Assembly: GCF_000016665.1 (NCBI RefSeq)
Contig: NC_009523.1
Location: 248,001 to 312,000 of the forward strand
Direction: 5' to 3'
Source: Roseiflexus sp. RS-1
GTDB taxonomy: Bacteria; Chloroflexota; Chloroflexia; Chloroflexales; Roseiflexaceae
Length of the DNA stretch: 64,000 bases
Shown: positions 1 to 64,000 of the stretch, in pieces
How the letters are laid out: each line of letters starts with the position of its first letter
How positions within the stretch are numbered: the stretch's first letter is position 1
Notes under the pieces: model-generated
Told to the model about the DNA's origin: nothing
The model's input: only the letters and a program-made list of their open reading frames with translations
The model's database searches: none
Program-made: the position numbers and the translations under genes

Positions 1-1875
<1,875 letters not shown>

Positions 1876-1915
1876 CAGGAAACACACGACACTTCCCCGT
1901 AGAAGGAGGAATAGA

Positions 1916-2326
1916 ATGATGATCCGCCCGGAAGACGCTTATGTGCTGGTCATAGAGGATGACGCAAACAATCTGATGATAACTGTCGATCTGCTCCGCA
2001 TGATGGGCATTCGCTACGTCAATGCGCGTGCGTCCGGTCGGCAGGCGTTGAAACTGATCGAGACGGTGACACGTGTCGATCTCGTCCTGCTTGATATTCA
2101 ACTGCCCTACGAAGATGGGTACCAGGTGTCGCGTCAATTGCGCGCACACCCGAAACTGCGCGCGGCTCGCATTGCAGCGGTGACCGCCAACGTTCTGCCC
2201 CAGGACGAAGCGCGCGCCCGCGCCGCCGGGTTCGATGGGTTCATCGGCAAACCTATCGATTTCGACCGTTTCCCGCAGCAGATCAGGTTACTGCTGGAAG
2301 GCGCCGAAGTCTGGCAGCCACGCTGA
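1916..2326 (+). CDS. Single-domain response regulator (CheY-like)
   Basis: This 136-residue protein is only a receiver domain, with acidic pocket (VIEDD), phospho-Asp in LLDIQLP, the conserved Thr (AAVTAN) and Lys (IGKPIDF). There is no output domain, so it should act by protein contact or as a phosphorelay shuttle. The ATG at 1916 follows an AGAAGGAGGA ribosome site; a longer reading from 1850 would overlap the kinase gene and is not needed. It lies 40 bp behind the hybrid kinase and probably shares its transcript. Downstream to 2605 no gene is seen. Confidence 0.88.
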   Translation: MMIRPEDAYVLVIEDDANNLMITVDLLRMMGIRYVNARASGRQALKLIETVTRVDLVLLDIQLPYEDGYQVSRQLRAHPKLRAARIAAVTANVLPQDEARARAAGFDGFIGKPIDFDRFPQQIRLLLEGAEVWQPR

Positions 2327-2605
2327 AATCGTTCGGATCGACGACAGGATTGTGGAGCCAGCGATCTGTGGTTCTCCTGTGCTGATCGAGAATCGCTCTG
2401 CAGGCGTCCTGTGTCCTGCGCAACTGGTCATCCACTGCTGACGCAGGCAGGCATGCGGGCGGAGACTCGCGCACCCGAAAGGATGTGTCGCCCCTGGGTG
2501 CGCGAACGTCCGGTTGCCGTCTGCTGTCGCTGCGTTGGGGTCCGACAGACATGAACGCCAGGGAACTCCGAACCTTCCCTGGCGCTCCCTTCTCGTACCC
2601 TATGT

Positions 2606-2735
2606 TATAGCAGTCCCAGAATTGCGCGCCCCAAGAGGCGACCGAAATGAATTTCGGTCTACACTCTGCCGGACGCGGGCGCTTCGCACGACACGGCGGG
2701 CCAGACAGAGGTCAACGTATCTGAGAACTGCTATA
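2606..2735. repeat. Inverted-repeat element, TATAGCAG family, copy 1 (130 bp)
   Basis: The left end reads TATAGCAGTCCCAGA; the right end, on the other strand, reads TATAGCAGTTCTCAGATACG. The right ~85 bp match the element beginning at 14155 in inverse orientation, including a conserved GTGTAGACCGAAAT stretch. No open frame of note lies inside. It sits in the 529-bp gap before purH. The rest of that gap (2327-2605 and 2736-2855) holds no gene I can support, only a possible -10 TACAAT at 2768. Confidence 0.75.
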
Positions 2736-2855
2736 TATTCAAAAAAATGTACCTGATGCTCTGTGGTACAATGAAGGCTGAACAATGCGCCTGCTGTGCA
2801 AACAGCGTGCAATTTCCGAAAAGGCAGGCGGCGTTTGTACCATTGGAGGCGCTGT

Positions 2856-4373
2856 GTGCGTGCACTGTTGAGCGTTTCTGATAAGCGCGGCATCGAGGCA
2901 TTCGCTGCCGGTCTGGTTGAACTCGGGTACGAGATTGTTTCGACCGGCAACACGGCGCGAACGCTTGCGGCCGCCGGTATTCCGGTTCGACCGGTCAGTG
3001 ATGTCACCGGTTTTCCTGAGATTCTCGGCGGGCGGGTGAAAACGCTCCACCCTGCCATTCATGCTGGCATCCTGGCGCGTCGTGACGATCCTGGACACAT
3101 GGCGGCGCTGGATGTCCACGGTATTGCGCCGATCGATATTGTCGCTGTTAATCTCTACCCCTTCAGCGAGACGATTGCCCGTCCCGATGTTTCCTTTGCC
3201 GAAGCAATCGAGCAGATCGATATCGGCGGTCCTGCCCTGGTACGCGCCGCTGCCAAGAACCACGACTCGGTGCTGGTGGTGGTCAGTCCTGATGATTATG
3301 ATCCGGTGCTGACGGCGCTGCGCTCCGAAGCGGTGACGCCTAACCTGCGCCGGCGTCTGGCAGCGCGCGCGTTTGCTCATACAGCAGCGTATGATGCTGC
3401 GATTGCTGCGTATCTGTCCGATGAACCCTTCCCGGAGACGCTGCCGCTGGCGTTCCGCAAGGCGCAGGATTTACGCTACGGTGAGAATCCACATCAGCGC
3501 GCTGCGCTTTATGGCGAGTTTCACACCTTCTTCGAGCAACTGCACGGTCGTGAGTTGTCGTATATCAACATCCTTGATATTGCTGCGGTACAGGGGTTGA
3601 TCGAGGAGTTCGATCCACAGGAAGGCGCCGCACTGGCAATCGTCAAGCATACGAACCCGTGCGGCGTCGGCATCGGTGCAACGCCGCTCGAAGCCTGGGA
3701 AAAGGCATTTGCGACCGACCGCGAGGCGCCGTTCGGCGGCATCATTGCGGTGAACCAGACGCTTGATCTGCCGCTGGCGCAGGCGATTGACGAGATTTTC
3801 TCCGAGATTGTCATTGCGCCAGCGTTCGCCGATGATGCGCTGGCGCTGCTGCGGAAGAAGAAGAACCGCCGCCTGATGCGTGCGCTGCGCCCCGTTCGCC
3901 TTGCCCGCGGGCTGGCATACCACAGCGTGCCCGGCGGTATCCTGGCGCAGGAGCCAGACCTTGCGCCGCTCGATGAGGAGCCGTTCCAGGTTGTGACACA
4001 GCGCGCTCCGACTGAGACGGAACGGGCTGCGCTGCGCTTTGCCTGGCGCGTGGTGAAGCACGTCAAATCGAACGCGATAGTGTTTGCTGCTGCCGACCGG
4101 ACGTTAGGCATCGGCGCCGGGCAGATGAGTCGCGTCGATAGTACGCGGGTGGCGGTGTGGAAAGCGCAGAACGCTGGTCTCTCGCTCGCCGGTTCGGTCA
4201 TCGCCAGCGATGCGCTGTTCCCGTTCCCCGATAGTGTCGAGATTGCAGCGGCGGCGGGAGCAACAGCGGTTATTCAGCCCGGCGGATCGGTGCGCGATGA
4301 TGAGGTGATCGCCGCCGCCAACCGGCTCGGCATGGCGATGGTGTTCACCGGCAGACGACATTTTCTGCACTGA
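2856..4373 (+). CDS. purH: Bifunctional AICAR transformylase / IMP cyclohydrolase
   Basis: Catalyses the last two steps of IMP synthesis in the cytoplasm: formylation of AICAR from 10-formyl-THF, then ring closure. The 505-residue length is typical. The N-terminal MGS-type cyclohydrolase domain starts [16 protein letters not shown] and contains [12 protein letters not shown]; the C-terminal transformylase domain has [18 protein letters not shown] and the terminal [11 protein letters not shown] segment. The GTG at 2856 is chosen because it follows a GGAGG at 2844-2848 and gives the usual N-terminus; the frame upstream has an unrelated sequence. hisIE begins 7 bp after the stop, and hisIE produces histidine intermediates downstream of the same purine pool (AICAR is a by-product of histidine synthesis), so the pairing makes metabolic sense. 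Confidence 0.97.
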
Positions 4374-4380
4374 GCGTGCT

Positions 4381-5007
4381 ATGACAGGCAACGGTATTAA
4401 GTTCGACGCATCAGGTCTGATCCCGGCTATCGTTCAGCATGCGCGGAGCGGCGAGGTGCTGATGCTGGGATACATGAACGAGGAGGCGTTGCAGCAGACG
4501 CTGGTGTCGGGCATGGTGACCTTCTGGAGCCGGAGTCGCCAGGCGCTCTGGCGCAAGGGTGAGACCTCCGGCAATGTGCTGCGCCTTATCGAAATCCGGC
4601 AGGATTGCGATGGCGACGCATTGCTGGTGCTGGCTGAGCCAGCGGGACCGACGTGCCACACCGGTCGTGTAAGTTGCTTTCACCGCACGCTTGATGGCGA
4701 TGTCACCCCGGTGCGCATGCCGCAGTCGGTGATCCTGACCGATCTTGCGAATGTGATCGCCCAACGTGCATCCGCGCCAAAAGAAGGATCGTACACCACG
4801 AAGATGCTTGCAGGCGGTGTGGATCGGATCGGCAAGAAAATTGGCGAGGAAGCGGCAGAGGTGATCATCGCTGCGAAAAATGGCGCGCCTGACGAAGTGG
4901 CGTGGGAGATTGCCGACCTGATGTACCACACACTGGTTCTGCTGCAACAACAGGGGATGGCGATCGAAGCAGTCTGGCACGAACTGCGGCGACGCCACGG
5001 TGGTTGA
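4381..5007 (+). CDS. hisI: Bifunctional phosphoribosyl-AMP cyclohydrolase / phosphoribosyl-ATP pyrophosphohydrolase
   Basis: Two domains in 208 residues catalyse steps 2 and 3 of histidine synthesis. The N-terminal HisI domain carries the metal motif DCDGDALL and the Cys-bearing [12 protein letters not shown]. The C-terminal HisE domain (from about residue 115) has the MazG-like helices [14 protein letters not shown] and [13 protein letters not shown]. It is the HisIE fusion seen in many bacteria. The gene lies 7 bp after purH and ends 2 bp before the next kinase gene, so the three are probably cotranscribed. Confidence 0.96.
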
Positions 5008-5009
5008 AC

Positions 5010-6275
5010 GTGACACAAGATGTGCAGGGCATTGCTGTTGTTCACGTGAACGGCAACGAAAATGGTAAAGAAGCGTCGCTGCCGACGCGTACCGATTACC
5101 TGGGCTGGATCGCCCGGGCAGGTCTGGCGCTGACGCGCTGTCGCACCGCAACCGATGCGCTCGACGCGATGGCGGCACAGCTTGACGCTGCGCCGTTTTT
5201 GCTGCGTGGTTACGTCATTCTGGCGGAGGCGGAAACGCTGCGCCTCAGTCGGGTGGTATCGTTTGGACGGGCGCCGACATTACCGGCGGCATTGCCGCTT
5301 GCCGGCAGTCTTGCTGGCGCTGCCATCGCTGAGAAACGTCTGGTCGTCGCTCCGCCTGCCGCGTCTTCAACCGCTGCCTGGGAACGAACCCTGGCATCAG
5401 AATCCACTCTGGTCTGTGCGCCGTTCCACGGCGTTGCATCACGCGGTGTCATCGTTGCCGCGCTGGCTGACGGCGCGGGTAAGGACGAGGAATATGGCGC
5501 ATGTCTCCAGAGTGCGGCAATGCTGATGTGCTCGACTCTGGATCGCATCGGCGAGTGTGAAACGCAATTACGTCAGCGTATGCGGCAGATCGATGAGGCG
5601 CATACCGGTCGTCTTGCACTGATTGGACGTTTGACCGCTGCGCTTGCCCATGAGATTAACAATCCGCTTCAGGCAATTGCCAATACGCTCTATCTGTTAC
5701 AGCATCGTCCGTTGAGCGATGAGAAACGCCAGCGCTATCTGGGGATGGCGCAGCAGGAGACGGAGCGTGTGATTGCAAGCGTGCGGCGGATGCTCGATCT
5801 CTACCGCTCGTCGGGGCAGGGGAAGCGCCCGGTGGCGTTGCACCGCATTCTTGATCAGGCGATCCAGCAGGCGAGTGATGTGCTTCGTGAACGCGGGATC
5901 GTTGTGCGATGCCTTTATGCGCCGGACGATCTGCGAGTGTCTGGCTTCGCCGGGCATCTGCGCTTCGCCTGTTACAATCTGATCCTCAATTCTGCATATG
6001 CGATGCCCAGGGGGGGGACATTGACCATCCGCACCTGCTGGCAGGATGATGACACTGCACCGTCGGTCGTGGTAGAGTTCGCCGATACCGGCACGCTGGT
6101 CGATGAAGCCGATCTGCCGCGTTTATTCGACCCGGACGGTCCGGTGCGCGGTGAGGCGAACGGCATTGAACTGCCGTTGAGTTACAGCATCATTGAGCAG
6201 CATCACGGTACGCTCACGGTCCAGTGCACTGATGATCAGGTGATCTTCCGCGTATGCCTGCCAGCGGCGACGTAG
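5010..6275 (+). CDS. Soluble sensor histidine kinase with N-terminal GAF-like region
   Basis: The GTG at 5010 lies 2 bp after the hisIE stop, giving 421 residues. Residues about 20-190 look like a GAF-type sensor domain without membrane segments. The HisKA H-box is recognisable as LAHEINNPLQAI. The ATPase domain has an N-box (NLILNSAYAM), but the usual DxGxG box reads FADTGTLVDEADL and the G2 loop is GIELPLSYSII, so the ATP lid is degenerate. This may be a weak kinase or mainly a phosphatase. No adjacent response regulator is present. The start is uncertain because no strong ribosome site precedes it; coupling to hisIE is likely. Confidence 0.8.
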   Translation: MTQDVQGIAVVHVNGNENGKEASLPTRTDYLGWIARAGLALTRCRTATDALDAMAAQLDAAPFLLRGYVILAEAETLRLSRVVSFGRAPTLPAALPLAGSLAGAAIAEKRLVVAPPAASSTAAWERTLASESTLVCAPFHGVASRGVIVAALADGAGKDEEYGACLQSAAMLMCSTLDRIGECETQLRQRMRQIDEAHTGRLALIGRLTAALAHEINNPLQAIANTLYLLQHRPLSDEKRQRYLGMAQQETERVIASVRRMLDLYRSSGQGKRPVALHRILDQAIQQASDVLRERGIVVRCLYAPDDLRVSGFAGHLRFACYNLILNSAYAMPRGGTLTIRTCWQDDDTAPSVVVEFADTGTLVDEADLPRLFDPDGPVRGEANGIELPLSYSIIEQHHGTLTVQCTDDQVIFRVCLPAAT

Positions 6276-6294
6276 CCCTTTTCCGCCGCGTTGT

Positions 6295-6600
6295 TTACTT
6301 CCTGTTGATCCACAGCCATCGTCTGCCGCTGCGCAATGCCTGGAGCAGCACCAGCAGAAGCGTTGATCCAATGATGGTGTACAGGAGATTGAGACGGATC
6401 GTGCCCACGCGGATCTCCGTGATCGGGGGCAGGTTGAGCACGCTGGCGATCCAGGCGCCGATGAATGCGCCGATCACGCCAATGATGATCGACACCAGCA
6501 TCACATGTAATCCCGGCGGACTGAAGCCGACGATTAACTCAGCGACTGCGCCGCAGATTCCAGCAATTACCAGCAGGATCAGCAACTGTAATGGGTCCAT
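6295..6600 (-). CDS. GlsB/YeaQ/YmgE-family small membrane protein
   Basis: A 101-residue protein with three predicted helices (about 5-25, 30-52 and 70-92), including the glycine-rich segments GICGAVAELIVG and IGVIGAFIGAWIAS typical of the transglycosylase-associated/YeaQ family. Function is unknown beyond an inner-membrane location. The ATG at 6600 follows an AGGA; the longer reading back to 6687 would translate heptamer repeats and is rejected. The heptamer repeats begin only a few bases upstream of the gene, so its promoter must lie in or beyond them. Confidence 0.82.
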   Translation of the reverse strand: MDPLQLLILLVIAGICGAVAELIVGFSPPGLHVMLVSIIIGVIGAFIGAWIASVLNLPPITEIRVGTIRLNLLYTIIGSTLLLVLLQALRSGRRWLWINRK

Positions 6601-6606
6601 AGCGTT

Positions 6607-6693
6607 TTCCTGATCGAGAACTGAGAACCAAGAACCAGGAACCGAGAACCAGGAACCGAGAACCAGGAACCGAGAACCAGGAACCAAGAACTA
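6607..6693. repeat. Heptamer tandem repeat (GAACCRR type)
   Basis: About twelve consecutive 7-bp units, mainly GAACCAG, GAACCGA and GAACCAA. The same unit recurs at 7034-7135 and, on the other strand, at 35028-35145. Confidence 0.9.
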
Positions 6694-6694
6694 A

Positions 6695-6772
6695 GAGCCT
6701 ATCCGAAAAACTGTAACCTTTTCGCCAGTGGCGTGATTGCCGTGCGTGCCGCCGGGTTATTCGGACAGGCTC
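6695..6772. mobile_element. 78-bp MITE-like element, copy 1
   Basis: Ends are GAGCCTATCCGAA and its near-perfect inverse TTCGGACAGGCTC (12 of 13). The element is flanked by TAA on both sides, as a TNA target duplication would leave. No coding capacity. A second copy lies at 6955-7032 in the same orientation. The 182 bp between them hold a GC-rich stretch with no gene. Confidence 0.75.
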
Positions 6773-6954
6773 TAAGACGTGGAAGTCCGACGGGCTTGTC
6801 TACGGGCGAGCGGGATGCGCTCCCTCACGCCCGCGCAGGCGGGCTTCCCGCCTGCCAGCCGCGACTTCAGTCGCCAGGCGGCGAGCGGAAACACCCTGTC
6901 GCACAAGGTTCGTCATTCCGACACTCGAAACAGTCATGCGACCCGGTGTACTGA

Positions 6955-7032
6955 GAGCCTATCCGAAGAACTGTAACCTTTTCGCATGTGGCGTGATTGC
7001 CGTGCGTGCCGCCGGGTTATTCGGATAGGCTC
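6955..7032. mobile_element. 78-bp MITE-like element, copy 2
   Basis: Nearly identical to the copy at 6695-6772, sharing an internal block around GTGGCGTGATTGCCGTG. The terminal inverted repeats GAGCCTATCCGAA and TTCGGATAGGCTC match perfectly here. The flanks are TGA on the left and TAA on the right, so no identical duplication, but both are TNA. Confidence 0.75.
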
Positions 7033-7033
7033 T

Positions 7034-7135
7034 AAGAACCAAGAACCAGGAACCAGGAACCAGGAACCAAGAACTGAGAACCGAGAACCGAAAACCGAGA
7101 ACTGAGAACTGAGAACCAGAACCAGGAACGGAGAA
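7034..7135. repeat. Heptamer tandem repeat (GAACCRR type), second block
   Basis: Degenerate 7-bp units such as GAACCAG, GAACCGA and GAACTGA run from the end of the second 78-bp element to the stop codon of the YggT-family gene. Confidence 0.85.
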
Positions 7136-7447
7136 CTAAGAATCTGACGGATTCTTCTGGGTCAATCTCCACATAAGCGCAGTGATGAGCGGTAACACGA
7201 GCAGCAGCGTGAGTGTCGCAAATTCGAGCGATGCGCCGTACTGTGGTTGCCCCGCATCGAGCACGCGCAGCGGCGCAATCAACGGTTGCGTGATACCGTA
7301 CACCGCCTGAACCACCGGGTTGTCCGGGCGTGCGGCGAAGAGCCGCAGGACGAACCGCGCGATCAGTACCCCCTCCACAATGCCGATTACCACCGTTGCC
7401 GCTGTCAGGTATCGATATTTCAGTATATATGGTATGAATGAGAACAT
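7136..7447 (-). CDS. YggT-family membrane protein
   Basis: A 103-residue protein with membrane segments at about 14-38 and 70-92 and the YggT-type core (IARFVLRLFAARPDNPVVQAV followed by ITQPLIAPLR). Members are often linked to osmotic protection or to cell-division loci, but function here is unknown. The start at 7447 is chosen because the earlier in-frame Met gives an unlikely hydrophilic extension; neither has a strong ribosome site. The stop lies at the edge of the heptamer repeat. It is divergent from the gene at 7567. Confidence 0.78.
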   Translation of the reverse strand: MFSFIPYILKYRYLTAATVVIGIVEGVLIARFVLRLFAARPDNPVVQAVYGITQPLIAPLRVLDAGQPQYGASLEFATLTLLLVLPLITALMWRLTQKNPSDS

Positions 7448-7566
7448 TCTCAGCGATGTTTCAGGCAGGAACCATCGTGTTCTTAATTGCACCCAGATAT
7501 GATGATGGCGCCGTTGATTATAACAGGACTACAGCGCACCTGGAAGTGAGAGGAGGCAGAGCAGTG

Positions 7567-8001
7567 ATGTACTCGCCGTCGGTTACGGTTTCTGATGCGT
7601 CTGCGGCGTCGGCGCCAGCGCGTGGTGTGCGCTTCTTTTGGGGGTTATTCATCGTCAATGCGCTGCTGTTCGGTTCCCTGCTTGTTGCACTCCTGCTGAT
7701 GTCTCATCAACCGGCCAGCTCGCTCAGCCCGCTGGAAGCGGAGACACTCCGCGCTGCGGTACTCACCCGCCTCGATGGAACCGTCGATGATCCGCTCGTT
7801 GAAGCGGCGCCAGGCGTCTTCGTGCGCGCCAGCAATCCCGGTGGTCTCCGGCTGAATGGGATTGTCTACTACTACTATATCGAGGGTGAGCGCAATTTTG
7901 ACCCGTTGAGTCGCGGAATGGTGGATCACGCCGATATTGACATTGTGCTGCGCGATATGAGCGGACCACAACCACTCGTCGTCTACCGCCTGCGGCATTG
8001 A
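7567..8001 (+). CDS. Hypothetical single-pass membrane protein
   Basis: 144 residues with one strong membrane helix at about 24-48 and an extracytoplasmic tail of about 95 residues that includes YYYYIEGERNFDP. I do not recognise the family. The ATG at 7567 (or the GTG just before it) follows a good GGAGG at 7552; the longer frame from 7438 overlaps the divergent gene and is rejected. The tail looks like a small folded domain rather than a linker. Confidence 0.65.
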   Translation: MYSPSVTVSDASAASAPARGVRFFWGLFIVNALLFGSLLVALLLMSHQPASSLSPLEAETLRAAVLTRLDGTVDDPLVEAAPGVFVRASNPGGLRLNGIVYYYYIEGERNFDPLSRGMVDHADIDIVLRDMSGPQPLVVYRLRH

Positions 8002-8086
8002 TGCTCGCCGTCGCGTGGCGCTCGGGGCGGGTGAAGGCAATGCGGTTGCCCGCCCGAAACCCTTCGCCGGAGATTCACACCACACC

Positions 8087-9379
8087 CTACCGCACACGCT
8101 CGATATGCGCTCCAAGGGTGCGCAGACGCTCATCGATCCGCTCATAGCCGCGGTCGATCTGACCGATATTGTAAATGACGCTGCGCCCCTGAGCGCACAG
8201 CGCCGCCAGCAGGAGCGCCATGCCAGCGCGGATGTCGGGGCTTGGCAATCCATCCGGTTCGCCGTACAACTGGCTCGGACCGACAACCACGACGCGGTGC
8301 GGATCGCACAGGACAATTCGCGCTCCCATGCTGATCAATCGATCCACAAAGAACAACCGGCTCTCAAACATTTTTTCCCAGATCAGGATCGTCCCGCGCG
8401 CCTGCGTGGCAACCACGATAGCGATGCTGATCAGGTCCGGGTTGAATCCGGGCCAGGGTGAGGAGTCGATCTTCGGAATGGCATTGTGCACATCATCGCG
8501 AATGCACAACTCCTGATCCGCCGGCACAACGATGTCATCGCCTTCATCGCGCCAGGAAACACCCAGCCGACCAAACGCAATCCGTGTCATGCGGTGCTCG
8601 GAGGGGCGTGCACCGACGATCCGCAGGGAACTGCGGGTCACTGCCGCCAGCCCGATGAACGATGCCACTTCCATGAAGTCCGGTCCGATCGTATACTCGC
8701 CGCCTCGCAGAGACGAAACACCCTGGATGAAGAGGCGGTTGGTGCCGATCCCTTCGATGCGCGCTCCCAACAGATTGAGGAAGTGGCAGAGGTCCTGCAC
8801 GTGCGGCTCGGAAGCGGCATTGCTGATCACGGTGTCCCCTTCGGCGAGCACAGCCGCCATGATTGCCTGCTCGGTGCCGGTAACGCTCATTTCGTCGAGA
8901 AACAGGTCGGCGCCACGCAGTCGTTCGGCATGCAGCAGGTAGGCAGTCGGAGTGACTTCAATAGAGGCGCCGAGATCGCGCAAGGCGTTGAGGTGCGTAT
9001 CGAGGCGCCGACGTCCGATCATGTCGCCGCCAGGTCGGGGGATGGCGGCGAACCCGCGCCGCGCCAGCAGCGGACCGGCGAGCAGCACCGAGGCGCGAAT
9101 CTTGCGCGCCAGCGCGGGATCCGGTTCTGCCGATCCAACATCGGCGGCGCAGATCGACCAGCTGTGCGAACCACGGCGTTCAACCCGCGCACCGAGACGT
9201 TCCAGCAACCCGATCATTGCTGCAACATCGCCGATCTGCGGAATGTTGTGCAACACAACCTCGTGGTTGGTCAGCAGCGTTGCAGCCAGCAGTGGCAACG
9301 CTGCGTTCTTGTTGCCGGATGGTTTAATGCTTCCACTGAGACGGTGACCGCCTTCGATGACGAAACGTTCCACATTCAT
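8087..9379 (-). CDS. murA: UDP-N-acetylglucosamine 1-carboxyvinyltransferase (Asp at the catalytic-loop Cys position)
   Basis: Transfers enolpyruvate from PEP to UDP-GlcNAc, the first committed step of peptidoglycan synthesis. The 430-residue length fits. The N-terminus has [16 protein letters not shown] with the active-site Lys24-Asn25 pair, and repeated alpha/beta units follow. The loop that normally reads GGC-AIG reads GGD-MIG here (Asp119). Cys-to-Asp at this position is known from MurA proteins that resist fosfomycin. The start at 9379 follows a GAGGAGC site; the DUF697 gene ends 14 bp upstream on the same strand. A MurA paralogue with a different pathway role cannot be excluded from this window alone. 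Confidence 0.9.
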
Positions 9380-9393
9380 TGCTCCTCTGGCAG

Positions 9394-10548
9394 TCATTCT
9401 GAGTCGTTCGAGGACGCAGAAGGACGACGCAACGGCAGGCGATGGCGCACGCGTCGCAGCGCATGATGCCCGCGCTGACGCGCCTGTTCGACCAGATGAC
9501 CGACGTGGTCTGCCACCCGGCCTGCCATTTCTTTCGCTGTAGCACCGGTTGCTTCTCCGGTCGCCCGCGCCTGTTCGATCAATTCACGCGCCTTTGCCAT
9601 ACCGATTGTTTGCGCTTCACCCACGATCCGTACCAGTTCCTCGCGTGGGATCAGTTCTCCTGTTTCGTACCAGCGCCAGGCCGCCATCCCTGTCGCGTAG
9701 GTGCCAGCGTAGGCAATGCCGACTTTGGGAACCACGCCCCAAACCGGCGCCAGGCCGACCAGGGTGCGGGCAAGTTCGCGCCAGACGAATGCCCCGCCAA
9801 CAACCGGCATCACCTCCGCAATGCGCTGACGAAAGTCGGGCGGGGCGCCATACGCCAGCGCCAGGCGATAGACCATGATCGCCTGATTTTTGGTGAGCAC
9901 CAGAATATCCGCCACGGCGAAGGGGATGCCGAGGATCGGGATCTGCTCCGGCAGGCTGGAAGCCAGTGCATAGGCAGCATTTGTCATCGATGTGGAGTCG
10001 ATCAGGCGGCGCGCATACACGGCGCGCACGCCAGGGAAGCAGCGTGCCGCAGCCAGATGCTGCGTTGCCGGAAGATGCTCATAGAACCCCTCGGCGAAAC
10101 GGCGCACCGCGCTGTTGTGATCCGGGTCTGGGATAACGACCGCTCGCGCAGCGGCGGATGGGGGCAACGGTGCGCTGGCGGCTGCCAGGCGCTCACCGAA
10201 GAGCAGCATCAGAACAGCCGGGCGCGGAAGGCGATCGATCTGCGTCAGCGCCATCGCGTCCGATCCGGTCAACCCGATGCGGCTATCGACCGCGAGGATG
10301 AGCATATCTGCGGAGCGCAGGAGATCGGTTTGCCGGGCTGCGTCGCGCAATGAGAGCAGCGTGAGCGACCTGGACAAGAGCGGGTAGCGGTTGTGCCCCT
10401 GGTGCGCCAGTGTGTCGATAGCCGCCAGCGCCGGATCGTGTCCGACAGCGACGATGTGGAGTGGTTGTTCCGCTTCTGCGCGAATTGCGCCAGCATCGAT
10501 TTCACGGATCGTTGCCCACAGATTGCCCAGGGCGCTCCAACGCGACAT
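9394..10548 (-). CDS. DUF697 domain protein (YcjF-like)
   Basis: 384 residues. The first ~170 look like a degenerate P-loop GTPase-type fold without a Walker A motif ([15 protein letters not shown], then a strand [16 protein letters not shown]). Residues about 190-310 form the hydrophobic DUF697 domain ([38 protein letters not shown]). The C-terminal ~60 residues are helical and basic. DUF697 domains are usually joined to Era-like GTPases; loss of nucleotide residues suggests a non-catalytic relative. It shares a strand with murA, 14 bp apart. Role unknown, probably membrane associated. Confidence 0.75.
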
Positions 10549-10738
10549 ACCGCCTCCTGTCTCGTGCTTTTCGATTATAGCACGTACCAGCAGCGGTACA
10601 GGCTGACAGGAAACTGAGACGAGGAAGGGGGGCGGTCAGGAGGGGTGCGGCAGGATGGTGGGCGCAGTGCATAGGCGTACCACGACCTGGACGCCCATAC
10701 ACTGCACGGGGATATGACATGTCCAGCCAACGAAGGCT

Positions 10739-12412
10739 TTACACCACAACCATTTCGCGGTACACACCAAACACATCGCGCAGCACGTCGCACATTTCGC
10801 CAATCGTGGCGTATGCGCGCACACAGTCGAGGATCGGCGGCATCAGGTTCTCTGTTCCCAGCGCCGCTTCGCGCAGCGCTTCGAGACGCCGCTTCACGAG
10901 CGCGTTATCGCGGGTGGCGCGCACGCGGTTCAACCGCTCCAGGTGACGCGCCTCGCCGTGCGGATCCATTTCGAGGATCGGGATTTCGAGCGGGGTTTTG
11001 ATCGCATACCGGTTGACGCCGATCACGCCGCGTCGTCCAGAGTCGATCTCGCGCTGATACCGGTAGGCGGCATCGGCGATCTCAGATTGGAAGAAGCCAC
11101 GCCGGATCGCGGGAATGACTCCGCCGAGATCCTCGATTCGACGGAAGTAGGCAAGGCATTCCTCTTCCATCCGGTTGGTCAACGCTTCGACAAAGTACGA
11201 GCCGCCGAGCGGATCGACCGTATTGGCGACGCCGCTCTCCTCAGCAATGATCTGTTGGGTGCGCAGAGCGATGGTGACGGCTTTTTCGGAGGGGAGCGCC
11301 AGCGCTTCGTCCATCGAATTGGTGTGGAGCGACTGACACCCGCCGAGGATGGCGGCGAGCGCCTGGATGGCAGTGCGAACGATGTTATTCTCCGGCTGCT
11401 GCGCCGTGAGCGAGCATCCTGCCGTTTGTGCGTGGAAGCGCAACCAGAGGGAGCGCGGATTCTGCGCCCCGAACCGCTCACGCAGCGTGCGCGCCCAGAT
11501 GCGTCGGGCGGCGCGGTATTTCGCCACTTCCTCAAACAGATCGTTGTGCGCGTTGAAGAAGAAGCTGAGCCGTGGCGCGAATTCATCGACATGCAACCCG
11601 CGTTCGACACTCGCCTGGACATATGCCAGCCCATCGGCGAGGGTGAACGCCAGTTCCTGGGCGGCAGTTGCGCCCGCTTCACGGATGTGATAGCCGCTGA
11701 TCGAGACCGGATTCCACTGTGGCACATGGCGGGTGGAGAACTCGATCGTATCGACGACCAGACGCATCGATGGTTCGGGCGGGAAGATATACTCGTTCTG
11801 GGCGATGTATTCCTTCAGAATATCGTTCTGAAGCGTGCCGCGCAACTGGCTCCAGGGAATGCCGCGCTTCTCCGCCACCACCAGGTACATCGCCCAGATA
11901 ATCGCAGCCGGTGAGTTGATCGTCATCGAGGTGCTGATCTGATCGAGCGGCAACCCATCGAGCAGTATCTCCATATCGGCAAGCGAGGAGACTGCCACGC
12001 CACACTTGCCGAACTCGCCGGGCACCAGCGGATCGTCGGTATCACGCCCGTAGAGCGTCGGCATATCGAACGCGATCGAAAGCCCGGTCTGTCCCTGTTC
12101 GAGCAGATAGCGGAAGCGCGCATTGGTTTCCTCGGCGCTGCCAAAGCCGGCAAACATGCGCATCGTCCAGAGTTTGCCCCGGTACCCGGTGGGATGGATG
12201 CCGCGCGTGAACGGATAGGCGCCCGGCAACCCGATGTCGCGCACCGGGTCGGTTCCCTCCAGGTCGAGCGGGGTGTACAGGCGCTTGATCGGCTCACCCG
12301 ACACGGTCGTAAAATCGGCGTCGCGTTCAGGAGCACGTCGCAGCGTCGGTTGGAGGATGGCGCGCTCCCATTCCTGGTAGGCTTCACGGAAAGCAGCAAG
12401 CGGATCCGACAT
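10739..12412 (-). CDS. B12-dependent acyl-CoA mutase large subunit, isobutyryl-CoA mutase-type residues
   Basis: 557 residues matching the TIM-barrel substrate subunit of the methylmalonyl-CoA mutase family ([46 protein letters not shown]). There is no B12-binding domain, so a separate small subunit is needed and is not encoded nearby. At the positions that fix substrate in Propionibacterium MutB, Tyr89 is Phe here (WTMRMFAGF) and Arg207 is Gln ([10 protein letters not shown]), while Ala116 is kept. Phe plus Gln is the known isobutyryl-CoA mutase pattern, so the substrate is more likely n-butyryl/isobutyryl-CoA than methylmalonyl-CoA. The catalytic Tyr-His (SGYH) is present. The second of two tandem ATGs is best spaced from the AGGAG site. 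Confidence 0.9.
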
Positions 12413-12451
12413 CATCGTCTCCTCTGGCGGTGTTCGCCGTCTTTTCACAGA

Positions 12452-12481
12452 TTGACAGTTGCTTTACAACTATTGTACACT
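12452..12481 (+). promoter_or_regulatory. Sigma70-type promoter for the DUF6174 gene
   Basis: TTGACA at 12452-12457 and TACACT at 12476-12481 are separated by 18 bp, 52 bp before the ATG at 12534. The divergent mutase gene starts at 12412, so this gap serves both. Confidence 0.55.
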
Positions 12482-12533
12482 ATACCCCACCCCTCGCGTG
12501 TTTACTCCGTTCGTCCGTAGCAGGAGAGGTGTC

Positions 12534-13148
12534 ATGCAGAAGACGTTGGTGCGCGCACGTCGATGGCGGTTTGTCTGGATTCCAGTCCTCATGGTTGCGA
12601 GTCTCGGATTGATGGCGGTGCGAGCGATCCCGGCGACATATATCGAGCGCCGCGAGGCGGCGCAACGTGTCTGGTCAGAACAATCGCTCACCTCATACCG
12701 CATCGTAGTGCGCGCATTATTCGCGGGTCGCGCCTGTGCGCAGGAGATCGAGGTTCATGGAACCCGACAGTACGTGTTGCGCGATACGTGCAACTCGTCG
12801 TGGCTCTCGTTCCTGACGGTAGACCGGCTGTTTGAGTTGGGAGCGCGCCTCGAAGCCGGACCTGAATGCTTCCCTTCAAAGCAGGATTGTGTCTGCCATC
12901 GCGTGCGCGTCGGCTCGATCGAGTACGATCCCGCGTATGGCTTCCCGGCAACGATCAACTGGCGTCGAGAAATGCAACCAAACTGGCAGCATGCCGCGTA
13001 CTGGAAGCATATCTGGGAAAAGCGCGAATTGCCCAAATGCGCAACCCCTGTGCGCTCGCTCCGCCTGGAAGTCGTGTCGCTGATCCCCCTGGAGAATCAT
13101 GAAACCCCGAGCCTATATCACGCGGCGTCTCCCGCAGGCGGCAATTGA
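12534..13148 (+). CDS. DUF6174-like membrane-anchored or secreted protein
   Basis: 204 residues. A basic N-terminus followed by a helix at about 13-32 looks like a signal anchor. The rest resembles the DUF6174 pattern: TSYRIVVRALFAGRAC, a cysteine-containing middle, TVDRLFELGARLE and the closing YDPAYGFPATINW. Function unknown. The ATG at 12534 follows AGGAGAGG. The last 50 bp overlap the start of the dehydrogenase gene in another frame, an unusually long overlap. Confidence 0.65.
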   Translation: MQKTLVRARRWRFVWIPVLMVASLGLMAVRAIPATYIERREAAQRVWSEQSLTSYRIVVRALFAGRACAQEIEVHGTRQYVLRDTCNSSWLSFLTVDRLFELGARLEAGPECFPSKQDCVCHRVRVGSIEYDPAYGFPATINWRREMQPNWQHAAYWKHIWEKRELPKCATPVRSLRLEVVSLIPLENHETPSLYHAASPAGGN

Positions 13149-14121
13149 TATTGTGTCTGCCGCCTGTGAGACGACGCTGTGGGACGATGAAGCCAACCCT
13201 GTGCCGCGCGAAACGCTCCTGCGCGCTGTGGCGGATGTGGATGGCATTCTGACTCTGCTGACCGACCGCGTCGATACTGAACTGCTCGCTGCCGCCCCGC
13301 GCCTGAAGGTCGTCGCCAATATGGCAGTCGGGTACGACAATGTCGATCTGCCAGCGCTGACGGCGCGTGGGGTGTTGTTGACCAATACGCCCGATGTGCT
13401 GACCGAGACGACCGCCGATCTGGTGTGGGCGCTGATCCTGGCGGCATCGCGGCGGGTTGTCGAAGGTCATCGGTTGATCGCTGCCGGCGGATGGACGACC
13501 TGGTCGCCAATGTTTATGGTCGGGCAGGACGTGCATGGCGCAACGCTTGGAATCGTTGGCGCGGGACGGATCGGTTCCGCCGTGGCGCGACGCGCGGTTG
13601 GCTTCGGTATGCCGATCCTGTACCACAACCGGCGTCCATCACCCTCGCTGGAAGCGCAGATCGGCGCGATCCCCGGCGCGGTTATTCGCTATGCGCCGAC
13701 GCTGGATGACCTGCTCAGCACTGCGGATGTGGTGGTGGTGCTGGTTCCGCTGACGCCGGAGACGCGCGGGATGTTCGGCGCGCGTGAGTTTGCGCTGATG
13801 AAGCCGACGTCGGTGTTCGTCAATGCCTCACGCGGTCCGGTCGTCTGTGAAGCGGAACTGATCGAGGCGCTGAAGCGCGGTCGTCCATGGGCAGCCGGTC
13901 TCGATGTGTTCGAGCACGAGCCAATCGGCGCTGATCACCCGCTGCTGGCGTTGCCCAACGTGGTGTTGACGCCGCATATCGGCAGCGCCACAGTCGCCAC
14001 CCGTACCAGGATGGCGGTGGTGGCTGCCACAAACCTGGTGGCGGCGTTGACCGGTCAGCCTGTACCGAATCCGGTCAATCGGGTTGAGGTGAAGGGTGAA
14101 GGTCGGGACGGAGGAACGTAG
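13099..14121 (+). CDS. D-2-hydroxyacid dehydrogenase (glyoxylate/hydroxypyruvate reductase type)
   Basis: 340 residues. The Rossmann motif GAGRIG is at about 152-157. The catalytic set is visible: Arg in NASRGPVV, Glu in DVFEHEPI and His in LTPHIGSA. These enzymes reduce glyoxylate, hydroxypyruvate or related 2-keto acids with NAD(P)H. Glyoxylate reductase is the best guess because the segment order fits GyaR; in an organism using a 3-hydroxypropionate cycle glyoxylate is a relevant intermediate, but this is inference. The ATG follows CCTGGAGAATC inside the upstream gene. Confidence 0.9.
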   Translation: MKPRAYITRRLPQAAIDIVSAACETTLWDDEANPVPRETLLRAVADVDGILTLLTDRVDTELLAAAPRLKVVANMAVGYDNVDLPALTARGVLLTNTPDVLTETTADLVWALILAASRRVVEGHRLIAAGGWTTWSPMFMVGQDVHGATLGIVGAGRIGSAVARRAVGFGMPILYHNRRPSPSLEAQIGAIPGAVIRYAPTLDDLLSTADVVVVLVPLTPETRGMFGAREFALMKPTSVFVNASRGPVVCEAELIEALKRGRPWAAGLDVFEHEPIGADHPLLALPNVVLTPHIGSATVATRTRMAVVAATNLVAALTGQPVPNPVNRVEVKGEGRDGGT

Positions 14122-14154
14122 CACGTGGGACGTGTGTAATGAAGATCGTGAAAT

Positions 14155-14653
14155 TATAGCAGTTCTCAGATACGTTGAACCCTGTCTGGGAGCGCCGTGT
14201 CGCGCGAGACGCCTGCCGCTGACGGAGTGTAGACCGAAATTATGGAGATTGAGCATTTATTCCGCTCTACCGCGCTAGCCGTGGGGCTGATGAAGATTGA
14301 GAAATAAATCCGCTATCCCGCGCCAGCCGTCGGGCTGATGGAGATTGAGAATTTATTCCGCTATACCGCGCTAGCCGTGGGGCTGAAGCCCTCGGCTAAC
14401 CAGGGCAAAGCCCGCCTGCGCGGGCTATACCGGATTATTTATTCAAAGACCATAAGCCCTCGGCTAGGCAAGGCGAAGCCCGCCTGCGCGGGCTATAGCG
14501 GATTATTTACTCAAAGACCATAAGCCCTCGGCTAGACAAGGCGAAGCCCGCCTGCGCGGGCTATACCGGATTATTTATTCAAAGACCATCATTTCGGTCA
14601 CCGCATGGGGAGCGCGATTCCGGGAGTGTTCAACCTCTGTGAGAATTGCTACA
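14155..14653. repeat. Inverted-repeat element, TATAGCAG family, copy 2, carrying nested repeat arrays
   Basis: The left end reads TAGCAGTTCTCAGATACG and continues TTGAAC. The right end, on the other strand, matches 20 of 24 bases. Inside are copies of a 48-50-bp unit (GATTGAG...CGCTAGCCGTGGGGCTGATG) and three tandem units of 60-80 bp containing the palindrome GCCCGCCTGCGCGGGC followed by TATTCAAAGACCATAAGCCC. No open frame in it is convincing. The rest of the 757-bp gap before the Uma2 gene holds nothing I can name. Confidence 0.7.
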
Positions 14654-14878
14654 TGCGGGTGAGACACCCGCGCACCCAGGCTGTACGAGAAGACGCACTG
14701 TTCCAGGTACAGGGAGACCATATATGAGGATTGTATAAATCGCACTCAGGCGGTGTAGGGATGCGCGCCGCTCCAGAGCGCCAGGAACGTCTCACGAACG
14801 CCCATTCGTTGCCCCGGCAGGAATGCATCCTGATTGATCAAGATCAGTATCAGTGGTTCACAAATCCGGTGATAACAT

Positions 14879-15439
14879 ATGAGCACTGACATTGTTCGTC
14901 ACGCCTTTAGCGTTCATGATTACGCACGTATGCGCGAGAGCGGCATTCTTACCGAAGATGATCGGGTGGAGTTGATTGATGGCGAGGTTCGTACCATGAG
15001 TCCGATCGGACCGCTCCATGCCGCAATCGTGCGTCGCCTTGTGAAGCGCCTTATCGATCTGGTCGGCGATCAGGCGATTGTCAGTCCGCAGAATCCGATC
15101 CAGTTGAACGACTACACTGAACCGCAACCCGATGTCGCTGTTCTGCGTCCACGCGCCGATAACTACCAGCGTGCCCATCCCGTAGCCGCCGATGTGTTGC
15201 TGATCATCGAGGTTTCCGATACAACAGCGCAGTATGATCGCATTGAGAAACTGCCGCGCTATGCTGCGGCTGGTATTCCTGAAACCTGGATCGTGGATGG
15301 TGAACAGCGCATCGTCGAACAGTGTACGCATCCGGTGCACGATCAGTATGCCCGCATCCAGAAGTATTTCCCCGGTGATGTGATCACGTCGCCGGTTGTG
15401 CCAGCAATTGCGCTCAATGCCGATGATCTGTTTGCCTGA
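14879..15439 (+). CDS. Uma2-family PD-(D/E)XK nuclease-fold protein
   Basis: 186 residues matching the Uma2 (DUF820) family: HDYARMRESGILTEDDRVELIDGEV near the N-terminus, the PD-like EPQPDVAVLRP, the ExK-position strand LLIIEVSDTT, and the family-typical YAAAGIPETWIVD. The family is abundant in cyanobacteria and Chloroflexota; it has a restriction-endonuclease fold with no firmly known role. It is surrounded by repeats and is not in an evident operon. The ATG at 14879 has only a weak ribosome site. Confidence 0.88.
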   Translation: MSTDIVRHAFSVHDYARMRESGILTEDDRVELIDGEVRTMSPIGPLHAAIVRRLVKRLIDLVGDQAIVSPQNPIQLNDYTEPQPDVAVLRPRADNYQRAHPVAADVLLIIEVSDTTAQYDRIEKLPRYAAAGIPETWIVDGEQRIVEQCTHPVHDQYARIQKYFPGDVITSPVVPAIALNADDLFA

Positions 15440-15527
15440 TGCATCTGTGCGCCGGGCTGACCCGTAAACAGGAACGGTCACGCTTCATTCGTCGGTGTTA
15501 CAATCCGCTGTTTGAAGGGTCTCTATA

Positions 15528-16250
15528 ATGATATACGCTATCGATCACGTAGTCATTCTCGTCCACGATCTGGCGGCGGCAACAAGCGACTATGCTGCGC
15601 TGGGGTTTACCGTGACGCCGGGCGGGGTGCATGCCGACGGCGCAACCCATAATGCGCTGGTCGCGTTCGCCGACGGCAGTTACCTGGAGTTGATTGCGTT
15701 TCGCCGCGAGGCGCCGGATCATATCTGGTGGCGGTATGTTGCAGAGGGCGAGGGTCTCATCGATGTCGCCCTGCTGCCCGATGCAATTGATGATGATGTC
15801 ACCGCAGCGCGCATGCGTGGGCTGGATATGACCGGTCCTTTCTCCGGCGGCAGGGAACGCCCCGATGGGGTGCGTATCGCCTGGAAGACTGCCCGCCCTG
15901 CTACTCCCGATCTGCCCTTCCTGTGCGGCGATGTGACGCCGCGCGACCTGCGGGTTCCGACGGGGGCGGCTCGCCTGCACCTAAATGGGGTGACCGGCAT
16001 TGCGCGGGTGCGGGTTGCGACACGTGATCCGGCAGTGAGCGCCGCCCGCTACCGCGCGCTGCTGGGGATCGAGGGTATGACCGTTGCAGCAGGCGTTTCC
16101 TTTGAACTGGGGGCGTCGGCAATCGTACTGACCGCCCTGAATGAACGCCACCGCCGTGAGGGACCCTGTGCGCTGGAACTCCGTGGCGGTGCGTCGGTCG
16201 ATCTCGACCCTGCAATCACCCACGGCGTACCGATCCGCCTGGGAGCATAA
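15528..16250 (+). CDS. VOC-superfamily glyoxalase-like protein
   Basis: 240 residues. It opens with the beta-alpha-beta unit typical of the vicinal-oxygen-chelate fold, IDHVVILVHDLAAATSDYAALGF, with the first metal-ligand His at residue 7. A second, weaker unit (IARVRVATRDPAVSAARYRALLG) lies at about 150-210. The arrangement resembles the Glyoxalase_3-like domain found in putative lactoylglutathione-lyase relatives. Substrate unknown. It stands alone, 127 bp before fhs. Confidence 0.8.
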   Translation: MIYAIDHVVILVHDLAAATSDYAALGFTVTPGGVHADGATHNALVAFADGSYLELIAFRREAPDHIWWRYVAEGEGLIDVALLPDAIDDDVTAARMRGLDMTGPFSGGRERPDGVRIAWKTARPATPDLPFLCGDVTPRDLRVPTGAARLHLNGVTGIARVRVATRDPAVSAARYRALLGIEGMTVAAGVSFELGASAIVLTALNERHRREGPCALELRGGASVDLDPAITHGVPIRLGA

Positions 16251-16315
16251 TCCTCCACAGTAGCGAGGTTTTCAGCCTCTGTTCCGAAATTCGCACATCC
16301 GTCATCGTGTTTGTT

Positions 16316-16357
16316 TGCTATACTGCGGATGCGGTTGCAATGACGCATCCGCAGTAT
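16316..16357 (+). promoter_or_regulatory. Extended -10 promoter overlapped by a perfect palindrome upstream of fhs
   Basis: TGC-TATACT at 16316-16324 is an extended -10. It overlaps a dyad whose arms ACTGCGGATGCG (16322-16333) and CGCATCCGCAGT (16344-16355) pair perfectly; two more bases on each side also pair. The GAAGGAG ribosome site follows 9 bp later. The dyad could be a repressor operator or a 5'-UTR stem-loop. Confidence 0.6.
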
Positions 16358-16377
16358 GATGCTTCGAAGGAGCAGCT

Positions 16378-18072
16378 ATGCTTTCCGATCTCGACATCGC
16401 TCAGGCGGCGCGTCTCCGCCCGATCCACGCCGTCGCCGCCGACCTCGGGCTGACCGACGATGACATTGAACGGTACGGACGCAATATCGCCAAAATCGAT
16501 CTGGCAGTTCTGCAACGGTTGACCGACCATCCCCGCGGTCGCTACATCGTCGTTACTGCAATCACACCCACTCCTCTGGGTGAAGGCAAAACCACCACCA
16601 CGATCGGTTTGGGTCAGGCGCTGGCGCGTCTGGGGAAGCGTTCCGTCGTCACCATCCGCCAGCCCTCGATGGGTCCGACCTTCGGCATCAAGGGGGGCGC
16701 CGCAGGCGGCGGGTACAGCCAGGTTGTGCCGATGGAGCCGTTCAATCTGCACCTTACCGGCGATATTCACGCGGTCGGCGCGGCGCACAATCTGCTGGCG
16801 GCAATGATCGATAATCACCTGCACCACGGGAATCGCCTCGACATCGACCCCTACACTGTAAGCTGGACTCGCGTGGTGGACATCAGTGATCGAGCGTTGC
16901 GACAGGTGATCGTGGGTCTGGGGGGAAAGGAGAACGGTCCGGTGCGCCAGGCGCAGTTCGACATCACTGTGGCGTCGGAGGTCATGGCGATCCTGGCGCT
17001 GACCACCGGTCTGCACGATCTGCGTCAACGGTTGGGGCGCATCGTGGTGGCGCAAACACGCGATGGCGCGCCCGTAACCGCCGACGATCTCAAAGCGGCT
17101 GGTGCGATGACGGTGCTGCTGAAGGAGGCGATCAAGCCGAACCTGTTGCAGACGCTCGAAGGCTCTCCGGCGCTGGTTCACTGCGGACCGTTCGCCAACA
17201 TTGCGCACGGCGCGTCGTCGGTGCTGGCGGATCTGATCGGGCTGCACTGCGCCGATTATGTGGTCACCGAAAGCGGGTTTGGCGCCGATATTGGATTCGA
17301 GAAGTTCTGCGACATCAAATGCCGCGCCTCGGGTCTGGCGCCTGACGCAGTCGTGCTGGTCGCAACGGTGCGGGCGCTCAAGGCGCACAGCGGGCGGTAC
17401 GCCATTACCGCTGGCAAACCGCTCGATCCGCAGCTTTCTGAGGAGAATCCCGACGATGTGGCGGCAGGCGTCGCAAACCTGACGGCGCAGGTGCGAATCG
17501 CGAAACTCTTCGGACGACCGGTTGTTGTGGCGATCAATCGCTTCCCCGATGATTTCCCATCCGAGATCGAGGTGGTGCGCCAGGTGGCGCGCGATGCAGG
17601 CGCTTTTGAGGTGGTCGAAAGTTTTGTGTTTGCAGAGGGAGGCGCGGGCGGATACGATCTGGCGCAGGCGGTGATGGCAGCATGCGAAATGCCGGGAAAG
17701 TTCACCCCGCTCTACCCGCTCGACATGAGCCTGCGTGACAAGATCGAAACGCTGGCGACGAAGGTGTATGGCGCAGCGCGTGTCGAGTATACGCCCGAAG
17801 CATCCCGCCAGTTGACGCGGTTCGAGCAGCAGGGGTATGGCGCCCTGCCGATCTGTATGGCAAAGACGCAGTTGTCGATCAGCCACGACCCAAAACTGCG
17901 CGGCGCACCTTCGGGGTATGTCTTCCCCATTCGTGAGGTGCGCCTGGCGGCTGGCGCCGGGTTCATCTACCCGCTCGCTGGCGACATCCGCACGATGCCC
18001 GGATTACCCGCTCATCCGGCTGCGGAACGGATCGATATCGATGCGGATGGAAGAACGGTGGGGTTGTCGTAG
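16378..18072 (+). CDS. fhs: Formate-tetrahydrofolate ligase
   Basis: ATP-dependent formation of 10-formyl-THF from formate and THF, a cytoplasmic entry into one-carbon metabolism that feeds PurH. 564 residues is the usual length. The ATP-binding motif TPLGEGKTTTTIGL is at about 65-78, followed by RQPSMGPTFGIKGGAAGGGY and, near the C-terminus, AGAGFIYPLAGDIRTMPGLP. A strong GAAGGAG precedes the ATG. The gene is flanked by unrelated genes, with a converging epimerase gene 26 bp beyond the stop. Confidence 0.97.
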   Translation: MLSDLDIAQAARLRPIHAVAADLGLTDDDIERYGRNIAKIDLAVLQRLTDHPRGRYIVVTAITPTPLGEGKTTTTIGLGQALARLGKRSVVTIRQPSMGPTFGIKGGAAGGGYSQVVPMEPFNLHLTGDIHAVGAAHNLLAAMIDNHLHHGNRLDIDPYTVSWTRVVDISDRALRQVIVGLGGKENGPVRQAQFDITVASEVMAILALTTGLHDLRQRLGRIVVAQTRDGAPVTADDLKAAGAMTVLLKEAIKPNLLQTLEGSPALVHCGPFANIAHGASSVLADLIGLHCADYVVTESGFGADIGFEKFCDIKCRASGLAPDAVVLVATVRALKAHSGRYAITAGKPLDPQLSEENPDDVAAGVANLTAQVRIAKLFGRPVVVAINRFPDDFPSEIEVVRQVARDAGAFEVVESFVFAEGGAGGYDLAQAVMAACEMPGKFTPLYPLDMSLRDKIETLATKVYGAARVEYTPEASRQLTRFEQQGYGALPICMAKTQLSISHDPKLRGAPSGYVFPIREVRLAAGAGFIYPLAGDIRTMPGLPAHPAAERIDIDADGRTVGLS

Positions 18073-18098
18073 GTGCATGGAAGGAACGCAACGGCTTG

Positions 18099-19115
18099 CT
18101 AAAAGCCCTGCCTCCGTTCGTTCAGCCACGCCAGCGTGCGCTCAAAAGCGTCGGTTTCGGACACCTGCGGCGCATACCCCAGGTCGCGCGTCGCTTTCGC
18201 CGATGTGAACCAGCAATCGACACACGTGGACGCCACAACCGAACGGGTCAGCAGCGGCTTGCCGAAGCGCGCGCGGGTCAGGTGCGCCCAGCCTTCCAGC
18301 ACGGTTGCCAGTGCGTATGCCGCGCGGTAAGGAATTGTCCGCCGCGCGGCAGGCAGCCCCATCGCCACCACGAACGACTCGACAAAGTCGAAGAAGTTGC
18401 GCGCCGGTTGATCGGTCACAACGTAGCACTGCCCGTTGACCGGCGAATCGGGGGTGAGACGGTCGGCTGCGAGGATATGCACGTGGGCGACATTTTCGAC
18501 ATAAACATGGTTGAAGCGCGCCCGTCCATCGCCGAGGCGTACCAGGCTGCCGCGGCGCGCCTCAGCAATGACCGTCGGCATGCGATACGGATCACCCGGA
18601 CCGTACACGCCCGCCGGGCGGATCGCGCAGGTCATCAACCCGTTGCGTCCTGTAGCGGCGAGCGTCTCCTGCTCGGCAACCATTTTGGTATGCCCGTAGA
18701 AGGAGAGATGGCGGGTGGGGTAGGGCAATGTTTCGTCACCGTTACGGATCGGACGACCGGCGAAGACGGCATCGATAGAACTGGTGAACACCAGTCGCGT
18801 GTTGCGACGCGCGGTGCAGGCAGCGATCACATTGCGGTTGCCGATAACATTCACCTCGTAGAGCGTCTGCTCACGTCCGGGGTGCCAGTCCACCACAGCG
18901 GCGCACTGGAAGACAACCGCAGCATCGGCGCAGGCGCGCTGCACCTCATCGGCGCGGCGAATATCGCCCTGGAACATCTCAACCCGCGGATCATCGCAGG
19001 GTGTCCGGTCAAATACGCGCACCGGGCGTCCTTGACGGAGCAGCAACTCAACCAGGTGACGCCCGATGAACCCGTTGCCGCCGATCACCAGGCAGAGATC
19101 GCGTTCATTTCCCAT
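18099..19115 (-). CDS. NAD-dependent epimerase/dehydratase (3-beta-HSD-like SDR)
   Basis: 338 residues, extended short-chain dehydrogenase fold. The nucleotide motif GGNGFIG is at 12-18, Tyr140 and Lys144 form the YxxxK pair (YGHTK), and the upstream Ser is in FTSSIDAVF. The segments IRPAGVYGPGD and RFNHVYVENVAHVHILA resemble sterol/3-beta-hydroxysteroid dehydrogenase relatives, so a sterol, carotenoid or hopanoid-related alcohol is possible; this is inference. The ATG at 19115 overlaps the end of the STAS gene by 11 bp and has a GGAGG site further upstream, so translation is probably coupled. Confidence 0.85.
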   Translation of the reverse strand: MGNERDLCLVIGGNGFIGRHLVELLLRQGRPVRVFDRTPCDDPRVEMFQGDIRRADEVQRACADAAVVFQCAAVVDWHPGREQTLYEVNVIGNRNVIAACTARRNTRLVFTSSIDAVFAGRPIRNGDETLPYPTRHLSFYGHTKMVAEQETLAATGRNGLMTCAIRPAGVYGPGDPYRMPTVIAEARRGSLVRLGDGRARFNHVYVENVAHVHILAADRLTPDSPVNGQCYVVTDQPARNFFDFVESFVVAMGLPAARRTIPYRAAYALATVLEGWAHLTRARFGKPLLTRSVVASTCVDCWFTSAKATRDLGYAPQVSETDAFERTLAWLNERRQGF

Positions 19116-20205
19116 TGTGCAACGCTGCCTCCAGATCACGGTATGTGCGCATCCGGCGGAGATCGACGCCGATTCCGACCAATGCCTGCGCAACTTCGGG
19201 ACGAATACCAACCAGCACTGCTTCTGCGCCGAGCAACCGCGCCTGCTGGACAACTGCGAGCAGACCCTGGGCGACCTGGCTATCCACCAGCGGCACGCCG
19301 CTGATATCCAGGATCAGGCGCTGCGCTGTGGAACGTTCGAGCGCATGCAGCGCCCGGCTCTGCAACGTCTGCAACCGCTCCGTATCGAGCGCGCCGACCA
19401 GGGGCACGATCAGAGTATCGGCGCTGACCGGCAACACCGGAACGCTCAACCCCTGAATGATCGCGCGCTGCTGACGATTCTCCTCCAGCAGGCGCTCCTG
19501 GGCGGCGGCGCGCGCCTCGACCTCTGCCAGCGCCTGTTGCAACTCCTGGGTGCGTTCGGCGATTCTGGTTTCCAGCGTTGCCTGGAGTTCTTCCAGGCGC
19601 TGATTGCGCTGCTGCGATTCGTGCAGCGCAACCCGCAGCGTCTGACCGAATCGTATCGTGAAAATGCCCAGCACAATCGCAACAACCACAAATCCGCCCA
19701 GGTCGCCGCCGATATTCCCCGGACGGGACGCGGCAATCCCGACCAGCGGAACACCAAGCGTCTCAAGAATAGCGGTGACGGCCACGCTGATGCTGCTCAG
19801 CACAATGGTCACCGTGACCAGGCGCTCTTGACCCATCAACCCGGCAAGCACGATCGGCAGGGCGAAGGTAAACAGCATCGCCCCGCTGCTGCGCACACCG
19901 GTGGTAAGCAGCGCTGCGCTGATCACCAGGAGAAGCCCGATACAACCAAGCATAAGCGCCGCCGGGAAGCGACCGCGCCGTACAAGCGCAATGCCAGCGA
20001 GTTGCACCGGAATTCCGGTCCAGATAATGCCCATAACGATTAACCGTTCTGTCATTGGCAGCGGCGCGAGGAGCGTCACGAATGACCCGGCGAACGAAAG
20101 CGCCGCCACTACCAGCAGCATTGTCTGGAGCAACGTCGCCTGCCGGTATGCCGTCACATCGGTGTATGGCAGCGTGCGCATCCAGCGCATAAACGGATCG
20201 AGCAT
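19105..20205 (-). CDS. Membrane protein with C-terminal STAS domain (anti-anti-sigma type)
   Basis: 366 residues. Six likely membrane helices span about 22-200. A coiled coil follows at about 205-265 (QQRNQRLEELQATLETRIAE). The last ~115 residues form a STAS domain with VPLVGALDTERLQTLQ and the LILDISGVPLVDSQVAQGLL segment, where the conserved Asp-Ser-Gln spans the site phosphorylated in SpoIIAA/RsbS. Membrane-linked RsbR-like stress signalling is a fair guess. Start at 20205 has GGAG 8 bp upstream; the longer frame is not supported. Confidence 0.85.
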   Translation of the reverse strand: MLDPFMRWMRTLPYTDVTAYRQATLLQTMLLVVAALSFAGSFVTLLAPLPMTERLIVMGIIWTGIPVQLAGIALVRRGRFPAALMLGCIGLLLVISAALLTTGVRSSGAMLFTFALPIVLAGLMGQERLVTVTIVLSSISVAVTAILETLGVPLVGIAASRPGNIGGDLGGFVVVAIVLGIFTIRFGQTLRVALHESQQRNQRLEELQATLETRIAERTQELQQALAEVEARAAAQERLLEENRQQRAIIQGLSVPVLPVSADTLIVPLVGALDTERLQTLQSRALHALERSTAQRLILDISGVPLVDSQVAQGLLAVVQQARLLGAEAVLVGIRPEVAQALVGIGVDLRRMRTYRDLEAALHNGK

Positions 20206-20429
20206 AACGATCTCCAATCCTGTGTGAATGGGAGTTTTTCGTGCCAGGTGTGCGTCAGCGCTCCGCCCCCTCCTGGCAGCAAAGCGATCTTCCAGGGAAC
20301 GGCGGCGGCGCGCATGCCACATCTATTGAATCCAGTAATACCGAATGTTCTGGCCGTGGAGATGATGAAGATCAACAATATACACCGGTGTCCGTTCTGT
20401 CCGTAGAGTTGATGAAGATTGAGCATTAA

Positions 20430-20700
20430 ATCCGGTATGCGCCTCGTGCCGTCGGGCTAATGAAGATTGAGAAATAAATCCACTATCCCGCGCTAGCCGT
20501 GGGGCTGAAGCCCTCGGCTATCCAAGGCGAAGCCCGCCTGCGCGGGCTATACCGGATTATTTCTTCAAAGACCATACGCCCTCGGCTATCCAAGGCGAAG
20601 CCCGCCTGCGCGGGCTATACCGGATTATTTCTTCAAAGACCATACGCCCTCGGCTATCCAAGGCGAAGCCCGCCTGCGCGGAACGCGAACTCCAATGGTG
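20430..20700. repeat. Array of GCCCGCCTGCGCGGGC palindromic repeats
   Basis: Three tandem units of about 63 bp with the palindrome followed by TATACCGGATTATTTCTTCAAAG, preceded by single copies of the GATTGAG...TCCGC unit. The same unit types lie within the elements at 14155-14653 and 56186-56551. No gene is supported in 20206-21247. Confidence 0.85.
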
Positions 20701-20940
20701 ACCCTCTCGACCATCGGTTATCGGCTATGCAAGGCAAAGCCCGCCTGCGTGGAACGCGAACTCCAACGGCGACCCTCTCGACCATCGGCTATCGGTTATC
20801 GACTATCGGTTATCGGCTATGCAAGGCAAAGCCCGCCTGCGTGGAACGCGAACTCCAACGGCGACCCTCTCGACCATCGGCTATCGGCTATCGGTTATCG
20901 GTTATCGACTATCGGCTATCGGCTATCGGCTATCGGCGAC
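20700..20940. repeat. Compound tandem repeat with CTATCGG heptamer runs
   Basis: Three blocks share about 65 bp (GCAAGGCAAAGCCCGCCTGC ... CTCTCGACCATCGG); after each block a run of 7-bp units (CTATCGG, TTATCGG, ACTATCG variants) differs in length: about 2, 5 and 9 units. Confidence 0.85.
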
Positions 20941-21165
20941 GATCAGCCCTCAGCTCTGGAAGGTGAAGCCTGCCTGCGCGGGCTATACTGGATTTTATTC
21001 TTGAAATTCATTATTCTGATCGCTGCGTGTGGAGCGTGACGATCACTACGGTCGCCCAGTGTGGCATGTTCATCTGTCTACAAATGTGAGAATTGCTTAC
21101 GAACTCCGATCGGGTCGTGATAGTCATCCTGTAAGACATTGTATCATACATTGTTGCTCAGGGGA

Positions 21166-21194
21166 TTGACGCTTCTCCGCGCTTCCCCTACAAT
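21166..21194 (+). promoter_or_regulatory. Sigma70-type promoter for the phosphohexomutase gene
   Basis: TTGACG at 21166-21171 and TACAAT at 21189-21194 with a 17-bp spacer, 53 bp before the GTG start. Confidence 0.7.
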
Positions 21195-21247
21195 CGTCAC
21201 GGGCGTTTGCGCTCAATCTGTGCTCAGGACGTAACAGGAGTACGTGT

Positions 21248-22762
21248 GTGGCCCATCTTGATCTGAGCATGTTCAAAGCCTACGATATTCGCACGCCAGC
21301 GCAGCAGTTGACACTCGACCTGTCCGAGCGTCTGGCGTATGCCGAGGCATACTATTTTCGCGAGAACCTGGGGGTTCAGAAGGTTATTCTCTGCCGCGAT
21401 GCGCGTCTTTCCGGCGCGCGGTATCTCGAACAGGGCATTCGCATCTTTCGCGATCTCGGGTTCGAGGTGCTGGCAGCGCCGCAGGTCAGTTCCGCCTGTC
21501 TGTTCTACTATACGTGTATGCGTCATCCCGACGCGGCTGGCGTGATGTACGGCGCATCGCACAACCCTGGCGGCGACACGGGGCAGAAGATCGTCGCGCC
21601 GGGTGTGCAACCGATTGCGGATGGGTGCGGTCCCGGCGGCGGGTTGCAGACCATTCGCCGGTTGTACGAGCAGGGCGCGCGACCGCAGCGCATTGGCAGC
21701 GGGAAGTTGCGGATCGTCAACTATTTCGACGATTATGTGCGCGACTCGATGCGTCTGGCTGACGTCAGTCCGGGTGACCTGGCGGGGTTGCGGATCGTGC
21801 TCGATTTTCTCTCCGGCGCAGCCGGGCAGGAGATGATCCTGGCGTTCACCGCTGCTGGCGCGGAGATCGAGCCGCGCAATCTGGTGCCGGACGGTCATTT
21901 TCCTTCCGGCGCGCCCAATCCGGTTGTGCATGCGTCGATTGCGCCTTCGCTGGAAGTGCTGCGCAGCGGCAGGTTCGATCTCGGCATGTTTTTCGATGGC
22001 GACGGGGATCGGCTCGATATTGTTGCACCGGATGGCCGGCAGATCAGCCCGGCGTTCAACCTGATTGCGCTGGTGCCGCGTTTGCGCGCACTCTTTCCCG
22101 ACATACCGCACCCCAACGTGTATGTCGATCTGAAAGCCAACCCGCTGGCAATCATTCGCATTGCGCGGCAGGGGTTCGGCGTGCACGTCATTCGCAATGG
22201 TCACTCGCAGATCAAACAGGCGCTGGGAAAGAATGCGGCTGCCGGTTTCGTCGCTGCTGTGGAGGAATCGGCGCACTACTATCTCAATCTGCGACGGGAA
22301 GGTGCTGTCTTCCCGATTGAAAACACGCTCTTTTATGCACTATTGACGGCGCGCGCCTGGCGGGAAGATCCGGCGCTGTACCGCGACCTGCTCGATCTGC
22401 AACAGACGACCTTTCGTGAGCGCGAATGGGGGTATCATTTTCCGAATGATGACCTGCGCGCAGCAGCGCTGGCGGCAGTCGAGGAGGCGTTCGTGCGGAA
22501 TGGCTGGCAGGCGATGCATCGAATGGCGGACGGCGCCGCCATGGATGCGACCCTGCTCCGCGACGGTCTCCCCTTCGTGATCGACGCCGACACGCCGTTG
22601 ACCGAAGAGTGGACGCAGGTTGCGCAGCGCGCCTCGCAGAGTGAGCGTGGATTGGCGCGCTGGGAAGTGACCGCTGGCACAGCTGCACGCAGAGACGCCG
22701 CCGTGCGCCTGATTGAAGAAACTGTTCGTCGTTTCCAGGCGGGACAAAAATATGTGGGGTAG
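21248..22762 (+). CDS. Alpha-D-phosphohexomutase (phosphomannomutase/phosphoglucomutase family)
   Basis: Interconverts 1- and 6-phosphohexoses, feeding sugar-nucleotide synthesis. 504 residues. Phosphoserine 104 lies in YGASHNPGGDTGQK, a variant of TASHNP; the metal loop is DGDGDRLDI at about 250; and the sugar-recognition loop reads VEESAHYYL. Which hexose it prefers cannot be told from this. The GTG at 21248 follows AGGAG with 7-bp spacing. The helicase gene begins 5 bp after the stop. Confidence 0.9.
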   Translation: MAHLDLSMFKAYDIRTPAQQLTLDLSERLAYAEAYYFRENLGVQKVILCRDARLSGARYLEQGIRIFRDLGFEVLAAPQVSSACLFYYTCMRHPDAAGVMYGASHNPGGDTGQKIVAPGVQPIADGCGPGGGLQTIRRLYEQGARPQRIGSGKLRIVNYFDDYVRDSMRLADVSPGDLAGLRIVLDFLSGAAGQEMILAFTAAGAEIEPRNLVPDGHFPSGAPNPVVHASIAPSLEVLRSGRFDLGMFFDGDGDRLDIVAPDGRQISPAFNLIALVPRLRALFPDIPHPNVYVDLKANPLAIIRIARQGFGVHVIRNGHSQIKQALGKNAAAGFVAAVEESAHYYLNLRREGAVFPIENTLFYALLTARAWREDPALYRDLLDLQQTTFREREWGYHFPNDDLRAAALAAVEEAFVRNGWQAMHRMADGAAMDATLLRDGLPFVIDADTPLTEEWTQVAQRASQSERGLARWEVTAGTAARRDAAVRLIEETVRRFQAGQKYVG

Positions 22763-22767
22763 TAGCT

Positions 22768-25700
22768 ATGGACATCTTCAAGTTGCGCGACCATATCGTC
22801 AATGAGTTCGCCGCATATACGCAAAGTTTCCTGAACATTCTCGACCCCGATATTCGTGAGTTTGTGCAGCAAGAACTTGCGCGCGGCAAACTCTGGCCCG
22901 ATGCCCTCGTGCAACTCTCACCCGCCTACGACCGCTCTCTGACGGTTGCCGATCTGGTTGAACAGGGCATCCTGCATCCGCTCTGCCGTGATATTTTTCA
23001 GGTCGGCGGAGCGACGAAATCATCCCTGCGGCTCTACCGCCATCAGAAACAGGCCATCGATATGGCCGCCGCCGGTCGGCACTATGTGGTGACGACCGGA
23101 ACCGGTTCAGGCAAGAGCCTGACCTATATCATCCCGATTGTCAACCACATCCTGCGCAACCGTCCCGAAGATGGGCGTGTTCGTGCAATCATCGTCTACC
23201 CGATGAATGCGCTGATCAACTCACAGGCGCAGGCGATCAAGCGTTTCTTTGAGAATGCGTCCGGCAGGTGTCCGGTACGTTTTGCGCGCTACACCGGTCA
23301 GGAAAACGACGCGGAAAAAAAGGGCGTTCAGGAGAACCCGCCGCACATCCTGTTGACCAACTATGTGATGCTGGAATTGATGCTGACGCGCCCCGAGGAG
23401 TTTGCGTTTGTCGATGCCAGCGCCGCCAACCTGCAATTCGTGGTGCTCGACGAATTGCATACCTACCGCGGGCGTCAGGGCGCCGACGTGGCGATGCTGA
23501 TGCGGCGTCTGCGCGAGCGCTGCGGCAATCCGAACCTGATCTGCATTGGCACCAGCGCCACGATCGTCAGTGGCGAGTCGGTTGATGATCGGCGAGCGGG
23601 CGTTGCCCGTGTAGCCGAGACGATCTTCGGCGTGCCGTTCACTGCCGAGCAGGTGATCGAGGAAACGCTGATCTACGCAACCCCTGCGGCATCGATCACA
23701 AATGCAGAGTTGCGCGCGGCTCTCGAAGATAATCCTCCGGAACGCCTGGACTGGAATGCCTTTCAACGGCATCCGCTGGCGCGCTGGATCGAACAGACTT
23801 TCAGTTTGCGCACCGATGCACAGGGACGCCAGCGCCGCGCCGAGCCACGCACACTGCGTGACGGTGCACAGGCGCTTGCGCAGCAGACCGGCGTTCCTGT
23901 CGAACGGTGCGAGAAGTATCTCCGCCATTTCTTCGCCCTGGGCAGCAACGTCAGAGACCCGGAGGGCAATCCGGGGTTCGCCTTCAAACTGCACCAGTTC
24001 ATCTCCCAGGGCAGCGCCGTGTACAGCACGCTGGAACTTCCGCCAGCGCGTCATCTGACGCTCGAAGGGCAGCAGTATGTCGCCGGTTCGGACGGTGATC
24101 GGTTACTCTTCCCGCTTGTTTTCTGCCGCGAATGTGGTCAGCATTATGCGCTCTGCGCCTACGACGAGGAGCACGGTCAGGTTGTCCCGCGGCACCCGAT
24201 GCTGCGCGGCGAGGATGTGACCGAACCGGCGCGCGCCGGATACCTGCTGATCGGCGCCGACGCCTGGAGCGAGGAACTCGAGGACACGTTGCCCGACACG
24301 TGGTTTAATGTGCGCCGCAACGGGCGCACACTGAAGAAGGAGTATCGCGAGTTCGCACCAAAGCGCCTGTACGTGCGCCCCGACGGTCAGACGTTCGATC
24401 CGGAGCGGGTTGGCGCCCGTCCTGGCGGTGCAGTGGACGCCTGGTTTCTTGCTGCGCCGTTTCTCACATGCCTCTCCTGCGGCGCGGTGTACACCCGCAG
24501 AGACAGGGACGACTTTCGGAAACTGGCGCGCCTGAGCAGCGAGGGGCGCAGCACGGCGACCACGCTGATCTCGCTGAGCGCCATCGAAGCGATGCACACC
24601 ACCGACCTCGATCCGAAAGCGCGCAAATTGCTCAGTTTTACCGATAATCGCCAGGATGCGTCGTTGCAGGCGGGCCATTTCAACGACTTTGCCGCCGTCA
24701 GTCTGTTGCGGGCTGCAATCGCTGCTGCGCTGCAGAAAGCTTCGCCTTCCAATCCACTGACCCACCTGACTATCGCACCAGCGGTGTTCAGGGAACTCAA
24801 CCTGCCGCAGGAGGCGTATGCGCGCACCGTCGGCGAATATGGCGGCGCCCGGCGACGCAACGAGGAAGTGCTGACCGCGTATCTGGAGTATCGCATCTTC
24901 GAGGACCTGCGCCGCTCATGGCGCGTGACGCAACCCAACCTGGAACAGTGCGGTTTGCTGCGGATCGACTATCTCGACCTGCACGATCTCTGTGCTGATG
25001 ATCGACCGTGGCAGCGTCACCCGGTTCTGGCGGCTACGCCGCCTGATCAGCGCGAGCGCACCATCCGCGCCCTGCTCGACCATATGCGGCGCGAACTGGC
25101 AATCGATGCACCCTGTCTCGATCCGGAACAGCAACCAGAACTGCTCCGCCGCGTCGATGCTGCGCTCAAAGAGCCATGGGTCTTCGATGAAGCCGAAAAG
25201 CGCCCAAATGGGTTGCGCATGGCGACGCGCTTCGTGCTCCCCGGCGACGATACGAACGTTCCCGGCGCGCGAAGCCTCTCCCGATACAGCCGCGCAGGGC
25301 GCTTCCTGCGCTCATCGGCAGCCTGGAGCGCGCTCGAAGCGCCGCTCGATGATCAGGAGTATGCGGCGCTGCTGACGACATTGTTCGAGATCCTGATGGG
25401 CGCGGGGATTCTGGTTGACGTGACTGTGCGGCGCGGACTGCGCGCATTTCAGATCCGGCGCGATGCGTTGCTGTGGTTGCCCGGTGATGGAACGCCGCCG
25501 CTGCCTGATCCGATCCGTTCCCAACGAATGACGACTGTTGCACGGGCGGCGTCTGACGACACGCAGAACGGCGCTGCTCGCACCCCGGCGAATGCCTTCT
25601 TTTCCAGGTTCTACCTCCGTCCGCCAGAGCGGTTGCTGCGGATCGAAGGGCGGGAGCACACGGGACAGGTAACGCAGGAAGACCGTCAGGAGCGCGAGCG

Positions 25701-27903
25701 ACGCTTCCGTGAAGGCGAACTTCCGGTGCTCTTCTGCTCGCCAACTATGGAACTGGGGATCGACATCGCCGACCTGAATGCGGTTCATATGCGCAACATG
25801 CCGCCAACCCCCGCCAACTATGCGCAGCGATCCGGTCGAGCAGGGCGCAGCGGTCAACCCGCGCTGGTCATCACCTACTGTTCGACCGCCAGCGGGCACG
25901 ACCAGTATTTCTTTCAGCGCCCGAAGGACATGGTCGCCGGGGCAGTGGCAGCGCCGCAGATCGACCTGACCAACGAAGATTTGCTGAAGGCGCATGTCCA
26001 CGCGATCTGGCTGGCGGAGACGGGGCTTGATCTGAAACGCTCAATGCTCGACCTGATCGATGCCGGCGCGCCAGACCTGCCGCTCAAATCGGAGGTGCAG
26101 GAACACATCATGCTGGACGATTCCCGCCGGGCAGCGTGTGTCGCCCGGGCGCGGCGCGCCTTCGGCGGGCTGCTCGCATCTCTTCCAGGCGAATGGTTCG
26201 ACGAGGGGTGGCTGGAGCGGGTCATCAACGACGCGCCGCGTCACTTCGACGAGGCTTGCAACCGCTGGCGACAACTCTACACCGATGCGCGGGCGCAGTT
26301 AAACGAAGCGCGTCGCATCACCGACGACTGGCACCGCGGCATCGGCACGCGCGAGATTGCCGACGATGCCGAACAGCGTGAGAAAGAAGCGAAACGCCAG
26401 ATCGATCTGCTGTGCAGCCACGAGCGTTCCAGCAGCGAAAGCGACTTCTACCCCTACCGCTACTTCGCCAGCGAGGGGTTTCTCCCCGGTTACAACTTCC
26501 CGCGTCTGCCGGTGCGCGCATTTCTGGCGCACAGACTGGGAGAAGGGGTTTACCTGGCTCGACCGCGTTTCCTGGCGATCCGCGAGTTTGGTCCGCAAAA
26601 CATCATTTACCACGAAGGGCGCAAATATCGCGTGACCCGCACCACCATCCCGGCTGGTGATGCAAGCCGTCGCTTTCTGCGCGCAAAGATCTGTCGCGCC
26701 TGCGGCTACTTCCACGAAGGCGGCGATGCCGATGTCTGCGACCAGTGCGGCTTACTGCTCACCGGTCAGAATACAACGATCCTGCCGACCCTCTTCGAGA
26801 TGAGCACCGTCATCGCCACCCCCGCCGACCGGATCACCTGTGAAGAGGAAGAACGTGTTCGCAAGGGGTACAATCTGGAAATGTTCTACCAGTTTGCGCG
26901 GGGACCGCACGGCGCTCGCCGTGATACAGGCAATGTTCAACTGGAGACGGCGGAAGGGCGCCAGGAGCATATTGCGCTCACCTATGCGCCAACGGCGACG
27001 ATCTGGCAGGTGAATCACGGCTGGAAGCGCTCGAATAACGGCTTTGCGCTCAACGTGCGCAGTGGCGAATGGGGAAGCGACCCCGCCGATGATGATGATA
27101 ACGAAGCTGATCCAGGTCAGCGGAACGAAGATGTGCGCACGGGCGTGCGGCTCGTGGTGCGCGACACGCGCAATCTGCTCGTTGTTGAACTGCCGCCGTC
27201 GCTCGCCGCGCAGGAACAGGTTGCGGCAAGCCTGCAGTATGCGTTGCAATCCGGCATCACCGTCGCTTTCCAGCTCGAAGAGCAAGAGTTGAGTTCCAGA
27301 CGTCTCGGTTCAGGTGCGACGACGCGCCTGATCTTCTGGGAAGCCGCCGAGGGAGGAGCGGGAGTGCTGCGACGGTTGGTGGAGGAGCCGGAAGCGCTTG
27401 CGCGGGTCGCGCGCGCTGCGCTCGAACTCTGCCACTACGATGAACATGGACAGGAGCGCAGTGATGTTGGAGAATGCGTGCGCGCCTGCTACCGCTGCCT
27501 CCTCTCGTACAGCAACCAGCCCGACCACGGGCTGCTCGACCGCCGCTCCATCCGCGATCTCCTGATCGATCTGTCCCGGTCACGGGTGCAGCGCCAGCGC
27601 CACGATGATCGTGATACACCCGAGCACACCGCGCTACCCGCCGTCTCTCCCGCCATTGCGCGGGTGCTGACTGCCATCCGCGACCTGGGCGGGCGTGAAC
27701 CGGATCAGATCCTGCCCGATCTGGACGGCTGCCGCCCACACCTCGTCTATCGTCCAGGCTACTGCATTCTCTGCCCGGAAGCGGGTGAAGACCTCGCTCC
27801 TCTGCGCGCTACCCTGGAAGAGTCCGGGTATGCGGTCGTCGTCATTCACCCGAACGACGATGTGGCCGCAGTGCTGGGATCATACGACTTCTGGCGCATG
27901 TGA
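22768..27903 (+). CDS. Very large DEAD/DEAH-type helicase with C-terminal DUF1998 domain
   Basis: 1711 residues. Helicase domain 1 has Walker A TGTGSGKSL (about 110-118) and a DEAH-like box DELHTYRG (about 226). Helicase domain 2 contains STPMELGIDIADL-like FCSPTMELGIDIADL and the motif VI QRSGRAGRSGQ. Cys pairs that look like zinc sites occur at CRECGQHYALC, CLSCGAVY and ICRACG...CDQCG. The C-terminus has the DUF1998 signature CYRCLLSYSNQPDHGLLDRR. This domain plan resembles YprA/MrfA repair helicases and DrmA of DISARM, but the protein is much longer than YprA and no DrmB, methylase or PLD gene adjoins it. A DNA-repair role is my first guess. Confidence 0.88.
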   Translation: MDIFKLRDHIVNEFAAYTQSFLNILDPDIREFVQQELARGKLWPDALVQLSPAYDRSLTVADLVEQGILHPLCRDIFQVGGATKSSLRLYRHQKQAIDMAAAGRHYVVTTGTGSGKSLTYIIPIVNHILRNRPEDGRVRAIIVYPMNALINSQAQAIKRFFENASGRCPVRFARYTGQENDAEKKGVQENPPHILLTNYVMLELMLTRPEEFAFVDASAANLQFVVLDELHTYRGRQGADVAMLMRRLRERCGNPNLICIGTSATIVSGESVDDRRAGVARVAETIFGVPFTAEQVIEETLIYATPAASITNAELRAALEDNPPERLDWNAFQRHPLARWIEQTFSLRTDAQGRQRRAEPRTLRDGAQALAQQTGVPVERCEKYLRHFFALGSNVRDPEGNPGFAFKLHQFISQGSAVYSTLELPPARHLTLEGQQYVAGSDGDRLLFPLVFCRECGQHYALCAYDEEHGQVVPRHPMLRGEDVTEPARAGYLLIGADAWSEELEDTLPDTWFNVRRNGRTLKKEYREFAPKRLYVRPDGQTFDPERVGARPGGAVDAWFLAAPFLTCLSCGAVYTRRDRDDFRKLARLSSEGRSTATTLISLSAIEAMHTTDLDPKARKLLSFTDNRQDASLQAGHFNDFAAVSLLRAAIAAALQKASPSNPLTHLTIAPAVFRELNLPQEAYARTVGEYGGARRRNEEVLTAYLEYRIFEDLRRSWRVTQPNLEQCGLLRIDYLDLHDLCADDRPWQRHPVLAATPPDQRERTIRALLDHMRRELAIDAPCLDPEQQPELLRRVDAALKEPWVFDEAEKRPNGLRMATRFVLPGDDTNVPGARSLSRYSRAGRFLRSSAAWSALEAPLDDQEYAALLTTLFEILMGAGILVDVTVRRGLRAFQIRRDALLWLPGDGTPPLPDPIRSQRMTTVARAASDDTQNGAARTPANAFFSRFYLRPPERLLRIEGREHTGQVTQEDRQERERRFREGELPVLFCSPTMELGIDIADLNAVHMRNMPPTPANYAQRSGRAGRSGQPALVITYCSTASGHDQYFFQRPKDMVAGAVAAPQIDLTNEDLLKAHVHAIWLAETGLDLKRSMLDLIDAGAPDLPLKSEVQEHIMLDDSRRAACVARARRAFGGLLASLPGEWFDEGWLERVINDAPRHFDEACNRWRQLYTDARAQLNEARRITDDWHRGIGTREIADDAEQREKEAKRQIDLLCSHERSSSESDFYPYRYFASEGFLPGYNFPRLPVRAFLAHRLGEGVYLARPRFLAIREFGPQNIIYHEGRKYRVTRTTIPAGDASRRFLRAKICRACGYFHEGGDADVCDQCGLLLTGQNTTILPTLFEMSTVIATPADRITCEEEERVRKGYNLEMFYQFARGPHGARRDTGNVQLETAEGRQEHIALTYAPTATIWQVNHGWKRSNNGFALNVRSGEWGSDPADDDDNEADPGQRNEDVRTGVRLVVRDTRNLLVVELPPSLAAQEQVAASLQYALQSGITVAFQLEEQELSSRRLGSGATTRLIFWEAAEGGAGVLRRLVEEPEALARVARAALELCHYDEHGQERSDVGECVRACYRCLLSYSNQPDHGLLDRRSIRDLLIDLSRSRVQRQRHDDRDTPEHTALPAVSPAIARVLTAIRDLGGREPDQILPDLDGCRPHLVYRPGYCILCPEAGEDLAPLRATLEESGYAVVVIHPNDDVAAVLGSYDFWRM

Positions 27904-28073
27904 TCAAAGCGCCTGAATGGTTAGCATCCCGTTATCCAGGGTTGTTATTTCTTTTCTTTGTGAAGTTTGACACAATATATTTCGTGTGATAGACTCGGTG
28001 CATCAGATGCCTCGTGCGATGGAACGCATGCATCTGTGGACTTCATCATCCTGCCTTCAGGAGGGCTACCGAT

Positions 28074-29678
28074 ATGCGCCGTGAGCATGCGCGTGCGATC
28101 CTTTTCCCCCTTGTTCGTCTCCCCTGGTTGCTCATTGTGCTGGCGCTGATTGCGTATGGTGCGGTGCTGGCGGGCGGCATCGTCCCTGCACTGACCGGTG
28201 CTGCGGTGAGCGGCATCGCGATGTTCACCCTGGGCGCGGCGCTTGCGATATACACCGGTATGCGCGTTGGCGCGGCGCCGGTGCGGTTGGGCGGGCGCGC
28301 TGCGTCGGCGCGGCGCGCCTATCTGACGCTTGCCTTTGCCGCCACAGGCGTGCTCTATCTGGCGGTCATTTTTGGAGCGATCAACACGAGTGCCGGCACG
28401 TTGTGGACGTGCCAGACATGGCCCGGTTGCGCGATGACCGGCGATAGTGCCTGGCTTGCGCTGGCGCACCGCGGGCTGGCGGGCGGCGCAACCCTGCTGA
28501 TTGCGGCGCTTGCGGTGCAAACCTGGCGCATCCGGCACGAGCGTTCGCTGCGGATCGCTGTTGCCTGGGCGCTGGGGCTGATGCTGATACAGAATCTGGT
28601 CGGTCTGGCGCAGGTGCTGCTGGCGCAGGGCGGCGAATCGCAGCCGGTGGCAGTCGCGCGCCTGATGCACCTGGGGCTGAGCGCAACGGCGTGGGGGGCG
28701 CTGGTTGTGCTGACAACGCTGGCGTTGCGGCGACCGTTTCCCGCTGTGGCGCTACTGCGCCCGGCGCATGTGGCGCGCCCCGGCATGACCGACACGGTGT
28801 TGCTGGAGGGTAAGCCGTCGCTGCTGAAGGACTATATCAGTCTGACCAAGCCAGGGGTGATTTCGCTGCTTATTCTGACAACGATCACCAGCATGTACAT
28901 CACACCGGCTGGCATTCCGGAGTTGTCGCTGGTGCTGTGGACGACGCTCGGCGGCTGGTTGATGGCGTCCGGCTCGCACTCCATCAATTGTTATCTGGAT
29001 AAAGATATCGACGTGAACATGGGGCGCACGGGTCGCCGTCCGATTCCGAGCGGGCGCATCCCGGCGTGGCACGCGCTGGCGCTGGGCATTGCGCTTGGCG
29101 TCGTGGCGTTCGTTATTCTGGCGTTGTTTGTGAACCTGCTGGCGGCGATACTGGCGCTGGCTGGCTTCCTCTACTATGTTTTCATCTACACGATCTGGCT
29201 GAAGCGCACCTCGAAGCACAATATCGTCATTGGCGGCGGTGCAGGCGCATTTCCGCCACTGGTCGGCTGGGCGGCGGTCACCGGTTCGCTTGCGCCGGAG
29301 GCGTTGCTGCTCTGGTTGATCGTCTTCTTCTGGACGCCACCTCACTTCTGGGCGCTGGCGCTCATCCGGCAGAAGGATTATGCCCGCGCTGGCGTGCCGA
29401 TGCTGCCGGTGGTGGAAGGCGATCAGGAAACACGCCGCCAGATTGTGATCTACACCCTGTCGATGCTGGCGCTCACGGCGCTGCCTCCGGTGCTGGGGAT
29501 GCTCGGATGGGCCTACCTGATGAGCGCGGCAGTGTCCGGCGGCCTGTTCCTGCACTATGCGCTCAAACTGCGCCGCGACGGAACGACCACAACCGCCTGG
29601 GCGCTGTACAAGTATTCGCTGCTCTACCTGGCGATCCTTTTCGTGGCAATGGCGGTGGATCGTGTGGTGTTTGCGTGA
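28074..29678 (+). CDS. ctaB: Heme A synthase-like domain fused to protoheme IX farnesyltransferase
   Basis: 534 residues in two parts. Residues 1-~230 have seven or so helices with CtaA/COX15 features: TCQTWPGCA (paired Cys), a His in ALAHRGLAGG and another in RLMHLGLSA. Residues ~245-534 are a complete UbiA-type prenyltransferase, with the NCYLDKDIDVNMGRTGRRPI Asp-rich motif and a second in EGDQETRRQ. The C-terminal part makes heme O from heme B; the N-terminal part would oxidise it to heme A for cytochrome oxidase. The ATG at 28074 follows CAGGAGGG; the ORF extends upstream without a site. Confidence 0.93.
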   Translation: MRREHARAILFPLVRLPWLLIVLALIAYGAVLAGGIVPALTGAAVSGIAMFTLGAALAIYTGMRVGAAPVRLGGRAASARRAYLTLAFAATGVLYLAVIFGAINTSAGTLWTCQTWPGCAMTGDSAWLALAHRGLAGGATLLIAALAVQTWRIRHERSLRIAVAWALGLMLIQNLVGLAQVLLAQGGESQPVAVARLMHLGLSATAWGALVVLTTLALRRPFPAVALLRPAHVARPGMTDTVLLEGKPSLLKDYISLTKPGVISLLILTTITSMYITPAGIPELSLVLWTTLGGWLMASGSHSINCYLDKDIDVNMGRTGRRPIPSGRIPAWHALALGIALGVVAFVILALFVNLLAAILALAGFLYYVFIYTIWLKRTSKHNIVIGGGAGAFPPLVGWAAVTGSLAPEALLLWLIVFFWTPPHFWALALIRQKDYARAGVPMLPVVEGDQETRRQIVIYTLSMLALTALPPVLGMLGWAYLMSAAVSGGLFLHYALKLRRDGTTTTAWALYKYSLLYLAILFVAMAVDRVVFA

Positions 29679-29992
29679 TGGCGGAATACCGAACGGTGAA
29701 CGCGACCTGAGCAAGCATATCGAATGGTACGGAACATGGACGGATGCACCTGATCCAGGGCGCGTGTTCGTGACGTGGCGTGGGGGGCGCGAGACGCGGG
29801 TCGAGAAGCGGTTGCTTCTCCCCGCGTCGTTCGTTTTGGAGCGCGGGCATCCTGCTCTCGTAGACGCGACAGGGGCGGGACGCCCTCGCTCCCAGGCGCA
29901 CGTGTTACCCTTGGTGTGAACAGTTCCTCTTACCTCGCATAATTGCTGCATCGTGTGGTATCATACATACGAAACCAACACCGCACATCCCG
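29679..29992. other. Intergenic region with a hairpin and possible -10
   Basis: No gene seen. A stem-loop GAGAAGCGGTTGCTTCTC lies near 29801-29818 without a T tract. A TATCAT -10-like box at 29959-29964 precedes the next ATG by 29 bp, so that message would have a short leader with no clear ribosome site. A GC-rich dyad related to dispersed repeats occupies about 29838-29900. Confidence 0.4.
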
Positions 29993-30811
29993 ATGATCGA
30001 AACACCAGTTCGTTCGCCGACTGAAGCATTCTGTGCAACAAGCCGTCTGCGCTACAGCGTTGCCGGTGGCGGTGAACGTGGAGTGGTGCTGTTGCACGGT
30101 TGGGGCGACACAAAAGAGATCTGGCACGCCACATGCGCCGTGCTGTCATCGCGCGCCCGCGTTTTTGCCCCCGATCTCCCCGGTCACGGCGGCTCGCCGC
30201 TCGACGGCGCCGAACGGATGCAGCAGGTCGCAGAGCGCGTTGCAACGTTCTGCACAGCGCACGGGTTGACCTCGTTTGCGCTTGTGGGGCACTCCATGGG
30301 GGGCAATGTTGCACTGGAACTGACGCTGACGCATCCGCAGATGGTCGAACGGCTGGCGCTGGTGGCGCCTGCGGCGCTGGGGACGGCAATGCCGCCCTAC
30401 ACGCGCCTGTTCTTGCAGGACGGATATGGGTGGGCAGCCCTGCGCGCATCGCTCCTCTTCTACCGCAGGGTGGATGCGCTGGCGCGCCAGTGGCGACCGA
30501 TCACCGCCATGACCCGCATCCTTCCCGGAGTCCGTCGCGCAGCATTCGCTGCCCATCACGACCCGGAAGGTTTGCATCGTCTGCTGAATGCGCTGTTCGC
30601 CAATTCGCTCGACGGTCGACTGGACCGGGTGCGCGTGCCAACCCTGGTGATCAACGGCGATCTCGATGCCGTCGTGCCGTCCCGTCTGTCGCAGCGCGTG
30701 GCGGCAGCTATTCCGGAAGCGCGCTTCGCGCTGGTGCGGGGAGCGCTGCACCATCCGATGGACGAGCAACCGGAAGCGTTTCAGCGTCTGTTGCTGGAGT
30801 TTCTGACCTGA
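29993..30811 (+). CDS. Alpha/beta hydrolase
   Basis: 272 residues with the complete catalytic triad visible: nucleophile Ser101 in GHSMGG, acid in VINGDLDAVVP and His in RGALHHPMDE. The oxyanion strand is VVLLHGWGDTKEIW. The family includes esterases, lipases and C-C hydrolases; substrate unknown. First gene of a five-gene run; its stop overlaps the next start (TGATG). Confidence 0.88.
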   Translation: MIETPVRSPTEAFCATSRLRYSVAGGGERGVVLLHGWGDTKEIWHATCAVLSSRARVFAPDLPGHGGSPLDGAERMQQVAERVATFCTAHGLTSFALVGHSMGGNVALELTLTHPQMVERLALVAPAALGTAMPPYTRLFLQDGYGWAALRASLLFYRRVDALARQWRPITAMTRILPGVRRAAFAAHHDPEGLHRLLNALFANSLDGRLDRVRVPTLVINGDLDAVVPSRLSQRVAAAIPEARFALVRGALHHPMDEQPEAFQRLLLEFLT

Positions 30812-31626
30812 TGGATCTGACGCGCACAACCGTTGTCGTTGCCGGAAGTGCGCCTGTGCGTTTGAGCGTCATTGATGTTGCACCGACCGCGCCTGTACGC
30901 GGTACGATGGTGTTCATTCACGGCGCCGGCGGGTGCGCCGAACAATGGTTGCCGCAGGCGACCTGCTTTGCCCGCAACTACCGTGTTGTTGCGTTCGACC
31001 TGCGCGGTCACGGTCAATCCGAAGCGCCGCGTTCCGCCTATACGCCGGAGGAGTTTCTGTGGGATTTCACCCAACTGCTCGACCGTCTCGAGATCCGCGA
31101 GCCGTTTCTCCTGATGGCGCACTCCTTCGGCGGACCGATTGCGCTGACATTCACCGCCGCGCAACCGCATCGCGTCGCCCGACTGACCCTCGTGGCGACT
31201 GCGCCGGAGATCCATCTGCATCCTGTGCTGGAAACCGTGCTGAAATTGCCGATCCCGCTCACCGCTCTCGAACGGTTGCGTCCGATCCTTGCGCCCAAAC
31301 TGCATGCGCCGCTGTTCGTTATCAAGCGTGTGCTGGCGGGAACACTCTTTCCCTGGCGCGGATGGGATCTGCTCCCGCAGATCACCACGCCGACCCTTAT
31401 TATTGGAGGACAGTTCGATTTCATCGTGCCGACGTCGGCGCTGCAACGGATGCACCGTCTCTTGCCCGATTCGCAACTGGAAATCATCAGGTACGCCCGT
31501 CATCTGCCGCAACTCGAACGCCCGAAAGCGGTCAACCGCGCCATCGAACGCTTCATCGGCGTGCGTCGAAGCTGGCGCGGCGACATTGAGGGCGAAGATG
31601 TCTTCTGGGAGGAAGGTCTTCCATGA
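30811..31626 (+). CDS. Alpha/beta hydrolase, second paralogue
   Basis: 271 residues. Nucleophile Ser105 sits in MAHSFGG (Ala where Gly is usual), acid in IIGGQFDFIVP, and His in YARHLPQLERP. The N-terminal strand is GTMVFIHGAGGCAEQW. Distinct from its neighbour beyond the fold, so not a recent duplication. The start overlaps the previous stop and its own stop overlaps the ACT gene, suggesting translational coupling. Confidence 0.87.
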   Translation: MDLTRTTVVVAGSAPVRLSVIDVAPTAPVRGTMVFIHGAGGCAEQWLPQATCFARNYRVVAFDLRGHGQSEAPRSAYTPEEFLWDFTQLLDRLEIREPFLLMAHSFGGPIALTFTAAQPHRVARLTLVATAPEIHLHPVLETVLKLPIPLTALERLRPILAPKLHAPLFVIKRVLAGTLFPWRGWDLLPQITTPTLIIGGQFDFIVPTSALQRMHRLLPDSQLEIIRYARHLPQLERPKAVNRAIERFIGVRRSWRGDIEGEDVFWEEGLP

Positions 31627-32078
31627 GTCGTTTGTACGATCCACGCCTGCCCGACATCCTGCGGCGTATGCGCTGGTCGGCACTGCCGGAACGCTACGTT
31701 CTGGCGGGGATCGACCCGCGCGAGTCGGCGGTTGCGATCCGCCTGCTGGGAGGTCTGCGCGCGCGTCTGTGGCAGTTGTTCGTCGCACCCGATACCATCA
31801 CCTTCATTCTGCCGGAGAGTGACTGGCGCAGTCTCAGTCCGGCATTTCCGCGCGCCCGCGTCGAACGTCCGTATCGGGTAGTCAGTTTCGAGATCGATCT
31901 GCCGCCCGACCTGACCGGATTCCTTGCGGTTATCAGCGAGGCGCTGGCGGCGGCGTCCGTGCCCATCGTTGCAATTTCCGGGTTCAGCCGCGATCATCTG
32001 CTGGTGCGTGAAGCTGATCTCGATCGCACACTGGCGACACTCGATGCACTGGTATCGTCCGCAGCGGCGGAGAGGTGA
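31623..32078 (+). CDS. ACT-domain protein (CASTOR/ACT_7-like)
   Basis: 151 residues with two ACT-like halves; the second contains the recognisable PIVAISGFSRDHLLVREADLD. ACT domains bind small ligands, often amino acids, and regulate partner enzymes. There is no catalytic domain, so it may sense a metabolite for this operon. It overlaps both neighbours by ATGA/GTGA junctions. Confidence 0.8.
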   Translation: MSRLYDPRLPDILRRMRWSALPERYVLAGIDPRESAVAIRLLGGLRARLWQLFVAPDTITFILPESDWRSLSPAFPRARVERPYRVVSFEIDLPPDLTGFLAVISEALAAASVPIVAISGFSRDHLLVREADLDRTLATLDALVSSAAAER

Positions 32079-33766
32079 GTTCAACCGATATGGCTGCACG
32101 TCCCTGGCTTGCCTGGTATGATCCCGGCGTTCCTGCCGGGATCGTTGTGCCGGATAGCACATTGCCCGATCTGTTGGCGACAGCAGCGCGCGAATATCCG
32201 GCTGCGCCGGCAATCCTGTTTTACGGGCGGGTGATCGACTATGCCATATTCGACCGCCTGGCAACCCGCTTTGCCGTTGCTCTGCGCAACGCCGGTGTTG
32301 CGCCCGGCGAGCGCGTGGCGCTGGTGTTGCCCAACATTCCACAGGCGCCTGTCGCATACTACGGAGCGCTGCGCGCTGGCGCCATCGTTGTGCTCACCAA
32401 CCCGATCTTCGAGGCGGGCGGTCTTGTACGCCAGCTTACCGATGCTGGCGCGACCACCCTGGTGGCATTGAGCATGTTCCATCCGCTGGTCACAGCTGTT
32501 CGCGAACGCGCCAGCGTGCATCGGGTCATCTATACCAATCTGAAGGAATTTCTTCCGCCAGGGCAGCGACGCCTGTTTACGCTGCTGCGTCAGGAACGTG
32601 AGGGTCACCGTGTCCCCACCGACGAGGCGCGCCGCGCACTCTGGATGGCGCATATGCTGGCGGATACTGCCGCTGCACCGCTGCCATCGCGCGATCCTGA
32701 TGAACCTGCGGCAATTCTGTACACCGGCGGCACGACCGGTGAAGCGAAAGGGGTGGTGCATACCCATCGCAGTCTCGTCGCCAATGCGCTGCAAGTCGCC
32801 GCATGGTTTCCCGCAGCACGTCGCGGCGCCGAACGGGTTGTCTGTGTGCTTCCATTCTCACATGCCTATGGGATGACCGCCTGCATGAACTTTTCGGTTG
32901 CGATTGCAGCGGCGATGATCCTGTTGCCGACGTTCGAGACTGCTCACGTGCTGCATGCCATTCGCCGGGAACGCGCCACGATCTTCCCCGGCGTTCCGCC
33001 GATGTATGCCGCAATTGCGGAGATGAGCAATGCACGACGCTACGGGCTGTCATCGTTGCGCGCCTGCATCAGCGGCGCCGCCCCACTGCCGATAGAAGTG
33101 CAGGAAGGATTCGAGCGCGTCACCCGCGCCCGCCTGGTCGAAGGGTATGGATTGACCGAGGCGGGTCCGGTGACGCATGCCAATCCCCTGGGATCAGCGC
33201 ACGAGCGCTACGCGACCATCGGCATACCCCTGCCATCGACCGATGCGAAGATCGTTGATGCGACCACCGGCGCCGATCTGCCGCCGGGACGTATTGGTGA
33301 GTTGCTGGTACGTGGTCCGCAGGTTATGCAGGGATATTGGAACCGCCCGGACGATACCGCAGATGCCTTCACGCCGGATGGATGGCTGCGCACAGGCGAC
33401 ATGGCGCGGATGGACGCCGACGGTTTCTTTCAGATCATCGAACGCAAAAAGGATGTTATCATCGCCGGACCGTACAACATCTACCCGCGCGACATCGAAG
33501 AAGTGCTCTATCAGCACCCCAAAGTGCTGGAAGCTGCGGTTGCCGGCATTCCACGACCCGAGGGACGCCCGGATCTGCGCGCCTTTGTTGTCCTGCGGAA
33601 AGGAGAACACGCCACTGCCGACGAAATTATCGAGTTTCTCCGCGAGCGCCTGAGCGCGCACAAGGTTCCGCATATCGTCGAATTTCGCGATGCGCTGCCG
33701 CGGTCGTTCATCGGCAAGGTGCTGCGGCGCGCGCTGATCGACGACGACCGTCAGAAGAACGCATAA
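32075..33766 (+). CDS. Long-chain fatty-acid-CoA ligase-type AMP-binding enzyme
   Basis: 563 residues. Activates a carboxylic acid through an acyl-adenylate and transfers it to CoA. P-loop YTGGTTGEAKGVVHTH is at about 215-230, followed by GYGLTEAGPVTH, the hinge RTGDMARMDADGFF with IIERKKD, and the C-terminal catalytic Lys in SFIGKVLRR. The GTG at 32075 overlaps the ACT stop; an ATG at 32090 is an alternative start. With two hydrolases in the operon, release and reactivation of acyl groups is a plausible joint role, but this is inference. Confidence 0.92.
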   Translation: MSSTDMAARPWLAWYDPGVPAGIVVPDSTLPDLLATAAREYPAAPAILFYGRVIDYAIFDRLATRFAVALRNAGVAPGERVALVLPNIPQAPVAYYGALRAGAIVVLTNPIFEAGGLVRQLTDAGATTLVALSMFHPLVTAVRERASVHRVIYTNLKEFLPPGQRRLFTLLRQEREGHRVPTDEARRALWMAHMLADTAAAPLPSRDPDEPAAILYTGGTTGEAKGVVHTHRSLVANALQVAAWFPAARRGAERVVCVLPFSHAYGMTACMNFSVAIAAAMILLPTFETAHVLHAIRRERATIFPGVPPMYAAIAEMSNARRYGLSSLRACISGAAPLPIEVQEGFERVTRARLVEGYGLTEAGPVTHANPLGSAHERYATIGIPLPSTDAKIVDATTGADLPPGRIGELLVRGPQVMQGYWNRPDDTADAFTPDGWLRTGDMARMDADGFFQIIERKKDVIIAGPYNIYPRDIEEVLYQHPKVLEAAVAGIPRPEGRPDLRAFVVLRKGEHATADEIIEFLRERLSAHKVPHIVEFRDALPRSFIGKVLRRALIDDDRQKNA

Positions 33767-33770
33767 CGTT

Positions 33771-34835
33771 ATGAACAGCATCTCTCGTCTTGCTGCGGCG
33801 CACGCCGCCGCCCGATCGCTGGTTGCGTCCGGGCGCATTCCGGGTGTAGTGGTCGCTCTGGCAGTCGGCAACCGGCAGCCGGATATCTGTGCAGTCGGTT
33901 CGGATGCCGACGGACGTCCGCTTACCCCCGACGATCTCTTTCCGGTTGCCTCGATCACGAAACTCGCGACCGCGCTCGCCGTTCTGCGTCTGGTTGATCG
34001 CGGATTGATCGCGCTCGACGATCCGGTTGACCGGTTTCTCCATCGGGAAGCGCCGCATCCCGGCGTTACCATCCGTCGTCTGCTCTGCCACACTGCCGGA
34101 TTTCCCATCGACCTGAGCAGCGACGATGCTCCTTACGAACCGGGATTGACGTGGGAGGCGCTGGGGCGGGCATGCCTGCGGGCGAAACTGCGCCACCAAC
34201 CGGGAACGGAGGTGCTCTACAGCAATATCGGCTACGGATTGCTGGCGCTGGTTGTGGAAGCGCGCGCCGGCGCGCGTTTTCGTGATGCGTTACGTAACCT
34301 GGTGCTGACGCCGCTCGGTATCGAAGGGTATCTGGGAGAAGAACCGCCGCGCGCGCCGGCGCGCATCGCTGATGTGCGCGGACGTCACCGCGCAACAGCA
34401 CTGGAACCGTTCAACTCGACGTTCTGGCGATCACTGGCGCTGCCGTGGGCTGGACTGATCACGAACGCAGCCGGCGCCCTGGCGCTGGTGCGCGCGTTTC
34501 GTGGGCATCCGCCGGGTTTTCTCAGTCCACCCCTGCGCACTGCGGCGGTCACCGATCAGACGGGTCATTTGCCGGGAGGGTTCATCGAGCCGTTGTGGTG
34601 GGATCGCTGCCCGTGGGGATTGGGACCGGAAGTGCGCGGCGTGAAGGAACCGCACTGGCTGCCGTCGAGTGTCGGCGCCGATTCGTTCGGGCACACCGGC
34701 GCGTCGGGATGCCTGGCGTGGGCGGCGCCGGGCGCTGATGTTGCCTGGGCAATCCTCGGCGCGCGCACCGCCGATAACGGCTGGTTGTTGCGCCATTCGC
34801 GGACGATCAGTGCAGCAGTGGCGGGGGAGCGTTGA
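33771..34835 (+). CDS. Serine hydrolase, class C beta-lactamase/penicillin-binding fold
   Basis: 354 residues. SxxK is at Ser61-Lys64 (VASITKLAT), the Tyr-x-Asn motif in LYSNIGYGLL (about 148), and the third motif is HTG in FGHTGASGC. No signal peptide is visible, so it is probably a cytoplasmic esterase or peptidase rather than a cell-wall enzyme. Last gene of the 29993-34835 run. Its stop codon lies at the first unit of a GTTGAAG/GTGGGAAG tandem repeat. Confidence 0.86.
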   Translation: MNSISRLAAAHAAARSLVASGRIPGVVVALAVGNRQPDICAVGSDADGRPLTPDDLFPVASITKLATALAVLRLVDRGLIALDDPVDRFLHREAPHPGVTIRRLLCHTAGFPIDLSSDDAPYEPGLTWEALGRACLRAKLRHQPGTEVLYSNIGYGLLALVVEARAGARFRDALRNLVLTPLGIEGYLGEEPPRAPARIADVRGRHRATALEPFNSTFWRSLALPWAGLITNAAGALALVRAFRGHPPGFLSPPLRTAAVTDQTGHLPGGFIEPLWWDRCPWGLGPEVRGVKEPHWLPSSVGADSFGHTGASGCLAWAAPGADVAWAILGARTADNGWLLRHSRTISAAVAGER

Positions 34836-34985
34836 AGGTGGGAAGGTTGAAGGTGGGAAGGTTGAAGGTGGGAAGGTTGAAGGTGGGAAGGTTGAAGGTG
34901 GGAAGGTTGAAGGTGGGAAGGTGGGAAGGTTGAAGGTGGGAAGGTTGAAGGTTGAACGTTGAAGGTTGAACGTTGAACGTCAGGC
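34833..34985. repeat. 15-bp tandem repeat (GTTGAAGGTGGGAAG)
   Basis: About seven near-perfect 15-bp units, each a 7-mer GTTGAAG plus an 8-mer GTGGGAAG, then decaying into GTTGAAC/GTTGAAG heptamers. It begins within the stop codon of the serine hydrolase. Open frames through it are low-complexity and not considered genes. Confidence 0.93.
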
Positions 34986-35027
34986 AGGTGGGAAGCCCGA
35001 TCGGTCGGCAGGTTTGGATGATACGAT

Positions 35028-35145
35028 TCAGTTCCCGGTTCTCAGTTCCTGGTGCTCAGTTCCTGGTGCTCAGTTCTCGGCTATCGGCTATCGGCTATCG
35101 GCTATCGGTTCCCGGTTCTCGGTTCCCGGTTCTCGGTTCTCACCA
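35028..35145. repeat. Heptamer tandem repeats (GGTTCTC and CTATCGG types)
   Basis: 7-bp units GGTTCTC, GGTTCCC, AGTTCCT and a run of CTATCGG. The first type is the complement of the GAACCRR blocks at 6.6 and 7.0 kb; the second also occurs at 20.7-20.9 kb. Confidence 0.88.
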
Positions 35146-35227
35146 GACCGCAACAAAGACGTTCAGGCAGGCGTATTATCGTCAGGGAAAAGGAACACTG
35201 AGCGCGTGAAAGAAAACGAGGTCAGCA

Positions 35228-35656
35228 ATGAACGGGAATGGCTATCGAAACAGTTCAGGCGGGTTGAGCATTCCACCAATCTACCTGTATATTGGCATTG
35301 GTATTCTGGCAGTCATCATCATATCGGTCATCGGCGGATTGTTGAGCGCCGGGGTGCAGGCATATTTTGCGGTTGCAGCGGGCGCACTCCTGGTGCTGGC
35401 AAACCTGCGCGACCTGCTGAGCGGCGCAGGCAGCAGCGCCGCCTTGATGAATACCATGGTCGGCGCGGGGCTTATCTTTTTCTTCCTGGGCAGCGCCTTC
35501 GGCTGGGTCTGGTACATTCCTGCGCTGCTGCTGCTGGTTGCGGCGACTCCGCTTGCACTGCGGCGCGCCGATGTGTACAACGTCTACCTGGGCGCCGCGC
35601 GCTCGATGGCGGTCAATGTGCGTCGCGCCGTGGGCGGGCGCACCCGCCTGCCGTAA
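35228..35656 (+). CDS. Hypothetical small membrane protein
   Basis: 142 residues with four likely helices at about 15-40, 43-63, 72-90 and 92-112 and a basic tail. The family is not recognised. The ATG follows an ACGAGGTC site 6 bp upstream. It converges on the sensor kinase gene with only 3 bp between the stops. Confidence 0.72.
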   Translation: MNGNGYRNSSGGLSIPPIYLYIGIGILAVIIISVIGGLLSAGVQAYFAVAAGALLVLANLRDLLSGAGSSAALMNTMVGAGLIFFFLGSAFGWVWYIPALLLLVAATPLALRRADVYNVYLGAARSMAVNVRRAVGGRTRLP

Positions 35657-35659
35657 GCG

Positions 35660-38194
35660 TTACGACACAGCGGCAAGCGACCGCTGCACTGCATCGATCA
35701 GCTCTGATGCAGTAAACGGTTTCTCGATATAACCGACGCCGCTCCGCTCGAAGAAATCGCGCGTGCTGCGACTGGCAGTGTCGCCGCTGACGAACAGGAC
35801 GCGCCGCACAAGATGCGGCGCGCGCTGTTTTAATTCGACGAAAAGTTCATCGCCGCTCATCCCCGGCATCCGCACATCACAAATGATCAGATCGTAGGCG
35901 ACGCGGCTGAGCAGATCAAGCGCCTGCGCCCCGTCGTGGCACACATCAACAATACACCGCTGTTCGCGCAGCAATCGCGCGATCAATTCCGCCACCGCCG
36001 CTTCATCATCAACCACCAGAATATGGTAGCGCGAAGAGGGCTGAACGGTAACCGTCGTATCCCTGGTTGACGGAACTGATACAAATGACTGCACCGGCAG
36101 TTCGACAGTAAAGCATGCCCCCTTGCCAGGAGCGCTCTGCACGCGAATGTTGCCATGATACTGCCGGACGATGCCGTAACAGATCGACAGTCCCAGTCCG
36201 GTTCCTTCACCGACCGGCTTGGTGGTGAAGAATGGCTCAAAAATGCGCGGCAGATGTTCAGGCGCAATGCCGGGACCGGTATCGGCAATTTCAAGCACAA
36301 GCCACTGACGATTTTCGCGCAACTCCAGCCGTGTCGTGACGACAATCGTTCGCCGACCGCTCCAGGAAGCCAGCGCCTGCTGCGCGTTGTTCAACAGATT
36401 GAGCATTACCTGCTTGATCGCCGTCGCATCGGCGACGGTCAGCGGCAACTGCGGCTGGAGGCGTTCTTCGACTGTGATGTTGTGTGTGCGCATCTGATAG
36501 GCGAGCAGGCTCAACACCTGCCGTGCAGCCAGGTTCAGATCGACCTCCTCCAGGTGCGCCTCGCGTTGCCGCGCGAATGTCAGCAGATTCTGCACGATCC
36601 GTCGCGCGCGGGTGGCGCTTTCGACGATCATCGTCAGGTCGTGCTGGTATTCAGCCGGCGCGACTTCTTGCAAAATGCCGGCAAAACCCAGCACGGCGGT
36701 GAGCGGATTGTTGAGTTCGTGCGCTACACCGGCAACCAGTTCGCCGACTGCGGTCAGTCGTTCTGACTGGATGAGGCGCTGCTGGGCGATGCGCAGATTC
36801 GCTATCGCCTGCTCGCGCGCCTGATGCAGTTGTGCGTTTTGAATCGCAACCGCAAGATGCTGCGCAAGATCGGCAAAGGTGCGGATCTCGATGGCAGGGA
36901 AAGCGTTCGATTGCCGACTTGCCAGCAGCAGCATGCCGGAAAGGTTTTCGCCATCGACGATAGGAACGATCAGGCACGACCGGATGCCAGCTGCAACGAG
37001 GCGTTGCGTGAGGGGCGGGTTGCCGGTATCGTCCAGCGGCAGCAACACCGGTTGACGCTGTTCAATCAGGCGTCGCAGGAAGATCGTATCCTGGTCGTGG
37101 TAATGGACGCAGAGCGTTTCGGTGTTATCCGACGCCGGATAGTGCGCGACTGGCTGGAGATGCTGCGCCGTGCGATCAAAGAGCGCCAGTTCGGCGCTAT
37201 CGAGTGGAACCACGCCGTGCAGGTGCTCGATCAGATGATCGAAGATCGCGCGCAGATCGTGCGTGGCGGTAATCGTCCGCGCGATTTTGTTCACCAGCGC
37301 GAGACGGGCGCTCTGTTCGCGGGCGCGGCGGTAGAGTTCGGCGTTGCGTACCGCCAGCGCTGCGTAGGTGGCGAACGCCTGGGCGCGCGCAGCATCGGCG
37401 CGGGTATAACGGTTGGGTAATCGGCTGAACAGGGTGAGCATGCCAACCACGTCACCCTGAGCGCGCAGCGGCACACTCAGCCATTCACCCGGCGCGTTCG
37501 ATAACGAACACATGGCTTCGATTGCATCTTCAGGCAAACGACGCACAATCACCGGTTCACCGACGGTTTCGATGCGGTTGAGCAGCGCATTGTCTTTAGG
37601 GAGCCGTTGGTAGGTCGGCGCCGTGCGATCAGGCAGACCCCGGCTCGCGGCGATGTAGTACCCATCGTCGTCGCGCAGAATGATCGCCGCGCTGTCATAC
37701 GAAACAATGCTGTGGAGGTGTTCCAGGATGAGATCGAGAAGCTGGTCGCGGTCGAGGGTCGAGATCAGCGCCTGGGTGATGTGCTGTGCGCTGCTGGCGA
37801 ACTGATGTTCCGGAGTTTCACCCGCTTCGAGCCAGACGAGCAGCAGACGCACAGCATGCCCGTGCTGATCACGGACAGGGTACGCATTCCAGCGCCGCGA
37901 CACCACTCCGCCGATCTGCGTTGCTGGCACCGTGTCATCGTGCCGGAGACCTGCCATCGAAAGCCACAGGTCATCGAGGCGATCGTCGCTGAAGCGGGGG
38001 ATAACATCACGGCACAGGCGACCGGTGAGCGTCGCCGAGATACGAATACCGAGGCGAGCGCAGGCGCGCGCATTGATCGCCAGGATGCGAAAGTCGGGCA
38101 GCGATACGACCAGAATCCCCGCAGGAATGTGGTCAATCACTTCAAAGAGCAGATCGGCGCTCTCCGGTTGATCATGCGCTGGTGAATACCCCAT
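35660..38194 (-). CDS. Soluble hybrid sensor kinase: PAS-GAF-GAF-HisKA-HATPase-receiver
   Basis: 844 residues without membrane segments. A PAS domain at about 13-122 is followed by two GAF domains (about 140-290 and 305-455). Then come a coiled linker, HisKA with His492 in VAHELNNPLTAV, a full HATPase (N box NLLNNAQQAL, G1 DTGPGIAPE, G2 GTGLGLSICYGIV), and a C-terminal receiver with phospho-Asp in IICDVRMPGMSGDE and Lys in YIEKPF. It likely senses a small molecule or redox state in the cytoplasm. It starts 9 bp after asnS on the same strand with no clear ribosome site. Confidence 0.93.
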   Translation of the reverse strand: MGYSPAHDQPESADLLFEVIDHIPAGILVVSLPDFRILAINARACARLGIRISATLTGRLCRDVIPRFSDDRLDDLWLSMAGLRHDDTVPATQIGGVVSRRWNAYPVRDQHGHAVRLLLVWLEAGETPEHQFASSAQHITQALISTLDRDQLLDLILEHLHSIVSYDSAAIILRDDDGYYIAASRGLPDRTAPTYQRLPKDNALLNRIETVGEPVIVRRLPEDAIEAMCSLSNAPGEWLSVPLRAQGDVVGMLTLFSRLPNRYTRADAARAQAFATYAALAVRNAELYRRAREQSARLALVNKIARTITATHDLRAIFDHLIEHLHGVVPLDSAELALFDRTAQHLQPVAHYPASDNTETLCVHYHDQDTIFLRRLIEQRQPVLLPLDDTGNPPLTQRLVAAGIRSCLIVPIVDGENLSGMLLLASRQSNAFPAIEIRTFADLAQHLAVAIQNAQLHQAREQAIANLRIAQQRLIQSERLTAVGELVAGVAHELNNPLTAVLGFAGILQEVAPAEYQHDLTMIVESATRARRIVQNLLTFARQREAHLEEVDLNLAARQVLSLLAYQMRTHNITVEERLQPQLPLTVADATAIKQVMLNLLNNAQQALASWSGRRTIVVTTRLELRENRQWLVLEIADTGPGIAPEHLPRIFEPFFTTKPVGEGTGLGLSICYGIVRQYHGNIRVQSAPGKGACFTVELPVQSFVSVPSTRDTTVTVQPSSRYHILVVDDEAAVAELIARLLREQRCIVDVCHDGAQALDLLSRVAYDLIICDVRMPGMSGDELFVELKQRAPHLVRRVLFVSGDTASRSTRDFFERSGVGYIEKPFTASELIDAVQRSLAAVS

Positions 38195-38203
38195 ACGCTT
38201 GCG

Positions 38204-39526
38204 TTACGGGTACATGCGATACAGCATCCGTGGGAAGGGAATCGTTTCGCGAATGTGATGCGTACCGGCAATCCACGCAGTCGCGCGCTCGATGCCCATG
38301 CCGAACCCGCTGTGCGGGACGCTCCCGTAGCGACGCAGATCGATATACCACTGATAGTCATCGACGTTCAGCCCGTATTCACGAATGCGGCGCTCGAGCA
38401 GCGCCGGGTCGTGGATCCGTTGTGAGCCGCCGATGATCTCGCCATACCCTTCCGGCGCCAGCAGATCGGCGCACAACGCCACTTCGGGGCGTTGCGGGTC
38501 GGGTTCCATGTAGAACGCTTTAATCGCGCTGGGAAAGCGTTCGACGAAGACTGGACGGTCGAACAGTGAGGCGATCAGCGTTTCGTGCGGTGCACCGAGG
38601 TCTTCGCCCCACTCCAGCGGCGTGCATCCCTCGACATCGGCATGCCGTTCGGCGATCAGTTTCAGCGCTTCATCGTAGGTGATGCGCGGGAAGGGCGGCA
38701 CGCAGCGCTCCAGCGGCTTCGTATCACGCTCGAGGGTTGCCAGGTCGTCGGCGCGGCGCTCCAGCACCCGCTGCACAATGGCGCTGACGAATCGTTCCTG
38801 CAACGCCAGATTGTCTTCGTGCAGCGCAAACGCCACCTCTGGCTCGATCATCCAGAACTCGGTGAGGTGTCGGCGGGTCTTCGACTTTTCGGCGCGAAAG
38901 GTCGGACCAAAACAGTAAACCTTGCCAAAACTCATCATGCCGGCTTCGACGTAGAGTTGCCCGGTTTGCCCGAGATACGCCGTGCCGAGATCGAAGTAGG
39001 GCGTGGCGAACAGGTTGGTGGTGCCTTCGGCGGCGCACGGCGTGAGGATCGGCGTGTCGAAGCGCACAAACCCCTGATCGTTGAGCCACTCCTGCGCCGC
39101 AGCGATAATTTCGGCGCGGATGCGCAGGAGCGCGTGCTGCTTCGACGAACGGATCCACAAATGCCGATGTTCCATCAGGAATTCAACGCCGTGCTCCTTG
39201 GGCTGGATCGGGTATTCCGGCGCGATCTGAATGATTTCGATGGCGTTGACGTCGAGTTCAAACCCGCCGGGGGCGCGCGCATCGGCGCGGACGGCGCCGG
39301 TGATCCGGCAGGAACTTTCGATCGTCAACTGCTGCGCTGCTGCGAAGGTCGCTTCGGTGACATTGTTGCGGAAGACAACACACTGGATAACGCCGCTGCC
39401 GTCGCGGAGGCGGATGAAGACCAGTTTACCCTTTTCGGTCTTGTGCACAACCCATCCGGCGAGGGTGACGACCTCTCCGTTGTGATGCGCAATCGTGCTG
39501 ATCGTGGCAGTGGGAAGGAGTGACAT
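38204..39526 (-). CDS. asnS: Asparaginyl-tRNA synthetase
   Basis: 440 residues, class IIb. The N-terminal OB-fold anticodon domain contains [23 protein letters not shown] (split here as two known strands). Motif 2 lies in [21 protein letters not shown]-like sequence at about 210-230, and motif 3 is [15 protein letters not shown] near the C-terminus. The AsnRS-type ending [15 protein letters not shown] separates it from AspRS. The ATG at 39526 is chosen for the usual N-terminus; an earlier in-frame ATG at 39547 is possible. Confidence 0.95.
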
Positions 39527-39644
39527 AGCCGTGCTTCCGTCATTCATCATTTGTTGAAAATGAGTATAGCATATCCTGGGTCGCTTTTCATGCATTTCAG
39601 GAGTCATGAGCCAGACACGAGACAGGCGCCATCGACAACCGGTA

Positions 39645-39653
39645 TGGTATAAT
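39645..39653 (+). promoter_or_regulatory. Extended -10 promoter for the adenine methylase
   Basis: TGG-TATAAT at 39645-39653 is an extended -10 with no good -35, 56 bp before the GTG at 39709, in the gap divergent from asnS. Confidence 0.55.
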
Positions 39654-39708
39654 CGCCGGACACAGCAGAAAGGTCGGGTCTGCGACACAGTTGGACGGAT
39701 GGTACAGA

Positions 39709-40590
39709 GTGCAGCCATCTCTTGCACGTGAATCTCAGCCGCTGGCGCGTCCGTTTATCAAATGGGCGGGCGGCAAAGGTCAGTTAATCCCGGAACTGGC
39801 GCGTCGTCTGCCGCCGCGTTTTCGCCGCTACCACGAGCCGTTCGTCGGCGGCGGGGCGCTCTTTTTCCACCTCTTCAACCACGGGTTGTTGCGCGATGGG
39901 GCGGTGCTCAGCGATTACAATCCTGAACTGATGGTCTGCTACGAAGTGATCCGCGATGATGTCGAATCGCTGATCACTGCCCTGCGCTGGCATCACCGTC
40001 ACCGGCTCGACCCGCACTATTTCCTGGAGGTGCGGAACTGGGATCGTCAACCCGATTTTGCGCAGCGCAGCAAGATCGAGCGCGCGGCGCGCACGATTTT
40101 CCTCAATCGTACCTGTTACAACGGGTTGTATCGGCTTAATCGCAAGGGGCAGTTCAACGCGCCATTCGGCTACTACAAGAATCCGCTGATCTGCGACCCG
40201 GAGAATCTGCGGCTGGTGAGCGCCGCGTTGCGCAATGTCGAACTGTGCGTCGGCGATTTCAGCGATGTGCTGCACCGCGCTGAACCGGGCGATCTGGTCT
40301 ATTTCGACCCCCCCTATGTGCCGATGAGCGCAACGGCATCGTTCACCCATTACACCGGGCAAACCTTCGGTCCCGACGATCAGCGGCGCCTGGCGGATGT
40401 CTTTGCCGAACTCGGCGAACGTGGCGTGTATGTGATGCTCAGCAACTCGTCGACTCCGTTGACCCGTGAGTTGTACGCTGCCCGCGCGGTCAGTTCGTCC
40501 GTAGTGTATGCCAGCCGCAAGATCAACTGCGATGGGAGCAAACGCGGGCACGTGGAGGAGTTGATTGTCTGTTCGTATCCGGTGGAGTAG
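39709..40590 (+). CDS. D12-class DNA adenine N6-methyltransferase (Dam-like)
   Basis: 293 residues. AdoMet motif I region [12 protein letters not shown] and [15 protein letters not shown] at the N-terminus, then catalytic motif [26 protein letters not shown]-like target-recognition sequence lies between. These features define the alpha-class MT-D12 family that includes Dam (GATC) and restriction-linked enzymes. No nuclease gene adjoins it, so it may be a solitary methylase. The GTG at 39709 is preferred over the TTG at 39691 because of a GGATGG 8 bp upstream. A GC-rich hairpin follows the stop. Confidence 0.92.
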
Positions 40591-40614
40591 ATCTTTTGCC
40601 CCCTCATCCCCCTG

Positions 40615-40643
40615 CCCCCTTCTCCCACAAGGGGAGAAGGGGG
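40615..40643 (+). terminator. GC-rich hairpin after the methylase gene
   Basis: CCCCCTTCTCCC, loop ACAA, then GGGGAGAAGGGGG. Very stable, but without a T tract and belonging to a dispersed repeat also seen near 58721-58760, so its role as a terminator is unproven. Confidence 0.45.
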
Positions 40644-40699
40644 AATGTGGGCGTCCTGATGCCTGAAACGGAGGCGGACCGGTCGGGGCGCGGCGATGG

Positions 40700-41731
40700 T
40701 GCGCCGAGGCGGATGGGTCGGGGCGCAGCATGCCGCACAGGGGTAGATCAGTCGGGGCGCAGCATGCCGCACAGGGGTAGATCAGTGGGGGCACGGCATG
40801 CCGCACAGGGGTAGATCAGTCGGGGCACGGCATGCCGCACGGAGGCGGATCAGGTCGGGGCACGGCATGCCGTGCCCCAACGTGTTCTGAGTCAGGAAAA
40901 AGGCCTCACATCGCCGCCGGTTCTTCCTGTTCCGCCAGTTGACGCAGCACGTAGTGCAGGATGCCGCCGGGTGCGGCGACGCTGCACAGGGGTAGATCAG
41001 TGGGGGCACGGCATGCCGCACAGGGGTAGATCAGTCGGGGCACGGCATGCCGCACAGGGGTAGATCAGTCGGGGCACGGCATGCCGCACGGAGGCGGATC
41101 AGGTCGGGGCACGGCATGCCGCACGGAGGCGGATCAGGTCGGGGCACGGCATGCCGTGCCCCAACGTGTTCTGAGTCAGGAAAAAGGCCTCCCACCGCCG
41201 CCGGTTCTTCCTGTTCCGCCAGTTGACGCAGCACGTAGTGCAGGATGCCGCCGGGTGCGGCGACGCCGCACGGAGGCGGATCAGGTCGGGGCACGGCATG
41301 CCGTGCCCCAACGTGTTCTGAGTCAGGAAAAAGGCCTCCCACCGCCGCCGGTTCTTTCTGTTCCGCCAGTTGACGCAGCACGTAGTGCAGGATGCCGCCG
41401 GGTGCGGCGACGCCGCATGGGGGTAGATCAGTCGGGGCACGGCATGCCGCACAGGGGTAGATCAGTCGGGGCACGGCATGCCGCACGGGGGTAGATCAGT
41501 CGGGGCACGGCATGCCGTGCCCCAACGTGTTCTGAGTCAGGAAAAAGGCCTCACACCGCCGCCGGTTCTTTCTGTTCCGCCAGTTGACGCAGCACGTAGT
41601 GCAGGATGCCGCCGGGTGCGGCGACGCCGCACGGAGGCGGATCAGGTCGAGGCACGGCATGCCGCACAGGGGTAGATCAGTCGGGGCACGGCATGCCGTG
41701 CCCCAACGTGTTCTGAGTCAGGAAAAAGGCC
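40700..41731. repeat. Compound array containing four extra copies of the acnA 3' end
   Basis: Two unit types alternate. The short unit (about 35 bp) has GGGGTAGATCAGTCGG then GGCACGGCATGCCGCAC. The long unit (about 110 bp) has the palindrome GGCACGGCATGCCGTGCC, then AACGTGTTCTGAGTCAGG, then about 66 bp nearly identical to the last 22 codons and stop of acnA. Copies of that tail are at about 40904-40969, 41189-41253, 41336-41400 and 41550-41614; the true end of acnA is 41732-41795. Successive long units are spaced 284, 145, 215 and 181 bp, that is 145 plus about 4, 0, 2 and 1 short units. Confidence 0.93.
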
Positions 41732-44491
41732 TCACACCGCCGCCGGTTCTTCCTGTTCCGCCAGTTGACGCAGCACGTAGTGCAGGATGCCGCCGTGCCG
41801 GTAGTAGGTGAGTTCGCCTTCTGAGTTGATCCGCGCTTTGACCCTGAACGTCAACGCTGAGCCGTCGGGTCGCTGCGCATGCACGGTCAGCTCCTGACCC
41901 GGACGCAGCGTTTCGATCCCTTCGATCGTAAAGATTTCACTGCCGGTTATGCCGAGCGACTGCCAGCTTTCGCCCGGCATGAAGGTCAGCGGCAGCACCC
42001 CCATGCCCACCAGGTTCGAGCGGTGGATGCGCTCGAAACTCTCGGCGATCACTGCGCGCACGCCGAGGAGGAACGTGCCCTTCGCCGCCCAGTCGCGCGA
42101 GGAGCCGGTGCCGTATTCCTTGCCCGCCAGCACGATCAGCGGCGTACCGTCCGCCTGGTAACGCATCGCGGCATCGTAGATGCTCATTCGCTCGCCGGTC
42201 GGCAGGTAGACGGTGTATCCGCCTTCGACACCCGGAACCATCGCGTTGCGCAGACGGATGTTGGCGAACGTGCCGCGCATCATGACTTCGTGGTTGCCGC
42301 GACGCGCGCCGTAGGAGTTGAAATCCGCCGGTTGCACGCCGCGGGCGATCAGGTACTGCCCCGCCGGACTGTCTTTGGCGATGCTTCCGGCTGGCGAAAT
42401 GTGGTCGGTCGTGACGCTGTCGCCCAGCAACGCCAGCACGCGCGCGCCACGGATCGATGACAATGGTGGAACGTCGCGCGTCATATCGTGGAAGTACGGC
42501 GGATTCTGGATGTAGGTCGAGTCTGGATTCCAGGCGTAGAGATCGCCGCCGCTCACCGGGATGGCGTTCCAGGTCTCGTTGCCGGTGAACACGTTCGCAT
42601 ACTGCGCACGGAACAGGTCGGCGTTGAGTGATGCGGCCATCACCTCGGCGACTTCCTCTGCGGTGGGCCAGATGTCCGCCAGGTAGACCGGTTCGCCATC
42701 GGCGCCGACGCCGAGCGGCTCACGGTTCACGTCGATGTCCACTGTTCCGGCGATGGCAAAGGCGACGACCAGCGGCGGCGACGCCAGGTAGTTGGCGCGC
42801 ACCACCGGGTTGATGCGCCCCTCGAAATTGCGGTTGCCGCTCAGCACTGCGCTGACCACCAGATTCCCCTCTTTGACCGCCCGCGCGATCTCGTCGGCGA
42901 CAGGTCCACTGTTGCCGATACAGGTGGTGCAACCATACCCGACGACGTTGAACCCTAACCGGTCGAGATATGCCTGCAACCCGGACTGCGCCAGGTATTC
43001 GCTCACCACCCGCGACCCCGGCGCCAGACTGGTTTTGACATAGGGCGGGACGCTCAGTCCCTTCTCGACCGCCTTCTTCGCCAGCAATCCGGCGGCGATC
43101 ATCACCGATGGGTTCGAGGTGTTGGTGCAGGATGTAATCGCGGCAATGATCGTCGAGCCGTGTGTGATCGACGTCGTGCGTCCGTTCAGGGTCACGGGTA
43201 TGCGCGACGCAGCGTACAGATCGTGTCGTTCGCGCTTCCGTGCGCCATTTCCTTCGTAAACCGGCACATCACGCCCGAAGACCTGGCGCATCGCCTGGTT
43301 GAATGACGGTTTCAGGTCCGCCAGCGGCACGCGATCCTGGGGACGACGCGGACCGGCGACACTCGGTTCGACCGTGCTCAGGTCAAGTTCCAGGAGCGTA
43401 TTGAACGTCGGAATGGGGGTGTCGTCGGTACGGAACAGCCCCTGCTCGCGGCAGTACGCTTCCACCAGCGCCACCAGGTCCTCAGAGCGCCCGGTGCTGC
43501 GCAGGTAGGCGAGGGTCTCGGCATCGACCGGGAAGAACCCGCAGGTTGCGCCATACTCTGGCGCCATATTTGCGATGGTGGCGCGATCCGCCAGGCTGAG
43601 CGAACTCAACCCCGGACCGCAGAACTCCACGAACTTATCCACCACGCCGTGCCGACGCAGCATCTCGGTCACCCGCAGCACCAGGTCGGTCGCAGTTGCG
43701 CCAGGGCGGAGCGCACCGGTCAACTTCACGCCAACGACTTCGGGGGTCAGCATCGCCAGCGGCTGACCCAGGAGCACCGCTTCGGCTTCGATCCCGCCGA
43801 CGCCCCATCCCAGGACTCCAAGACCGTTGATCATGGTCGTGTGGCTGTCGGTGCCGACAAGGGTATCCGGTATTGCAACCAGTTCGCCGTCAATCTCGCG
43901 CGCAATGACCACGGTTGCCAGGTATTCCAGGTTGACCTGGTGGCAGATGCCGGTGGCAGGCGGCACGACGCGGAAGTTGGCGAATGCCTGTTGCCCCCAG
44001 CGCAGGAACTCATAGCGCTCGCGGTTGCGCTCAAACTCGAGTTGGGCGTTGAGCGCGAGCGCCATTCCGTGACCAAACGCATCGACCTGCACCGAATGGT
44101 CGATCACCAGGTCGGCGGGCACGAGCGGATTGATCTTCGCAGGGTCACCCCCCAGACGCGCCATCGCGTCACGCATCGCCGCCAGATCGACCACTGCCGG
44201 AACACCGGTGAAATCCTGCATCAGCACGCGCGCCGGCTTGAATGCCACCTCGCGCTGCCCGGCGCTGGCGGGCGTCCACTGCGCCAGCGCGATCACATCG
44301 TCAACCGTCGTAAAACCATCACCAACATTGCGCAAAAGCGCTTCCAACAGCACTTTGATTGAAAACGGCAGGCGATCCAGATCGACGCCGCTGCGTCGCG
44401 CCAGCGCGTCGAGACGGTAGATCAGAAAGGTGCGACCGCCAACTGCCAGCGGCGCGCGCGCGCCGAACGGGTCGTGCAAGGTGTCGCTCAT
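41732..44491 (-). CDS. acnA: Aconitate hydratase (AcnA/IRP1 type)
   Basis: Isomerises citrate and isocitrate using a [4Fe-4S] cluster. 919 residues fits the AcnA class. Cluster cysteines are in [12 protein letters not shown] and [11 protein letters not shown]. Substrate-contact motifs VGTDSHTTM and, near the C-terminus, [16 protein letters not shown] are present. The start at 44491 has AGGAG 8 bp upstream. The last ~66 bp of the gene have been copied four times in the downstream array. The divergent LysR gene is the likely regulator. Confidence 0.97.
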
Positions 44492-44526
44492 CGGGTCTCT
44501 CCTGAACAATCTTACGGTCTCTGCAC

Positions 44527-44535
44527 AGTATAGCA
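44527..44535 (-). promoter_or_regulatory. Extended -10 promoter for acnA
   Basis: On the minus strand TGC-TATACT lies 36 bp before the acnA start. No convincing -35 is seen. Confidence 0.5.
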
Positions 44536-44564
44536 GAAGTGATCCATTGAGAGAAACAATGATC

Positions 44565-44591
44565 TATAATACTTTGATTGAAAATTTCAAT
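44565..44591 (+). promoter_or_regulatory. lysR -10 box and T-N11-A dyad (candidate LysR operator)
   Basis: TATAAT at 44565-44570 is followed at 44577-44591 by ATTGAAAATTTCAAT, a dyad with one central base that contains the T-N11-A pattern of LysR sites. It sits at the expected transcription start of the lysR gene and within 90 bp of the acnA start. Confidence 0.55.
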
Positions 44592-44604
44592 GATACGGTG
44601 GCGC

Positions 44605-45486
44605 ATGTCCTTCGATCTTCACCGATTGCGCATTTTTGTGGCCGTAGCGCGGGCAGGAAGTTTCACGCGCGCGGCGGCGCAGTTGCACATGGCGCAACCG
44701 ACCGTTTCGCAGCAGATCGGGGCGCTGGAAGATGCGGTCGGCGCACCGCTGATCGAACGCGGTCCTCGCCGCCTGCGGTTAACTCCGGCTGGCGAAGCGT
44801 TGTTGCCGTATGCCACGCGACTGGCGCTGCTGGCAGACGAGGCGCTCCAGGCGACACGCACGGCCGCTGGCGTTGCGGCGCACACCCTGCGGCTGGGCGT
44901 TGGTCAGACGCTGGCGACCTATCTGTTGCCGGAGTTGCTTTGCCGGTATCGGGAGCGCGCACCACACTGCCATACCCGCATCGTCACCGGTAACAGCGCC
45001 GCGTTGCTGGAACAGGTCGCCGAAGGCAGCATCGAGATCGCGCTGGTCGGTTCGCCAGCGGCGCACCCGGATGTGGTGGTGACGCCGTTCATGCAGGACC
45101 GACTGGTGGTGATTGTCGCGCCGCACGATATTTGGGCGAGTCGAGAGGCGGTCGATCTCGACGAACTGCGCGACCGTCCATTGCTGACGCGCGAGCCGGG
45201 ATCGGCGCTGCACGCGACGGTCGAGCGGTTGCTGGGGAGCGCGACGCTTGCCGGCGACACGGTGATCATGCTCGGTGAAACCGAAGCGATCAAGCGCAGC
45301 GTTGAGGTTGGGCTGGGGGTGGCGCTGATCCAGGCGATTGCGGTGCAGCGCGAGGTGGCGCTGGGACGACTGCGCGCGCTGGCGTTGCGCGGCGCCGATG
45401 ACCGGCGCACCTATGCCTGGGCGCGCCGGGCGCGTCAGTGGCTCTCTCCAGCTGCTGCGGCGCTGGTGGCGTTGCTGGGGGAATAG
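44605..45486 (+). CDS. LysR-family transcriptional regulator
   Basis: 293 residues. The N-terminal winged helix-turn-helix is FDLHRLRIFVAVARAGSF with the recognition region AAAQLHMAQPTVSQQIGALE. The rest is a periplasmic-binding-protein-like effector domain. The ATG at 44605 gives the normal LysR N-terminus; earlier starts add a few residues. Divergent from acnA, so control of aconitase (as CcpC does in Bacillus) is a reasonable inference. The final codons GAA TAG are the first six bases of an ACGGAT repeat. Confidence 0.9.
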   Translation: MSFDLHRLRIFVAVARAGSFTRAAAQLHMAQPTVSQQIGALEDAVGAPLIERGPRRLRLTPAGEALLPYATRLALLADEALQATRTAAGVAAHTLRLGVGQTLATYLLPELLCRYRERAPHCHTRIVTGNSAALLEQVAEGSIEIALVGSPAAHPDVVVTPFMQDRLVVIVAPHDIWASREAVDLDELRDRPLLTREPGSALHATVERLLGSATLAGDTVIMLGETEAIKRSVEVGLGVALIQAIAVQREVALGRLRALALRGADDRRTYAWARRARQWLSPAAAALVALLGE

Positions 45487-45638
45487 AACACAGATGGGCA
45501 CGGATGTGACGGATAGGAATAGAACACGGATTGACACGGATGTGACGGATCAGCGCGGATTAAATAAAAATATCCGTGCCCATCCGTCCAATCCGTGTGT
45601 ATCCGTGGTTTATTCCCAAAACCATCCGTGGTTTATTC
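45481..45638. repeat. ACGGAT/ATCCGT palindromic repeat, lysR-ATPase junction
   Basis: One full unit: GAATAGAACACGGATT, spaced ACGGAT hexamers, AAATAAAAATATCC at the centre, then ATCCGT hexamers and CCGTGGTTTATTC. The left end contains the lysR stop; the right end contains the DUF499 stop (TAA at 45633-45635, minus). Confidence 0.93.
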
Positions 45639-48230
45639 CCATGGCGTCGCGCCGGGGTCGATCCGTAGTGTGATCCCCATTTGCCGGAATGCTTCCATCA
45701 CCTTCTCTTCCAGTTCCTGATCGCTGAGGGCGCCGTCGCGCAGGTGCAGTGTGATCTCCATATGCGCATACTTTGTCTGGAGAAAGTGCAGCACACCCAT
45801 CAGACCGGATACCCTGCCGCGCGGGATGGTGAATGCAAGGGTGAGGGTGCGGTTCGGCGCGCTCACGGCATCGTGGCGCTGCTCTTCACCGATGGGCGGC
45901 GCCGGTTCTGGCTTAAACGTTGTGCCGGGTCCGTCGTGGATGGGGCGCGAAGAATCGCTTGCGGGCGGGTACGTTGGTGTTTCCGTCGGTTTCCGGGCGC
46001 GCTGCTCCTTGCAGAGATCGTCGCGGATGAGCACTTCGCTGTCGGCGAAACTGACGGATGGCGTTTCGTTGTAGGAGCGGCACACCGGCCGGTTTTCGTG
46101 CATGTCGCCCAGCCCGAAGAGACCTTTCTGCACCCCTTCGATGATACTCTCACGCCACGCGGATTCTGAGATAACCCGCGCTTCGCCCGGCGTCACCAGA
46201 CCGGCGCGGACGAGTTGTCCGGTTGAAACTGTGTCGCGGTCTTTCAAAAATCGTTCCCGGATTGCCAGCGGCGCGATCTTCTCCAGGATCTCGCCCTGGC
46301 TGCGCAGGTGATCGTACACCTGCCGGCTGAGCGGGCGGGTCTCGCCGTGGGTGGGTAAGCCCATATCCAGGCGCTTCCAACCCTCGCGCGCCGGCAGATA
46401 GACCTGCCGGTAGAGACGCCGCACCGCATCGCCCAGGTCGCCCTCCAGACGCTTCAGGTTCTCCCTGATCTCCCGGCGCTGCTCATCGGTCAGCTTCAGG
46501 CTGGCATCATTCTGCATGCGCTGGTATGCCAGCATCCGGCGCACCAGGACGGCAAATTGCGCCCGTTCGCTCTCCTGCGGCGTCAGGACGAAGAGGGTGT
46601 TGCGGTAGACACGCCGGGCTTCTCCTTTGGTGTCGCGCAATTCGTTCATGCGCGTCTCATCAGCGTCGGGCAGGATGATCAGTTTCAGGTCGGGCGTGTC
46701 GGGAATGTCTGCCGATCGGTCGCACCAGATGAAAACGTTCAGGGGGGCGCTGCCTGCCTGCTGGCGCAGCAATGCTTTCTCGGTCTCCTGAATCTCGCGG
46801 TCGGCGATATTCTCCATGCGGGTGAGGAGCAGGCGGTTGAGGTTTGCCTGGTTGGAGAAGAAGTATCGGTCACCCTGGTATTGCAGATAGAACAGGCGAC
46901 CTTTGAGTTTCTCGACCGCTTCGGCGACCACGGCTGCCGGGCTGCTGAGGGTGGCGGCGTTGCGCTTGATGTCGACCAGGGTCGCCCCTTTTTCGACCCC
47001 GCCGGAAAAGGAGGACATGAAGATCGCGGTTGCGGCGCGTTCGCCCAGATGCAGCCCGCGGTACGCTGAGCCGAGATCGGCGCTGACTTTGACGGCGCCG
47101 GCATCGGGCGCGGTGATGTCGGCGGCAATCACACTGTCAAACTCCGCTCCGATATGTTTGAGCAGTTCGCGCCGAATCTCGGCGTCGCTCAGGTTGATGT
47201 CCGCCAGGGAGATGAAGGGCAGGTCGCGGTCTTTGTGCGCGGCGATCACCAGCGCCAGCAGGCGCAACACGCCACGGGTGCGCTGGAAGGAGGAAAAACT
47301 GCCCCAACGCTGGTAGAGCGCGTCCACCACGTCCGGCAGGAAGGGGTACGACGCGAGAAAGCGCGCCCGGTATTCGGACGGTTCGACGCCTGCCGGCAGT
47401 AATCCTTCACGGGTTGCGTACTCCATAAATGTGTCAACCGCCTGCATCGCTTCCTGCTCTTTGATCTGGGCAAACAGGCGACGGCGGATGACGTGGGTGA
47501 TCTCGTCGTCGCGCACCGGTGCGTAAATACGCTCGACCCGCCCGGAGACGCGCTGCAACTGCTGGAACATGCGCTCGGCGCTCGGATCGTAGTGTTCGAT
47601 CAGACTGGTGGGCAGGGTGATGACCAGCACGACGCGATCAATGGCGCCGATCAGTTCGGTCAACTCCTGCATAAAGGCGATGGTTTGCGCCGCCAGGGTG
47701 CTTTCGCCGACCGGCGTGCCGGCCGCTTTGGTGACGTACTCCAGCAGTTCGTCGACGAGGATGAGCGCCGGCGCGTGGGCAGTCAGCAGCGCGCGCAGCG
47801 CCTCGCCGCGTCCGGGCGCAACCAGATCGGTGAACCGAACACGCTGACCGGTCAGTTGCTGTTCGATCTGTCCCCAGAGCGTATCGGTCGCCGCCATGGT
47901 TGTGCCCACCATCACCACCCGTCGCGCGCCCCATTCGGCTGCCTTGTGGTAGAGCGCGATCAGCGCATGGGTTTTGCCGCCGCCGAAGGGAGTCTGCAAC
48001 TGGATGACCGGATCGCCGCCCTGCCCCGCCAGGCGCTGCTGCACGACATCGAACAGGGTGCGCAGCCCGGCAGTCACGAATGTCTTCTGGAAGAACAGCG
48101 CGGGGTCGCGGTACTCGGCGACGCCGCGCCCGCGAGCGACCTCGCCCAGGTCAGCGGCGAAAACCTCCATCGTCAGGCGTCCGCGCAGAATGTCGTCGTG
48201 AGGGATGGCGATGGTGTGGAACGGTGGCAT
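45633..48230 (-). CDS. DUF499-family P-loop ATPase (BrxC/PglY-related)
   Basis: 865 residues. Walker A TPFGGGKTHAL (Gly83-Lys86) and Walker B ALILVDELLEY (Asp160-Glu161) are clear. The middle and C-terminal regions are helical (SFSGGVEKGATLVDIKRNAATL; SRQVYDHLRSQGEILEKIAP) as in COG1483/DUF499 proteins. Such ATPases accompany DUF1156 methylases and are related to BrxC/PglY of BREX; they probably drive a DNA-scanning or assembly step. The ATG at 48230 has AAGGAG 8 bp upstream; a 54-residue extension to 48392 would translate repeats and is rejected. Last gene of the operon; its Glu-stop codons lie in the repeat. Confidence 0.9.
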   Translation of the reverse strand: MPPFHTIAIPHDDILRGRLTMEVFAADLGEVARGRGVAEYRDPALFFQKTFVTAGLRTLFDVVQQRLAGQGGDPVIQLQTPFGGGKTHALIALYHKAAEWGARRVVMVGTTMAATDTLWGQIEQQLTGQRVRFTDLVAPGRGEALRALLTAHAPALILVDELLEYVTKAAGTPVGESTLAAQTIAFMQELTELIGAIDRVVLVITLPTSLIEHYDPSAERMFQQLQRVSGRVERIYAPVRDDEITHVIRRRLFAQIKEQEAMQAVDTFMEYATREGLLPAGVEPSEYRARFLASYPFLPDVVDALYQRWGSFSSFQRTRGVLRLLALVIAAHKDRDLPFISLADINLSDAEIRRELLKHIGAEFDSVIAADITAPDAGAVKVSADLGSAYRGLHLGERAATAIFMSSFSGGVEKGATLVDIKRNAATLSSPAAVVAEAVEKLKGRLFYLQYQGDRYFFSNQANLNRLLLTRMENIADREIQETEKALLRQQAGSAPLNVFIWCDRSADIPDTPDLKLIILPDADETRMNELRDTKGEARRVYRNTLFVLTPQESERAQFAVLVRRMLAYQRMQNDASLKLTDEQRREIRENLKRLEGDLGDAVRRLYRQVYLPAREGWKRLDMGLPTHGETRPLSRQVYDHLRSQGEILEKIAPLAIRERFLKDRDTVSTGQLVRAGLVTPGEARVISESAWRESIIEGVQKGLFGLGDMHENRPVCRSYNETPSVSFADSEVLIRDDLCKEQRARKPTETPTYPPASDSSRPIHDGPGTTFKPEPAPPIGEEQRHDAVSAPNRTLTLAFTIPRGRVSGLMGVLHFLQTKYAHMEITLHLRDGALSDQELEEKVMEAFRQMGITLRIDPGATPWE

Positions 48231-48249
48231 AGCGCGACTCCTTATCTTT

Positions 48250-48560
48250 ATTTTAACCACGGATGGACACGGATCAGACGGATTGCCACGGATGTTTTTA
48301 CTTTTTAATCCGTGCTCATCCGTCACATCCGTGCCAATCCGTGTTCTATTCTTAATAAACCACGGATGGACACAGATCAGACGGGTTGGCACGGATGTTT
48401 TTATTTTTTAATCCGTGCTGATCCGTCACATCCGTGCCAATCCGTGTTCTATTCCCCATCCGTGCCAGTCCGTGTTCTATTCCCCATCCGTGCCAGTCCG
48501 TGTTCTATTCCCCATCCGTGCCAGTCCGTGTTCTATTCCTCATCCGTGCTAATCCGTGTT
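48250..48560. repeat. ACGGAT/ATCCGT repeats between DUF499 and GxxExxY genes
   Basis: About 310 bp made entirely of the repeat: two palindromic units and then a 28-bp tandem repeat (three to four units starting ATTCCCCATCCGTGCCAGTC at 48451, 48479, 48507 and 48535). It runs from the stop of the GxxExxY gene to about 20 bp before the start of the ATPase gene, sparing the ribosome site. Confidence 0.92.
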
Positions 48561-48950
48561 CTATTTCTTCTTCACCTTTTTCCGGTCGTTGGTAAGAATT
48601 TTGCGCACGAAGGATGGTTTTGGTCCAAAGTTGAGTAGCAGACCAACTTCAATCTCGGTGGATTTGAGGTAGTTGAGCAGTTGTGCTTCGTGTTCAGGGC
48701 GCAAGGACTCCACGACTTTCAGTTCGACGATGATGCAGCCCGCTACGATGATGTCGGCGAAGTACTCTCCCACCAGCAAGCCATCGTAGTATACCTGGAG
48801 AGGCGCCTGTTGCTGCACAGCAAGCCCTGCTTTAGTCAGTTCATATACCAGAGCGTTTTCGTAGACCTTCTCCAGGAAACCGTGCCCCAGCGTGTTGTAA
48901 ACAGTGTAAAAGGCTTTGATGATGGCTTGCGTGATCTCCTCGTGCAGCAT
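48561..48950 (-). CDS. GxxExxY family PD-(D/E)XK protein
   Basis: 129 residues. The family motif is Gly24-Glu27-Tyr30 (GFLEKVY), followed by the nuclease-like D66 (YFADIIV) and E76-x-K78 (VELKVV). That is the PD-(D/E)XK core, so a small DNA nuclease or nuclease-fold protein; no member I know of has a settled function. The ATG at 48950 follows GAGGACGAGG. It sits inside the defence-like operon but is bounded on both sides by ACGGAT repeats, so it may be repeat cargo rather than an original operon member. Confidence 0.88.
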   Translation of the reverse strand: MLHEEITQAIIKAFYTVYNTLGHGFLEKVYENALVYELTKAGLAVQQQAPLQVYYDGLLVGEYFADIIVAGCIIVELKVVESLRPEHEAQLLNYLKSTEIEVGLLLNFGPKPSFVRKILTNDRKKVKKK

Positions 48951-48969
48951 ACCTCGTCCTCTCTTTCTT

Positions 48970-49126
48970 AATAAACCACGGATGGACACGGATCAGACGG
49001 ATTGGCACGGATGGTTTTATTGGGAATAAACCACGGATGTGCACGGATTAGACGGATTAACACGGATGGTTTTTTATTTTTAATCCGTGCTCATCCGTCA
49101 CATCCGTGTCAATCCGTGTTCTATTC
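48970..49126. repeat. ACGGAT/ATCCGT repeats between GxxExxY and methylase genes
   Basis: The spacer consists only of repeat, ending with CTATTC (GAATAG on the minus strand) directly after the methylase stop codon at 49127-49129. Confidence 0.92.
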
Positions 49127-52100
49127 CTAAAAGTCTATTCTCATTTGCGCGGCGGTCTGTTCGACCTCGGCGCGCAGGCGCTCGCGCCCGGCGAGGAAGC
49201 CGTCGAGCAGTTTCTTTTCGCGGCTCTCCACCGGCAGCGTCTCGCTGATCGCCTGCGCCACGCGGTAGAAGACCTCGCTGCGCCCGCCGGCGACCAGTGT
49301 CTGCACCAGATCGGCGCGCTTCCCCTTTTCCCACAGCAGCAGCGCACGGTGCAGCACGTCCACCAGGTCGCGCGGATCGTCCAGCTCCTCCAGCCGCCGC
49401 TCGTGCGGTCCCAGCAGGCGCACGAACTCCTTCTGCTTGCGCACCGCGCCGTGCCTGCTCCACGTCTCGGCAATGTCCAGCCCGCACGACTGCGCCAGTT
49501 TGCGCGCTTCATCGAAGGGGAGGGGCGCCTCTTTGTAGTTCCAGCGCCACAGCAGGTAGAGGCGGGTGAGCGGCGAAATCTCGGCGGCGAACCCGTTCTG
49601 CAGAATGCGCTGCACGGCGAAATCGGTCGCCAGCGCGCGCACCTCGTCGAGCAGCCGGTCGGCGCGGATCACATGCCCTTCGTAGTCGATCACCTGTTCG
49701 TAAGCGCCGAAGACCTCGATGCCGGCGCCGATGGCGGCGATGAAGAAATCGGCGCCGCCGACCCCCTCCGCCCACAGCCGGTCGAGTTTGCGGTGCATCA
49801 CCCGGCGCAACTCGGCGCGCACCTCGTTGACGAAGCCGGTGGCGCGCCGCGCCGCCTTGCGCGCCACGATGTAGATCGACGACGCCAGCGCCGCCGATTC
49901 GTTCGATCGCAGACGGGTTTGCATCTCGGTGTTGAGGGGCCAGGCGGCGTTGACGACCAGTCCCGAATCGAGCAGGGCGTTGATCACCGTCTCCCATCCG
50001 GCGGTCGATTTGTGGGCGTAGACCACCACGGCAATGCCGCCCGGTTTCAGCACTCGCGCCATCTCGCGGAAGGCCGCCGCCAGTTGCTCCTCGAAGAAGC
50101 GTTTGCCCGCCTCGAAGCCTCCCTCGCCGTGGGCATACGCCACAATCTCGCCCGCCTTGGGCGTGAGCGGCGTGGTGAACAGGTCGGGGTGGAGGTGCCC
50201 GATGCTGCGCTTGAGCCAGACGTAGAAGAAGTCGGAGAGGTAGGAGTACGGCACATTGTCGTAGTAGGGCGGGTCGGTGAGCACGGCGTCGAAGAAGCCG
50301 TCGGGGTAGGGCAGGCGCGTGGCGGAGGCATGGGTGACAGAATGAACCACGGATTGCCGCGGGTGAGCAGCAACCACGGATTGCCACGGATTGGACGGAT
50401 GGTCACGGATGAGACCGCGCGACTCTGTTCCATCCGTCTGTGTCTGCGCGCGCTCCCTGCCCGGCAGGGGAGGAATGCGGGTGAGGTGGTCGAGAACCAG
50501 ACAGATACCACTTACATCCCATTCCCCTCGAGCACCACTGAATGGGTTTATTTCACCGTAATCCCAAACCATAGGAAGAGCCTGGCGATCAAAAGCGCGT
50601 TCAAAACTCAGAACATCGCCACGCCACCTAACCAAATTGCAAGAGTAAGTTGCTAATTTGTTCACGGCTAATCCCAAATACGTCACCACCGCCTTTGCAA
50701 AGTCTTCAGGGTAGCCCTGGGCGAGCATCTGCGCGTGGGCGCGGCGCACGGCGTCGGCGAAGGTGATCAGCGCCAGCGCCTGGCGCGGGTTGAACAGGTC
50801 GCCCCAGGTTTCCAGACCGTAGCCCTGGATACGAAAACCCAGGGTGCCCTGCGGTGGCAGCGGCTCGTCCGGCATGGGTTCCATCCCCCAGGCGGTGCGC
50901 AGGCGCTCGCATGTCGCGTGCAGCGCGGCTTCGGCGGCGCGGTAGGCATCCAGATCATCTGCGGTCGGCAGGCGGTAGGTTTTGCCGCCGGACGCTCTTC
51001 CATCCGCCTCCGTGTCGGTGGTGACGACGGCGACCATGCGCTGACCCGCCCTGCCGGCGCGGAACAGGCGGCGGGTCGTGGCGGCGTCAATCGTCGCCCC
51101 GCAGACCGGACAGGTCACCACTGCGCCCCTCACCGTGCCGTGTTCGGGGTCGAAACCGGGGGGCCGGGGCGCGTACCCATCCCCCACAATCTCAAACGCG
51201 ACCGGGTTGGGATAAACCACGGATTTACACGGATCAGACGGATGTTCACGGATATTTTTATGTGATCCGTGTTCATCCGTCGCATCCGTGTCCATCCGTG
51301 TTCTATTCAAATTAACCACGGATTGGCACGATTCAGACACAGAGTCAGAATGAACCACGGATTGGCACGGATCAGACGGATGTTCACGGATATTTTTATT
51401 CCTTAATCCGTGTTCATCCGTTACATCCGTGTGTATCCGTGTTCTATTCCCCAATCCGTGTTCACCCGTTACATCCGTGTGTATCCGTGTTCTATTCCCC
51501 ACATCCGTGTCGATCTGTGTTCTCTTCACAATACAAAGCGCAACTTGTTTCCTGTCTTTTTTTGCCAGCCAGAACTGGCGCATGAGCGGGATGTCAACGC
51601 CGCAGGACGGGTTCTGGCAGGGGAGCGTGCGCGCCCAGATGTAGCCGACGACGGTGGCAGCGCCGGACGACGGGTAGAACGGCGCCAGTTCTTTGCGCGC
51701 CTCGTTCAGCACCCATTCCCCCCACTGCTTCACCGCCGCCAGCAGGGGGTTGCCCGGCGCATCCCGGCTGAACATCTCCGTCTGCCCGAAGCTTTCGGGA
51801 TGAACCACGGATTGACACGGATCGGTATGAACCACGGATTGGCACGGATCAGACGGATGGTCACGGATATTTTTCTTGAATCCGTGCCGATCCGTCCCAT
51901 CCGTGTCGATCCGTGTTCTCTTCCCCAATCCGTTCCCACCAAACCGCTGCGGGTACTCCAGGGTGGCTTTGAGGATCAGCGCGGCGACCGGGTTATAGTC
52001 GTTGGCGTAAGCGTCGCATCCCAGGCGCAGGGCTTCGAGCGGATAGGAGCCGCCGCCTGCGAACGGGTCGAGGATGCGCGGCGGCGGGACGCGCCCGGCT

Positions 52101-52447
52101 TCGATGTCGTCCACACAGACGGGACGCCCCAGTTCGGCGCTCAACCGTTCGGCGTGGGCGGCGTAGATCGCGCGGCGGGCGCGTTGCAGCAGCGGGGCGT
52201 CCAGCGCACGCTCCCAGCGGCTCAGGTCGGCGATGAACTCGCTCTGCGTCTGCCAGGCGAGCGCGTCGGCGGGCGGCGGAACGAGCGCGGCGTATGCGGT
52301 GGCGCGCGAGGCGGCCAGCGGGCGGCGCGCCCACCAGATGTGCAGCGTGCTGATGTGCCCGTGGCGAATATTCTTCTCCTTCGCCGCGTGCTGGCTCACG
52401 GCTTTGACCGGGAAGGTTTCTTCGATGAAGCGGCGGTCGTCGCGCAT
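49127..52447 (-). CDS. DUF1156 DNA adenine methyltransferase with three in-frame repeat insertions
   Basis: 1106 residues. The DUF1156 region opens FPVKAVSQHAAKEKNIRHG and HISTLHIWWARRPLAASRA. AdoMet motif I is DPFAGGGSYPLEAL (about 127-140) and catalytic motif IV is TDPPYYDN (about 722-729), defining an N6-adenine methylase of the COG1743 type. A Zn ribbon is suggested by CQNPSCG and CPVCG. Three segments, about residues 174-216, 306-412 and 666-703, are translated ACGGAT repeat (for example RTRIHTDVTDEHGL, NIREHPSDPCQSVV) and have no counterpart expected in the family. The frame stays open through all. The ATG at 52447 follows GAGGAG with 7-bp spacing. Likely modifies host DNA for the neighbouring helicase/nuclease; activity with these insertions is uncertain. 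Confidence 0.9.
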   Translation of the reverse strand: MRDDRRFIEETFPVKAVSQHAAKEKNIRHGHISTLHIWWARRPLAASRATAYAALVPPPADALAWQTQSEFIADLSRWERALDAPLLQRARRAIYAAHAERLSAELGRPVCVDDIEAGRVPPPRILDPFAGGGSYPLEALRLGCDAYANDYNPVAALILKATLEYPQRFGGNGLGKRTRIDTDGTDRHGFKKNIRDHPSDPCQSVVHTDPCQSVVHPESFGQTEMFSRDAPGNPLLAAVKQWGEWVLNEARKELAPFYPSSGAATVVGYIWARTLPCQNPSCGVDIPLMRQFWLAKKDRKQVALCIVKRTQIDTDVGNRTRIHTDVTGEHGLGNRTRIHTDVTDEHGLRNKNIREHPSDPCQSVVHSDSVSESCQSVVNLNRTRMDTDATDEHGSHKNIREHPSDPCKSVVYPNPVAFEIVGDGYAPRPPGFDPEHGTVRGAVVTCPVCGATIDAATTRRLFRAGRAGQRMVAVVTTDTEADGRASGGKTYRLPTADDLDAYRAAEAALHATCERLRTAWGMEPMPDEPLPPQGTLGFRIQGYGLETWGDLFNPRQALALITFADAVRRAHAQMLAQGYPEDFAKAVVTYLGLAVNKLATYSCNLVRWRGDVLSFERAFDRQALPMVWDYGEINPFSGARGEWDVSGICLVLDHLTRIPPLPGRERAQTQTDGTESRGLIRDHPSNPWQSVVAAHPRQSVVHSVTHASATRLPYPDGFFDAVLTDPPYYDNVPYSYLSDFFYVWLKRSIGHLHPDLFTTPLTPKAGEIVAYAHGEGGFEAGKRFFEEQLAAAFREMARVLKPGGIAVVVYAHKSTAGWETVINALLDSGLVVNAAWPLNTEMQTRLRSNESAALASSIYIVARKAARRATGFVNEVRAELRRVMHRKLDRLWAEGVGGADFFIAAIGAGIEVFGAYEQVIDYEGHVIRADRLLDEVRALATDFAVQRILQNGFAAEISPLTRLYLLWRWNYKEAPLPFDEARKLAQSCGLDIAETWSRHGAVRKQKEFVRLLGPHERRLEELDDPRDLVDVLHRALLLWEKGKRADLVQTLVAGGRSEVFYRVAQAISETLPVESREKKLLDGFLAGRERLRAEVEQTAAQMRIDF
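50341..50450. repeat. ACGGAT repeat inside methylase, insertion A
   Basis: About 110 bp with AACCACGGATTGCCACGGAT and CATCCGTCTGTGTCTG. It encodes about 37 residues just before the catalytic DPPY region. Confidence 0.85.
51212..51530. repeat. ACGGAT repeat inside methylase, insertion B
   Basis: About 320 bp, roughly three palindromic half-units plus two ATCCGT arms spaced exactly 48 bp (GTTCTATTCC at 51441 and 51489). It encodes about 106 residues without a stop. Confidence 0.92.
51801..51927. repeat. ACGGAT repeat inside methylase, insertion C
   Basis: About 127 bp. A near-complete palindromic unit between motif I and the first Zn-ribbon Cys region; encodes about 42 residues. Confidence 0.9.
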
Positions 52448-52468
52448 CAGGCGGCTCCTCAATGAGTT

Positions 52469-52694
52469 GAAACCACGGATGTCCACGGATCAGACGGTAT
52501 TTAACCACGGATGTCCACGGATCAGACGGATGTTCACGGATATTTTTATTGAGATCCGTGTTCATCCGTCACATCCGTGCTGATCCGTGTTCTATTATTT
52601 AACCACGGATTTGCACGGGTCAGACGGATTGGCGCGGATATTTTTCTTTCATCCGGGCTGATCCGTCACATCCGTGCCAATCCGTGTTCTATTC
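52469..52694. repeat. ACGGAT/ATCCGT repeats between methylase and helicase genes
   Basis: Two palindromic units. The right end, GAATAG on the minus strand (52689-52694), is the last codon and stop of the helicase gene; the left end stops about 20 bp before the methylase start. Confidence 0.93.
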
Positions 52695-55600
52695 TAAAGC
52701 ATGTGCGCGAATGTCATCGGCTGAGACCAGGTAACGAACGTCCATGCGCTCCTCTGGTTTCAGGCGCGCTGCCGGGTTCTGGATGCAGTGCAACGTCGGT
52801 TGGGGCGTGGCGGCGTCGAACACGACATACAGAAAATACTCGTCACCGAAGCGTTGCGCCTTGAACCACTCGTTGCGGGTCAACGCCACTGCGCCAGCAT
52901 CGGCGCGCCCTTTGACCTCGATATAGCGCTGCTGCCCGTCAGCCGCGCGCGAACGAATATCGAAGCCCAGATTGTCGCGCGAAACGTCTTCAGGAACGCG
53001 CCCCTGACTCCGTTCATACTCCAGCGCCACCTGCATCGCAACCCGCTCGATGTCCGGGTCGGAGAACATCTCCGCAGCGACGGGCGCCGGCACAACCCTC
53101 GCCGCGCCCAGAAAACGCGGCGTGGAGAGGGTCAGGTTGCGTTCGCGCTCCAGTGCGTTCCGCAGCGCATCCAGCGCCTGCTCATACCGTCGCTTCTGGT
53201 CTTCCTTATTGCGAATCGCCAGGTCTACCGACTCGCCCCGGTCACGGCGCTCATAGAGCCGGATCAGGTCGCCGTCCAGTCTGATGATGAGTTCCTCCAG
53301 CGACGTCAGCCCATACTTTTCCTTGATCGTCGCCTGACGTTTGCGTTCTTCCAGCAGTGCGGCGCGATACGCTTCCAGTTCGCGGAACAGCACGCCACGG
53401 GCATCGCGCTGCAACGCCTCGAGCGAGGGGAACGCGCCGTCGGGCGGTCCGCCGTGCTGCAGGTCCCACAGCAGCGTCGGGTTGACCGGCTGGATCGTTC
53501 CGCGTTGCCGGTCGGCGAACAGCACGAACAGTCGCCTGCCGGCAATCTCGCCCTTGCCATCGCGGATTTCCCCCTCGTAGAAGAGCAACGTTCCATCCAT
53601 ACCGCCGTCGGGGTCGGTGAACCGCGCGCCTTCGTGCAGCGCCGCATGCAGCGACCGCTCAACCCATGCCATCGCCGCCTCGAAGAGCGGATGACCGAAC
53701 GTCACCAGCTCCGCCTGTGCGTCGCGCATGGCGACGGTTTTATCGAACGTGATGCGCGGGTAGCGGCGGGATAACGCGCCGAACCGTTTTTTGAAGGCAT
53801 CTTCGTCGGCGATCTGGCGCAGCGGCGCCGGCACGCTCTCCAGCGCGAGAAACGGACCGGACTTCCCGCCGATCTCCCTGAGTTTTCCCTGCAACGTCTC
53901 GATCACCTGGCGGAAGAACGCTTCGGTATATTCGGGGATCAGGCGTTGCTCACGCGCCTTTTCCGCCATCTCGCGGATGCGGGTGTAATCGATGAAGCGG
54001 GTCGCCAGGCTTTCGCCGAGTTGATCGCGGATGCGGTCAAGGTATGCCGGGTCTACCCGGATATCGATCTCGCGCAGGATGTCGTCGATGTTGCGCGCGC
54101 CGGCTGCCGCCTCCAGGAGCAGTTGCCCCAGGTCTTTCCCGTGGATCAGATCGCCCAGCACATCGAAGACCTTATCGCTGCCGAGCGCCTGGCGGATCTC
54201 TTCCAGTTTGCGAAACACCGCCTGCCACACCCGTCCCTCGCGCGTGTCGGTCGCCACCAGGTTGAACACGAAGACTTCGCGCGTCTGACCGTAGCGGTGA
54301 ATGCGCCCCATGCGCTGTTCCAGGCGGTTGGGATTCCAGGGAATATCGTAGTTGATCATCAGGTGACAGAACTGGAGATTGATCCCTTCGCCGGCCGCCT
54401 CGGTCGCCACCATGATCTGCGCCTCGTTCTTGAAGGTTTTCTCAGCCTGAATGCGCGACGCCAGATCCATCCCGCCATGGATGGTGCAGACGGAGTAGCC
54501 CCAGAGCCGCACGTTTTTCTCCAGGTGCTCCAGCGTATCGCGCGATTCGGTGAAGATCAGGATTTTCTCGCCAGGGTGATTCTGGTTCAACTGTTCCAGG
54601 GCAGCGCGCAGATGGCGCAGTTTCGCCTCGACCGGCGGCGCAGCATTCACGATGGCGCGCGCCTGAGCGATGAGCGCATCCAGACTGGCCACCTCCTGCT
54701 CCAGTTCACGCCGGTTTTCCGCCACGCTCAGCGTTTCCCAAGTCTCCTCCCGTCGCCAGCGTTCTTCCTCGCTCAGGTCGTCCAGCTCCTCGACATCGTA
54801 GCTTTCGTCGGCGGTGCGCTGGCGCTGCGGCGCGCCCTGGAGCAGTTCCTCCAGCCGACGCTTGCGCCGTTCAAGCGAGCGCAACAGCGCATACGTGCTG
54901 GATGCCAGCCGACGTTGCAGAATGACCAGCGCAAAGGCGACGTTGCGGCGTTTCTCGCTGGTGAGCGCTTTATTGTACTGCGCATTCACATAGCGCGACA
55001 GGTCGTTGTACAACCGCTTTTCGTCTTCGCTCTCCACCCCCAGGTTAAACTCGATCGTCGCCACATGGCGCGGCAAAAAGAGCGGCTTGCCGTCAAAATC
55101 CTTCAAGTCCTCCTTCACCCGTCGAATGAACAGCGGATTGTCGTGCTGACGGATCGACTCGGCCAGCATATCGGATGTTGCAAAAAACCCCGGTTCGAGC
55201 AGATCGAGGAACAGGCGGAAGTTCTCCGGGTCGCCGCGGTGCGGCGTCGCGGTCAGAAACAGCAGGTGCGTGCAGATCTCCGAGAGGCGCTCGCCCAGGC
55301 GATAGCGGTCGGTCTTGCTCAGATTGTCGCCGTAGCGATACGCCGCCATCTTGTGGGCCTCATCGACGATGATCAGGTCGTACTGCACCGCCGCAAGACC
55401 GGTCAGAACCTCTTCCTGCTTGGCGAAGTCTATCGAGGTAATCACCTGTGATTCGCGCGCCCAGACATTCTGACCGTAGAATGCGCCCAGGGTAGCGCGA
55501 TCCACAACGACAAAATCTTCCTCGAAACGATCCTTCAGTTCACGTCGCCACTGGTCTTTGAGGTGTCCGGGAGCGACGATCAGGATGCGGGTCGCCAGAT

Positions 55601-56039
55601 GGCGCAGTTTCAATTCCTTAATGATCAGCCCGGCCATAATCGTCTTGCCGGCGCCCGGATCGTCGGCGATCAGGAACCGAATACGCGGCAGTTTGAGCGC
55701 ATGCCCGTAGACGGCTTCGATCTGATGCGGCAGCGGGTCTACCTTGGAGGTGTGCATCGCCAGCAGCGGGTCATAGAGCGATGCCAGGCGATAGCGACAG
55801 GCTTCAATTGCCAGGAAAAAGTGACGGGGATCGGCGCCGAAATGGGATGCACCCCGTTCCGATGCAATGGCGCGCAGTTCGGCGCGGCTCAGCCACTGGT
55901 CGATATGCTGGCGCGAGCGCACCGTTGCGCCGACGATGCGCACATAGTCGCCCATATCTTCGACCATATCGACCTGGATCGGCTCGGGCCAGAGCGGACC
56001 TCGAAGAATGCTGCCGGGGGTGATGGACGACGAATCCAT
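52689..56039 (-). CDS. SNF2-type helicase with C-terminal DUF3883 domain
   Basis: 1116 residues. Walker A DDPGAGKTIMAG (Lys132), DEAH box IIVDEAHK (226-229), LLFLTATPHRGD, and helicase C-domain motifs ATEAAGEGINLQF and QRMGRIHRYGQ place it in the SNF2/Rad54-like group. Long helical linkers follow. The last ~120 residues contain NLGFDIRSRAADGQQRYIEVKG, the DUF3883 pattern, which resembles a PD-(D/E)XK core (D...ExK). ATP-driven movement on DNA coupled to cleavage or recognition is the likely role. The start has AGGAGACGCGCATG. First gene of the four-gene minus-strand operon. Confidence 0.93.
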   Translation of the reverse strand: MDSSSITPGSILRGPLWPEPIQVDMVEDMGDYVRIVGATVRSRQHIDQWLSRAELRAIASERGASHFGADPRHFFLAIEACRYRLASLYDPLLAMHTSKVDPLPHQIEAVYGHALKLPRIRFLIADDPGAGKTIMAGLIIKELKLRHLATRILIVAPGHLKDQWRRELKDRFEEDFVVVDRATLGAFYGQNVWARESQVITSIDFAKQEEVLTGLAAVQYDLIIVDEAHKMAAYRYGDNLSKTDRYRLGERLSEICTHLLFLTATPHRGDPENFRLFLDLLEPGFFATSDMLAESIRQHDNPLFIRRVKEDLKDFDGKPLFLPRHVATIEFNLGVESEDEKRLYNDLSRYVNAQYNKALTSEKRRNVAFALVILQRRLASSTYALLRSLERRKRRLEELLQGAPQRQRTADESYDVEELDDLSEEERWRREETWETLSVAENRRELEQEVASLDALIAQARAIVNAAPPVEAKLRHLRAALEQLNQNHPGEKILIFTESRDTLEHLEKNVRLWGYSVCTIHGGMDLASRIQAEKTFKNEAQIMVATEAAGEGINLQFCHLMINYDIPWNPNRLEQRMGRIHRYGQTREVFVFNLVATDTREGRVWQAVFRKLEEIRQALGSDKVFDVLGDLIHGKDLGQLLLEAAAGARNIDDILREIDIRVDPAYLDRIRDQLGESLATRFIDYTRIREMAEKAREQRLIPEYTEAFFRQVIETLQGKLREIGGKSGPFLALESVPAPLRQIADEDAFKKRFGALSRRYPRITFDKTVAMRDAQAELVTFGHPLFEAAMAWVERSLHAALHEGARFTDPDGGMDGTLLFYEGEIRDGKGEIAGRRLFVLFADRQRGTIQPVNPTLLWDLQHGGPPDGAFPSLEALQRDARGVLFRELEAYRAALLEERKRQATIKEKYGLTSLEELIIRLDGDLIRLYERRDRGESVDLAIRNKEDQKRRYEQALDALRNALERERNLTLSTPRFLGAARVVPAPVAAEMFSDPDIERVAMQVALEYERSQGRVPEDVSRDNLGFDIRSRAADGQQRYIEVKGRADAGAVALTRNEWFKAQRFGDEYFLYVVFDAATPQPTLHCIQNPAARLKPEERMDVRYLVSADDIRAHALE

Positions 56040-56078
56040 GCGCGTCTCCTGTGGGTTGCAGGATTGCAGATGATACGT

Positions 56079-56084
56079 ATTATA
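56079..56084 (-). promoter_or_regulatory. -10 box for the helicase operon
   Basis: TATAAT on the minus strand (CCCTATAATACG), about 40 bp before the helicase start; no good -35 is seen. Confidence 0.45.
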
Positions 56085-56185
56085 GGGTATTCACCCCGGT
56101 TGGGGAAGGGAGGGCGGGGTGATGGGGTCAATCTCCATTAGCCCTACGCATATGGGGGCGCAGCGCCCCTCAGGGTCTTTGAAGA

Positions 56186-56551
56186 TATAGCAGTTCTCAG
56201 ATACGTTGAATCCTTGACTGGATTTCTGGAACGTTCCACCTTCGCCTCAGGCGGGCTGATGGAGATTGAGAAATAAATCCGGTATACGCCCTTGCCGTGG
56301 GGCTAAAGCCCTCGGCTATGGAATGCAAAGCCCGCCTGCGCGGGCTATGATGGATTATTTACTCAAAGACCATAAGCCCTATCTGAGGTCGGGCAAACCC
56401 TGCGGGCTGGATCAACCTGGCGACCCCTCGGCATAAAGAGGGGTGATTGGACGCGTCAGCCCCGCAGGGGCTTCCACGCGCTCAGGGAGGGCTTGAGCCC
56501 GCATGCGCTGCGGTCGTCCGAGGAGGTTCAAGCTCTATGAGAACTGCCATA
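56186..56551. repeat. Inverted-repeat element, TATAGCAG family, copy 3
   Basis: Left end TATAGCAGTTCTCAGATACG, right end (other strand) TATGGCAGTTCTCATAGAGC. It carries one GCCCGCCTGCGCGGGC unit. No gene is visible between the helicase operon and the IS element. Confidence 0.68.
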
Positions 56552-56929
56552 AATGCTCAATCTCCATCAGCCCCACGGCAAGTTCGGCATAGCGATTATA
56601 TTCTCAATCTCCGTCTGCCCCGCACGGTGACCGAAATAATGGTCTTTGAAGAAATAATCCGCCATAGCCCGCGCAGGCGGGCTTCGCCTTGCATAGCCGA
56701 GGGCTTCAGCCCCGCGGCTAGCGCGGTAGAGCGGAATATATTCTCAATCTCCATCAGCCCCACGGCTAGCGCGGTAGAGCGGATTAAATGCTCAATCTCC
56801 ATCAGCCCCACGGCTAGCGCAGTATAGCGAATTTAATTTTCAATCTCCATCAGCCCCACGGCAAGTTCGGCATAGCGGATTATATTCTCAATCTCCATCA
56901 GCCCCACGGCTAGCGCGGTAGAGCGGATT
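56552..56929. repeat. Tandem 48-bp repeat (CTCAATCTCCATCAGCCCCA)
   Basis: Five or more units, the last four starting near 56743, 56791, 56840 and 56888, containing CGGCTAGCGCGGTAGAGCGG. An inverted copy of the GCCCGCCTGCGCGGGC unit lies at about 56660-56700. Same unit as in the element at 14155-14653, opposite strand. Confidence 0.88.
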
Positions 56930-56958
56930 TATAGCAGTTCTCAGAGCGTGATCAAAAA

Positions 56959-57396
56959 CTAACACCTCGGATAAAGCCTATTCAGGAGCATTGCAATAGA
57001 ACCGAGATAAAGAAAGGCTTCGCTTGATTCTGGGTTGCGGTTGTTGCGGCGAATAATTATTCGCCGCAACAACCGATTGCGTCCCGCCCACGCAATCGAG
57101 CGTTCTACCACCCATCGCTTCGGGATGACCGCACATCCCTTTTGTCCAGGCGGTTTTTCGATGACATTCAGGCGTATCGTCGTGTTCTGTTGCAGCCATT
57201 CATTTAACCCTTGTTTGTATCCTTCATCCACCCGAATTTCTTGCATCCGAGGAAACGATTGATGATGCGCGGCCAAAAGCCACTCCGCGCCTTCGGTATC
57301 AGAAATGTCTGCCGGATGGACGAGCACGCGCAGCAAGAACCCATTTGTATCAACCCAGAATTGCCGTTTGCGCCCGTTGACCTTTTTTTCCCCCAT
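56959..57396 (-). CDS. IS5-family transposase, C-terminal frame
   Basis: 145 residues counted from an internal ATG, containing the second catalytic Asp region (GRKRQFWVDTNGFLLRVLVHPADISD), EIRVDEGYKQGL and the Glu-containing end VVERSIAWAGRNRLLRR. It is read as the continuation of the upstream frame after a shift at an A7 run in GGGGGAAAAAAAGG (about 57388-57397). With one A fewer the two frames would join as GGKKVNGRKRQ. Confidence 0.85.
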   Translation of the reverse strand: MGEKKVNGRKRQFWVDTNGFLLRVLVHPADISDTEGAEWLLAAHHQSFPRMQEIRVDEGYKQGLNEWLQQNTTIRLNVIEKPPGQKGCAVIPKRWVVERSIAWAGRNRLLRRIIIRRNNRNPESSEAFLYLGSIAMLLNRLYPRC

Positions 57397-57784
57397 CGTC
57401 GCCGCGTTCTCCGCCTGCTTCGGTCGTTTTGACGGATTGGGAGTCCAGGACGCTGATGGACGGCTCCGGGTCGCGATTCAACGCTTGTCGCGCCAGTTTG
57501 CGCAAGGTATCATTGATTTTGATGAATGTTCCATCACGATTCCATTTGTCGAAATAGTACCGAACAGAGCTCATTGGCGGAAAATCTTTTGGACGCATGC
57601 GCCATTGACAGCCCGTGCGATGTTTGTACAGCAGGGCGTTGACGATCGCGCGGCGATCAATTTCGGTCGGACGCCCGCCGTTGGGCGACGGGGTGATGAC
57701 GAGTGGCGCGATGGCGGCCCATTGCGCATCGGTCAGATCGGTCGCATCCTTGGTTGGATAGGATCGACGTGCACGTCGTGGCAT
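57350..57784 (-). CDS. IS5-family transposase, N-terminal frame (DUF4096-like)
   Basis: 144 residues: DLTDAQWAAIAPLV, NGGRPTEIDRRAIVNALLY, GCQWRMRPKDFPP and the first catalytic Asp in SVLDSQSVKT. These are the IS5/IS427 N-terminal motifs. The frame runs past the A7 tract and ends shortly after; the rest of the DDE domain is in the other frame, reached by +1 frameshifting or transcriptional slippage. Confidence 0.87.
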   Translation of the reverse strand: MPRRARRSYPTKDATDLTDAQWAAIAPLVITPSPNGGRPTEIDRRAIVNALLYKHRTGCQWRMRPKDFPPMSSVRYYFDKWNRDGTFIKINDTLRKLARQALNRDPEPSISVLDSQSVKTTEAGGERGDDGGKKGQRAQTAILG

Positions 57785-58068
57785 ACGAGATTGCTCCTCA
57801 TCAGAACGGCATGGTCGCCATCATGATACCACAAATCCGGTTTTCTGATCGCCCTCTCACAAAGATTGGTCTTGTTAAGCAGAGTTGCACCTGCCATCGA
57901 AAGCAGACGCCGTGTGCGCCCTCCCTCCGCGTGCTCCGCGTCTCTGTGTGCATCAGACCGGCTCGCACGGAGGCGCGGAGGCGCAGAGATCGGGAGCGCA
58001 GCGGAAGCGGGCGCCTTGCGCAACGCGGCAGACCCGAACAGGGGTCAACGTATCTGAGAACTGCTGTA

Positions 58069-58777
58069 AATGCTCAATCTTCATATCGATAGGATTTGCT
58101 ATCATTGCCCCTTCGGAGTATGCCATGATGAAGGACAGGAGATCACCGCCATTTCGAGGTGTACTAGCATGCTAGCATCCTATCCTCACGTTAACTGTGC
58201 TCTTTCCCCCTTTCATTGTGGAGTAGTGTGGAGCGACCGGGATGAACGACGAGAAGCAACATTGTCTCCCTGTCGCCATTGCTGATCTGCGCTATCGAGC
58301 AGGCGACGATTGATCGCGGCATAGCGCTTTGCAGTCTGGTTGCATTAGCGTCGCGCCCGCTGTCCTCTTTGATCTGGCGGAACCACAGGCGCCGGTATAC
58401 GCCGCTGCTTCCTGTGTGCCGCACAGGGGTGCGCCGCTTCCAGTGGACCAGGGCATCCTTGAAAGGGTGGGTTTTTGGGAAGCCCCTGCGTGCCATCTCC
58501 CGTTTCAGCCATCAGGACGCCCAACCCCCTTCTCCCCTTGTGGTTCAAGGGCGGACAGAAAATATGTGCGATGCACATTTCCAGCAGCATCAGAACGCCA
58601 TGGCAGGCAGGTTTGGAACCCGCCCCTGCCAGTGCAGTGCGTAGGGGCGGACAGAATAGCAGATTGCGCATTGCAATGGCAGAAAACGTATCTTTGCTCA
58701 AACGTTCTGTCCGCCCTTAAACCCCTTGTGGGAGAAGGGGGTTGGGGGATGAGGGGCAAAGACGCACCGCAGAGAAA
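58069..58777. other. Intergenic region, no supported gene
   Basis: Several frames are open but none has a ribosome site, known motif or consistent codon use. It holds a CTAGCATGCTAG palindrome near 58163 and, at about 58715-58760, an inverse copy of the CCCCTTCTCCCACAAGGGG dispersed repeat found at 40.6 kb. A degraded gene cannot be excluded. Confidence 0.5.
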
Positions 58778-61700
58778 CTACCGCAGGGGTGCGTCGGTTG
58801 GCGCCGATGGCGCAACATTCGGCAGGCTGAAGCGCATAATCCGCACGTTCCCGCGGTCCACAACCAGCACCGAGCCATCTGACGCGAATGCCACGCCGCA
58901 CGGTAGATTGACCGAAGCGGCATCGCTGCCGGTTCCACCCCAGGAGATCAACCCCGCGCCGCTGTCATCGGTCAGCAGCAGGGTGTTGCGCGCCGGCACG
59001 CTGACCAGCACCCGCCCGCCCTGCGCTGCGATGAACGGATCATCGTAGGTTTGCGGTTGCCAGCCGGGCACCCGCCAGATGGCGTAGGGCAGCGGGCTGA
59101 CCTGCCCGTTGTCGGCGCGCGCAAATGCCTGCACCCGACTGTTCCAGGTGTCGGCGACGAATACGGTGCCGTTCTCATCGACGGCGACGCCGGTCGGTTC
59201 GTTGAACTGCCCCGATGCGCTGCCGTCGTACCCCCACTGATAGCGGTAGTTGCCGTCGGTGTCGGTGACCACGATCCGTTTGTTGCCGGTATCGGCGATA
59301 TACACGTTCCCGTCGGCGTCGACGGCCACGCCGCGCGGACCGAACAGGTCGAGCGGTCGGGCAAGGTTCGCGTCCTGCGTGCCGCCGGTTGGCGAAGCGC
59401 GGCGTCCATCGCCGAAATCGTCACGCCCGACTCCCCAGCTGGCGAGGAAGGTTCCCTGCGGGTCGAGTTTGACGATGCGCGCATTCCAGGTATCGGCGAC
59501 ATAGATGTTCCCCTGAGCGTCAACGGCGACGCCGCGCGGTTCGTAGAATTGACCGTCGCCGCTGCCGAAACTGCCGATGGTGCGGATCGGCGTGCCGGAT
59601 GGATCGAACACGATCAGGCGATGGTTGGCGCTGTCCGAAACGATGATATTCCCCTGCGGGTCGATAGCAATGCCGCGTGGTTGCACCAGTTGCCCCGGCG
59701 CGTTCCCAAACTCGCCGAAAATATCGGTCGCCACCAGTCTGATGATGCTGCCGGTGGCAGCTACAGCCGGCGCATCGCCGACGCGCGCCAGGTCGCGGCG
59801 CACCCACACCGACATCTCGCGCCCGTCGAGACGCAGCGGTTGCGGCAGGTCGCGGTACAGCAGGTAGCGCCTGGTGTTCTCCCAGTGCGAACTGTCGAAC
59901 ATCCAGAGCAGCGGCGCCCATACCGGCGGCACATCCTGCGGTTGCAGCGTCGGGCATGCTTTGCTCACATCCCCCAGGCTGCCCGGATAGGCGAAGTAGA
60001 ACCGCTTATAGCCGGGACTCTGCGGATCGCACTTGTTTCCTTCCGGGAACCACCAGTTCAGTTTGGTGTCGTACAGACGCACATAGTCGTTTTCCAGCGC
60101 CTGTCGCGCTGTTTCGTTCAGGCTGACCCGCGACACCATCACCACCGGCGCTGGAATGCGTTCCCCCGCGCCCTGCGGCGGATCGACCAGGAATGTTTCG
60201 GGGGTTGCAGCGCGGAAGGCGTCCGAATTGCGCAGTTCGATCCGCTTGAAATCGCGCAGATACCACTGGTAGGGCCAGGCAAGACTCCCTTCCCCGTCCT
60301 GCGCAGGGTCGCCGGTATCCATAATGATCGGCATCGAGAGTCCGCCGGTCGGGTCGTTCACGCTCCTGGCATTGCGCGTCTGACTGATCGCCAGGTCGCG
60401 GATCTGCGCGACGATCAACGGGATGTCGGGTGTGCTCTGGGTATAGATCAGCGGTTCGACCGGCGTATCGGGGTGGTCGTACACCACCAGCCATGTGGCG
60501 CGCAGGGTATAGGCGCCCATGAGCGCCGCAACGGTGAGCGCCCCCAGCGCCAGGGTTGCGCGCGCGCCGATCCGCTGCGCAACCACGACGATCAGGTAGA
60601 TCAATCCGCCGATCAGTCCAAGCAGCAGGATGCCCTGCAACAGGTTCGCCTGCCCTTGCTGACCGGCGCTCATCTGACCGAAACGCCAGAACGCCACTGC
60701 AATCGCAGTAACGATCAGGAATACAGCTGCTGGCACGAGCCAGGCGCGGCGGTCGAGTTCTCGCCAGTTCAGGCTCGCGCCCAGTCGCGCCAGCGCCCAT
60801 GCCAGGAGCAGATTGGCGGGCAACGCAATGTGCGAGTTGAGCCAGGGCATCTTCTCGCCCGCCCACGAGAATGCCACAAATGAGCAGAGGAACCAGAATG
60901 CCAGAAACAGTGGAAACAGCGCCGTCGCCGGACGCCCGGCGAACGACGTGTGCATCTCCGGCGCCGATTCGACCGACGCACGCGGCGGCGTATCGGGCGT
61001 TTCGACGCCATCAGACGATGGTTCATCAACGGCCTGAGGGTGATGGCGCAGGCGCACGCCGCGGGTAAAGAGGTAGACCGTCGCTGCCAGCCCGCCGAAG
61101 AATGCCAGCGGCTCATAGAGCGACATGAGCATCAGATAGTAGTACCACGGTTGATCGCCGCGTGCATATTCCTGCTGCGAGCCGAGCCAGTACGCCAGTC
61201 CAGCGTACAGTCCGGCGAACACGCTCTGCATGTCGGCGAAGAATGTGCTGTAGAGCACGACAAAGATCGCTGCCAGCACGCCAAGCGCAATCCAAAGATG
61301 GGCGCGTTGCTCGCGCCACAGCGCGACGAGTCGCGGAACAAACAACGGCGTCTGGTCCCACACCCGCGACATGATCAACCCACCGCTGGCAACCGTGAAG
61401 AAGAGCAGCGAAATGCCATCCGCGCGCAGCGTCGGCGTCAGGCGCCCGTACCACAACCCGCTGATGATGCTCAGTTCGATCAGCACTGTGACGACGGCGA
61501 TTGTACCGAGGGCAATCGTCATGGTGCGGCGCGGCAGCAGTTCGTACAGCACGCGGATGATGAGGAACCAGCCGAAGATGAACCCCAGAATGTAGTAGAG
61601 TTCGTGGGTGGCCAGCGCCAGCGCGATGCCGACTGCCAGCAGGTACAGGTACCGCGGTTGCGCCGTATCGATATAGCGGAAGAAGCCGATCACGATCCAG

Positions 61701-62218
61701 AGCGTCCACAGCACCATCAACCCATCGTGGCGCGCAAAGCGGGTGTAGTACAGCAGCGTCGGCGTGAACGCCAGCAACACGCCCGCCAGCAACGCGCCGC
61801 GCGCGCCCAGGTAGGGACGCAACATCCAGGCGGAAGCGACCATCGCGATCCCGGCGAGCGCCTGCGGCAACCGCGCCTGAAGGTCGCCATCGCCGAACAG
61901 AAAATAGGAGAAAAGGGTCAGCACATAGAGCGACGGTCCGTGATACACCGGATCGTAGCAGTAGGTCGCCGACACACGCCCGCCCCAGCAGACGAAGCCG
62001 CCAGCGCCGGTGTAGAACTTCCAGCTCATCCAGGCGTGGATCGACTCGTCATGGTGGAGCGCCATACGTCCAAGCCCGTACAGGTGCGCAATGATGCTCG
62101 CCACAATGAGCAGTGCGAACAGCAGCACATCAACCGAAAGCCATGCCAGGCTCAACGGGCGATCCAGCCCGCCGGGAGCAGCTGCGACGCTGCGCGGATC
62201 TCGTGAAAGAATCGCCAT
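58778..62218 (-). CDS. Agl23-type membrane protein with C-terminal NHL propeller
   Basis: 1146 residues. About ten to twelve membrane helices cover residues 15-620, with the family-typical first loop LHHDESIHAWMSWKFYTGAG and YDPVYHGPSLY; the Asp-Glu resembles the catalytic acidic motif of GT39/GT-C glycosyltransferases. Residues ~830-1140 form five or six NHL repeats (for example EPRGVAVDAQGNIYVADTWN) expected to fold as an extracytoplasmic beta-propeller. A role in exporting or glycosylating surface polymers is the usual inference for Agl23-like proteins. The ATG at 62218 follows GAGGCG. The stop overlaps a dispersed repeat. Confidence 0.88.
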   Translation of the reverse strand: MAILSRDPRSVAAAPGGLDRPLSLAWLSVDVLLFALLIVASIIAHLYGLGRMALHHDESIHAWMSWKFYTGAGGFVCWGGRVSATYCYDPVYHGPSLYVLTLFSYFLFGDGDLQARLPQALAGIAMVASAWMLRPYLGARGALLAGVLLAFTPTLLYYTRFARHDGLMVLWTLWIVIGFFRYIDTAQPRYLYLLAVGIALALATHELYYILGFIFGWFLIIRVLYELLPRRTMTIALGTIAVVTVLIELSIISGLWYGRLTPTLRADGISLLFFTVASGGLIMSRVWDQTPLFVPRLVALWREQRAHLWIALGVLAAIFVVLYSTFFADMQSVFAGLYAGLAYWLGSQQEYARGDQPWYYYLMLMSLYEPLAFFGGLAATVYLFTRGVRLRHHPQAVDEPSSDGVETPDTPPRASVESAPEMHTSFAGRPATALFPLFLAFWFLCSFVAFSWAGEKMPWLNSHIALPANLLLAWALARLGASLNWRELDRRAWLVPAAVFLIVTAIAVAFWRFGQMSAGQQGQANLLQGILLLGLIGGLIYLIVVVAQRIGARATLALGALTVAALMGAYTLRATWLVVYDHPDTPVEPLIYTQSTPDIPLIVAQIRDLAISQTRNARSVNDPTGGLSMPIIMDTGDPAQDGEGSLAWPYQWYLRDFKRIELRNSDAFRAATPETFLVDPPQGAGERIPAPVVMVSRVSLNETARQALENDYVRLYDTKLNWWFPEGNKCDPQSPGYKRFYFAYPGSLGDVSKACPTLQPQDVPPVWAPLLWMFDSSHWENTRRYLLYRDLPQPLRLDGREMSVWVRRDLARVGDAPAVAATGSIIRLVATDIFGEFGNAPGQLVQPRGIAIDPQGNIIVSDSANHRLIVFDPSGTPIRTIGSFGSGDGQFYEPRGVAVDAQGNIYVADTWNARIVKLDPQGTFLASWGVGRDDFGDGRRASPTGGTQDANLARPLDLFGPRGVAVDADGNVYIADTGNKRIVVTDTDGNYRYQWGYDGSASGQFNEPTGVAVDENGTVFVADTWNSRVQAFARADNGQVSPLPYAIWRVPGWQPQTYDDPFIAAQGGRVLVSVPARNTLLLTDDSGAGLISWGGTGSDAASVNLPCGVAFASDGSVLVVDRGNVRIMRFSLPNVAPSAPTDAPLR

Positions 62219-62275
62219 TGTTTCGCCTCGATACTGTTGAAACCCAAACGACGCCACCGCGCGATTGCGGACGTC

Positions 62276-64000
62276 TCACCGCTCGCCGCCGAGACCCAGC
62301 CCGATCTCAGGCGCCGCTTCGGGGCGCACCGCGATGACAAAATCGGTCGAACCGAGCGGATGCGGCGGGATGCGGTACAGGATATAGTTCCAGAACTGCC
62401 GCGACACGACCGGATCGAACGGCTGGCGCAGGAGACGCATCAGGAGTGACGAACGTTCGGTCACCTTGGCCGTCCTCCAGTCGCGCGGCAGGCGATACGT
62501 TTCCTCTTCCGGGAACCACCAGCGCAACGGATAGCGTTGCACCACGAACCCTTCCAGAAAACGGCGATTCTGCTCATTCTCGTAGTTTTCGAGCAGCATA
62601 AGCACGGCGATCACATCGTCGCCCGGAGCGCGCCGGAGTTGCGGCGGTTGCTCCTCGGTGCGGGCAAAACGGATGCGGTACCAGTCCCACACGGTCTCGT
62701 TATCGTACCAGACCGTCGCGGTCGTTGCGTTGCTGCGCCGGCGCAGCGCCTCGTCGAGCCGGTCGATCACCCGCTTCACATCAGGCGACGTCTGGGTGTA
62801 GATCATCATCTCCCGCGGCACATCGCCGTAGCGGAAACTGAGTTGATACGCGCTGCGCAGCGTGTAAACCGCTACAATCAGCGTGACCCCCGCCATGAGC
62901 GCCCCCAGCGCCCAGCGTCGCCCGCGTAGCATCCACGCACCGGCGGTGAGCAGCGCGGTCAGCATCATCCAGAGTGGCGCGATCCATGGCGTGAGTGCTG
63001 CAAGTTGCGGATTGCTGTTGATCGTTGCGTCGTTGATCGTCACGCTCAGCAGGATCAGACAATAAGCGCTGATGACCGTCAGCACCCCCAGGAAGATCGG
63101 GAATGGACGTGCGATCTGGCTCAATACCGATCCATCCCGTGCTTCATCATCATCGACCGCGCGGCGCCACCATTCCAGCGTGCGCCCCGCAGCCCACGCC
63201 CCCAGCAATGTGAGTGGCAGGGCGACGTGCACTGTCAACCATGGCATCTTTTCGCCCGCCCACGAGTAGAGTGCAAATGTAGCTACACTCCACCACGCCA
63301 GGACAAACGGCAGCACTGTGGCGCCGCCAGGAGCGGTGGCGGTGTCAAGGGTTGCGCGCCCAGGCGCGGCATCTCCATCGGCGTCGGGATCGGCGCGGTT
63401 GCGTGTGTGGCGTCGCCGTTGCCATCCCAGCGCTCCCACCATTATCAGACCCGCCAGACCCCACAGGATCAGCAGCGGCTCGTAGATCGCCAGCAGCACC
63501 GCGTAGTAGTGCGGCGGTTGACCGCCACGTTCAACCTCGTGCTGCGCCAGCCAGTAGAGGAGCGAACCGGTCGTACCGGTGATGACGCCAGCGGTATTGG
63601 TCAGAAATGCGGTGAAGAACAGGGTATAAATCAGAAAAAAAAGCCCGCCCGCGATCAACAGACGCCGGTCCTGCGCCAGACTTGCAAAAACCGCGACCGT
63701 CGGATCGCCGCTCGCGCGCGCACGTTCCCAACGGGTCATGCCGGTCGTGTCGCGCCGTCGCCAGACGATCCACCAGAGCGCCGCCAGCGTTGTCGGGACC
63801 AGCACAAGCCCGGTCAGGATCGCCGGATGCCCGAAGAACTCGCCAAGTTTGATGAAGTAGAGACCGAAATTATCGTCCGGTTGATGACGGACGCACAGCG
63901 CATAATTGTTGTCAAACGTCGCCAGCGGGGGCCAGCCAAAGATCGGACCGGGGCGAGCGACGCGCATCGGGTTGGGGGGGGGGAAGGGTTGCAGTTCACT
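62276..64000 (-). CDS. Agl23-like membrane protein, N-terminus outside window
   Basis: The frame is open past base 64000, so the true start is not here; the Met at 63967 is probably internal. The 574 visible residues include a second half similar to the neighbour at 58778: SWAGEKMPWLTVHVALPL, YGDVPREMMIYTQTSPDVKRVI and YPLRWWFPEEETY. About eight membrane helices are visible. It ends 57 bp before the next gene starts, so the two are likely a unit and probably related by old duplication. A G10 run (63974-63983), read as prolines, lies near the window edge; the sequence should be checked there. Confidence 0.85.
   Translation of the reverse strand, partial: SELQPFPPPNPMRVARPGPIFGWPPLATFDNNYALCVRHQPDDNFGLYFIKLGEFFGHPAILTGLVLVPTTLAALWWIVWRRRDTTGMTRWERARASGDPTVAVFASLAQDRRLLIAGGLFFLIYTLFFTAFLTNTAGVITGTTGSLLYWLAQHEVERGGQPPHYYAVLLAIYEPLLILWGLAGLIMVGALGWQRRRHTRNRADPDADGDAAPGRATLDTATAPGGATVLPFVLAWWSVATFALYSWAGEKMPWLTVHVALPLTLLGAWAAGRTLEWWRRAVDDDEARDGSVLSQIARPFPIFLGVLTVISAYCLILLSVTINDATINSNPQLAALTPWIAPLWMMLTALLTAGAWMLRGRRWALGALMAGVTLIVAVYTLRSAYQLSFRYGDVPREMMIYTQTSPDVKRVIDRLDEALRRRSNATTATVWYDNETVWDWYRIRFARTEEQPPQLRRAPGDDVIAVLMLLENYENEQNRRFLEGFVVQRYPLRWWFPEEETYRLPRDWRTAKVTERSSLLMRLLRQPFDPVVSRQFWNYILYRIPPHPLGSTDFVIAVRPEAAPEIGLGLGGER

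Follow-up and report, generated by a model that had tools for sequence, protein, structure and literature searches.

A small predicted PD-(D/E)XK nuclease gene bracketed by palindromic word arrays suggests an undescribed mobile element whose enzyme recognizes its own ends

REP and REPIN sequences with their RAYT (Y1 tyrosine) transposases form a system in which dispersed palindromes bracket a single-copy gene, and in which the repeat and the enzyme co-evolve. Homing endonucleases of the PD-(D/E)XK type are small, site-specific nucleases encoded in the DNA that is being spread. Two further classes are treated in passages of PMC10969869: MITEs, which are short non-autonomous inverted-repeat elements with some copies lying within genes, and the Rickettsia palindromic elements, which are palindromes of ∼100–150 bp that stand in frame in protein genes. 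GxxExxY is mentioned in a passage of PMC8934634, and PARCEL palindromes are, in at least part of that paper, the topic of PMC2996958. Palindromes composed of word arrays, such as those described here, occur in many environmental bacteria, and literature searches gave no explanation for them.

The window analyzed here is a stretch of 64,000 nucleotides from the genome of Roseiflexus sp. RS-1. Its GxxExxY gene lies at 48561..48950 on the minus strand and encodes a protein of 129 aa counted from the ATG, with the reading frame open further, to a GTG at 48989. The original prediction described a PD-(D/E)XK gene with repeats on both sides, and this was confirmed: the gene is intact, as is its PD-(D/E)XK core (GFLEKVY motif, D66, E76, and K78), and it stands between complete palindromes of the seven-nucleotide word CACGGAT (repeat features are given without strand). 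Beyond its stop codon are two complete palindromes, at 48250..48353 (four words per arm and an A/T loop) and 48353..48458, together with tandem partial arms of 28-nt period (48457..48558) that reach the stop codon, and on the 5′ side are a single arm (48968..49022) and another complete palindrome (49022..49129). The complete palindromes of the window are ∼100 nt long, with four words per arm at a spacing of 10-9-10 and an A/T-rich loop, and their third word is GACGGAT in both arms. The TAG stop codon itself falls within the outermost part of the arm next to it (GAATAG-ACACGGAT type), both at window 48551–48563 and at a congener locus (L056).

The gene is flanked by genes for a DUF499 ATPase (45633..48230) and a DUF1156 methyltransferase (49127..52486), and a gene for a DrmD-like SNF2 helicase with a NOV_C domain lies at 52689..56039, all three on the minus strand. 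This set (45633–56039) resembles anti-phage families, with all of its members under the curated NCBIfam cut-offs. Gene-less copies of the repeat are found as a partial arm with a complete palindrome at 45480..45618, and as a partial arm with two palindromes between the DUF1156 and helicase genes (52465..52697). Three further blocks stand in frame within the DUF1156 gene and are missing or shortened in the homologues of two other genomes (G206 and G260): gene-less arms at 50342..50512 (aa 659–715; ∼20 aa in the G206 homologue), two palindromes with partial arms at 51209..51526 (aa 321–426; almost absent from homologues), and a palindrome with a partial arm at 51755..51937 (aa 184–244; absent from homologues). 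A second repetitive stretch of the window, at 41031–41494, contains open frames that overlap across the two strands, and certain peptide motifs recur in it.

Matches to the CACGGATNNNCACGGAT pattern with at most one mismatch numbered 45 in the window, where shuffled sequences lead one to expect 0.03, and all of them lay at 45489–52686. The claim that the repeat is confined to the neighborhood of the gene therefore holds within the window, but it does not hold genome-wide: the genome (5,801,598 bases, one contig) contains 156 matches (81 + 75; control, 0), so that 111 copies lie far from the GxxExxY gene, of which the window's own is the only one in the whole genome. In the phylum, GxxExxY was present in 75 of 400 sampled genomes. 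A strict rule that repeat-bearing genomes always carry the gene had to be rejected, because 18 of the 27 repeat-positive genomes do so (compared with 57 of the 373 others) and 9 of the 27 do not. Two genomes are rich in the repeat with no GxxExxY gene detected. In one of them (G330), which is 94–98% identical here, the gene is missing because the contigs (C74 and C27) break inside the repeats at this very site, which removes exactly the gene-bearing stretch; since draft genomes break in these repeats, a fragmented assembly in which the gene is not found says little about its absence. The other (G395), with 72 repeat matches and no GxxExxY gene found, remains a counter-example.

We also counted word pairs in the 75 GxxExxY genomes, for 62 of which at least one gene was fetched. 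The median count of CACAGAG was 28 in the 11 genomes with a gene in CACAGAG and 0 in the 51 others (p = 3 × 10⁻⁶); the corresponding values were 138 (n = 3) and 1 (n = 59) for CGCAGAT (p = 5 × 10⁻³), and 66 (n = 5) and 0 (n = 57) for CACGGAT (p = 1 × 10⁻⁴). The genome-wide copy number of a word tends to follow the word of the resident GxxExxY gene, with the exception of four genomes (G372, G337, G260, and G318), in which a word is abundant and no matching gene was detected, and whose genes were fetched in part.

Analogous arrays were found at the 31 Chloroflexota loci examined first (30 from the phylum sample and the window's own), with words such as CACAGAG, CACGGAG, CACCGAG, CGCAGAT, CGCGAAT, and ACAGGAT, among others. 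When 80 loci from many phyla were added, these being the best 80 of 546 relatives, nearly all of the top words fitted one grammar, C[AG]CN[AG]A[GTC], plus ACAGGAT. A gene was scored as lying in an array if the sequence up to 400 nt from the matched domain had four or more copies of a grammar word, counted over both strands. In the first set, this was the case for 76 of 111 GxxExxY genes and for 19 of the 372 remaining ORFs at these loci, and for 10 of the 111 genes when reversed words were used as a control. Because the grammar was fixed after these 111 loci had been seen, the fair tests are a hold-out from fresh loci, in which 50 of 76 GxxExxY genes and 6 of 204 control ORFs lay in arrays (p = 3.4 × 10⁻²⁹), and a third batch, in which 10 of 20 genes did. 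The expectation that GxxExxY genes adjoin palindromic repeats beyond chance was thus upheld. In total, 136 of 208 distinct genes lay in arrays and the other 72 fell under the array threshold, with 9 of the 208 having < 150 nt of flank on one side. A word-free statistic gave a similar picture, in that some 7-mer occurred at least seven times in the flanks of 37 of 111 GxxExxY genes and of 3 of 372 control ORFs. A stricter detector of triple arms with a spacing of 9–12 caught only 15 of the 31 loci because many words are spaced by 8. Genes for four-helix bundles (S23-like) were considered as co-inhabitants of the palindromes and rejected, with 2 of 30 lying in arrays. At three loci (L212, L238, and L146), GxxExxY genes lie between dense arrays of near-grammar words (CACGGAA, CACGAAA, and CGGATTA). 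Further short words outside the grammar, at similar spacing, were seen in the intergenic regions of L292, of L312–L323, and of orthologous sites (among them CCCTCATC, TTCTATG, and TTTTGACTTC), so that further repeat–enzyme pairs perhaps exist.

The arrays have a regular layout around the gene. The density of own words was 1.95 per 100 nt over the first 100 nt from the gene and 0.04 at 2–4 kb, and copies were found on both sides in 135 of the 136 array-bearing genes. Words on the left flank were mostly forward (388 forward, 111 reverse) and those on the right flank mostly reversed (107 forward, 414 reverse), which places the gene in the loop of a palindrome. Neighboring words were spaced by 8–10 nt in 365 of 383 pairs, with G-ending words preferring 8–9 and T-ending words 9–10.

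The protein of the window is a clear member of TIGR04256 (143.6 bits, cut-off 35) and of PF13366 (PDDEXK_3; 142.4 bits, cut-off 22), with the whole domain covered in each case; the TIGR04256/PF13366 family model carries a name only. PF13366 is its only Pfam match, and there is no Y1/HUH tyrosine transposase. An AlphaFold2 model (mean pLDDT 92.2, pTM 0.84) has a compact PD-(D/E)XK fold, and in 106 sequences D66 and E76 are invariant and K78 is conserved in at least 90%, giving an alpha/beta core with D…ExK. The search for a sequence relative with a solved structure found none (best E-value, 0.32); the nearest solved folds, with modest scores and resemblance in fold only, are Cas4 (SSO0001), Hjc resolvases, lambda exonuclease, and type II restriction enzymes. 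These are enzymes of DNA, which speaks against a reading in which the palindromes act as RNA, that is, as transcribed hairpins bound or cut by GxxExxY. The complete palindromes do fold into regular stems (−46 to −59 kcal/mol), as that reading would have it. In the folded strand the words are paired and the 2–3 nt spacers mostly unpaired, so it is the words, rather than a perfect stem, that look conserved. Copies are found in both orientations and also within a reading frame, and we regard the RNA reading as highly improbable.

Strong support for recognition of the word came from comparing single protein columns with single letters of the word in 130 aligned proteins that have a C-type word (numbering of the 129-aa protein). 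At word position 5, G occurs with Thr7 (52 of 70; Ser in 15) and A with Ser, Ala, Val, or Gly (59 of 60); at position 4, A occurs with Asn or Asp at residue 4 (55 of 72), and G mostly with Lys, Glu, Ala, or Arg (37 of 43). Position 7 is T with Asn93 (41 of 47) and G with Thr or Ser (68 of 81). Position 2 goes with the length of the C-terminal tail, which is longer where the letter is G (3 of 58 gapped) and short where it is A (49 of 72 gapped). In the structural model, the four positions of this candidate code map to the beginning of helix 1, close to where helix 3 ends, and behind the last strand. We then formed non-overlapping pairs of similar proteins with unlike letters at a given word position and scored whether the residue had changed in the predicted direction, in the opposite direction, or not at all. 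The counts were 33/0/16 for position 5 and Thr7, 23/0/10 for position 4 and residue 4, 29/1/20 for position 2 and the C-terminal tail, and 13/0/14 for position 7 and Asn93; among pairs with the same letter, the residue differed in 6 of 61, 6 of 53, 10 of 59, and 3 of 58, respectively. Mismatched controls were weaker, some being mildly associated (predicted/opposite: position 5 and residue 4, 17/6; position 4 and Thr7, 13/4; position 2 and residue 4, 16/4). On strongly supported branches alone, nearly all changes were in the predicted direction, with counts too few for significance. A rule learned from Chloroflexota, when applied to 46 genes of other phyla, was right for 41 at position 7 (baseline 27), 35 at position 5 (28), and 35 at position 2 (24), and gave no gain at position 4 (34 of 46 right; baseline 34).

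The word also followed the protein tree. In a tree of 126 proteins, which is short (116 columns) and in which 55 of 123 inner branches are open, the word changed 58 times, compared with 98.3 ± 2.4 after shuffling and 97.0 ± 2.4 after shuffling within phyla; position 7 alone changed 5 times, compared with 37.3. The word tracks the protein clade across phyla and not the host genome. Paralogues of a single genome lie in different words that fit their clades: CACAGAG and CACGAAG in G335; CACGGAT and CACGAAG in G316; CACAGAT and CACGAAG in G274; and CGCGGAT, CGCAAAG, and CACAAAG in G061. The paralogues of G102 also lie in different words. Such tracking across phyla would also arise from linkage only, with the gene and the repeats traveling in one piece of DNA and the protein not reading the repeat, and the residue–letter columns were chosen from many columns. 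Against linkage, particular letters follow particular residues with almost no reversals, and pairs with the same letter rarely differ (Thr7, 6/61 above). Moreover, these residues are not encoded by the repeat: words overlap each codon in at most one gene, and when the 18 genes that have a word close to their 3′ end were left out, position 2 gave 26/0/15. Gene-less copies of a word are abundant genome-wide where the matching gene is present, and we consider linkage alone very unlikely.

The residue–letter coupling is the best support for the view that the protein recognizes its own word, which, as far as can be read from sequences, is very probably the case. The odds are about even for a more specific proposal, in which residues 4 and 7, where helix 1 begins, would each specify one letter, as would residue 93 and the C-terminal tail, making a readable code of a cross-domain class of selfish elements; a new word would arise when single residues change and palindromes already present are then taken over. 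If letters are specified by residues in this way, the repeats spread by a gene would be predictable from its protein sequence. A word that shifts in step with particular protein residues suggests an undescribed mobile element, in many bacteria and one archaeon, whose enzyme recognizes its own ends.

A comparison of sites indicated that GxxExxY and the word palindromes probably form a mobile unit. Among the pairs listed, similar proteins had the same word and unrelated flanks at L038/L211 (84%), L218/L042 (83%), L126/L117 (81%; a Methanosarcinales archaeon and a Brocadiaceae bacterium), and L111/L107 (76%; Verrucomicrobia and a proteobacterial MAG). One orthologous site, with flanks 90–92% identical, holds a CACGAAT element at two loci (L093 and L245) and a CACAGAT element at four (L220, L095, L141, and L227); the group is taken for Herpetosiphon, L141 being so named. 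The CACAGAT-bearing loci retain an outer TTCGTGGC scrap, as if the CACAGAT cassette had replaced the CACGAAT one inside the palindrome at this putative Herpetosiphon site. At the L292 site, where the gene lies in a CGCAGAG palindrome, one genome (G110) shares the ends of the palindrome and lacks the gene, another (G274) has a possible relic of the left end, and three (G043, G078, and G102) have neither gene nor palindrome. The site of L032 (in G134) is empty in G052 and has only CACAGAG remnants in G118, and the flanks of L231, whose insert also holds a response-regulator-like gene, are 24–33 bp apart in G198 and G267. The empty-site genomes for L231 and L032 are only 70–79% identical and thus too distant for base-exact junctions, and a search of 17 pairs of related loci for a clean new palindrome insertion with target duplication gave three indels, none of them clean. 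A scan of viral contigs gave one relative and plasmid records gave 8 of 72,556, so viruses and plasmids look like minor routes of spread.

Some of the same observations bear on a benefit to the host, under which a domesticated GxxExxY would use the arrays in chromosome organization, transcription termination, or self-regulation and the repeats would spread by other means. The intergenic site between DUF1156 and DUF499 is kept in a congener (G316; protein 79% identical), and many genomes have dozens of copies, which are points in favor of such a benefit. It accords poorly with the patchy distribution in the phylum, the finding that the several paralogues of a genome can differ in their words, the cross-domain similarity without homology of the flanks, the empty and swapped sites, and the invariant or near-invariant D-E-K nuclease core, and host benefit is, in our judgment, an unlikely account.

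Taken as a whole, the data are best read as a selfish element whose PD-(D/E)XK nuclease recognizes its own phased word arrays, a reading to which we assign a probability of roughly 0.6. GxxExxY would serve a miniature mobile element as its enzyme, and this element would end in inverted arrays of one 7-nt word spaced 8–10 nt from start to start, with the gene sitting within the loop of a long imperfect palindrome and separate parts of the protein reading separate letters of the word. Short-loop palindromes without the gene would be non-autonomous copies. The predicted nuclease may nick or cut the word arrays, either as duplex or as extruded hairpin, and repair may then copy the palindrome, either alone or together with the gene, into the array in a homing-like manner. 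Copying of this homing type is the most likely way of spreading, which we put forward tentatively and at less than even odds. The original proposal of a self-spreading repeat-and-nuclease unit with non-autonomous copies is partly supported: the same-site comparisons fit it, and we infer the rest, namely direct binding, cutting of DNA by the protein, and movement through copying by repair.

No paper on such an element, nor on a link between TIGR04256/PF13366 and a word palindrome, was returned by literature searches; an unpublished note by the TIGR04256 curators is possible. In searches with repeat strings, six strings were found in no paper, and two 17-mers of the CACGGAT type were not seen among the papers listed, shorter ones occurring in unrelated work. 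A nuclease link with letter-by-letter covariation would give these repeats a likely source, would give a function to a protein family known only by its motif, and would provide a small collection of naturally occurring variants in DNA recognition. The reading is directly testable, as the word is predicted by the protein sequence.

Compared with MITEs, the gene-less palindromes are likewise short, with terminal inverted repeats and many copies, some of them inside genes; they differ in that no transposase family is involved and the ends are word arrays, and no target-site duplication was found here, where insertions between closely related sequences were never clean enough. The three in-frame blocks of the DUF1156 gene, which homologues lack or have in shorter form, recall the Rickettsia palindromic elements, although the sequence is another one and some copies here have a cognate nuclease gene within their loop. 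As with PD-(D/E)XK homing endonucleases, a small predicted nuclease is encoded inside the DNA that it would spread, and the same-site exchange would be compatible with a homing cut of an empty cognate site. Unlike those enzymes, the GxxExxY gene is in no intron or intein but stands by itself, with a start and a stop of its own, flanked by the genes for DUF1156 and DUF499; there are several sites per genome, and the target appears to be the repeat itself. The system resembles REP/RAYT in that the gene is bracketed by dispersed palindromes and in the co-evolution of repeat and enzyme, whereas the fold is PD-(D/E)XK and not HUH/Y1, and the repeat consists of a 7-nt word in phased arrays, with letters that differ from lineage to lineage. 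Pending a bench test, we rate GxxExxY with its word arrays as a kind of its own, because the Y1 transposase that defines REP/RAYT is missing and the unit does not belong with the homing elements of introns or inteins.
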